Positions 1 to 34,773 of a DNA stretch of 34,773 nucleotides are shown in pieces. The position numbers were made by a program, and so were the translations under genes. The DNA is from a bacterium (lineage in GTDB: Bacteria; UBP14; UBA6098; B30-G16). Location: NCBI GenBank assembly GCA_021159335.1, contig JAGGRZ010000168.1:1-34773 (forward strand), in the 5' to 3' direction. The first letter of the stretch is position 1. Each line of letters begins with the position of its first letter. The notes beneath the pieces are model-generated. The model was not told the origin of the DNA, did no database searches, and saw only the letters and a program-made list of their open reading frames with translations.

Positions 1-20
1 CGCCGGAAGAATTGGTCGGG

Positions 21-90
21 ACCGCGGGGGGTGAGGTAAAAAATACATATTGCGGATACCGTAGGGAAACGGAAACCGCGGGGGTGAGGT
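21..90. repeat. Two GC-rich direct repeats
   Basis: The motif ACCGC-(G)n-TGAGGT occurs at 21-37 with six G and at 75-90 with five G. A degenerate third piece, GGTCGCGGGG, lies near 102-111. The copies sit in an otherwise AT-rich region upstream of the receiver gene. I cannot tell whether they are a regulatory element, the 3' end of an upstream gene or a dispersed intergenic repeat. The decamer GCGGATACCG at 52-61, between the copies, recurs inverted in the intergenic hairpin at 3037-3049. Confidence 0.45.
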
Positions 91-131
91 GAGAAAATTT
101 TGGTCGCGGGGTAATAAATTAGCTTTTAGTG

Positions 132-160
132 TTGATATTCCTTGCTTTACAAAATGGTAT
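132..160 (+). promoter_or_regulatory. Possible sigma-70-type promoter of the receiver gene
   Basis: TTGATA (132-137) is followed after 17 bases by TGGTAT (155-160), in an AT-rich stretch about 55 bases upstream of the ATG at 216. The -10 match is weak, so this is only a candidate. Confidence 0.3.
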
Positions 161-215
161 TTGATTTTTTGCGATTTTTCCTTAAATAATACTATGAATC
201 CCAAAGGAGGCGTTG

Positions 216-581
216 ATGGCTAAAATTTTAGTTGTGGACGATGAGAAAAACATTCGCGTTCTTTACAAAGAGGAGCTTGAAAGAGAGGGCTATGATGTTA
301 TAACTGCCGCTGACGCGAAAGAAGCGCTTGAGATACTTGAAAAGGAAAAAGTTGACCTCGTTATACTGGACATAAGAATGCCCGGAATGCATGGGATAGA
401 TGCGCTCGAGAAGATGATCGTGAGGAAAAGAGACCTTGCCGTGCTGATAAACACCGCATACGCTGAGTATAAGGATAATTTCCTCACATGGCTTGCCGAG
501 GACTACATAATAAAGTCAAGTGACCTGACCCAGCTTAAAGAAAAAATCCGTCAGGTGCTTCAAAGAAAAGGCAAAATTTAA
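216..581 (+). CDS. Stand-alone response-regulator receiver protein
   Basis: This 121-residue protein is a single REC domain with no output domain. The acidic pair D8-D9 (KILVVDDE), the phosphoacceptor Asp in VILDIRMPG, the Thr in INTAY and the Lys in YIIKSS are all present, so it should accept phosphate from a histidine kinase. I chose the ATG at 216 because AAAGGAGG ends five bases before it; a TTG at 213 in the same frame is too close to that site. It probably works as a phosphorylated adaptor like CheY or Spo0F. No partner kinase is in the window. It lies seven bases upstream of the GT39-type gene, so the two are probably co-transcribed, but that says little about its target. Confidence 0.9.
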   Translation: MAKILVVDDEKNIRVLYKEELEREGYDVITAADAKEALEILEKEKVDLVILDIRMPGMHGIDALEKMIVRKRDLAVLINTAYAEYKDNFLTWLAEDYIIKSSDLTQLKEKIRQVLQRKGKI

Positions 582-588
582 CCTTACA

Positions 589-2028
589 ATGCCCAGGCGA
601 GTCAGAAATTTTTTCCTGATAGCAGTGGCTATCCGATTCGCTCTTATCTTCGTAACGGACATAACCCCTCAGGAAGCTTATTACTGGAATTTCTCCCGCC
701 ACCTTGCCATCGGCTACTTCGACCATCCACCAGTAACCGCATGGACGATATGGTTTTTCACGAAAATTTTCGGCATAAACATCCTCGGAATACGATTCGG
801 GGCATATCTTTATGGTCTGGGTGCGTTATGGTTTTTGTGGCTCATCGCTAAAAAACTCTGGGACGAGAAGGTCGCATTTTATGTGTTGCTTGCTGCTTTT
901 GTCGTTCCGCTGTTCACGACTTCAGGGCTAATTTTCACTCCAGACCCGCCGCTCGTGTTTTTCTGGCTTGCTTTCACATACACATTCATCCTTGCTCTTG
1001 AGAACGGCAGGCTGACTTTTTGGGCTTTATCCGGAATCCTTTGCGGTCTCGCCATGCTTTCCAAATACACGGCTGCATTTCTTTGTCTGGGCGCATTCAT
1101 TCTCATGCTTACGAGAAAAGAGTGGAGGAAATACTTCGTGACGCCGAAACCATATATCGCCGTCATATTATCAATTATCGCTTTTTCACCGGAGATTATA
1201 TGGAACATGAATCATGGCTGGGCAAGTTTCCTTTACCAAAGCGCCCGCAGAGCACACGAACTCAGGCATCTCGACCTTGGTTACTTCTTCGGATACCTTG
1301 GAGCACAGCTTTTCGCCGTGTCGCCCATTTTTTACTATGGCGTCTGGCGGGAATCCATAAGTTCAATTCCCGGAAAGAGCCTCATAAAGCGCGTTATTCT
1401 TGCGTTTACCGTTCCCGCACTCTTTTTCTTCACCGCAGTGGCGCTTTTTTACTGGGTAAAACTCAATTGGCTTATACCAGCATATTTCATTCCAGTGGCG
1501 GCGTTCGTCGCCAATTCTGTTATAAAAGGGAAGAAATTGCACATACTGGGCACCATCATCGCTGGAACAATAACTTTTATCGTATTTCTTGCCATGATAT
1601 TGCCCTTTATTCCCCTTTCTGGTGAGCTTGCATCCACATTCGGCTGGGAGGAGCTTGCTCAGCGGGTCGAGCATGACATGCTGGGAATGCCTGAGGAAAC
1701 ATTCATTTTTGGCGCTGAATACAAGGTCCCCAGTGAACTCGCATACCATCTTAGCGGTCGACCTGAGACTGTAGGCGGACATGTCATAGGCAAGCCGGGA
1801 CTTCAATACGAGTTCTGGTGCGACCCGGAAACATTAATAGGCAAAAACGCTATTTTCGTCCTCGACCCAAGATGGGGCGTTTCCAGAAGAGATGCTGAAA
1901 AACTCATTAAAAAGTATTTCGAGAGGGTGCAGCGAATGGAACCATTAAGAGTATATCGGGGGAAAACACGAGTTACCGTTTTCCAGATATATAGATGCTT
2001 TAATTATAAAGGTCCAGAAAAAGAATAG
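589..2028 (+). CDS. GT39/ArnT-like membrane glycosyltransferase
   Basis: The 479-residue protein is strongly hydrophobic with many membrane segments, and resembles the dolichyl-phosphate-mannose mannosyltransferase (PMT_2/ArnT) superfamily. The N-terminal loop carries QEAYYW and GYFDHPP, which match the conserved acidic/aromatic EAYYW and DHPP motifs of the family. A further motif, TPDPP, lies near residue 125. Such enzymes move a sugar from a polyprenyl-phosphate carrier onto lipid A, glycans or proteins at the periplasmic face. The C-terminal part (about 350-479) is soluble. The substrate cannot be read from sequence. The start ATG at 589 has no clear Shine-Dalgarno site, so translation may be coupled to the receiver gene ending at 581. 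The gene ends seven bases before nadC. Confidence 0.8.
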   Translation: MPRRVRNFFLIAVAIRFALIFVTDITPQEAYYWNFSRHLAIGYFDHPPVTAWTIWFFTKIFGINILGIRFGAYLYGLGALWFLWLIAKKLWDEKVAFYVLLAAFVVPLFTTSGLIFTPDPPLVFFWLAFTYTFILALENGRLTFWALSGILCGLAMLSKYTAAFLCLGAFILMLTRKEWRKYFVTPKPYIAVILSIIAFSPEIIWNMNHGWASFLYQSARRAHELRHLDLGYFFGYLGAQLFAVSPIFYYGVWRESISSIPGKSLIKRVILAFTVPALFFFTAVALFYWVKLNWLIPAYFIPVAAFVANSVIKGKKLHILGTIIAGTITFIVFLAMILPFIPLSGELASTFGWEELAQRVEHDMLGMPEETFIFGAEYKVPSELAYHLSGRPETVGGHVIGKPGLQYEFWCDPETLIGKNAIFVLDPRWGVSRRDAEKLIKKYFERVQRMEPLRVYRGKTRVTVFQIYRCFNYKGPEKE

Positions 2029-2035
2029 GAGCAAT

Positions 2036-2881
2036 ATGGAACTACCAAAAGGTTATATATCTAATGTCGTTCGTAACGCGCTTTCGGAAGATATAGGCAA
2101 AGGCGACATAACCACTAATTCTGTCGTTCCGAGCGGCATCAAAGTAAGAGGAGAGTTTCTCGCAAAATCCAGCGGAGTGATATGCGGACTTTCATTTGCT
2201 GAAACCGCTTTCAGAGTTCTCGATGAAAACATCAAGTTCATTCCCAACATTAACGACGGAGACAATGTTACCATGGGACATATCATAGCAACAGTTGAGG
2301 GAGAAGCGAGAGCAATCCTTTCCGCTGAGCGAAGCGCACTCAATTTTTTGACGCACCTCTCGGGAATAGCTACATTAACGCGAAAATTCGTTGATGCTAT
2401 CTCAGGAACCAAAACAAAAATACTCGACACCCGCAAGACCACCCCGCTTCTTCGACTCGCCGAAAAGTATGCGACTTATTGCGGCGGCGCACAAAATCAC
2501 CGTATAGGGTTGTACGATATGATTCTCGTTAAGGATAACCACATCGCAATAGCCGGCGGAATAAAAAATGCGCTTGATAAGATTTACTCTCAAGGTAAAC
2601 CGAAAGTACCCGTTGAAGTCGAGGTTACCGATTTAAAGCAGCTTGAGACAGCGCTCCTGTATCCTGTCGATAGAATCATGCTCGATAACTTTTCCGTCGA
2701 AAAGGTCAGAGAAGCAATCAAACTGCGAAATAAACTTGGCAGGAATATTCCATTCGAATGCAGCGGTGGAATAACGCTCGAAAACATTCGCGCATACGCT
2801 GAAACAGGAGTCGAATACATATCCATAGGCGCGATAACCCACTCAGCGCAAGCATTGGATATATCGCTTGAAATCTCTTGA
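2036..2881 (+). CDS. nadC: Nicotinate-nucleotide pyrophosphorylase (carboxylating)
   Basis: NadC converts quinolinate and PRPP to nicotinate mononucleotide, CO2 and pyrophosphate in de novo NAD synthesis. The 281-residue length is normal. Recognisable family blocks are EDIGKGDITT near the N-terminus, AERSALNFLTHLSGIAT, the substrate-binding DTRKTTPLLRLAEKYA, KDNHI, and the barrel ends ECSGGI and ISIGAITHSA. An AGGAG site at 2027-2031 precedes the ATG. nadA and nadB are not nearby. It is the last intact gene of a + strand run that includes the receiver and GT39-type genes. Confidence 0.95.
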   Translation: MELPKGYISNVVRNALSEDIGKGDITTNSVVPSGIKVRGEFLAKSSGVICGLSFAETAFRVLDENIKFIPNINDGDNVTMGHIIATVEGEARAILSAERSALNFLTHLSGIATLTRKFVDAISGTKTKILDTRKTTPLLRLAEKYATYCGGAQNHRIGLYDMILVKDNHIAIAGGIKNALDKIYSQGKPKVPVEVEVTDLKQLETALLYPVDRIMLDNFSVEKVREAIKLRNKLGRNIPFECSGGITLENIRAYAETGVEYISIGAITHSAQALDISLEIS

Positions 2882-2886
2882 AATAA

Positions 2887-2991
2887 AATACCGATGAGGA
2901 TGGCAATCCGTTGTCACCGGGGCTTTATGTTTACATAATAACGGTTCATGGTGAACTTGTTTGCGAGGGAACTGTCACGCTGGCGAGGTAA
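2887..2991 (+). pseudogene. 3' remnant of a secreted-protein C-terminal sorting (FlgD-Ig-like) domain
   Basis: An open stretch directly after nadC translates to about 34 residues containing DGNPLSPGLYVYIITV and ending in EGTVTLAR before TAA at 2989-2991. This is the typical last two strands of a FlgD-like/type IX secretion C-terminal domain; compare GRGIYIYVLKL at the end of the C25 protease in this window. There is no start codon or Shine-Dalgarno site, and an in-frame stop (2884-2886) closes it upstream. I read it as the leftover end of a secreted-protein gene whose 5' part was lost. The family assignment rests on the G-x-Y-x-Y pattern only. Confidence 0.6.
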
Positions 2992-3018
2992 GAGATGAAA
3001 TAGTAAAAACCTTAGCTC

Positions 3019-3065
3019 CTGTGGTGCCCAAGGTCCCGCGGTATCCGCGATTAAATCCCCCACAG
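3019..3065. other. Nested inverted repeat between convergent genes
   Basis: An outer pair CTGTGG (3019-3024) / CCACAG (3060-3065) encloses a perfect small hairpin CGCGG-TAT-CCGCG (3037-3049). It starts one base beyond the stop of the TonB-receptor gene on the minus strand and lies between convergent transcription units. It could act as a terminator, but neither strand has a T-run after the stem. Confidence 0.4.
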
Positions 3066-5318
3066 TCAAAATTTTACGCTCAATCCGAATGTCGGGAGCA
3101 GAGGGAACATTCTTATAGCTTCCCTCTGAGGCTGACCCTCCTCGTATGGGTCGTAATAATTTGAATAATAATAGGCATAGATATTCTTTCTGTTGTAAAC
3201 ATTCAGCACCTGCAAAAACCATTCCACTCTCATTTTGCCGTATTCAGCGTGCTTGTAAATCCCAACATCGAGCCTGTGGTATGGTGGAACGCGTTTGTTG
3301 TTATATCCGCCGTAATAATACCGCATTTCCCGCCAGAAAGGGTTGAAATCCGAACCGTTAAGATAGGGCATAACGAACTTTCCTATCGGTTCAGTGTAGG
3401 GCATCCCGGTGGTGTAAACCCAGCCCAGAGACAATGTATAACCTTTGCCAATGTTCTTTTGAAGGAGAATGTTGACCTGATGCCTCTTGTCGTGTTTGGG
3501 ATAAAATGGTTTCCCACCAGCAAACTCCGAAAACTTGTTTATAACATATCCGTGCGAATACGCTACCCACCCCTTAAAACCTTTCAGGTCGAATCTTGCC
3601 ATCAAGTCAACTCCAAAACTTTTTCCCTCCCCCTGATCGAACATCTTCCAGAACACATCGGTAAAATAGGCTTTGTGGCGAAGAACATTGCCGATACGCT
3701 TGTAGTATGCATCCACCGTTATAGGAACGCTGGGAATGTGCTCGGTTTCGATGTGAAAAACCGCATGGTCAGCCCACATAGGCTTTATTCGCTCGTCCGC
3801 CATTACCCATGTGTCAAAAAGCGATATACCCATTTCCTCGAATTTCGGAACCGACATTATAAACTGGTAATACCGCCCAAGCGCAATTTTTGCTCTCGTT
3901 TTTTCATCGATAGTCCGCTGAATTGAAAACCTCGGCGCGAAAAGCTTGTAATGCCCCAACCAGCTGTAATTAGCCCTTAACCCCCCTGAAACACGCCAGA
4001 GCGGGGTTATTCGCCACTCGTCCTGAATGTAACCCGAGACAAGATATGTTTGGTGAAGCCAGCTCCATAGTCGCCCCCCGAAATCAACCACATCAACCCT
4101 GTTTTGAACCGAAAGTCTTTTAGCCACACCACCATACTCTATCGTATGGTTACCTTTAGCCAGCATGAGGTCGGCTCTAAGCGTTAGGTCTCTGACAAAA
4201 TCGTGCATTATCTCAGAACCTGCCCCCTCAAACCTATCGTCGCAATCACTATAAGCTAAAAGAAAGTTGCCGAAATGACCATGCCCAAAAACATGCGAAT
4301 AATTTAGTGAAATCGTCCAATTGCCCCACCCAAGAATGACCGTGTCATCCTCCTCAAGGTCAAATAAATCTTTACCGTAATATCCTGAAATTGAAATTTT
4401 GTCACCGTTGGGAAGGTCCATCGTTACTTTAGAGTGAGCGTCAGTAAAGTGGTATGGAACTTTCTCCGCATCGAGGATATTAAGTTTTTCCATAGCAGCA
4501 GTAATTATGTCAAAATATGTGCGCCGAGCTGCAACCATCCATGTGCCAAAATTACAAAGCGGTCCCTCAAGAAGTCCATGAGTGGAAAGCAAACTCGTCA
4601 TAAACATTCCATGGACGGAATTTCTATTGCCTTCTTTGTTTATCACCTCGATTACCGACCCGACTCTTCCACCCCACCGCGCAGGAAATCCCCCTTTCAC
4701 GAGGTTTACTTCCTTTATAGCATCGACATTAAAAGCGGAAAATACGCCCCCGAGATGATTAACATTGTAAACATCTATCCCGTCGATGGTTACAAGATTT
4801 TCCGAAGGCACACCTCCCCATATGTAGAGCGCCGATGAGAAATCGCTAACTGTTGTCACGCCTGGTAAAAGCTGAAGCGAGCGAAAAAGGTCTGGCTCAG
4901 CAAGCTGTGGAATATCCCTTACAGCGTTATGGTGAACTATTATTTGCCCAACATTTATCGAGCGTTCGCCGAGGTCCCGTCGTCCAAGAACTACCAGCGA
5001 TTCCCCAACTTCAACTGCAGGTGACAATTTTATATTGAGCCTAAGTTTTTCATCGCTTCTCAGAAAGAGCGATACTCTTTTTTCTTTGAAGCCCACATAT
5101 GATACCACCAGCGTATGATGCCCCGCAGGAATACCATCGAGAACGAAAAATCCCTTGAAATTACTTGTTGTGCCAAATTTTTCCCGCTCCAAATAGATAT
5201 TAGCGAACGCCAGCGGCTCACCAGAGATACTGTCCTTAACAAAGCCAGAGATAGTCGCTCCCGAAGAAAGTCTGGTGACAATAAGAATTAGAAGAACTAT
5301 TTTGCTTAATTTGCTCAT
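3066..5318 (-). CDS. TonB-dependent outer-membrane receptor with N-terminal carboxypeptidase-like domain
   Basis: The 750-residue protein begins with a signal peptide (about 1-20). A CarboxypepD_reg-like/CNA-B beta-sandwich follows (about 22-105; ISGFVKDSISGEPLAFANIYL), then a plug domain (about 115-230; QLLPGVTTVSDFSSALYIWG, VTIDGIDVYNVNHLGG). The rest is beta-barrel strands rich in Tyr, Trp and Gly, ending in an aromatic residue (SVKF). The family imports bulky ligands across the outer membrane using TonB-ExbBD energy; the ligand is unknown. There is no SusD partner beside it, so a SusC-type glycan pair is unlikely. It starts 24 bases after aspS and may be read from the same transcript. Confidence 0.9.
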   Translation of the reverse strand: MSKLSKIVLLILIVTRLSSGATISGFVKDSISGEPLAFANIYLEREKFGTTSNFKGFFVLDGIPAGHHTLVVSYVGFKEKRVSLFLRSDEKLRLNIKLSPAVEVGESLVVLGRRDLGERSINVGQIIVHHNAVRDIPQLAEPDLFRSLQLLPGVTTVSDFSSALYIWGGVPSENLVTIDGIDVYNVNHLGGVFSAFNVDAIKEVNLVKGGFPARWGGRVGSVIEVINKEGNRNSVHGMFMTSLLSTHGLLEGPLCNFGTWMVAARRTYFDIITAAMEKLNILDAEKVPYHFTDAHSKVTMDLPNGDKISISGYYGKDLFDLEEDDTVILGWGNWTISLNYSHVFGHGHFGNFLLAYSDCDDRFEGAGSEIMHDFVRDLTLRADLMLAKGNHTIEYGGVAKRLSVQNRVDVVDFGGRLWSWLHQTYLVSGYIQDEWRITPLWRVSGGLRANYSWLGHYKLFAPRFSIQRTIDEKTRAKIALGRYYQFIMSVPKFEEMGISLFDTWVMADERIKPMWADHAVFHIETEHIPSVPITVDAYYKRIGNVLRHKAYFTDVFWKMFDQGEGKSFGVDLMARFDLKGFKGWVAYSHGYVINKFSEFAGGKPFYPKHDKRHQVNILLQKNIGKGYTLSLGWVYTTGMPYTEPIGKFVMPYLNGSDFNPFWREMRYYYGGYNNKRVPPYHRLDVGIYKHAEYGKMRVEWFLQVLNVYNRKNIYAYYYSNYYDPYEEGQPQREAIRMFPLLPTFGLSVKF

Positions 5319-5342
5319 TGAGAATATCAGTGGTGGCGGAGA

Positions 5343-7121
5343 CTAAACTTCCTCGTTCTTGTCTATGATTTTTATTCCCAGCTCTTCAAGCTGTTTGGGG
5401 TCGACTTCCGCAGGAGAGCCATCCATAAGAGATTGAGCTGCAGTAGTTTTTGGGAATGCTATAACATCCCTTATGGACCGTGCACCTGCAAGGATCATGC
5501 AAAGCCTGTCAAACCCGAAAGCTATCCCGCCATGTGGCGGAACCCCATAGCGAAAAGCCTCCAGAAGAAAACCAAATTTCCTCTCAGCTTCATCGGGACC
5601 TATACCTATAAGCGCAAAAATCTTCTTCTGAAGTTGGGGGTCATGGATTCGTATGGAACCGCCAGCGATTTCAAATCCGTCCAGAACGAGGTCGTACGCG
5701 TTGGCGCGAACTGACAGAGGGTCCGTATCAAGTTTTGGTATGTCCTCCGGCACAGGTGATGTGAACGGATGGTGTTTTGGCGTTATGCCCGTAGGGCCCT
5801 CTTCGCTCGGCTCAAAAAGCGGGAAGTTAACGATCCATAATGCCTCGTGGCGACTTCTATCAACCAAATCAAGCTCGTCTGCAAGCATCTTACGCAATCC
5901 ACCCAAAACCTTGGCGGCTATATCTGCTGAATCCGCTACGAAAAACAACATGGAACCGTCCACGAGCTCGTCTCCGCAAATTTCGGCAAGTGTCTTCTTG
6001 AAACCCTCGCTTAAGAATTTAGCCACCCCGCCCTCGAACTCGCCAGCGGAAAACTTCATCGTGGCGAGCCCTTTTGCACCCCATTCAACAGCGAGCTTGG
6101 TTAGCTGGTCTATTTTCTTTCTCGAAAACGAAGCGGCTTTAGGTACTGGGAGAACCCTCACGACACCCCCACCTCTTGCCACATCCTCGAAAACTCTAAA
6201 CCCACATTCTGAGGCAATGTCTGTAACATCGTGAATCACAAATGGAATTCGTGTATCGGGTTTGTCAGTTCCGAAACGAGCCATAGCTTCTTCATACGAT
6301 AGCCTTGGAAGTGGTAAAGGCAGCACATAGTCTATGGTCTTAAGCATAATGTGTGAAAGAAGCCTTTCGGAAAGGTCCATAACATCCTCTTTCTCCACGA
6401 ACGACATCTCTAAATCTATTTGAGTGAATTCAGGCTGTCTGTCCTGTCTGAGGTCTTCGTCACGGAAACATCTCGCGAGTGAGTAATACCTGTCAAGCCC
6501 CGCAACCATTAAAGTTTGCTTGTAAAGCTGCGGTGATTGAGGTAGAGCGTAGAACTTGCCGTGCCAATTGCGACTCGGAACCAAGAAGTCCCTTGCACCC
6601 TCGGGTGTGCTGCGAACCAGATAAGGCATCTCAATCTCTACGAAACCCTCTGAATCGAGAAATTCCCGCGTTGCTGAAGCTGCTTTATGCCTTATGATGA
6701 GGTTGCGTTGCATAACGCGTCGTCTGAGGTCAAGATACCTATAACGCAGTCTCAGTTCCTCGCTGGCGTTAACATCATCCTTTATAACGAAAGGCGGAAC
6801 CTCGGAGCGACTTAATACAGTTAACTCTTCGGCAATTATTTCTATGTCACCTGTGGGCATTTTCGGATTTCGCGCCTCTTTGGGACGGAGAACGACTGTT
6901 CCAAGGATAGATACCACATCCTGTGAACGAAGCGATTCCGCATTTTCGAGCAGTTCCTTGTTTTTCGGCTGGAATGTTACTTGCACATCGCCATATCTAT
7001 CACCCACTACCACGAAGAGCACCCCTCCAAAGCTCCTTTTGTGCTGCACCCAACCTGCTATTCTAACCTGCATGCCAGCGTGCTCGCGCCTTAACTCGCC
7101 ACATTTATGCGTTCGATACAT
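5343..7121 (-). CDS. aspS: Aspartyl-tRNA synthetase (bacterial type)
   Basis: AspS charges tRNA with aspartate. The 592-residue length and domain order fit bacterial AspRS: an N-terminal OB fold (1-about 105), the class II core with motif 2 (CFRDEDLRQDRQPEFTQID), a GAD insertion (about 285-415), and motif 3 (GGIAFGFDRLCMILAG). The start is preceded by GGAGAAGG. At position 31, where the literature separates tRNA-Asp-specific (Leu) from non-discriminating (His) enzymes, this protein has Phe; residue 81 is Lys. Whether it also charges tRNA-Asn is therefore unclear. The TonB receptor gene follows 24 bases downstream. Confidence 0.97.
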   Translation of the reverse strand: MYRTHKCGELRREHAGMQVRIAGWVQHKRSFGGVLFVVVGDRYGDVQVTFQPKNKELLENAESLRSQDVVSILGTVVLRPKEARNPKMPTGDIEIIAEELTVLSRSEVPPFVIKDDVNASEELRLRYRYLDLRRRVMQRNLIIRHKAASATREFLDSEGFVEIEMPYLVRSTPEGARDFLVPSRNWHGKFYALPQSPQLYKQTLMVAGLDRYYSLARCFRDEDLRQDRQPEFTQIDLEMSFVEKEDVMDLSERLLSHIMLKTIDYVLPLPLPRLSYEEAMARFGTDKPDTRIPFVIHDVTDIASECGFRVFEDVARGGGVVRVLPVPKAASFSRKKIDQLTKLAVEWGAKGLATMKFSAGEFEGGVAKFLSEGFKKTLAEICGDELVDGSMLFFVADSADIAAKVLGGLRKMLADELDLVDRSRHEALWIVNFPLFEPSEEGPTGITPKHHPFTSPVPEDIPKLDTDPLSVRANAYDLVLDGFEIAGGSIRIHDPQLQKKIFALIGIGPDEAERKFGFLLEAFRYGVPPHGGIAFGFDRLCMILAGARSIRDVIAFPKTTAAQSLMDGSPAEVDPKQLEELGIKIIDKNEEV

Positions 7122-7250
7122 ATCCTTCTCCCTGATTGCTTGAAAATAAACACATACAGCTCAAAATCAATGTAGAAAATTTGGGCTTTATAGCAAACTT
7201 TTATTCCGTTTCAGTTGCGCTTAAAACTTTTTTGAGCAAATTTTTACTGT

Positions 7251-10200
7251 ATGCTAAAAGTTATTAAAATAATCCTCGTTTCTCTTATTATAGCTTCTTC
7301 CTGCGCGCAAACACTTCGATTAATTCACTCCGATGTGCTGGAATCAATCGACGGAGGAAAAGTTCTTATACTTACGGGCAATGTTCACCTGCGTTACAAA
7401 ACTCAGGATATAAGAAGCGATAAAGCTCGCTGGTTGAAAGAGAAAGATTTAGTTATACTTTTCGACTCCGTTGTAGTAACCGACACGAACTACACTATAA
7501 AAGCCGACACGGTGAAATTCAGACGAAAGGCGCGGCGGGCATTAGCAAGTGGAAACATCGTTTTCACAACCGAGAAAGGAAGGGTAATAGTTTACGGTGA
7601 CAAAGGATTTTATGATGGGAAAAAAGACATAATTTCGGTGACCGCAAAACCTCACCTTTTCTGGATAGACACGAGTGGTGCTAAAATCGAACTTCGCTCC
7701 CGCATACTAATTCACCTCGTTGGCGAGAAAATCTCCAAAGCTTTCGATTCCGTTTATGTGCTCATAATCCCGAAAGACACCAACAAAGCCCCAATAAAAA
7801 TATTCTGCGACTCGCTCGAATTCCATCAGAAGGAGGATGTAGTGAATTTCTTCGGGAGTGTAGTGGTTAAGCAGGAATCACTGACGCTAAAATCTTCAGC
7901 GGGCACATTTTTCCGCAAGGGCGATAGTATGATTTTTGCAGGCGATGTAAGAGTTATCGACCCGCATTGGCGTCTTTGGGCTGATACTCTTACTGTGAAG
8001 TTGAAGTCAGAGGAGATACGATATGCACGCGCTATCGGAGCCCCCCATGGAGTCTGGCACGACCCAAAAGATTCCCTACGGCTAACTGAGGACAGTCGCT
8101 TCTCATCTGATAAGATGGCATTCACTATATCTAACGGAAAATTAACCCGCGCTGACCTTATCGGCGGCGCAAGAATCGAATACTACCCCGCACCAAAGGA
8201 TACTGCGGTTAGGGAAATGCACGAAGCTGTGGCTGACTCGATAGTTGCTATGTTCCCCGCGGGAAGAATAGATTCCGTTGAACTTTGGCGAGGAGTTATA
8301 GGAACCTCAAAAAAATTTGAGCGTGGGAAAATTGATTCGATATCTTACTCTGGCAACATGCTTGCGCTATCCCGTTCAAGACGGATTCACCTTTACGGAA
8401 CCAATCCGAAAGCTTTTGTCCGATATCATGACCTCATACTTTCCGCGGCACAAATTCACTTCGACGGCGAAAACGACACGCTTATGGCAACATTCCTCAG
8501 GCTTCCAGATTCAGACTCACTCATCGGTGAACCATTCCTTCGCGAAGGCAATGACTCACTGGTGGCAAGAAAAATTGTCTACAATGTGAAAAATCGCAGG
8601 GGGAAACTTTACTACGGTCATACTGGCACGGAGAAAGGGTATTTTTGGGGCGACTATGGCGCAAAGGCTTCCGGCGATACATTCTACATAGAAAATGCTA
8701 AATTCACCACATGCGAACTTAACCCACCACATTACCACTTTTTCGCCTGGCAGCTTAAATTAATCCCGCGGGATAAAGCTATCGCCCGTCCCGTTATAAT
8801 GTATGTGGGTGAAATCCCGGTTTTTTGGCTGCCCTTTATGGTCTTTTCGGTCCGAAAAGAGCGCCATTCCGGTCTTCTTAACATTAATGTGGGCAAATTT
8901 CAGAAAGGTGAGCGGTTCGTAAGAAACCTCGGCTATTACTGGGCACCGAGCCAATACTGGGATATGCTCATAGCCCTGGATGTGGACGAGAAAAGCGGGG
9001 TGGTCCTAAAAAGTGGTGTCAACTACGCGTTAAGATATCATTTTTCCGGAAACATTTACGCATCATACAGTATATCTTCGCGTAGAGATTGGTATGAGGG
9101 CATCGACAGAAAAAAGCACTGGGAAATAAGAGCATCCCACAATCAGACTCTAAGCCGAAGGGCAAGGCTTGTGGCAAACATATCGATGGCGAGTGACGCA
9201 TCGTTTATATGGCGCACCCACGAGGAACTTGAGGCGAGGACTAATAAAAGCTTGCGGTCGTATGCTGCTTACTCTCAAGGTTTCGGTGGCGGAAGCTTCA
9301 ACCTTTCATGGGAAAGGACGCACGACCTTATAAACAATGTCGTGACATCGTATCTTCCAAAACTTTCGTTCAGGCTTTACTCACGCCCTATATTCGGCGA
9401 CGGCGAAAGTTGGTTTAACAAAATTTACGGTGACCTTTCAATGCTCGCAGTAGGCTACAGCAGAAAAGATGCAGTAGCAGTCGAAAGGCACAAAGGAGCA
9501 AGGTTTTCGGGACGAATTTCCGCGCCCATAACATTCGGTGACTACCTCAAACTTACTAATTCTCTTAATCTTGAGGCTACAGTTATCGACCGCGCGCGCG
9601 ATGGCAAGAAATTTCCGTTTATCGCCAGCTATTCGCTATCAGTCGGCGCAGCAACCGACCTTTACGGTAATATCCCACTTAATGTGGGAGCCGTAAGATT
9701 CTTCCACCATATTGTGTCGCCAAAAATCTCATTTTTTTACTCGCCAGAGGTGAAAGGTGCGGAAAGATTTTACTCCTTCGGCGGAATAAGTGCGCCGTAT
9801 TCATCAAAAAGAGCTGGAATAAGCTTCTCACTGTCACAACAATTCGGTTTAAAAGTTGCCGATACCACAGAAACGATAAGGCGAGTTCACCTTTTTACGA
9901 TGAGCAGTTCGGGGTCATACGATTTCCTGGCTGAATATCGCAAACTTTCCGACCTATCAACCGCAATAAACGCACGGCCGACAAGCTGGTTTTCGATCAC
10001 AGTAAGCATGACTCATTCGTTCTATAAAAGCGCAGCCTCCATGAAACCCGATGCCTTCGCTATCAAAAACATAAACGCCAACTCATCCGCAAGGTTTACT
10101 TTTGGGATACCTTTCAAAAAGCCAATGTCGGGGAGAGTCTCCGTTTCACACTATCTATCAAGGAATCTCGAAACCAATTCGACCACGCACTGGTTCAGGG

Positions 10201-10439
10201 CGAGCGCGCAAGTTCCTGTTACTCCAAAGTGGCAATTTAGCTATTCGCTTTACTATGACCTAAAAAATATGACGAAAATATCCGACGAGGTGCGCATAAC
10301 ACGCGACCTTCACTGCTGGGAGCTTTATTTTGTGTGGGTTCCGAGCGGAATAAGCGCTGGCTATTATGTTAGACTGAGCGTCAAAAAGTTGCCCGAGATA
10401 AAAATAGAGCGGACGGTCGGAGCCGTTAGATGGCGTTGA
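7251..10439 (+). CDS. lptD: LptD/OstA-type LPS assembly outer-membrane protein
   Basis: LptD inserts lipopolysaccharide into the outer leaflet of the outer membrane. The 1062-residue protein has a signal peptide (about 1-20), then an extended N-terminal beta-jellyroll region (about 25-330) with repeated OstA-type strands such as GGKVLILTGNVHLRY, DKARWLKEKDLVIL and SGNIVFTTEKGRVIVYGDKG. A linker and the barrel follow (about 480-1062), including the conserved segment around PVIMYVGEIPVFWLPF and RHSGLLNINVG. It is longer than the roughly 780 residues of E. coli LptD, and the excess is mostly in the jellyroll part, so it may do some of the bridging work of LptA. The ATG at 7251 has no strong Shine-Dalgarno site. 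It diverges from aspS. The 129 bases between them hold no clear element that I can name. Confidence 0.85.
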   Translation: MLKVIKIILVSLIIASSCAQTLRLIHSDVLESIDGGKVLILTGNVHLRYKTQDIRSDKARWLKEKDLVILFDSVVVTDTNYTIKADTVKFRRKARRALASGNIVFTTEKGRVIVYGDKGFYDGKKDIISVTAKPHLFWIDTSGAKIELRSRILIHLVGEKISKAFDSVYVLIIPKDTNKAPIKIFCDSLEFHQKEDVVNFFGSVVVKQESLTLKSSAGTFFRKGDSMIFAGDVRVIDPHWRLWADTLTVKLKSEEIRYARAIGAPHGVWHDPKDSLRLTEDSRFSSDKMAFTISNGKLTRADLIGGARIEYYPAPKDTAVREMHEAVADSIVAMFPAGRIDSVELWRGVIGTSKKFERGKIDSISYSGNMLALSRSRRIHLYGTNPKAFVRYHDLILSAAQIHFDGENDTLMATFLRLPDSDSLIGEPFLREGNDSLVARKIVYNVKNRRGKLYYGHTGTEKGYFWGDYGAKASGDTFYIENAKFTTCELNPPHYHFFAWQLKLIPRDKAIARPVIMYVGEIPVFWLPFMVFSVRKERHSGLLNINVGKFQKGERFVRNLGYYWAPSQYWDMLIALDVDEKSGVVLKSGVNYALRYHFSGNIYASYSISSRRDWYEGIDRKKHWEIRASHNQTLSRRARLVANISMASDASFIWRTHEELEARTNKSLRSYAAYSQGFGGGSFNLSWERTHDLINNVVTSYLPKLSFRLYSRPIFGDGESWFNKIYGDLSMLAVGYSRKDAVAVERHKGARFSGRISAPITFGDYLKLTNSLNLEATVIDRARDGKKFPFIASYSLSVGAATDLYGNIPLNVGAVRFFHHIVSPKISFFYSPEVKGAERFYSFGGISAPYSSKRAGISFSLSQQFGLKVADTTETIRRVHLFTMSSSGSYDFLAEYRKLSDLSTAINARPTSWFSITVSMTHSFYKSAASMKPDAFAIKNINANSSARFTFGIPFKKPMSGRVSVSHYLSRNLETNSTTHWFRASAQVPVTPKWQFSYSLYYDLKNMTKISDEVRITRDLHCWELYFVWVPSGISAGYYVRLSVKKLPEIKIERTVGAVRWR

Positions 10440-10537
10440 AAACGGTCATTTTTGGTCGTTTAAAATTACGAAAACGAAAAAAATTTAAATTTTTTGCCCA
10501 GAAATGGCTTTTTTATGCATTTTTTCGATTTTTTCTC

Positions 10538-10566
10538 TTGACAAAGTATTGACACTACAATATTCT
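10538..10566 (+). promoter_or_regulatory. Sigma-70-type promoter of the HU gene
   Basis: TTGACA (10538-10543), a 17-base spacer and TATTCT (10561-10566) make a strong promoter. A second TTGACA at 10549-10554 overlaps the spacer but has no matching -10. The predicted leader is about 145 bases and contains a hairpin at 10586-10607 (AAGCCCG / CGGGTTT, 8-base loop, one G-T pair). Confidence 0.75.
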
Positions 10567-10718
10567 TGCGATGAAGAGGCATAAAAAGCCCGTTGTTATG
10601 CGGGTTTAGAGGGAAGGTGTAGTGAGCTGTGGATGTAAAATAACTTTACTAAAAGCGGAAAATAATGACAATCAATCGATTGGTTGTGTTCGTCAAACCC
10701 AAAAAAAGGAGGTAGGAG

Positions 10719-11003
10719 ATGACGAAGGACGAACTGGTAGCCAGAGTAGCCAAAGCGGTAGGATTGCCCAAGGCGAAGGTTAACACGGTGATCAAATCCA
10801 CGCTTGACGAGATCGCCAACGCACTCAAGAAGGGCGAGAAGGTTAGCTTCGTCGGTTTTGGCACATTCATGGTTGCTGAGCGCAAGGAGAGAGTCGGCAG
10901 GAATCCGAGAACCCGTGAAGAGATAAAGATACCTGCCACTGTGGTGCCGAAGTTCAGACCTGGTAAGACCCTGAAAGAGATGGTGAAGGCTGCTAAGAAG
11001 TAA
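10719..11003 (+). CDS. HU-family DNA-binding protein
   Basis: This 94-residue protein is a standard HU/IHF-type histone-like protein that binds and bends DNA as a dimer and compacts the nucleoid. The helical N-terminal half opens with TKDELVARVAKAVGL. The signature FVGFGTFMVAERKERVGRNP follows, and the DNA-binding arm carries the expected RNPRT and the conserved proline in IPA. A strong AGGAGG lies eight to thirteen bases before the ATG. It is monocistronic, with its own promoter at 10538-10566 and an intrinsic terminator at 11033-11058. HU and IHF cannot be separated confidently from this sequence. Confidence 0.96.
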   Translation: MTKDELVARVAKAVGLPKAKVNTVIKSTLDEIANALKKGEKVSFVGFGTFMVAERKERVGRNPRTREEIKIPATVVPKFRPGKTLKEMVKAAKK

Positions 11004-11032
11004 GTTTGTTGGCTTCTGGCGCTTGTTGTGGA

Positions 11033-11058
11033 AGCGGGGGCTTGCCCCCGCTTTTTTT
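11033..11058 (+). terminator. Intrinsic terminator after HU
   Basis: A perfect 8-bp stem AGCGGGGG / CCCCCGCT with a CTTG loop is followed by a run of T. It lies 30 bases after the HU stop codon and just before the end of the convergent C25 protease gene. The T-run is only on the + strand, so it serves HU. Confidence 0.93.
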
Positions 11059-11061
11059 ATC

Positions 11062-14000
11062 CTATCGCTTAACTACTTTGCCCCTAAAAATCTTCTCGAC
11101 TGGGTTGCCGAACTTTGTGTGAAGTGTTAGTTTAAGGACATAGATGTAAATGCCCCTGCCAAGTTCTTTCCCTGAGCTGTTCCTGCCATCCCAGCTTATA
11201 TAATCAAATGTCTCAGTGGTTGATTTGGTTAGTTTTCTTATCAAGTCGCCAGACGGCGCGAATATGAGAAGTTCAGCATCCGCGTATTGAACATCGTCTC
11301 CTGCGAGTGCGAATGTGAACTTTACCTCATCGCTAAACGGATTGGGATATGGAACGACGCTGTAAACATCGCCCTGACAGGGGTCGAGCCAGAGGTCGAC
11401 GCATTTCACGGAAACATTGCCAAGATTATCCCATGCCTGCACGCAAATTGTGTGACCACCGTATTCGACATTCTCGAAAGTGTAGGTGGCTACAGCTTGC
11501 GTTGGGTTGTCCCGGGCGAAAACCAGAGAAGATGATATATCGACCTTGTTCTCAGGTGAATCGAGCTGCAAAATTACTTCTTGCCCGGGCTGCGTGCCCA
11601 TATTTATACAGTGCGAATCGGAAAAGTAAACAGTAACAGGCAAATAGCCATCCGGGGAGCATACTGTTCCTCCGTCAACGAAAACATCGCGGTCGAAAGT
11701 TATTCGTATCTCAGGGCCTGTCGTATCGCTTACCGTGACTGATTCAGAGGGTTCCGCGGGAACATCAACGAGGACACCTGACGCGTCGAGGGTTTCTGAA
11801 TAGCTGTATGCATAGGCAATAATTCTGTAGCCGGACCAGCTCGAAAGGTTTTTGGGAACGAATATCGGCAACTCGAAGTGCCCGTTTCTAACCGTAGCAA
11901 CGCCTGAAAACAGAATCTTTCCCTCCTGAATGTAATCGACGCTTCCCACTCCCGCTACAGGTGAATCATAGTGCTTGTAGTATCGTGGACCCAAAAGGAA
12001 AATTTTAGCCTCGCCGTCAAATGGAACTGCTACATCGCCCGATATAGTGACCCATTGCGCTGCTTTAAGAGTGTCAGGTTCCATTGATAAGGCTATTTCG
12101 GTGTACGGAAAGCCGAGAGTAAGAGCGGGGTCGCCAAAATAGATGTACTGCGCATCGTGAGAGGGATAAAGTTCCGTCCTTGATGCCACCAGCGCACCAG
12201 CTATCGAGAGCGAATCTGTGTAGAAAAGGTATCGTACAATTCTTTTGCAAAGGTTAAAATTGCTTCCAGCGAAAGTTCCTCCAGTAGCGGCTATTGTGGC
12301 TATCGCGCCGCTTTGGGGCTTCCTTATAAGCTCTTCTGTCATGCATTCCTTACCGTTTATTTTGTAGAAACGCGACACCTCACATGAAAATGCAGTTACG
12401 AGCGACGGCATTCTCCAGTTTTGCCACTTTGGCAGGTCGGCGGGGAAATTCTGAAGTCGCTCATGCGCCCAGAGGTGATAGTTTCCGTGTCCTATCCAGT
12501 TAACCCATAAAGCGCCATCGTTCACCTTTCTCATTAACGCCTCTGTAGCCTTGGGCTTTCTTAGAGATGATGTGCGGGGATAGTCTATAAGATAAAGAGG
12601 GTCAGCTATGGAGCGGAGAGGTAGGTAATTCGATATTAAGTCGCTCGTGTTCCTCGTGTAACCGAGATGGTCGTTTCTTCCGTCGTCACGATACTCATCA
12701 TCGGCCGCGGGGACAGTTCTAATCCGCCACTCACCGTAGAACGGAGCTTTCGTATACTTAATGGTTTTATCCATCACATCGTTGAGCTGGAATTGATTTT
12801 TCACCGGTATTCGCCCCGACATAAGCTCAAAAGCTCTGTAAACATTGTCCGTTATGGTTGCATAGAAAGCGTCGCTGTAGTTTGATGCCATAACCGCAGG
12901 CGGAAACAGAATCGGCTCGTCGGTAAGTTTATGCTTAAGGTCGAAGTGCCCATCACCGACAAAAAGCACATACTGAGGTTTTGGGGGAAGAGCGACATTA
13001 TAGGCGTAGCGAATGAAGTTTCTTATGGCGGTAGGGTCATACCTTCCGAATGCGAACTCGCGCATTATACCCTCAAGCGGCACTATTCGCACCCTGAGTC
13101 CTTTGTCGCGCCAAAGCTGGGCAAGCAGGGACGGGTCAAGTTCACGGGGTGTTATAATAAAGTAGTCAAAATTCAGAGAGTCAGGATTCGAAAGCCAGAA
13201 CCCCTCCTCGAAAACGCCTCTCGGCAATTCTTTTATCGCTGCACGCTCAAAGACGACATACTCCTCGCTCTGGATTGTGTCGTTAAACGCCAATGAATCG
13301 AGAATGTACGGGACCACTTCAAGAAGGCGTGTTTGCCATATGTTCGAAACAGCAAGGACAAATGGAATCTCGGAAAATCCGGATAGAACATAACTCCTTG
13401 GACCCGCATCTATGTTATTCGTGTAGAAATGGAGCATGTGTCTTGTGGGTTTGAGATTAATCTGGTATGCGATCTCTACTTTCTTTATCTGGACTGTAGC
13501 ATTGTAAACAAGCCTTATCTCGTTGTTTCCAGCTATGAGGTTATCGATATTTGGTCCTGTTTCCACGCCGTTGCACAATATCCTGTATGGCTCGGGTGTA
13601 GCGATGAGTTTTGCCTGATCGCCGCTATGGATTCTAATGCGCTCATCGTTGAGGAACACAGTAAGGTAGTCCTCGATTTCGCGCCAATACCACCCTTTAT
13701 CGTAATCGTAGTTTTCGTCCTCGCCATAATGAACATATGTCCAACCCCAATTTGCTGTGTCGTTGCCTGCTGGGAGGCTTGCTGGCGTTAGCCTTTTTGG
13801 CAGCTGCTCAAAACTTCCTCCTAACGCTACCCACACAGAAAAGCTGTCGCAATAGGGACTATCATGCCAGAGTGGTACGCCTAATATTGCGCTCCAACCA
13901 CGAGGACCCATGTTATAAAATATAAGCGAATCAAAGTCGTCAAAAACATGGCCACCATCACCGATACTTATCGCAGGTATCTCGCGGAGTTCCGGGAACT

Positions 14001-14835
14001 GAGCGGAGAGGTTCGGTGGCTGAACTCCGGGCAGCGGAGAAAAAATCCTTATGTCGTCGGGTCCAATACTGTCAGGATTAAGGTCATGCGATAACAACCA
14101 ATCCCGCGTTATCGCGAAAACGCCGCCCTCGCGAAGCGAAACCCTTATCCATTTGCTTGCTTTTTCAAACGGTGGGCGAGGAAAAACCAAAGTATCAAGG
14201 AATCTCATGTATCGTGCCTGCTCATAGTTGACCAACAAAGCCCTAAAAATTCTTTCATAAGCACCCTCATCAACAAATGTCCCCGATGGAGTGAAATTAA
14301 TTTTTATCCTGAGACTTTTTATTGGGACAAGGGTATTGTCGAAAGGATTGTATTTAACGGGATGAACCACGAGTTTAACGATTCTCTGGGAACGCAAAAA
14401 GCCATTATCGATCGCTTCAACAGGTTTTTCAGGTAACGCGAAACGGGCGCGATAGAACTCATCTTTTGGTGGCATGGGCATCGTAATTATGACATTATTT
14501 TCCCAATATACCGAATCAGCGGGAACAACTGGCGCTTCCAATTTTATTTCATCAGCCCATTTGGCGGTGTAGTCGAGCTTAAAATTGCCGTCTGGCGGAA
14601 TGCCAAGGACATATACATAAACGGGCAATTTCGGCGCTCCTGCGGAAATTTCATACTGGCAATGCTCGTCCATAAAAAGCGCTGTGAACTTACCGTGCGG
14701 AGTTAGGACGGAAACAGTGTCTGGCGCGGAAAAAGAAAGTTCAAATTCAAATCCATCGGAAAGCGCGTTTTGTGAAACGATGGCTGGAAAAGAAAGCGAT
14801 GTCGCCACGAGTATTGAAAGAAAAACTCGCAGCAT
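11062..14835 (-). CDS. Gingipain-type (C25) cysteine protease with C-terminal sorting domain, PorU-like
   Basis: The 1257-residue secreted protein has a signal peptide (about 1-18) and a propeptide-like region in the N-terminal third. A C25 peptidase fold follows (about 560-920), with the catalytic pair visible as H783 in VNWIGHGNYH and C818 in VTAFSCEVSRF, plus YVLFVGDGHFD upstream. Ig-like domains come next, and the last about 95 residues form a FlgD-Ig-like/type IX secretion sorting domain (YPNPFSDEVKFTF to GRGIYIYVLKL). In Bacteroidota the C25 protein PorU removes such tails and anchors cargo; this could be the equivalent or a cargo protease. It starts 14 bases after another sorting-domain gene, with AGGAGGT before its ATG. 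Confidence 0.85.
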   Translation of the reverse strand: MLRVFLSILVATSLSFPAIVSQNALSDGFEFELSFSAPDTVSVLTPHGKFTALFMDEHCQYEISAGAPKLPVYVYVLGIPPDGNFKLDYTAKWADEIKLEAPVVPADSVYWENNVIITMPMPPKDEFYRARFALPEKPVEAIDNGFLRSQRIVKLVVHPVKYNPFDNTLVPIKSLRIKINFTPSGTFVDEGAYERIFRALLVNYEQARYMRFLDTLVFPRPPFEKASKWIRVSLREGGVFAITRDWLLSHDLNPDSIGPDDIRIFSPLPGVQPPNLSAQFPELREIPAISIGDGGHVFDDFDSLIFYNMGPRGWSAILGVPLWHDSPYCDSFSVWVALGGSFEQLPKRLTPASLPAGNDTANWGWTYVHYGEDENYDYDKGWYWREIEDYLTVFLNDERIRIHSGDQAKLIATPEPYRILCNGVETGPNIDNLIAGNNEIRLVYNATVQIKKVEIAYQINLKPTRHMLHFYTNNIDAGPRSYVLSGFSEIPFVLAVSNIWQTRLLEVVPYILDSLAFNDTIQSEEYVVFERAAIKELPRGVFEEGFWLSNPDSLNFDYFIITPRELDPSLLAQLWRDKGLRVRIVPLEGIMREFAFGRYDPTAIRNFIRYAYNVALPPKPQYVLFVGDGHFDLKHKLTDEPILFPPAVMASNYSDAFYATITDNVYRAFELMSGRIPVKNQFQLNDVMDKTIKYTKAPFYGEWRIRTVPAADDEYRDDGRNDHLGYTRNTSDLISNYLPLRSIADPLYLIDYPRTSSLRKPKATEALMRKVNDGALWVNWIGHGNYHLWAHERLQNFPADLPKWQNWRMPSLVTAFSCEVSRFYKINGKECMTEELIRKPQSGAIATIAATGGTFAGSNFNLCKRIVRYLFYTDSLSIAGALVASRTELYPSHDAQYIYFGDPALTLGFPYTEIALSMEPDTLKAAQWVTISGDVAVPFDGEAKIFLLGPRYYKHYDSPVAGVGSVDYIQEGKILFSGVATVRNGHFELPIFVPKNLSSWSGYRIIAYAYSYSETLDASGVLVDVPAEPSESVTVSDTTGPEIRITFDRDVFVDGGTVCSPDGYLPVTVYFSDSHCINMGTQPGQEVILQLDSPENKVDISSSLVFARDNPTQAVATYTFENVEYGGHTICVQAWDNLGNVSVKCVDLWLDPCQGDVYSVVPYPNPFSDEVKFTFALAGDDVQYADAELLIFAPSGDLIRKLTKSTTETFDYISWDGRNSSGKELGRGIYIYVLKLTLHTKFGNPVEKIFRGKVVKR

Positions 14836-14849
14836 TAATGACCTCCTAT

Positions 14850-15620
14850 CTATTTAATGTAAACGAACGGTGTTACGATTCCTTCATCCTTTATTATGGC
14901 GAGATAAACTCCTGAAGGAATGTTTTTAGGTCTGAATTTTGCCTTTCCTCTTATCCTGATTTCTTCCACTACTTTTCCGTCAAGAGCCAGTATTGCAAGC
15001 TTCTTGGGCTCAGGTGAATTTATAGCTATCGTGCATTCATTGTTGAACGGGTTGGGAGTGATAGTTAACCGCAATTTTGTGCCGTCTGAATTGCTCTCGC
15101 TGATGTGCGTGATATCCCTGTATAAAAAGTAGATGGAACTTTCGCAGGGGACGCATATGCTATCGAGGTCGTCTATTGATGCAGCCGTGCGCCATACTGA
15201 ATCTGGGGGAAAGGTGTCTGATACCACGAACTGGAAGAATCTTGGGTATCCTATCGAATAAGGGAACGAATCAGCTTCCCAGACGACGCACACTGACTCG
15301 CCAGGTTCATCCCTGAAGCGTAGGCGCCAGAGGTGACTTACTGGTATTCCTGTGTCCGTTTCAGCCCTCAAGTCAACCCACAAATACCTTGCCGCGGAAT
15401 CTCCCTCAAAGTATGGGAAGAAACCGCTCACAGGTGGAACTGGCACGGCTATGTCAATGAAAGGGTCATAACCATTTGTTGCGCATGTGTCAACGCCAAA
15501 ATAAAGTGTTACGGGGAATATCGAATCCATAGATGACGGGTAAAATCTTACAGGTATTCGCCAACCAGCAAAGCACGAGTAAGATATGGCAATCAATATT
15601 GTTGCAATTTTAATAAACAT
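14850..15620 (-). CDS. Small secreted protein with C-terminal sorting domain
   Basis: The 256-residue protein has a signal peptide (about 1-18), a beta-rich middle region of unknown function with several cysteines, and a C-terminal domain (about 180-256) of the type IX/Por sorting type: ITPNPFNNECTIAI, LAILALDGKVVEEI, IPSGVYLAII. It is expected to be exported and cut or anchored at the cell surface. It is directly upstream of the C25 protease gene (14-base gap) and probably shares its transcript, which suggests it is a cargo or helper of that protease. No catalytic motif is recognised. The ATG lies very close to the predicted promoter, so the message may be leaderless. Confidence 0.75.
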   Translation of the reverse strand: MFIKIATILIAISYSCFAGWRIPVRFYPSSMDSIFPVTLYFGVDTCATNGYDPFIDIAVPVPPVSGFFPYFEGDSAARYLWVDLRAETDTGIPVSHLWRLRFRDEPGESVCVVWEADSFPYSIGYPRFFQFVVSDTFPPDSVWRTAASIDDLDSICVPCESSIYFLYRDITHISESNSDGTKLRLTITPNPFNNECTIAINSPEPKKLAILALDGKVVEEIRIRGKAKFRPKNIPSGVYLAIIKDEGIVTPFVYIK

Positions 15621-15627
15621 CGAAGTT

Positions 15628-15655
15628 AAAATATCCCTTTGGCAAAATTAATCAA
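15628..15655 (-). promoter_or_regulatory. Promoter of the sorting-domain / C25 protease pair
   Basis: Read on the minus strand, TTGATT (15655-15650), a 16-base spacer and TATTTT (15633-15628) lie immediately upstream of the ATG at 15620. The predicted start of transcription is at or next to the ATG and there is no Shine-Dalgarno site, which points to a leaderless message. Confidence 0.5.
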
Positions 15656-15691
15656 GCCAGATTTTAACGGGGGGACTTTAAGTTTGACGCA

Positions 15692-16576
15692 TTAATGACC
15701 TTTTGCTCCATCGGGGACCTGATAATCGGGCATCTGGGCAATAAAAGCCTTGTAGCCCTCAAGGAGATAGTGCTCCGCCGCCTGTTTATCACCAATCATT
15801 TCGTAAACTCTTGCCATCATATACCAATGCGTCGGTTCCTCGGGCTGCAAATCTATCGCTCTTCCGATGTAGTCTATGCCGCGCTCCGCATCACCATCCT
15901 CGGCGACCAAACCTCCGAGCATAGACCACGCCATGGCAAGTTCAGAGTCAAGCTCAAGAGCCTTAGAAAGCGAATCTTTGGCTTTTTGCCGCATACCCTG
16001 TGCAAGTTCGCTTAGCCCGAGATTATAGTAAAGGAAGGGAAGCTCAATCCCGAGAACTTTTGCAAGCCCTATGGCGTGTTCGAAGGATTCATGCGCATGC
16101 TCAAACTGCTCCATCTCGTAGTAAACTTTCCCGAGGTCGTTCCACACATCCCATTCGTACACCTTGTCCTCGTTCACAAGCATCGAGAGTATCTTGTATG
16201 CCTCCTCGAATTGCCCTCGCTCTATAAGTATTGCTGCTTTAACCCTGTCAGCTATGTCATCGGCGGGGTCTATTTCAAGACCACTTAAGAGGAATTGCTC
16301 CGCTTCGTCAACGCGATGTAGTTTCGCGAGAGCCAATGCTATCTGAAAGTGTAGCCTCGCCACATCAGGTCTTTTATCAAGTGCTGCGCTGAAAATCCTT
16401 AGGGCAGAATTATAATCAGCCTTGTGCATCTTAATTAAGCCAAGCATGGATAGGACATCCGGGTCATCGTGTCTTTCGTAAAGCAATGCTTCAAGCAAAG
16501 GTTCAGCCTCAGAAAGCATGCCTTTAACATAAAGTTCCTTAGCCTTGCCAAGTATTTCATCGAACTTCTCAGCCAT
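15692..16576 (-). CDS. Tetratricopeptide-repeat protein
   Basis: The 294-residue protein is made almost wholly of TPR helices, about eight units. Examples are AEPLLEALLYERHDDPDVLSM, DYNSALRIFSAALDKRPD, QFEHAHESFEHAIGLAK and KAKDSLSKALELDSELAMAW. It has no signal peptide or membrane segment, so it is probably a cytoplasmic scaffold for protein-protein contacts. It has its own promoter (16604-16631). The 71-base gap and second promoter separating it from the downstream secreted-protein pair argue against a shared operon. No specific partner can be named. Confidence 0.85.
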   Translation of the reverse strand: MAEKFDEILGKAKELYVKGMLSEAEPLLEALLYERHDDPDVLSMLGLIKMHKADYNSALRIFSAALDKRPDVARLHFQIALALAKLHRVDEAEQFLLSGLEIDPADDIADRVKAAILIERGQFEEAYKILSMLVNEDKVYEWDVWNDLGKVYYEMEQFEHAHESFEHAIGLAKVLGIELPFLYYNLGLSELAQGMRQKAKDSLSKALELDSELAMAWSMLGGLVAEDGDAERGIDYIGRAIDLQPEEPTHWYMMARVYEMIGDKQAAEHYLLEGYKAFIAQMPDYQVPDGAKGH

Positions 16577-16603
16577 GATTGCATCCGCTCATGATGAACT
16601 GTT

Positions 16604-16631
16604 AGAATATCGATTTATTCCATCTTTTCAA
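16604..16631 (-). promoter_or_regulatory. Promoter of the TPR gene
   Basis: On the minus strand TTGAAA (16631-16626), a 16-base spacer and TATTCT (16609-16604) precede the ATG at 16576. The -10 hexamer is identical to that of the HU promoter in this window. Confidence 0.6.
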
Positions 16632-16759
16632 GGGATTTATTGAGGGTACCAAAAACCATATGAAATCGTAATTTGAGCGCACTTTTGAGGATTTCATTCG
16701 AGATAATTATGGGTATGGAACTTTAAACTTGCGCTTTGTAGCAGGTGATAACATTCATC

Positions 16760-19303
16760 TTACTTCGTCACACACCCTCGAGAATCATAAAGGGAATCCA
16801 GTGTTATCGTTATCGAGTCACCATCGTAGGGAAAGTAAAATATGTATGCAGTAACTGTATCGCATCCCGATGGAGCACATTCGAAGCGAAGCATTGCGGT
16901 GGGCTCATGAATGTGAAATGTTATCGGGAAACCGGTGGTATGTCGAACTCGCAGGGTAAAGTAAACTCGCATAGTATCGATATCGCTTCCCTGCGCATCT
17001 GCTATCTGCATGATGAACCATTGGGTATCGCACGACGCGAAACTGTTGCATGGAGCGCAAATAAACCAAGCACTATCTGGCTCGCAAGGTGTTATGGGTA
17101 TTACCGCTGTATCGGTGCCCCAATTGCAAAAAGAATCTCTCATCGAGACCACAACAAGAGCGGAATCACATGTGTCCGGTGGTACAACCCAACTAAAAAT
17201 TGTGTCGTAGACATCTATAGTATCAACTCTGCCGCAATAACTTATAACAGCAAAACCGCTATCGCCTGAGTAAAACATGTCTTCGATATCAAAAGTAATC
17301 TCAACGGTATCCTGAGCCAAATACGAACTTACGAATGAGTCGATAACAATTCTTGGCGGTCGTGAATCCAGAACTCCAGCTACCATAGTCTCAGTTGAAT
17401 CGATGGTTAGTCTGAATATCCAATCGCTGTCCTCAACGCCCGGAGCATCCGTGCTTAGAACCCACTGGAAACAGTGTTGTCCCGGGGTGACGCTGTCGCC
17501 GTATTCACCAGTAGTATCAATTAAAGTCCGCAATTCGAGTTCGTATGTATCCGCAGAATCGGACATGAAAACGCCTGTAACTGTATGCCCAAGGTCGTCG
17601 CATGTGTGAAAACTGTAGCATATCTCCACAATATTAACACTATCGCAATCAGTCTCCTCAGAAAACCAGACGGAATCGATGACAGTAGCACCGGTGTCGT
17701 CCTGAAGAACCATTATCACTGAATCAACTACAGCTGAAAGGTTGTCATCGCCGGTGGTGCGATAAAACTCGATTCTATACTGGAAATAAAGGTCACAATG
17801 GGAATCAACAATGGTGTCGAGGTCTGCTCCCGAGTAAGGAACTTGCGTCCATGTAGCTGTCGTGCATTCGTCCACAGTGTAACCACAGCGAACATAATAT
17901 CGTATTTCAAAGCCATCAGGAACGCAATCGTACCAGTAGAATGAGCGGAGTTTTTTCCCTCGATGAAACGCAAGAATGGATGATTCAAGATAGCCGTAAG
18001 TTGGGAATGTTATCATATCGTTTTTGAGCAATCTATAGTAGTTGCGCCCTACCGTGTAGTAGAAGTCGCAGGTGACATTGCCACAGTTTGATTCGAAGTC
18101 GAGTGTCCTACCGAAATGAACTTGGTTTCCCGGTTCGTCAACTATCTCTACATCGGTGAATGTCCCTGACGAGGTTTGTGCAACATAACCAACATCAGCC
18201 CATCCACCCATAATGTCGACATAGCCGTTGAGGTCGTAGTCAGCCACATCCGCGCCGTCAGTGTAGTCATCAACATAGTGTATTAAACTGAGCGAATTAA
18301 ACGAACTTCCGCTATCGTTGCGGAACCAGTAGAATCCTCCAAGATTCGGGACTGTGTAGCCCAAAAGTCTTTCGACACCCACTATAACATCGATGTAGCC
18401 GTCCTCGTCGTAGTCCGCCACTCCAAGACCATCCATGTAATGAAAAAGTGACATGTAAGTGTAATTGAAGAAACTCGTGAATGAATCCGCCTCATTCTCG
18501 AGTATTGTTAACTTAGAATTAGGGTATCTCACAAAAAGAAGCGCTATGTCGAGGTCAGTGTCGTTGTCGAAGTCGAAAACGCGGGCTCTGACAGTGGACA
18601 TGTTTATCGACGAGGAAGCTAAATATGTGGTATCATCAAGGTCTGGACCCCAAAGGATTGATGGTCTCGGATTGCTTACTATAAGGAAAGCAGGACCTAT
18701 AACATCATCGTAGCCATCGTCATCGATGTCGGCTACTTCACCATCACTTGCGAACATCCTGCCGACAAAAAGCGTCTCACAGCTCCATCCCGATGTGGCG
18801 TGACCGCTTCCCCAGCAAACGCCACAGCCATTGTAACCGCTGAAAAAGATGTCCTCATCACCGTCACCGTCGAAATCGCCGCAGTAAACGGCGCAAAATC
18901 GTCCTGAATCGGAAAATGTAAAGCTGCAAATTCGAGTGGTGTCAAAAGTTGTATCGCCAAAGTTTTGTGCAACATATATCCCCTTTCCGCCAACCCCCAT
19001 AGCAAAGTCGATGTCGCCATCACCGTCGAAATCGCCGTAGTGAAACTTAGAGTGAGACTCTATTGCGCCAGAGCTAAGAAGAGTAACGGTGTCCCAGTCG
19101 GTATATGTAACGCTTCTCGCCTGGAAAACTACATTGTGATTTTCCGTGTTAAGGCTTTCAGCACGGAAATAGCGTGAATCGAAGGTGTAATAACTGATAA
19201 GCCTTCCAGAACCGAGATACCAATCGGTTTGCTTGAACGATAAAGTCTGGGCATTTATTGAAGCTATTAAAATGAATATTATAAAAACAACGGCAGTTCG
19301 CAT
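16760..19303 (-). CDS. Large secreted FG-GAP/VCBS repeat protein, probably truncated
   Basis: The 847-residue protein has a signal peptide (about 1-18) and at least six FG-GAP/VCBS-type calcium-binding blades in its first half: DFDGDGDIDFAMG, DFDGDGDEDIFFSG, DIDDDGYDDVIG, DFDNDTDLDIALL, DYDEDGYIDVIVG and DYDLNGYVDIMGG. The second half holds Cys- and Asp-rich Ig-like domains (for example CEPDSAWFICAPCNSFASC). It ends abruptly at DSRGCVTK with no C-terminal sorting domain, unlike the other secreted proteins here. The following 180 bases hold no such domain in any minus-strand frame. GAGGTGAG precedes the ATG, and the gene starts seven bases after the PduS-like gene. Surface adhesion is a guess. 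Confidence 0.8.
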   Translation of the reverse strand: MRTAVVFIIFILIASINAQTLSFKQTDWYLGSGRLISYYTFDSRYFRAESLNTENHNVVFQARSVTYTDWDTVTLLSSGAIESHSKFHYGDFDGDGDIDFAMGVGGKGIYVAQNFGDTTFDTTRICSFTFSDSGRFCAVYCGDFDGDGDEDIFFSGYNGCGVCWGSGHATSGWSCETLFVGRMFASDGEVADIDDDGYDDVIGPAFLIVSNPRPSILWGPDLDDTTYLASSSINMSTVRARVFDFDNDTDLDIALLFVRYPNSKLTILENEADSFTSFFNYTYMSLFHYMDGLGVADYDEDGYIDVIVGVERLLGYTVPNLGGFYWFRNDSGSSFNSLSLIHYVDDYTDGADVADYDLNGYVDIMGGWADVGYVAQTSSGTFTDVEIVDEPGNQVHFGRTLDFESNCGNVTCDFYYTVGRNYYRLLKNDMITFPTYGYLESSILAFHRGKKLRSFYWYDCVPDGFEIRYYVRCGYTVDECTTATWTQVPYSGADLDTIVDSHCDLYFQYRIEFYRTTGDDNLSAVVDSVIMVLQDDTGATVIDSVWFSEETDCDSVNIVEICYSFHTCDDLGHTVTGVFMSDSADTYELELRTLIDTTGEYGDSVTPGQHCFQWVLSTDAPGVEDSDWIFRLTIDSTETMVAGVLDSRPPRIVIDSFVSSYLAQDTVEITFDIEDMFYSGDSGFAVISYCGRVDTIDVYDTIFSWVVPPDTCDSALVVVSMRDSFCNWGTDTAVIPITPCEPDSAWFICAPCNSFASCDTQWFIMQIADAQGSDIDTMRVYFTLRVRHTTGFPITFHIHEPTAMLRFECAPSGCDTVTAYIFYFPYDGDSITITLDSLYDSRGCVTK

Positions 19304-19310
19304 AGCGAAC

Positions 19311-20624
19311 TCACCTCTTTATCATTATGTTCGGCGAAATACTTACCACTACGCCGTCAATGGGGGCGTGTATAGGCGCCCCAAGCTTACCAGCGGGAAC
19401 ATCCGCAACCTTCTGCCCTTTCCTGACTCTCTCTCCGGGCGCTACAACGGGCTCCGCTGGCACTCCCGCATGCTGTTTAAGAGGTAGTACGATCTCGTCA
19501 GGTGGCTCAACGAATGATATAAACTCGGGTTCGATAGCAAAATATTCCTCAACTCCAATCCTTTGCACAAGTCGCCTTTGCGGTATTTTCCTGAATTCCC
19601 GTTCCTCATATGGCACAAGCTTTGTCCCGTCCCAGGAGAATTTAACGCCCTTCTGAGCGAACCGCTTTTTAAGTTCCTGATTTACTCTTCGCGGCGAAAG
19701 CCCCATCGGGCACGCAACGAGCTCGCATATCCCGCACTCCGAACATATCATCGCGGCAGTCATCACATCCTCAGGCAAACTAAGCGGCATAGCAGCGGAG
19801 CGCATTATTTTGTGCGGCATTAATGGATGTCCGAGAAGATGTCTTGGGCAAAGGTCGGTGCACATTTGGCACTGCATGCACGCCGAAGCAGCCAGTCTTA
19901 ATACATAGTTTAGCGGCATTGTCCTGTAGCGCACCAGAAGATGGTCCTTTGGAAGAACTAAAAAGCCCGATGTGGTCTTTTTCACGGGTTCCTCAGGCGA
20001 AACCAGAACCCCCATCATCGGGCCGCCCTCCAATATCGCGAAATCGTTTATCCTTGGGACTGCGAGCTTTATCAAGTATGATGCCTTTGTTCCCAGTGGC
20101 ACAGGTGCAGTGAATGGCTTCTCAACCTCTCCAGTCACAGTAACCCACTTCTCGGTAACGGGAATCCCATTCTGTGCCCGCCCAATATTATAAATGGTTT
20201 CGACATTGTTTACTGCTGCCCCGACATCGAGCGGAAGTCCTGCGGGCGGTATTACTTTGCCAACGATGTTGTAAACGATCTCGAACTCGTCACCTGCAGG
20301 GTAGTAATCCTCAAGAAAAAACGGTTTTACACCGTAATTCTCGAGATGGGGTGTTGCTATTTCCCAAAACTTCCTATACTTATCCTTCGCTGCGATAAAA
20401 GCTTCCTTAGCTCCAATGTTGTCGCGAACGGCAGCGACAGTGGATATAATCTCCTCTGCGTGATGATTCATCAATTCTATATCTTTGGTAAGCAGTGGCT
20501 CGCACTCTGCTCCATTAGCTATGTATGTCGTGATTTTGGCGGAAAGTTTCACATGGGCGGGAAACCCTCCTCCACCAGCACCGACAACACCCGCCTCCCG
20601 AATTTTTTCTATAAATTCACTCAT
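19311..20624 (-). CDS. PduS/RnfC-like flavin and 4Fe-4S electron-transfer protein
   Basis: Domains match PduS/RnfC. The N-terminal FMN/NADH-binding 51K-like domain has GAGGGGFPAHVKL and NGAECEPLL. An SLBB segment follows (about 135-200). Two 4Fe-4S sites are formed by C250/C253/C256/C260 and C295/C298/C301/C306 (numbered from the TTG three bases upstream). A C-terminal barrel-sandwich domain (about 384-438) ends in APIDGVVVSIS. In propanediol microcompartments PduS is a cobalamin reductase; RnfC is the NADH-side subunit of a Na+/H+-pumping complex. The C-terminal rather than N-terminal barrel-sandwich domain and the absence of rnfABDGE favour PduS. I chose the ATG at 20624 over the adjacent TTG. 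It follows fusA by 78 bases. Confidence 0.85.
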   Translation of the reverse strand: MSEFIEKIREAGVVGAGGGGFPAHVKLSAKITTYIANGAECEPLLTKDIELMNHHAEEIISTVAAVRDNIGAKEAFIAAKDKYRKFWEIATPHLENYGVKPFFLEDYYPAGDEFEIVYNIVGKVIPPAGLPLDVGAAVNNVETIYNIGRAQNGIPVTEKWVTVTGEVEKPFTAPVPLGTKASYLIKLAVPRINDFAILEGGPMMGVLVSPEEPVKKTTSGFLVLPKDHLLVRYRTMPLNYVLRLAASACMQCQMCTDLCPRHLLGHPLMPHKIMRSAAMPLSLPEDVMTAAMICSECGICELVACPMGLSPRRVNQELKKRFAQKGVKFSWDGTKLVPYEEREFRKIPQRRLVQRIGVEEYFAIEPEFISFVEPPDEIVLPLKQHAGVPAEPVVAPGERVRKGQKVADVPAGKLGAPIHAPIDGVVVSISPNIMIKR

Positions 20625-20702
20625 CAAATTAATTAAAATCCTAAAATCGATTAAAGCAAACGAAATAATGGTCTAAAAGCACATGGAAGGCTAAGTGGCT
20701 AA

Positions 20703-22796
20703 TTATAATCCCTTCATCCGCAGGAGGATTTTCTCCTCTTTGGACTTTGGCAAACGCCTGAAATGGGAGAATTGCATCGTGAAAAAGCCTCTTCCCTGCG
20801 TTAGTGAGCGGAGTGTCGTAGTATATCCGAACATCTGGTCGAGAGGGACGATAGCCTTTATGGTTTCGCCATCGGGACGATGTTCTATTCCCTGTATTTC
20901 GGCATCGCGCGAGGTGAGGTCACCTATGACATCCCCAAGGTTATGCTCAGGAACCGTGACCTCGATTTTCATTACAGGCTCAAGAAGTATAGGTTCGGCT
21001 TTTCTTACCGCATCCATGAACGCCCGTGAAGCTGCCAAAGCGAATGCCGGCTCGTCAAGATGCTCCTCGTCAAAGCCTATGTCAACGATCTTCGTAATAA
21101 TGTCTATAAGCGGATACCCAGCTACCGGTCCGCTTTCCTTCGTCATCAAAATTTCGTTTTTGATAAGTTCCCTGAATTGTTTCCCAAGCGGAAAATCTTC
21201 CGGCAAAATGTCCTTAACCACGAAACCCGTCCCCGTTTCAGCCGGCTCGACCTCTACCTCAACTTCAGCGAAAAGTTTTCTACCACTTACTACCTTGTCC
21301 AGCGTGAATCGCGAGCGTGCTGGTCTGGTTATAGTTTCCCTGTATGCTACCTGCGGCTTGCCCGCGTTAACATTAACCCCGAATTCCCTGCGCATGCGTG
21401 TGGTGATAACATCGAGGTGTAATTCACCCATGCCCGAAATTATCGTTTGACCAGTTTCCGGGTCCTCATGAAACCTGAATGTAGGGTCCTCCTCGGCAAG
21501 ATGCTTCAGCGCCTTGTACATTTTGTCGCTATCGGCTTTAGAAACCGGCTCCACCGCCATGAATATAACTGGCTCGGGGAATCTCATCTCCTCGAAAACT
21601 ATTGGCTTCTGCGGGTCACAAAGCGTATCACCAGTGAACACTTGCTTTAAACCAGCTACAGCCACGACATCGCCAGCAAAAGCTCTCGATAGTGGTTCGC
21701 GCTTGTTGGCATGCATGCGGAAAATTTTCTGGAGCCGCTCTTTTTTCCCGCTGCGGGGATTAAGATACTGACCGCCAAGCTTCGCCGTGCCCGAATATAT
21801 TCTTATATAAGTTAATTTTTCCACATATTTGTCCGCTGCTATTTTAAACGCCAATGCCGAGAACGGAGCCCTGGGGTCTGCTTTTCTTGTAAGTTCCATT
21901 CCCGTTTTCGGATGAGTACCTTTAACGGGTGGTATGTCAATCGGCGAGGGAAGGAAGTCCACTATAGCATCAAGAAGTGGCTGAATGCCCTTGTTCTTAA
22001 GTGCAGACCCAGCGAGAACTGGCACGAAACCATGGTTAAGCGTCCCTTTTCGTATAGCTCGTAGAATAACCTCAACAGGTGGCTCTCTGTCCGAAAGGTA
22101 CAACTCCATAAGTTCATCGTCGAACTCAGCAACGGATTCTATAAGCATCTCACGCGCGGTTCTTGCTGCATCCAAAAGTTCATCGGGGATGGGTACTATG
22201 TCAAATTTTGCGCCCAATGTTTCCTCGTGCCATTTGTAAGCCTGCATTCGAATAAGGTCGATAACGCCGACGAATTTTTCTGCCTCACCCCAGGGAATGT
22301 TTATGGGCACGGCATTAGCACCAAGCCTTTCGCGCATCATCTCCACCGCACGCTCGAAATCGGCGCCTGCTCTATCCATTTTGTTCACGAAAGCCAACCG
22401 AGGAACCCCATACCTGTTAGCCTGTCGCCATATCGTTTCTGTCTGCGGCTCAACGCCACCTACCGAGCAAAGAATTATAACAGCTCCGTCGAGCACCCGA
22501 AGTGACCTCTCAACTTCGACCGTGAAGTCCACATGACCAGGGGTATCGATAAGGTTTATCATACAATCTCGCCAGAAAAGAGTCGTTGCAGCGGCAGTTA
22601 TGGTTATACCGCGCTCCTTTTCCTGGTCCATCCAGTCCATTTGCGCGGTTCCCTCGTCAACCTTTCCCATCCTGTGTATTTTACCTGCATAGTAGAGGAT
22701 GCATTCGGTCGTCGTGGTCTTACCTGCATCGATGTGAGCAGCAAGACCTATATTGCGAATCTTTTTTATGTCGTATGTATTCGGAACTTCTTCCAT
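20703..22796 (-). CDS. fusA: Translation elongation factor G
   Basis: EF-G drives ribosomal translocation with GTP. The 697-residue length is standard. The G domain carries the P-loop [12 protein letters not shown], the switch region [12 protein letters not shown] and NKMD. Domains II-V follow, including GMGELHLDV in domain III and the C-terminal elements. A GGAG site precedes the ATG. It is 64 bases downstream of rpsG, as in the str operon, but an intrinsic terminator lies in that gap and tuf is not downstream. Instead a PduS-like gene follows. Confidence 0.97.
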
Positions 22797-22810
22797 GGTG
22801 CTCCATAAAT

Positions 22811-22839
22811 AAAAAGGCGACCCCGTTTTTGGAGTCGCC
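22811..22839 (-). terminator. Intrinsic terminator or attenuator between rpsG and fusA
   Basis: On the minus strand a 9-position stem GGCGACTCC / GGGGTCGCC (one mismatch, 6-base loop) is followed by TTTTTATTTAT, and then the fusA Shine-Dalgarno and ATG within about 20 bases. It should stop part of the transcription coming from rpsG and so set the S7 to EF-G ratio. Confidence 0.8.
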
Positions 22840-22860
22840 CTGCCCAGTTTATATTAAAAA

Positions 22861-23331
22861 TCACCATCGGTAATGGGCGAACGCCCTATTGGCTTCCGCC
22901 ATCTTAAGTGTATCTTCTTTTTTCTTTATTGCGCCACCAGTGTTGTTTGCCGCATCTATTATTTCAGCGGCGAGTTTCTGCGTCATACCGTGCTCGTGGC
23001 GCATTTTTGCGTGCTGAATGATCCACCGAATAGCGAGGGATATTTGCCTGTCAGGTCGCACTTCCACGGGCACCTGATATGTCGCTCCGCCGACACGCCT
23101 TGAACGAACCTCAAGCTGTGGGCGGACATTCTGGATTGCGCGCTCAAAAATGTCTATACCTCGTTTGCCAGTTTTTTGCTCAATAAGGTCGAGCGCATCG
23201 TAAAAAATTCTCTGCGCAACCGTCTTCTTGCCGCGCCTCATGAGCGAGTTTATAAACCTCGTGACCAATACGCTGCCGTATCTATGGTCGGGCGGCAATT
23301 GCCTTTTCTGTGCTCTTCTCCTTCTCGGCAT
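22861..23331 (-). CDS. rpsG: 30S ribosomal protein S7
   Basis: The 156-residue protein is a typical bacterial S7, which nucleates the 30S head by binding the 3' domain of 16S rRNA. Recognisable parts are the basic N-terminus ([19 protein letters not shown]), [21 protein letters not shown], the beta-hairpin [17 protein letters not shown] and the C-terminal [13 protein letters not shown] Shine-Dalgarno AGAGGTGG precedes the ATG. The gene has its own promoter and is followed by fusA. rpsL, normally just upstream in the str operon, is missing here; instead a divergent + strand operon begins about 200 bases away. Confidence 0.97.
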
Positions 23332-23358
23332 AATCCACCTCTGACTTTTTGCTTAATT

Positions 23359-23386
23359 ATTTTATCCTCTTCACTTTACAAGTCAA
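23359..23386 (-). promoter_or_regulatory. Promoter of rpsG
   Basis: On the minus strand TTGACT (23386-23381), a 16-base spacer and TAAAAT (23364-23359) predict a leader of only about 20 bases before the rpsG ATG. Such a short leader leaves little room for S7 autoregulation upstream of rpsG. Confidence 0.65.
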
Positions 23387-23409
23387 GTTATTTTTAGCAA
23401 ATTTTTATT

Positions 23410-23425
23410 TAAAATCTAGATTTTA
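23410..23425. promoter_or_regulatory. 16-bp perfect palindrome between divergent promoters
   Basis: TAAAATCTAGATTTTA is fully self-complementary. It lies about midway between the rpsG promoter (23359-23386, minus) and the candidate promoter of the + strand mini-protein operon (23439-23466). The symmetry and position fit an operator bound by a dimeric regulator, but AT-rich palindromes also arise by chance. Confidence 0.4.
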
Positions 23426-23438
23426 GGCTTATTTTTCG

Positions 23439-23466
23439 TTGAGAAATAAAAAAGGCTTGCTAAATT
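23439..23466 (+). promoter_or_regulatory. Possible promoter of the COX24-type mini-protein operon
   Basis: TTGAGA (23439-23444), a 16-base spacer and TAAATT (23461-23466) lie about 60 bases upstream of the ATG at 23529. The -10 element is imperfect. Confidence 0.3.
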
Positions 23467-23528
23467 ATAAAATCGGATTTTTTTGGAAAGCGGATTTTTC
23501 CAGTTCGAAAATAAAAGAGAGGTAATAG

Positions 23529-23621
23529 ATGCCCTGCGGGAGAAAACGCAAATTAAGGAAAGTAAAGCGCCATAAATTCAAAAAGCGCAGGAAACGAGAT
23601 AGACATAAAAAGAAGAAGTAA
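23529..23621 (+). CDS. AURKAIP1/COX24-type ribosomal mini-protein (30 residues)
   Basis: This very short gene encodes 30 residues, of which about two thirds are Lys or Arg. It begins MPCGRKRKLRK and ends RDRHKKKK. It closely follows the pattern of the AURKAIP1/COX24-domain mini-proteins of Bacteroidota (MPSGKKRKRHK..., ending NRHKKK), related to the small-subunit protein bS22 of mycobacteria and to mitochondrial mS38, which sit near the decoding region of the small subunit. A GAGAGG site about six bases upstream supports the ATG. The metallophosphoesterase GTG start lies three bases after its stop, so the two are translationally linked. The family match is from memory of its sequence pattern. 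Confidence 0.75.
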   Translation: MPCGRKRKLRKVKRHKFKKRRKRDRHKKKK

Positions 23622-23624
23622 GCC

Positions 23625-24137
23625 GTGAGAATAGCTGTAGTATCAGACACTCACATAGGGCAGCGGCTTAGCGTGTTTCCGCGAAGTTTTGTTGAGAGAT
23701 TGGATGAATTCGATGGCGTTATTCATTGCGGTGACTACACTAATATGGATGCCCTCGACTTCTTTCGAGGGCTAAAGCTTTTCTACGGCGTTCACGGCAA
23801 CATGGATGATACCGAGGTAAAGCAGGCACTTCCTGAAACGCTTATAATCGAACTTGAAGGCGTAAAAATCGGAGTAATTCACGGATGGGGACCTCCATTT
23901 GGTCTCGAATTAAAAGTGCTGAGAAAAATTAGCGAAACCTACCCGAATGAGAAATTCGACATAGTCCTTTTCGGTCACACCCACACCCCCCTCGACCAGA
24001 CCATAAAAGGAATAAGAGTCATAAATCCCGGCGCCCTAAGCGGGAATATTTTCTCAAAGAAAGGAAGCTGGGGAATATTAACCATCGAAAATGGGAAAAT
24101 AGATTGGCAACTTATCAGCATAAATCCAAGAGAGTAA
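23625..24137 (+). CDS. YfcE/MJ0936-type metallophosphoesterase
   Basis: The 170-residue protein is a calcineurin-like phosphoesterase of the small YfcE/MJ0936 family, which cleaves phosphodiesters using two metal ions. All metal-ligand motifs are present: VVSDTHIG (D8, H10), HCGDYTN, VHGNMDD, IGVIHGWG and LFGHTHTP. Length and motif order are normal. It uses a GTG start three bases after the COX24-type stop codon and is followed 12 bases later by a membrane-protein gene. The physiological substrate is not evident. Confidence 0.93.
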   Translation: MRIAVVSDTHIGQRLSVFPRSFVERLDEFDGVIHCGDYTNMDALDFFRGLKLFYGVHGNMDDTEVKQALPETLIIELEGVKIGVIHGWGPPFGLELKVLRKISETYPNEKFDIVLFGHTHTPLDQTIKGIRVINPGALSGNIFSKKGSWGILTIENGKIDWQLISINPRE

Positions 24138-24149
24138 GAATTTGAAACG

Positions 24150-24695
24150 ATGGACTACGCTGTTCATAGAATCTTAGCGATAATATTCGGGCTTTTACTG
24201 CTTTTCGGGGGAAGAATTCTCTATTTCAAAATTATCGGGCTTCTTGGTTTCGCGGTTGGTGCTACTATAGGAGCGCTTATCGCTAATTCCGCTGGGCTGG
24301 GCACAGTCCTGGGCATAATTGTAGTGCTACTCGCCGGTCTTCTTGGACTGGGTTTCTTTAAGCACTCGAAAGTAATGGCGTTGATAATTCTGGGCGGATT
24401 TCTGGGATATCTGTGCTACGACCTTATCCCGCCCGAATACTTTATAGCCAACGACCTCGTGATGAAGCTTGGTGCGATAATTTTTGGCGTGCTTATAGCA
24501 TTTATAATGAGAACCCTGATAGTCATAGTTGCCACGGCAGTCGGTGGAGCTATAGTGCTTCTTTGCGGCGTTTATGGACAGATGCCGGCCGGCATTCTAA
24601 CTCATTATAAGCAGGCCTACGCTTATGTGGCGATTCTCGCCGTGTTGGGGTCAATAATACAGCTAAGCACTTCAAGAAGACTATCAAAGGTATAG
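24150..24695 (+). CDS. Small multi-spanning membrane protein (DUF4203/TMEM198-like)
   Basis: The 181-residue protein consists of about six to seven hydrophobic helices rich in Gly, Ala, Ile and Leu, with little soluble sequence. Glycine-rich helices such as GLLGFAVGATIGALI and TAVGGAIVLLCGVYG resemble the TMEM198/DUF4203 type, though I am not certain of that assignment. No catalytic or transport signature is seen. It is closely linked to the metallophosphoesterase (12-base gap) and probably co-transcribed with it. Confidence 0.7.
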   Translation: MDYAVHRILAIIFGLLLLFGGRILYFKIIGLLGFAVGATIGALIANSAGLGTVLGIIVVLLAGLLGLGFFKHSKVMALIILGGFLGYLCYDLIPPEYFIANDLVMKLGAIIFGVLIAFIMRTLIVIVATAVGGAIVLLCGVYGQMPAGILTHYKQAYAYVAILAVLGSIIQLSTSRRLSKV

Positions 24696-24761
24696 ATTTC
24701 CCGCCAAAAATTTTATTGAAAAAAGCTCAAAAATAGTGATATTCATTTATTAAAGATAACT

Positions 24762-26171
24762 ATGAACAAATCCTCGCCCAAAATACTCGTGGTCGATGAC
24801 GAACCCGGAATAAGAGAACTTCTGTCTATAATGCTCAGTTCAGAGGGTTACGATGTTTCCACCGCCCGGGATTATAATACAGCTTTGACAAAGTTTCAGC
24901 AGAACGATTTCGACATAATAATAGCAGACATAATGATGCCCGGCAAAAGTGGCATAGACCTCATGAAGGCGATTCGAGAAAAAGACCCCGACATACCGAT
25001 AATAATAATAACTGCGTATGCCTCGATAAATAGCGCGATAGAGGCACTCCGGCTTGATGCTTTCGACTACATAACCAAACCTTTCAGTGTCGATCAGATA
25101 AAGTTCATAATAAAGCGGGCGCTCGATGTAAGGAAGCTTAAGGTCGAGAATCGGCTCTTAAAGCAAAAATTGACCAAAACAGAAGCTATAGACGGCTTCA
25201 TAGGAACGAGCAAGTCCGCCCAGAAAATTCGCGAACTCGTTAAGAAAATTGCGCAAACGGAAAGCACAGTTCTTATAACGGGTGAGAGCGGAACAGGCAA
25301 GGAAATAATAGCCAGAGCAATTCACGAACTCAGCCCACGCTCAGGCGGGCCTTTCGTGTCGATAAATTGTGCGGCGGTGCCAGAAACTCTTCTCGAAAGC
25401 GAGCTATTTGGCTACAAGAAGGGGGCATTCACAGGTGCCACGAAGGATAAAATTGGACTTTTCGCAGCCGCTGATGGTGGCACATTTTTCCTCGATGAGG
25501 TCGCCGAAATGCCTTTGCCGATTCAAGCAAAACTTTTAAGAATTCTTGAGACCTATGAATTTGTTCCGCTGGGCTCGACAACCCCCGTAAAAGTTGACAT
25601 AAGACTTGTTGCCGCAACGAACAAAAACTTAAAGGAGCTCGTGGATCAGAACAGGTTCCGCGCGGACCTTTACTACAGACTTAATGTCATACACATACAT
25701 ATCCCACCGCTCAGGGAGCGCAGGGAAGACATTTTGCCCATAGCATATTCGATTCTTGAAAGGGTGGCATTAAAGCGCAACGAACCGATAAAAAAACTTT
25801 CCGATGAAGCTAAAGAACTTATTCTTAACGCGCCATGGGAGGGCAATGTCAGGGAACTTGAGAATGTCCTTGAGCGGGCAGCGATACTTTGCGACGACGA
25901 AATCATAACGCCAGAACATCTGCCAGAGTACATCGTAGAGGAAGTCAGCGCCCAAGGTCAAAAGCCTTTCGAGGCGATATTCGAAAATGTTGACGACATA
26001 AAATCGCTTGAAGAAATGGAAAAAGCTTACATTTTTTATACGCTCGCCCGGACGAACTGGAATAAAGCGCTGGCAGCAGAAAAGCTGGGCATAGACCTGT
26101 CAACACTTTACAGAAAGATAGACAGATACGGGATAAGAGATTTGATACCACAAAAAAGGGCATCCGATTGA
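24762..26171 (+). CDS. NtrC-family sigma-54-dependent response regulator
   Basis: The 469-residue protein has the three classic domains. The receiver (1-about 120) has phosphoacceptor D56 in IIIADIMMPG and a conserved TKP. The AAA+ domain (about 145-385) has Walker A GESGTGKE (174-181), the sigma-54-contact loop GAFTGA (221-226), Walker B GGTFFLDE (239-246), and R-finger/sensor segments. The C-terminal Fis-type helix-turn-helix ends KALAAEKLGIDLSTLYRKI. It activates sigma-54 promoters after phosphorylation. The kinase and targets are not in the window, and I found no convincing -24/-12 site in its gaps. The secreted propeller gene follows 16 bases downstream and may be co-transcribed. Confidence 0.96.
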   Translation: MNKSSPKILVVDDEPGIRELLSIMLSSEGYDVSTARDYNTALTKFQQNDFDIIIADIMMPGKSGIDLMKAIREKDPDIPIIIITAYASINSAIEALRLDAFDYITKPFSVDQIKFIIKRALDVRKLKVENRLLKQKLTKTEAIDGFIGTSKSAQKIRELVKKIAQTESTVLITGESGTGKEIIARAIHELSPRSGGPFVSINCAAVPETLLESELFGYKKGAFTGATKDKIGLFAAADGGTFFLDEVAEMPLPIQAKLLRILETYEFVPLGSTTPVKVDIRLVAATNKNLKELVDQNRFRADLYYRLNVIHIHIPPLRERREDILPIAYSILERVALKRNEPIKKLSDEAKELILNAPWEGNVRELENVLERAAILCDDEIITPEHLPEYIVEEVSAQGQKPFEAIFENVDDIKSLEEMEKAYIFYTLARTNWNKALAAEKLGIDLSTLYRKIDRYGIRDLIPQKRASD

Positions 26172-26187
26172 TAAGGGGAGGAAGTTG

Positions 26188-27351
26188 ATGCGAAGGTTTT
26201 TCATTTTACCCATAGTTTTTTTATCGCTCGCATTCGGACAGGCGACCATTGAGCGATACTATGGGATAAATAATGATGATGTAGTGTACAGCATGTGTTC
26301 TTTGGACCTTGAGTTCACGCTTGCTGGTTATTGTGAACCATTGCGTTATGGCGGCAAAGATATAATGGTTTTTAATATCGATGAATCAGGACATGAGAAT
26401 TGGATGGTTATTTACGGTGGACCCTATGATGACATAGCGTATGATATAAAACGCTTTATCCATCGAACCTATATATTATGTGGAACCTACGACCTTCATT
26501 GGGACCCTACTACATCTACCTTTCGAAGCAAGGCTTTTGCTGCAACGTTAAACGAGGTCGGTGATACATTTTGGACCAAAAAAATCGACACCTCTTACAT
26601 AAATATATTTTACTCCACAGCTCCAACAAGCGGCGGGGTTGTTTTTTGCGGTGTATCTCAAATGCGCTACGATGAGTCCTCAATGATGCATTTCGGAGAC
26701 TTTTTAGTTGTTAAACTCGATTATATGGGAAATATCGTTTGGCAAAGAAATTTCGGTGGACCATTTCTTGATGTCGCAAAATCGGTGGTGCAGACATCCG
26801 ATAGCAATCTTGTTATAGCTGGATTTACTCGTTCCTCAAGTGGCGGTATGAAAAGCGATATTATGGCGATGAAAATTAATCCTTCAGGAAGCATTCTTTG
26901 GAATAGAACATATACTGACTCTATTATGCACATCGAGGCAACAAAAGTTATTGAAACGCGCGACAGAAACTACATAATACTTGGCAATGCCGTTGAACCA
27001 AGGACAGGATTGAGAGGAATATACATAATGAAAATCTCACCTGTTGGCGATGTTATTTGGCAAAATATTATTGATTTTTCAGGGCGGGAAAGCGCAGGTT
27101 ACGATATAGTTGAGCTTTCGGACGGAAAATTACTTGTTTGTGGAGTTTTAGACCCATCAAGCCGTTCTAATGCGCTTATTGTAATGTTATCATCCGTAGG
27201 TACGAGAGGTTGGTATATGACTTTCGGTGGTCCATATACCGACATATTCTACAGCATAATTGTCCGTGATGATGGAGCAATTTTCGCTTCAGGGGTTACC
27301 GAGTCGTTCGGCGCAGGAAGATTTGATGCTTATTTCGTAAGGTATCATTAA
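26188..27351 (+). CDS. Secreted beta-propeller repeat protein
   Basis: The 387-residue protein has a signal peptide (about 1-19, cleavage near AFGQA) followed by about six repeats of roughly 50-60 residues. Each is of the type F/YGGP-x-D-x(2)-YSI, a strand such as NLVIAGFTRSS, then IMAMKINPSGSILWNRTY. Related repeat proteins are common among secreted proteins of uncultured FCB and WOR-3-type bacteria; their function is unknown. It ends on a propeller strand (DAYFVRYH) with no sorting tail. I chose the ATG at 26188 because GGAGG lies six bases upstream; the adjacent TTG at 26185 is too close. By eye it is more AT-rich than its neighbours. Confidence 0.75.
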   Translation: MRRFFILPIVFLSLAFGQATIERYYGINNDDVVYSMCSLDLEFTLAGYCEPLRYGGKDIMVFNIDESGHENWMVIYGGPYDDIAYDIKRFIHRTYILCGTYDLHWDPTTSTFRSKAFAATLNEVGDTFWTKKIDTSYINIFYSTAPTSGGVVFCGVSQMRYDESSMMHFGDFLVVKLDYMGNIVWQRNFGGPFLDVAKSVVQTSDSNLVIAGFTRSSSGGMKSDIMAMKINPSGSILWNRTYTDSIMHIEATKVIETRDRNYIILGNAVEPRTGLRGIYIMKISPVGDVIWQNIIDFSGRESAGYDIVELSDGKLLVCGVLDPSSRSNALIVMLSSVGTRGWYMTFGGPYTDIFYSIIVRDDGAIFASGVTESFGAGRFDAYFVRYH

Positions 27352-27359
27352 TTAATTTC

Positions 27360-29162
27360 TTACCTTTCTATTTTAAGCACGGCGAAAAAAGCCTCCTGAG
27401 GTATCTCTACCGAGCCCACCATTTTCATCTTACGCTTGCCCGCTTTCTGTTTCTCGAGAAGTTTTCTTTTTCTTGTAACATCACCGCCATAGCATTTGGC
27501 AGTAACATCCTTTCTCAGTGGCGCTATCCTTGCTCGCGAGATAACCCTTTTACCGAACGCCGCCTTTATCACGACCTCAAAAAGCTGTCTAGGAATGAGT
27601 TTTTTAAGCTTGGAAACCATTTTCTGACCCCACATATATGCCTCATCGCGATGGACTATCATGGAAAGCGCGTCAACTATCTCGCCGTTAACGAGTATGT
27701 CGAGCTTAATCAAATCTGAGGTGCGATACTCAAGAAAGTCGTAGTCAAGCGACGCGTAACCCCGGGAAATAGTCTTTAGTTTATCGTAGAAGTCGAAGAT
27801 AATTTCTGCAAGGGGTATCTCGAATTTAAGCAGAGTTCTTTTTGGGTCCACATAATCTGAGCCAACATATATTCCGCGTCGATTTTTCACGAGCTCCATT
27901 ATGGCGCCTATAAACTCGTGTGGAGTTATTATCTCAGCACTTATTATTGGCTCTTCGATGTGGTCAATACGAGTAGGCTCCGGAAGGTCTGACGGGCGCT
28001 CTATCCAGAGTGTTTCACCTTTGGTGGTGACCACTTTGTATCTAACATTGGGAACGGTTGCAACGAGGTCCAATCCGAATTCGCGATATAGACGCTCTTG
28101 TGTTATTTCCATGTGAAGCATTCCAAGAAATCCGCACCTGAAGCCGAATCCCAGCGCTTTCGAGGATTCAGGCTCAAAGGTTAGCGAGGCATCATTAAGC
28201 CTTAATTTTTCAAGTGCCGTGCGAAGCTCCTCGAAGTCATCAGGGTCGGTCGGATAAAATCCGGAGAAAACCATAGGTTTAGCCTCACGATACCCTGGCA
28301 GAGGCTCATCCGCGGGGTTTTCCGCCAAGGTCACCGTATCGCCTACCCTTGCATCGCGAACATCCTTTATATTGGCTATAATATAGCCTACCTCGCCCGC
28401 TACGAGTTCATCAGCTTTCTCAAGCTCCAATCTCAGGTAGCCGAGTTCATCGACCTCGTATTCCTTACCCGATGCCATGAGAAGGATTTTATCGCCTACT
28501 CTAATCCGTCCGTCAAATATTCTCACATAAAGGACGACACCGCGATATTTGTCGTAATAAGAGTCGAAAACCAGCGCTCTAAGAGGCGCGTCGGGTTTAC
28601 CCGATGGAGGTGGAATGCGCTCAACTATAGCTTTAAGCACTTTATCCACATTCTCTCCGGTTTTTGCTGAAACGAAAATCACATCGTCCTTACTACCACC
28701 GAGGATGTCTACTATTTGCTGCGCGACATCATCGGGATGTGCAGCGGGAAGGTCAATTTTATTCACGACAGGAATAATCTCGAGATTGTTTTCAAGCGCC
28801 ATGTATATATTGGCCACAGTCTGGGCCTCAACGCCCTGCGTTGCATCAACTACGAGAAGTGCGCCTTCACACGATGCCAGAGAGCGGGATACCTCGTATG
28901 AAAAATCAACATGACCGGGCGTATCGATAAGATTCAGTTCGTAGATGTTGCCATCAGGGGCTTTATAATCGAGCTTTATCGCATGCGCTTTGATCGTTAT
29001 ACCGCGTTCGCGCTCGAGTTCCATGTCGTCGAGTATTTGCTCGATCATGCGATCGGGGGGAACTGCACCCGTAAGCTCAAGGAGCCTGTCCGCAAGAGTC
29101 GATTTCCCGTGGTCTATATGTGCTATAATGGAAAAATTTCTTATGTAATTCGGCGATTTCAT
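27360..29162 (-). CDS. lepA: Elongation factor 4 (back-translocase LepA)
   Basis: EF4 is a ribosomal GTPase related to EF-G. The protein has 600 residues from the chosen ATG, the normal length. The P-loop [14 protein letters not shown], the switch region [17 protein letters not shown] and NKIDLP mark the G domain. The LepA-specific C-terminal domain carries [16 protein letters not shown] prefer the ATG at 29162 ([13 protein letters not shown]), which matches family N-termini, over a TTG seven codons upstream. It ends eight bases from the convergent propeller gene. Confidence 0.97.
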
Positions 29163-29264
29163 CCGGTAAAAATATCTACACAAATCTCAAAAGTCAATTA
29201 ATGCAGTGTTGCGATTGCAATTCGTTAAGTAAAAGGTGGGGGGTAAATGTGCCAAAAATATCTA

Positions 29265-30962
29265 TTATGTTGTCGTTTCAGTTATTACCTGGTCTATTGT
29301 GGTTATTCCCTCAAACATTCTGTCTATGGCTTCCTGTCTGAGGGTTCTCATACCCTGCTTGGAAGCCACCTCTTCTATTTCCAGTGCTGACGCACCTTCG
29401 ATAATGAGTTTTTGAATCTCACGCGTTATTGGCATCACCTCGAAAACCGCTATTCTTCCCTTGTAACCTGTGCCATTGCATGCCGGGCAACCCTCGCCTT
29501 TATAGAACTTAAGTCCTTTTTTCTTCACCTCATCAGGGTCTATTCCAAGTATCTCGAGCTTTTCTGGTTCGGGTTCGTATTCTACCTTGCACTCCTTGCA
29601 AATTCTTCTTAAAAGCCTCTGCGCCATAACGAGCTTTACTGCGCTCGCCACGAGAAATGGCGGAACACCCATATCAATAAGCCTCGTTACTGTTGAAGGG
29701 GCATCGTTCGTGTGAAGTGTCGAGAACACGAGGTGTCCCGTTAACGCTGCTTTTATTGCTATGTCCGCGGTCTCTTGGTCTCTTATCTCGCCCACAAGAA
29801 TTATGTTAGGGTCCTGTCTTAGGAATGACCTGAGCGCAGAAGCGAATGTCAAGCCAATCTCGGGGTGAACCTGAACCTGATTTATACCATCTATATTAAA
29901 CTCCACTGGGTCCTCAGCGGTCATTATGTTCACATCGGGCGTGTTTAGAGTCTGCAGTGCTGAATACAGAGTGGTCGTCTTACCCGAACCAGTAGGACCG
30001 GTAACGAGAATCATCCCGTAAGGAAGGTGAATGGCTTTGTTGAATTCCTTCATCGCTCTATCCGGGAACCCAAGTTTTCGTATGTCGAGCATCAGTGTTT
30101 GTGGGTCAAGTATTCGCATCACTACTTTCTCACCGTATATGCACGGTAGTATAGAAACTCTGAGGTCTATCGCCCTTCCATACGCCTGAATTTTTATCCT
30201 GCCGTCCTGCGGCAATCTTCGCTCCGATATATCGAGCTTAGAAAGAATCTTAATTCTCGATATGACCGCGTGTCTCAAGCCATACGGGAGTTGCAAAACC
30301 TCCCTTAGGACCCCGTCAACCCTGTATCTAACCCTGAATCGTTTCTCGTAAACCTCGATATGAATGTCCGATGCGCGGATTTTTATGGCGTCAAGTATTA
30401 TCGAGTTAACGAGCTTAACTATAGGCTTATCCTGCACAGCTCTTTGAAGTTCGGACTCGTCGAGGCTTTCCTCCTCCTCTTCCACGACCTCCATGTTCTC
30501 GGCAACCTCGCTCATTATCTCGTCAATGGATTCCGATAACCCATAGTATTTATCGATAGCTTTAGCTATAGCATCCTTCGACGCCACTACAGGTTGAATC
30601 TCGCATCCAGTCACGAACTTTAGCGTATCGAACGCCGACACATTTTGGGGGTCGTTGGTCGCCACAAAAAGCATCTTACCTATCTTTATAACGGCTATAA
30701 CATTATACTTTCGGGCGAGGTCCACCGGAATAAGGTTAACTACTTCGGGGTCAAGCTCAAGGTCCTCGAGTTGAACTGCGCCTATGTTGAGTTGTTTTGC
30801 GAGGAAGGTATTTAAAACATTTTCGTCCTCTATATAACCAAGCTTAAGGAGTATCTCGCCTATTTTCCCGCCGTGCTTTTTCTGATATTCCAAAGCCTCC
30901 TCAAGCTGCTCCTTGGTAATCTTACCAGCCTTAAGAAGCATTTCGCCAAGCCGCGGTGCCAT
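29265..30962 (-). CDS. pilB: Type IV pilus/type II secretion assembly ATPase with MshEN domain
   Basis: The 565-residue protein powers extension of a type IV pilus or type II secretion pseudopilus. The N-terminal MshEN domain (about 1-145) contains the c-di-GMP-binding pattern RLGEMLLKAGKI (residues 4-27), a five-residue spacer and a second similar motif at 33-57. The ATPase core has Walker A GPTGSGKT (322-329), an Asp box/Walker B region (ILVGEIRDQETAD), a His box, and a four-cysteine zinc site (CKEC and CPAC). Its own promoter and a GGGGAG ribosome site precede the ATG. No pilC, pilT, pilin or secretin gene lies in the window, so PilB and GspE cannot be told apart firmly. Confidence 0.92.
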   Translation of the reverse strand: MAPRLGEMLLKAGKITKEQLEEALEYQKKHGGKIGEILLKLGYIEDENVLNTFLAKQLNIGAVQLEDLELDPEVVNLIPVDLARKYNVIAVIKIGKMLFVATNDPQNVSAFDTLKFVTGCEIQPVVASKDAIAKAIDKYYGLSESIDEIMSEVAENMEVVEEEEESLDESELQRAVQDKPIVKLVNSIILDAIKIRASDIHIEVYEKRFRVRYRVDGVLREVLQLPYGLRHAVISRIKILSKLDISERRLPQDGRIKIQAYGRAIDLRVSILPCIYGEKVVMRILDPQTLMLDIRKLGFPDRAMKEFNKAIHLPYGMILVTGPTGSGKTTTLYSALQTLNTPDVNIMTAEDPVEFNIDGINQVQVHPEIGLTFASALRSFLRQDPNIILVGEIRDQETADIAIKAALTGHLVFSTLHTNDAPSTVTRLIDMGVPPFLVASAVKLVMAQRLLRRICKECKVEYEPEPEKLEILGIDPDEVKKKGLKFYKGEGCPACNGTGYKGRIAVFEVMPITREIQKLIIEGASALEIEEVASKQGMRTLRQEAIDRMFEGITTIDQVITETTT

Positions 30963-30989
30963 ATCACTCCCCGTTTTCTAATAATTATC

Positions 30990-31017
30990 TTTATACGAAC
31001 ATTTTTAATAATTTCAA
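30990..31017 (-). promoter_or_regulatory. Promoter of the pilB-type gene
   Basis: On the minus strand TTGAAA (31017-31012), a 16-base spacer and TATAAA (30995-30990) lie about 30 bases upstream of the ATG at 30962. This separates pilB from the upstream TatD-KsgA operon. Confidence 0.65.
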
Positions 31018-31034
31018 TAGGTTATTTTGTTCAC

Positions 31035-32606
31035 CTAACTAAAATTGCGCAATTTTTTACATATCTCACAAAAATCCATTATATTAAGTTGTTCGGCGCG
31101 TAATCCAGCGTATTCGCCCAAAAGAGACTCATAAATTTCGGGAAAGGACTCCTTAAGATTGTTAGCCAGGGTTTTTCTTCTGTGAGCAAATGCTTTGTGC
31201 ACTACTTTCGAGAAAAGCTCATCATCGACATCGGGACATAACGGTTCCTTCCGCGGAATGAGCTTTATTACCGTTGATGTCACCTCGGGCTGAGGGCTGA
31301 AATTAGCAGGTGAAACATTGAAGCAACGCTTGATGGTAAAGTGTCTGCCCAATATAACGGTGGGGATACCGTATGTTTTGCTCCCCGGGGATGCCAGAAG
31401 CCTTTCTGCGACCTCACGCTGAACCATAAGTAAAGCCTCCTTAATGGCAGTCCTGTGAGCAAGGATATGAAAGAGTATAGGCGAAGTTACCGAGTATGGT
31501 ATGTTTCCTACTACTACCGCTTTTGTGTCGTAAAATCGCGATATACGCGATATATCAGCTCTTAGGAAATCCATGTGAACCACAAATAGGTTTTCGAATT
31601 TTCCCCAGAGTAATCTCACCAAATCCTCGTCGAGCTCTAAGGCGATTACCCTGCTGAAACGATTGACCAAACGCTCAGTAAGAATGCCTTTGCCAGGTCC
31701 TATCTCAACGCAAAGCTCGCCCTCTCCCGAAAGATTAGCAATGCGGTCCGCTATTTTGGGGTTAATGAGAAAATTTTGACCAAGACTTTTTACCGATTTT
31801 GCTTTCGCGGGAGCTGGTATGCCGAAAAGCTTTTCCGCATTTTTCGCTATGGTGTTTGCCGTTTCGCTTAAAGTTTTTCCACAAACTTCCGCAATTTTTT
31901 CCACGATCAGGGGAATTCGTGCGGGTTCGTTGCGTTTGCCTCGATAAGGATGAGGCGAAAGATATGGGCAATCCGTTTCGGAGAGAATTCTTTCTAAAGG
32001 AGTCATCCTTACAAGATAGTGCTTTTTATAATTTTTAAAGGTTATTGGACCACCGAAGCCTACATAAAAACCCTTGTCCAAAGCCCACGACAGAAATTTT
32101 TCATCGCCTGAGTAAGCATGCATAACGCCCTTGAAATAGCCATGCTCCTCAAGGATTTTCTTCACATGATTGTGGGCATTTCTTATGTGCAGAATCATCG
32201 GCAGTGAAAGCCTTTTGGCAAGCTCTATTTGTGCACTAAACACTCTTTTCTGGGTATCGCGCGGGGAGAGGTCACGGTAGAAATCGAGTCCTATCTCGCC
32301 TATGGCGACCACTTTGGGATGACAGGCTAAATGCTCAAGCCTCTCGAGCCAGTCGTCGGGAAGATTCGCGGTTTCGTGAGGATGAATTCCCACGGCTGCG
32401 AAAACATGATAATAATTTTCTGAAAGCTTTATTGCCCTTTGAGACGACTCGAGGTCAACTCCGGGATTAATTATTCGGACCACGCCGAAAGACTTTGCCC
32501 TTTCTATGACCTCGTCTCTGTCGCCATCAAATTGCGGAAAGTCGAGGTGAGCATGAGTATCAATAAAGAATGATTTTTCGTCGGGATTTTGGCGTGAATA
32601 CCTCAT
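31035..32606 (-). CDS. TatD nuclease - KsgA 16S rRNA dimethyltransferase fusion
   Basis: A single 523-residue frame joins two enzymes. Residues about 14-262 are a complete TatD metal-dependent DNase: H18/H20 in DTHAHLD, E104 in GEIGLDFYRD, H140, H163 in HAYSG, and D212 in SETDCPYLSPHP. After a short Ala/Lys linker (about 263-272), residues 273-523 are a complete KsgA/RsmA, which dimethylates two adenines near the 3' end of 16S rRNA: SLGQNFLI, SAM motif EIGPGKGILT, catalytic GNIPY (N368-Y371), and VSPANFSPQPEV. tatD, rnmV and ksgA are separate neighbours in Firmicutes; here rnmV is absent and the outer two are fused. It starts six bases after deoC. Confidence 0.93.
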   Translation of the reverse strand: MRYSRQNPDEKSFFIDTHAHLDFPQFDGDRDEVIERAKSFGVVRIINPGVDLESSQRAIKLSENYYHVFAAVGIHPHETANLPDDWLERLEHLACHPKVVAIGEIGLDFYRDLSPRDTQKRVFSAQIELAKRLSLPMILHIRNAHNHVKKILEEHGYFKGVMHAYSGDEKFLSWALDKGFYVGFGGPITFKNYKKHYLVRMTPLERILSETDCPYLSPHPYRGKRNEPARIPLIVEKIAEVCGKTLSETANTIAKNAEKLFGIPAPAKAKSVKSLGQNFLINPKIADRIANLSGEGELCVEIGPGKGILTERLVNRFSRVIALELDEDLVRLLWGKFENLFVVHMDFLRADISRISRFYDTKAVVVGNIPYSVTSPILFHILAHRTAIKEALLMVQREVAERLLASPGSKTYGIPTVILGRHFTIKRCFNVSPANFSPQPEVTSTVIKLIPRKEPLCPDVDDELFSKVVHKAFAHRRKTLANNLKESFPEIYESLLGEYAGLRAEQLNIMDFCEICKKLRNFS

Positions 32607-32612
32607 GGGCAG

Positions 32613-33455
32613 CTACTCTGGTTTGGACTCCACTATTCTTACTCCAGCGGAAGCGCCTATTCTGGTGGCGCCTGCGGCAAGCATTTTCGCAGCGGTTTGA
32701 TAATCTTTTATGCCGCCCGAAGCTTTGACCCCCATGGTTTCACCCACAACACGCCTTATAAGCTCTATGTCGTGGACAGTTGCGCCACCTTTCGCGAATC
32801 CCGTCGATGTTTTCACGAAATGCGCACCAGCTTCCCGAGCTATCGCCGATGCCTCAACTTTTTCCTCATCCGTAAGAAGCGCCGTCTCTATTATGACCTT
32901 GACTGTGTCGGGAGCAACAGCCTCGACCACGGCTTTTATGTCCTCAAAAACAGTTTTGTAATCTTTGCTTTTCAATGCCCCGATGTTTATCACCATGTCG
33001 AACTCGTTGGCGCCATCCTTTTTGGCTGCTTCTGCCTCAAACGCTTTCACGACGGTTTTATTTGCTCCCAAAGGAAATCCCACTACGGAACAGACATTTA
33101 TTTTGGGGTCGGTGATAAGTTTCCTTGCCAGAGGCACCCAGTATGGATTAACGCAAACCGCGGCAAATTTGTACTTCATAGCCTCTTCGCAAAGCTTTCT
33201 TATGTCCTGTTCCGTGGCATCGGGTTTGAGAAGAGTATGGTCGACGAGACGGGCTATGTCGGTATTGTTGGTTACTGCTCCTAATGCCGATGAAACCCTC
33301 TCTGCGCCTGCATCTATTATAGCCTTCGTCCCGACGGTGTTTCTTACAATGCAGTATTCGCAGTTTAAGCACTCGGTGCCGTCGATGCACTTTGGCGCCG
33401 CAAGCTGGGACCACATAGTTTGAATAACCTGCTTTATTACTGATTCGTTGTCCAT
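32613..33455 (-). CDS. deoC: Deoxyribose-phosphate aldolase with N-terminal extension, probable microcompartment cargo
   Basis: DeoC cleaves 2-deoxyribose-5-phosphate to glyceraldehyde-3-phosphate and acetaldehyde. The core (about 67-280) has [10 protein letters not shown], the Schiff-base lysine in HFVKTSTGF and the second lysine in VKASGGIKD. At 280 residues it exceeds the usual 215-260. The extra N-terminus starts with an amphipathic helix (about residues 1-18, [17 protein letters not shown]), like encapsulation peptides of microcompartment enzymes. Four cysteines follow (C23, C29, C32, C35) that could hold a metal or Fe-S cluster. It lies between an HD-domain gene (9-base gap) and TatD-KsgA (6-base gap), in one operon with a EutN-type shell protein. 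Confidence 0.95.
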
Positions 33456-33464
33456 AAGCGGAAT

Positions 33465-34121
33465 CTACGACAGTCTTACGCCGTTTATCACGAGCTCAAA
33501 TTTTTTGCCGAGAAATTCGGCTGCGATTCTTGAGGCTTCCATTCTATCGAGAAAGATTTTAAAATACTCCATCACGGACGATATGTCGGGGTCAATAAGT
33601 ATCGAAAGCTCAATCGTATTATCATCTACGACTATTATGTTGCTTTCCCTTGCGGCATAGTTTACTCGGTCGTGAATGTCGAACGCCACGGTGTTCGGGT
33701 TTCGGACCCGGTCTCTGTGGACATCGGATTTGTCGGCAATAATGAGCGCAGAACATATCTCGGATATAGGTTCACCTTCACCCTCATGGTGGTTGCCAAT
33801 CGCTGCGGCAATCTCGAGCGCCTCGGTATAATCCATTCCCATGCGTTTCAATATATCGAGTGCGATAACAGCACCATGAAAAGCGTGGTGGCGTCTGTTC
33901 ACTATGTTTCCTATGTCGTGGAGATAGCCGGCTATTTCGGCGAGTTGAGCACGCCTTTCGTCGTAGCCGAGGTCTCTTAGCAACTTTCCGGCTCGTTCTG
34001 CAACGATGTCGCAATGCCTGAAACCATGCTCGGTATAGCCTATTATTTCGAGATTTCTGTCGGTAAGCTGGATAAGCTCGCGAACCTGCGGGTCAGCTTT
34101 AATGTCATCAACTGTAATCAT
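33465..34121 (-). CDS. HD-domain metal-dependent phosphohydrolase
   Basis: The 218-residue protein has the full HD-superfamily metal site: H36 in EHGFRHC, H68-D69 in YLHDIGN, H111-H112 in NHHEGEG, and D130 in IIADKSDVHRDR. The C-terminal 70 residues form a mixed alpha/beta extension (IIVVDDNTIELSILI). The family hydrolyses phosphate mono- or diesters of nucleotides. Its start overlaps the end of the EutN-type gene by 14 bases, and deoC follows nine bases later. This tight linkage suggests a role in supplying or removing a phosphorylated sugar or nucleotide for DeoC, which is inference. Confidence 0.85.
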   Translation of the reverse strand: MITVDDIKADPQVRELIQLTDRNLEIIGYTEHGFRHCDIVAERAGKLLRDLGYDERRAQLAEIAGYLHDIGNIVNRRHHAFHGAVIALDILKRMGMDYTEALEIAAAIGNHHEGEGEPISEICSALIIADKSDVHRDRVRNPNTVAFDIHDRVNYAARESNIIVVDDNTIELSILIDPDISSVMEYFKIFLDRMEASRIAAEFLGKKFELVINGVRLS

Positions 34122-34431
34122 CGCTTTCCTCCAGAAGGCTTTTGTCTATTTTCCAGTTTTCTATTACAGCCACTATAAACGACCTTACTGGCGCCGTGGG
34201 GTCCCCCAAAACCATCCTCGTCGCGTCGCCCTCCTGCGAAACGAGAACCACATCTCCCTCGCCGGCGTCAACAAAGTCTATCGCAATGTATGTGTCGCCG
34301 TACTCCTCTCTGGTTACAGGGTCGATAGCCCTGACGAGAAGAAGTTTTTGCCCAGTGTATGCCTTATGCTTAACAGTAGATACAACGGGTTTTTTTACCA
34401 CTCCTATGAACACAACAAAATATCGCAGCAA
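34108..34431 (-). CDS. EutN/CcmL-type microcompartment vertex (pentamer) protein
   Basis: The 107-residue protein belongs to the BMC-P family (EutN/CcmL/PduN), whose pentamers cap the vertices of microcompartment shells. Visible family features are GVVKKPVVSTVKH, GQKLLLVRAID, YIAIDFVDAGEGDVVLVSQEG, and the closing APVRSFIVAVIENWKID. The start is uncertain. The TTG at 34431 has AGGA six bases upstream, but the GTG at 34413 gives an N-terminus closer to family members. It overlaps the HD-domain gene by 14 bases and heads the operon with deoC. No BMC-H hexamer gene lies in the window. Confidence 0.88.
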   Translation of the reverse strand: MLRYFVVFIGVVKKPVVSTVKHKAYTGQKLLLVRAIDPVTREEYGDTYIAIDFVDAGEGDVVLVSQEGDATRMVLGDPTAPVRSFIVAVIENWKIDKSLLEESDDYS

Positions 34432-34548
34432 AAGTTTTCCTGGTCAAGAGATTAATGGGTGAAAAGTGGAGTTGTGGGTGTGTTATAGAACTTAAACTTG
34501 AATTGCGTTTACTCGAGGATGGATTTTTGCGCTTCCCTCACTTTCCTA

Positions 34549-34577
34549 TTGCCACACCCCCAATTTTCCAATAATAT
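34549..34577 (+). promoter_or_regulatory. Promoter of the secreted-protein gene at the right edge
   Basis: TTGCCA (34549-34554), a 17-base spacer and TAATAT (34572-34577) precede GGAGGG (34601-34606) and the ATG at 34614. The rest of the 182-base gap back to the EutN-type gene shows no clear promoter for that operon. Confidence 0.55.
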
Positions 34578-34613
34578 AAAATAAGCGCTCAAAAATTTTC
34601 GGAGGGTTCATTT

Positions 34614-34773
34614 ATGCCCCGAAAGCTAATTATTTCGACATTAATCTTACTCGTCCTTTCCCTCGCTTTCCCTCAGGGCTACAACATGCAGGTAGTAGGC
34701 AGCTGGCGTTGCCCTACGGATGATTTGCGCGACCCCTGGGTAGGCGGGATAGAGGTTCTGGGGGACTATGTTA
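34614..34773 (+). CDS. Secreted protein, 5' part only (window ends)
   Basis: The first 53 codons encode a signal peptide (MPRKLIISTLILLVLSLAFPQ, cleavage near residue 20) and then YNMQVVGSWRC...GGIEVLGDYV. The pattern of a VxGSW strand followed by VxVxGDYV resembles the start of LVIVD-type beta-propeller repeat proteins, but too little is present to be sure. GGAGGG seven bases upstream supports the start. The gene runs off the end of the window and is divergent from the EutN-type operon. Confidence 0.7.
   Translation, partial: MPRKLIISTLILLVLSLAFPQGYNMQVVGSWRCPTDDLRDPWVGGIEVLGDYV

Follow-up and report, generated by a model that had tools for sequence, protein, structure and literature searches.

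A phylum-wide fusion of the TatD nuclease to the 16S rRNA dimethyltransferase KsgA and its possible relation to the loss of YbeY

TatD is a nearly universal nuclease, the physiological role of which is unsettled. In Firmicutes, the rnmV gene lies between tatD and ksgA (PMC1084345). A broader tatD-(rpfB/yabE)-(rnmV)-ksgA cluster is found in Actinobacteria and Firmicutes, and in Mycoplasma pulmonis tatD is located next to ksgA (PMC1084345, PMC6009663). A functional association of tatD with ksgA was predicted there from the conserved neighbourhood (PMC1084345, PMC6009663). The locus described here shares with this cluster the gene pair, its order and its orientation. In the cluster, however, TatD and KsgA are two independent proteins, the genes of which are mostly not contiguous, and no TatD-KsgA fusion is mentioned in the available parts of these reports (PMC1084345, PMC6009663).

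The window, which is the entire stretch of 34,773 nucleotides that was analysed, belongs to a draft genome (170 contigs) of the phylum UBP14. The fused gene, its parts and its upstream neighbour are positioned as follows:

31035..32606, minus strand: fused tatD-ksgA gene, ATG at 32606, 523 aa, open frame conserved in 15 genomes
31821..32567, minus strand: TatD nuclease domain, Group II (HxH), residues 14-262, from PF01026, TIGR00010 and the ligand columns
31794..31820, minus strand: interdomain linker, residues 263-271 (PAPAKAKSV), from the alignment and pLDDT
31053..31793, minus strand: KsgA/RsmA dimethyltransferase domain, residues 272-518, with SAM site, NIPY and FxPxPxxxS, from TIGR00755
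32613..33455, minus strand: deoC aldolase (PF01791), directly upstream of the fusion gene

The original prediction of a single chain that carries both active sites is borne out by this gene. Its translation runs for 523 codons from the ATG to the stop with zero internal stops and gives a protein of ~58-kDa, in which each domain scores like an ordinary member of its family. The TatD half matches the complete Pfam profile (PF01026 TatD_DNase, profile positions 1-253, residues 15-262, 280 bits) and exceeds the cut-off of the TatD subfamily model TIGR00010 (265 bits against 206). TatD proteins are divided into Group I, with the motif (G/A)xN, and Group II, with HxH (PMC10085689); the window protein stays well below the cut-off of the Group I model, the E. 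coli TatD equivalog NF007745 (173 bits against 395). All metal ligands are in place (H18, H20, E104, H140, H163 and D212), and the nearest PDB matches are 6l25, 2gzx and 1j6o (S. aureus and T. maritima TatD). The KsgA half is matched by PF00398 RrnaAD (residues 273-491, 182 bits) and by the ksgA equivalog TIGR00755, which scores 219.3 bits against a cut-off of 171 and covers model positions 4-255 out of 256 over residues 272-518. The motifs that define KsgA are all present: the SAM-binding ExGxGxG (E301-G303-G305-G307), the acidic motif II (E324), the motif III Asp (D346), N-[IL]-P-[YF] (NIPY368-371) and FxPxP (within FxPxPxxxS436-444). The nearest structures of this half are 6ifs, 1qyr and 7o5h (B. 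subtilis and E. coli KsgA). The linker between the domains, 8-9 residues in length, was found at 31794-31820, in agreement with the earlier estimate of about 31790-31820.

Profile searches of the window genome gave one TatD match and one strong KsgA match, both of which are the fused frame, and no second TatD. Three further PF00398 matches were considered as a second KsgA and rejected; they are short and weak (24-37 bits, in frames of 227-269 aa) and were read as other methyltransferases. The fused gene thus appears to encode the sole true KsgA of this genome, which is predicted from its sequence to dimethylate A1518/A1519 in the pre-30S particle, and both domains are presumably active. The deoC gene upstream is probably in the same operon, as the spacing is 6 nt. 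DeoC is extended at its N-terminus, perhaps by an encapsulation peptide, and a EutN/CcmL microcompartment vertex gene (PF03319) is located nearby at 34108-34431. This region may be the last part of an operon for a sugar-phosphate microcompartment, which would finish 6 nt before the fusion gene.

The phylum was sampled through one class of 17 genomes, in which the locus is intact in four families (f1 to f4). All 15 genomes with a complete locus, spanning the four families, have a single TatD-KsgA frame, the product of which is 38-58% identical to the window protein. In the two remaining genomes the locus is cut by a contig end (G006) or the assembly is 74% complete and gave no match (G007). The draft state of the window genome is the only point that favours an assembly or sequencing artefact masking a stop codon. 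The identical open frame in 15 genomes excludes both a chance open frame and a missed stop at the window locus, and such an artefact has practically no chance of being the explanation.

Across the alignment of the 15 homologues, none of the six TatD metal ligands varies. In KsgA, the ExGxGxG, the acidic motif II, FxPxP and RRK are likewise invariant, together with the N and P of NIPY. The mean pairwise identity is 48% for TatD, 41% for KsgA and 27% for the linker. In family f4 (L012, L013, L015, L020, L021) the KsgA motif III Asp, in the column of window D346, is replaced (K/A/M/K/K), with the TatD site intact; judging from these substitutions, the methylase step in f4 may be altered or weakened. 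The outgroup sequence L019 seems to lack this Asp too. The phylum has no KsgA other than the fused protein and usually no other TatD either. One genome encodes a further, distant TatD (29% identity) on the contig that carries its fusion (G011:C88:28369-29106).

It is conceivable that separate TatD and KsgA polypeptides are still made, through processing of the fusion or through internal initiation. Two members, L007 (with a possible Shine-Dalgarno motif) and L009, have an in-frame ATG at the start of KsgA. Against this, no in-frame start codon was found in the linker of the window gene and just upstream of it, or near the linker in L012, L013 and L014, and no member retains a stop or a frameshift. 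Separate polypeptides are therefore very improbable.

AlphaFold predicts each domain with confidence. The arrangement of the two relative to each other is reliable in the model of the window protein (pTM 0.88) and not in that of an f3 protein (pTM 0.55), and pLDDT falls below 50 at residues 269-276 of the window model. A common domain interface was set aside, as the window model is not reproduced by the f3 model.

The original prediction had not settled how far this architecture extends. It covers the whole phylum, and no fusion outside the phylum was found among the matches listed from a survey of 369 genomes, where full-length fusions would top the ranking and a fusion too divergent for an end-to-end match could escape. 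Among the matches listed, full-length matches outside the phylum all hold a stop, a frame change or an intergenic gap. Likewise, the best 80 named loci of a GTDB genome scan contain no fusion. The fusion is genuine, ancient and, in this survey, confined to one phylum; in it, two known families are joined in a new domain architecture. The earlier question whether it had already been widely described can be answered to the extent that a search of the open literature yielded no report of a TatD-KsgA fusion protein. TatD frames of ~460 aa occur in many phyla, and their ~200 extra C-terminal residues are unlike KsgA (L023, L026, L030, L049, L112, L114, L115).

The idea that the fusion was built from genes that are neighbours elsewhere agrees with the arrangement in several phyla. 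Separate tatD and ksgA genes are often adjacent in Marinimicrobia (L043, L065, L071), Calditrichia (L080, L085), Zixibacteria (L037, L096), Lachnospiraceae (L036, L038-L042, L103, L108) and Acidimicrobia (L044, L047). In the pairs closest to the clade, which are those of Marinimicrobia, Calditrichia and Zixibacteria (genomes G024, G021 and G060), the two genes are directly adjacent or overlapping. In G024 the junction of tatD with ksgA reads TTTGGCATT-TGA-ATG-CCCAAAAAATCG, so that losing this single stop would yield the fusion. In the named loci of Bacilli, tatD and ksgA are separated by 2-3 kb, which agrees with the published tatD-rpfB/yabE-rnmV-ksgA cluster (PMC1084345). The original prediction was correct about the position of rnmV in Firmicutes, and had taken the gene to be gone from the present locus; since tatD and ksgA stand in bare pairs in the closest outgroups, the fusion most likely descends from such a pair, and rnmV was probably never involved. 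In the best tree of the joined domains the fusion requires a single change. The backbone of this tree is weakly supported (45/16); support rises to 82/91 once pgpH and CNNM are added. The placement of f2 relative to f3 has a support of 66/49, and their order is ambiguous.

Alternatively, the fusion may be structurally neutral, a stop codon having been lost between translationally linked neighbours and the product fixed by drift in the ancestor. Each domain would then serve its own task independently of the other, DNA repair or scavenging in the case of TatD and ribosome maturation in that of KsgA, with only their stoichiometry being set. One mutation is enough, as the junction in G024 illustrates, the linker is short and unconserved, both domains score as ordinary family members, and the f3 prediction resembles two independent beads. 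On the other hand, none of the 15 intact loci of the four families has been split again, while tatD and ksgA are separate everywhere else sampled. Neutral fusion would also have to coincide, unusually, with the loss of ybeY and the lack of RNase R/II and RNase PH described below. A neutral origin is a substantial possibility, with a chance somewhat below even.

By combining the literature on 16S rRNA maturation with the gene content of the phylum, it is possible to propose what the fused protein might do. KsgA binds the late pre-30S particle at h44/h45, where it has a checkpoint role, and 17S processing stalls when KsgA is lost or catalytically dead (PMC9032327). In the crystal structure 3r9x, which is among the PDB matches, Era and KsgA are combined with 16S nucleotides 1506-1542. 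PNPase, RNase R, RNase II and RNase PH have been implicated alongside YbeY as redundant actors on the 16S 3' end, and Era, when overproduced or mutant, partly bypasses the loss of YbeY (PMC9159920). YbeY, the near-universal RNase of the 16S 3' end, has been described as present in all classified bacteria (PMC7515705), and its exact role is disputed.

Profile searches detected YbeY (PF02130) in two of the 17 phylum genomes, both of family f3, leaving 15 without it; 168 of 176 control genomes outside the phylum have the protein and eight lack it. In f3 and in the outgroup genome G021, ybeY is positioned between pgpH and a CNNM/CorC gene, and in the outgroup G024 between phoH and CNNM. In 11 genomes of f1, f2 and f4, pgpH is followed directly by CNNM with a gap of 7-152 nt and ybeY is missing (junctions G000:C60 (L132), L124-L127, L129-L131 and L133-L135); the gap is 7 nt in the window genome. 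The empty junctions rule out that YbeY was overlooked by the HMM, and ybeY is cleanly excised from the pgpH-ybeY-CNNM operon in these 11 genomes. As the fusion is common to all four families and f3 keeps ybeY in its ancestral place, the fusion is older than the loss. The ambiguous order of f2 and f3 allows one or two losses of ybeY.

RNB-family enzymes (RNase R/II) were found in none of the 17 phylum genomes. They are also missing in 39% of the outside genomes, so that their absence alone is nothing special. RNase PH is likewise missing from all 17, since each genome has no RNase_PH-domain matches beyond the pair that belongs to PNPase, which in a few genomes is divided by contig ends. PNPase is present in all 17 and could trim the 16S 3' end alone. 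Shine-Dalgarno motifs precede about half of the genes in the window, and a matured anti-Shine-Dalgarno 16S 3' end is therefore presumably needed.

The loss of ybeY after the fusion suggests that the fused TatD-KsgA may have taken over the 16S-finishing job of YbeY. At the stem of the phylum, adjacent and co-oriented tatD and ksgA genes would have lost the single intervening stop codon. The KsgA domain, docking on the late pre-30S particle at helices 44/45 near the 16S 3' end, would bring the TatD 3'-exonuclease beside the single-stranded 17S 3' tail, which the tethered TatD might then trim, inspect or proofread. YbeY would thereby have become dispensable, and its gene would later have been deleted from the operon in three of the four families. 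This explanation as a whole is held tentatively, with a chance somewhat below even and barely ahead of that of a neutral fusion. The more specific reading of an alternative 16S 3'-end maturation or 30S quality-control function, in which a TatD built into the KsgA checkpoint factor would link the methylation and release steps with the trimming of the 17S tail, is rather unlikely.

The enzymology of TatD bears on this proposal in both directions. E. coli TatD degrades both ssDNA and ssRNA as an exonuclease in the 3'-5' direction, and shortens 3' overhangs on duplex DNA to about 2 nt (PMC4176340). The TatD domain of the fusion is more conserved than the KsgA domain, with its ligands invariant, which counts for an action on the 16S tail. 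Counting against it, RNase activity was shown for the Group I E. coli TatD and the fused domain is of Group II; its role as an RNA exonuclease is only predicted, and a 3'-exonuclease activity on RNA would be expected by analogy with E. coli TatD only. YcfH and YjjV were assayed on DNA only, as far as the available part of that report describes (PMC10085689).

The last point can be turned into an argument for a bifunctional oxidative DNA-repair enzyme, with KsgA as a DNA glycosylase and TatD as AP endonuclease and 3'-exonuclease, since Group II is the type of TatD assayed on DNA. TatD, YcfH and YjjV act as AP endonucleases, and mutation of tatD makes cells sensitive to H2O2 (PMC10085689, PMC4176340); E. 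coli KsgA was reported to be a DNA glycosylase with an H2TH-like C-terminus (PMC10091538). The glycosylase role is, however, the E. coli work of one group, as far as the available part of the source goes, and DNA repair leaves unexplained both the pattern of ybeY and RNase losses and the translation-related neighbourhood of tatD-ksgA elsewhere (PMC1084345). A repair enzyme is improbable.

Returning to the replacement of YbeY, the retention of both the fusion and YbeY by f3 counts against it. The losses of ybeY amount to one or two events, so that their tie to the fusion could be a coincidence, and the eight outside genomes without YbeY, in which no fusion was detected, indicate that ybeY can be lost without it. 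The joint role in rRNA quality control suggested in the original prediction is plausible and has independent circumstantial support from the loss of YbeY and the lack of RNase R/II and RNase PH, which falls short of a demonstration.

A fusion fixed throughout a phylum can be compared to a natural experiment, a Rosetta stone that links TatD to 30S maturation. The tatD gene accompanies ksgA in many unrelated phyla. The loss of ybeY raises the interest of the fusion, the functional link being circumstantial: a clade in which a nuclease was first tethered to KsgA and YbeY was then deleted allows an account of the role of YbeY, and of what can replace it, to be tested. The question reduces to biochemistry on one protein.

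Three known systems can be compared with the fusion. With the KsgA/RsmA 16S m6,2A1518/A1519 dimethyltransferases (TIGR00755; 1qyr, 7o5h) it has in common a full-length domain and the SAM, NIPY and FxPxPxxxS motifs; it differs from them in the added N-terminal nuclease and, in f4, in the lost motif III Asp. With the Group II TatD 3'-exonucleases/AP endonucleases (YcfH, YjjV, TATDN3; 6l25, 1j6o) it shares the complete TIM-barrel, the six ligands and HxH, whereas here the TatD is fused to KsgA and is usually the only one of the genome. With YbeY and RNase R (PMC5101352, PMC9159920) it would share the RNA end and the late stage of 30S assembly on which it is proposed to act. The fusion is, however, unrelated to YbeY and RNase R in sequence. 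Most of the phylum is devoid of YbeY through deletion, RNB-family enzymes are missing throughout, and the window genome, which lacks both, does not have a system of the YbeY/RNase R type. The fusion is proposed to work like the YbeY/RNase R system rather than to belong to it.
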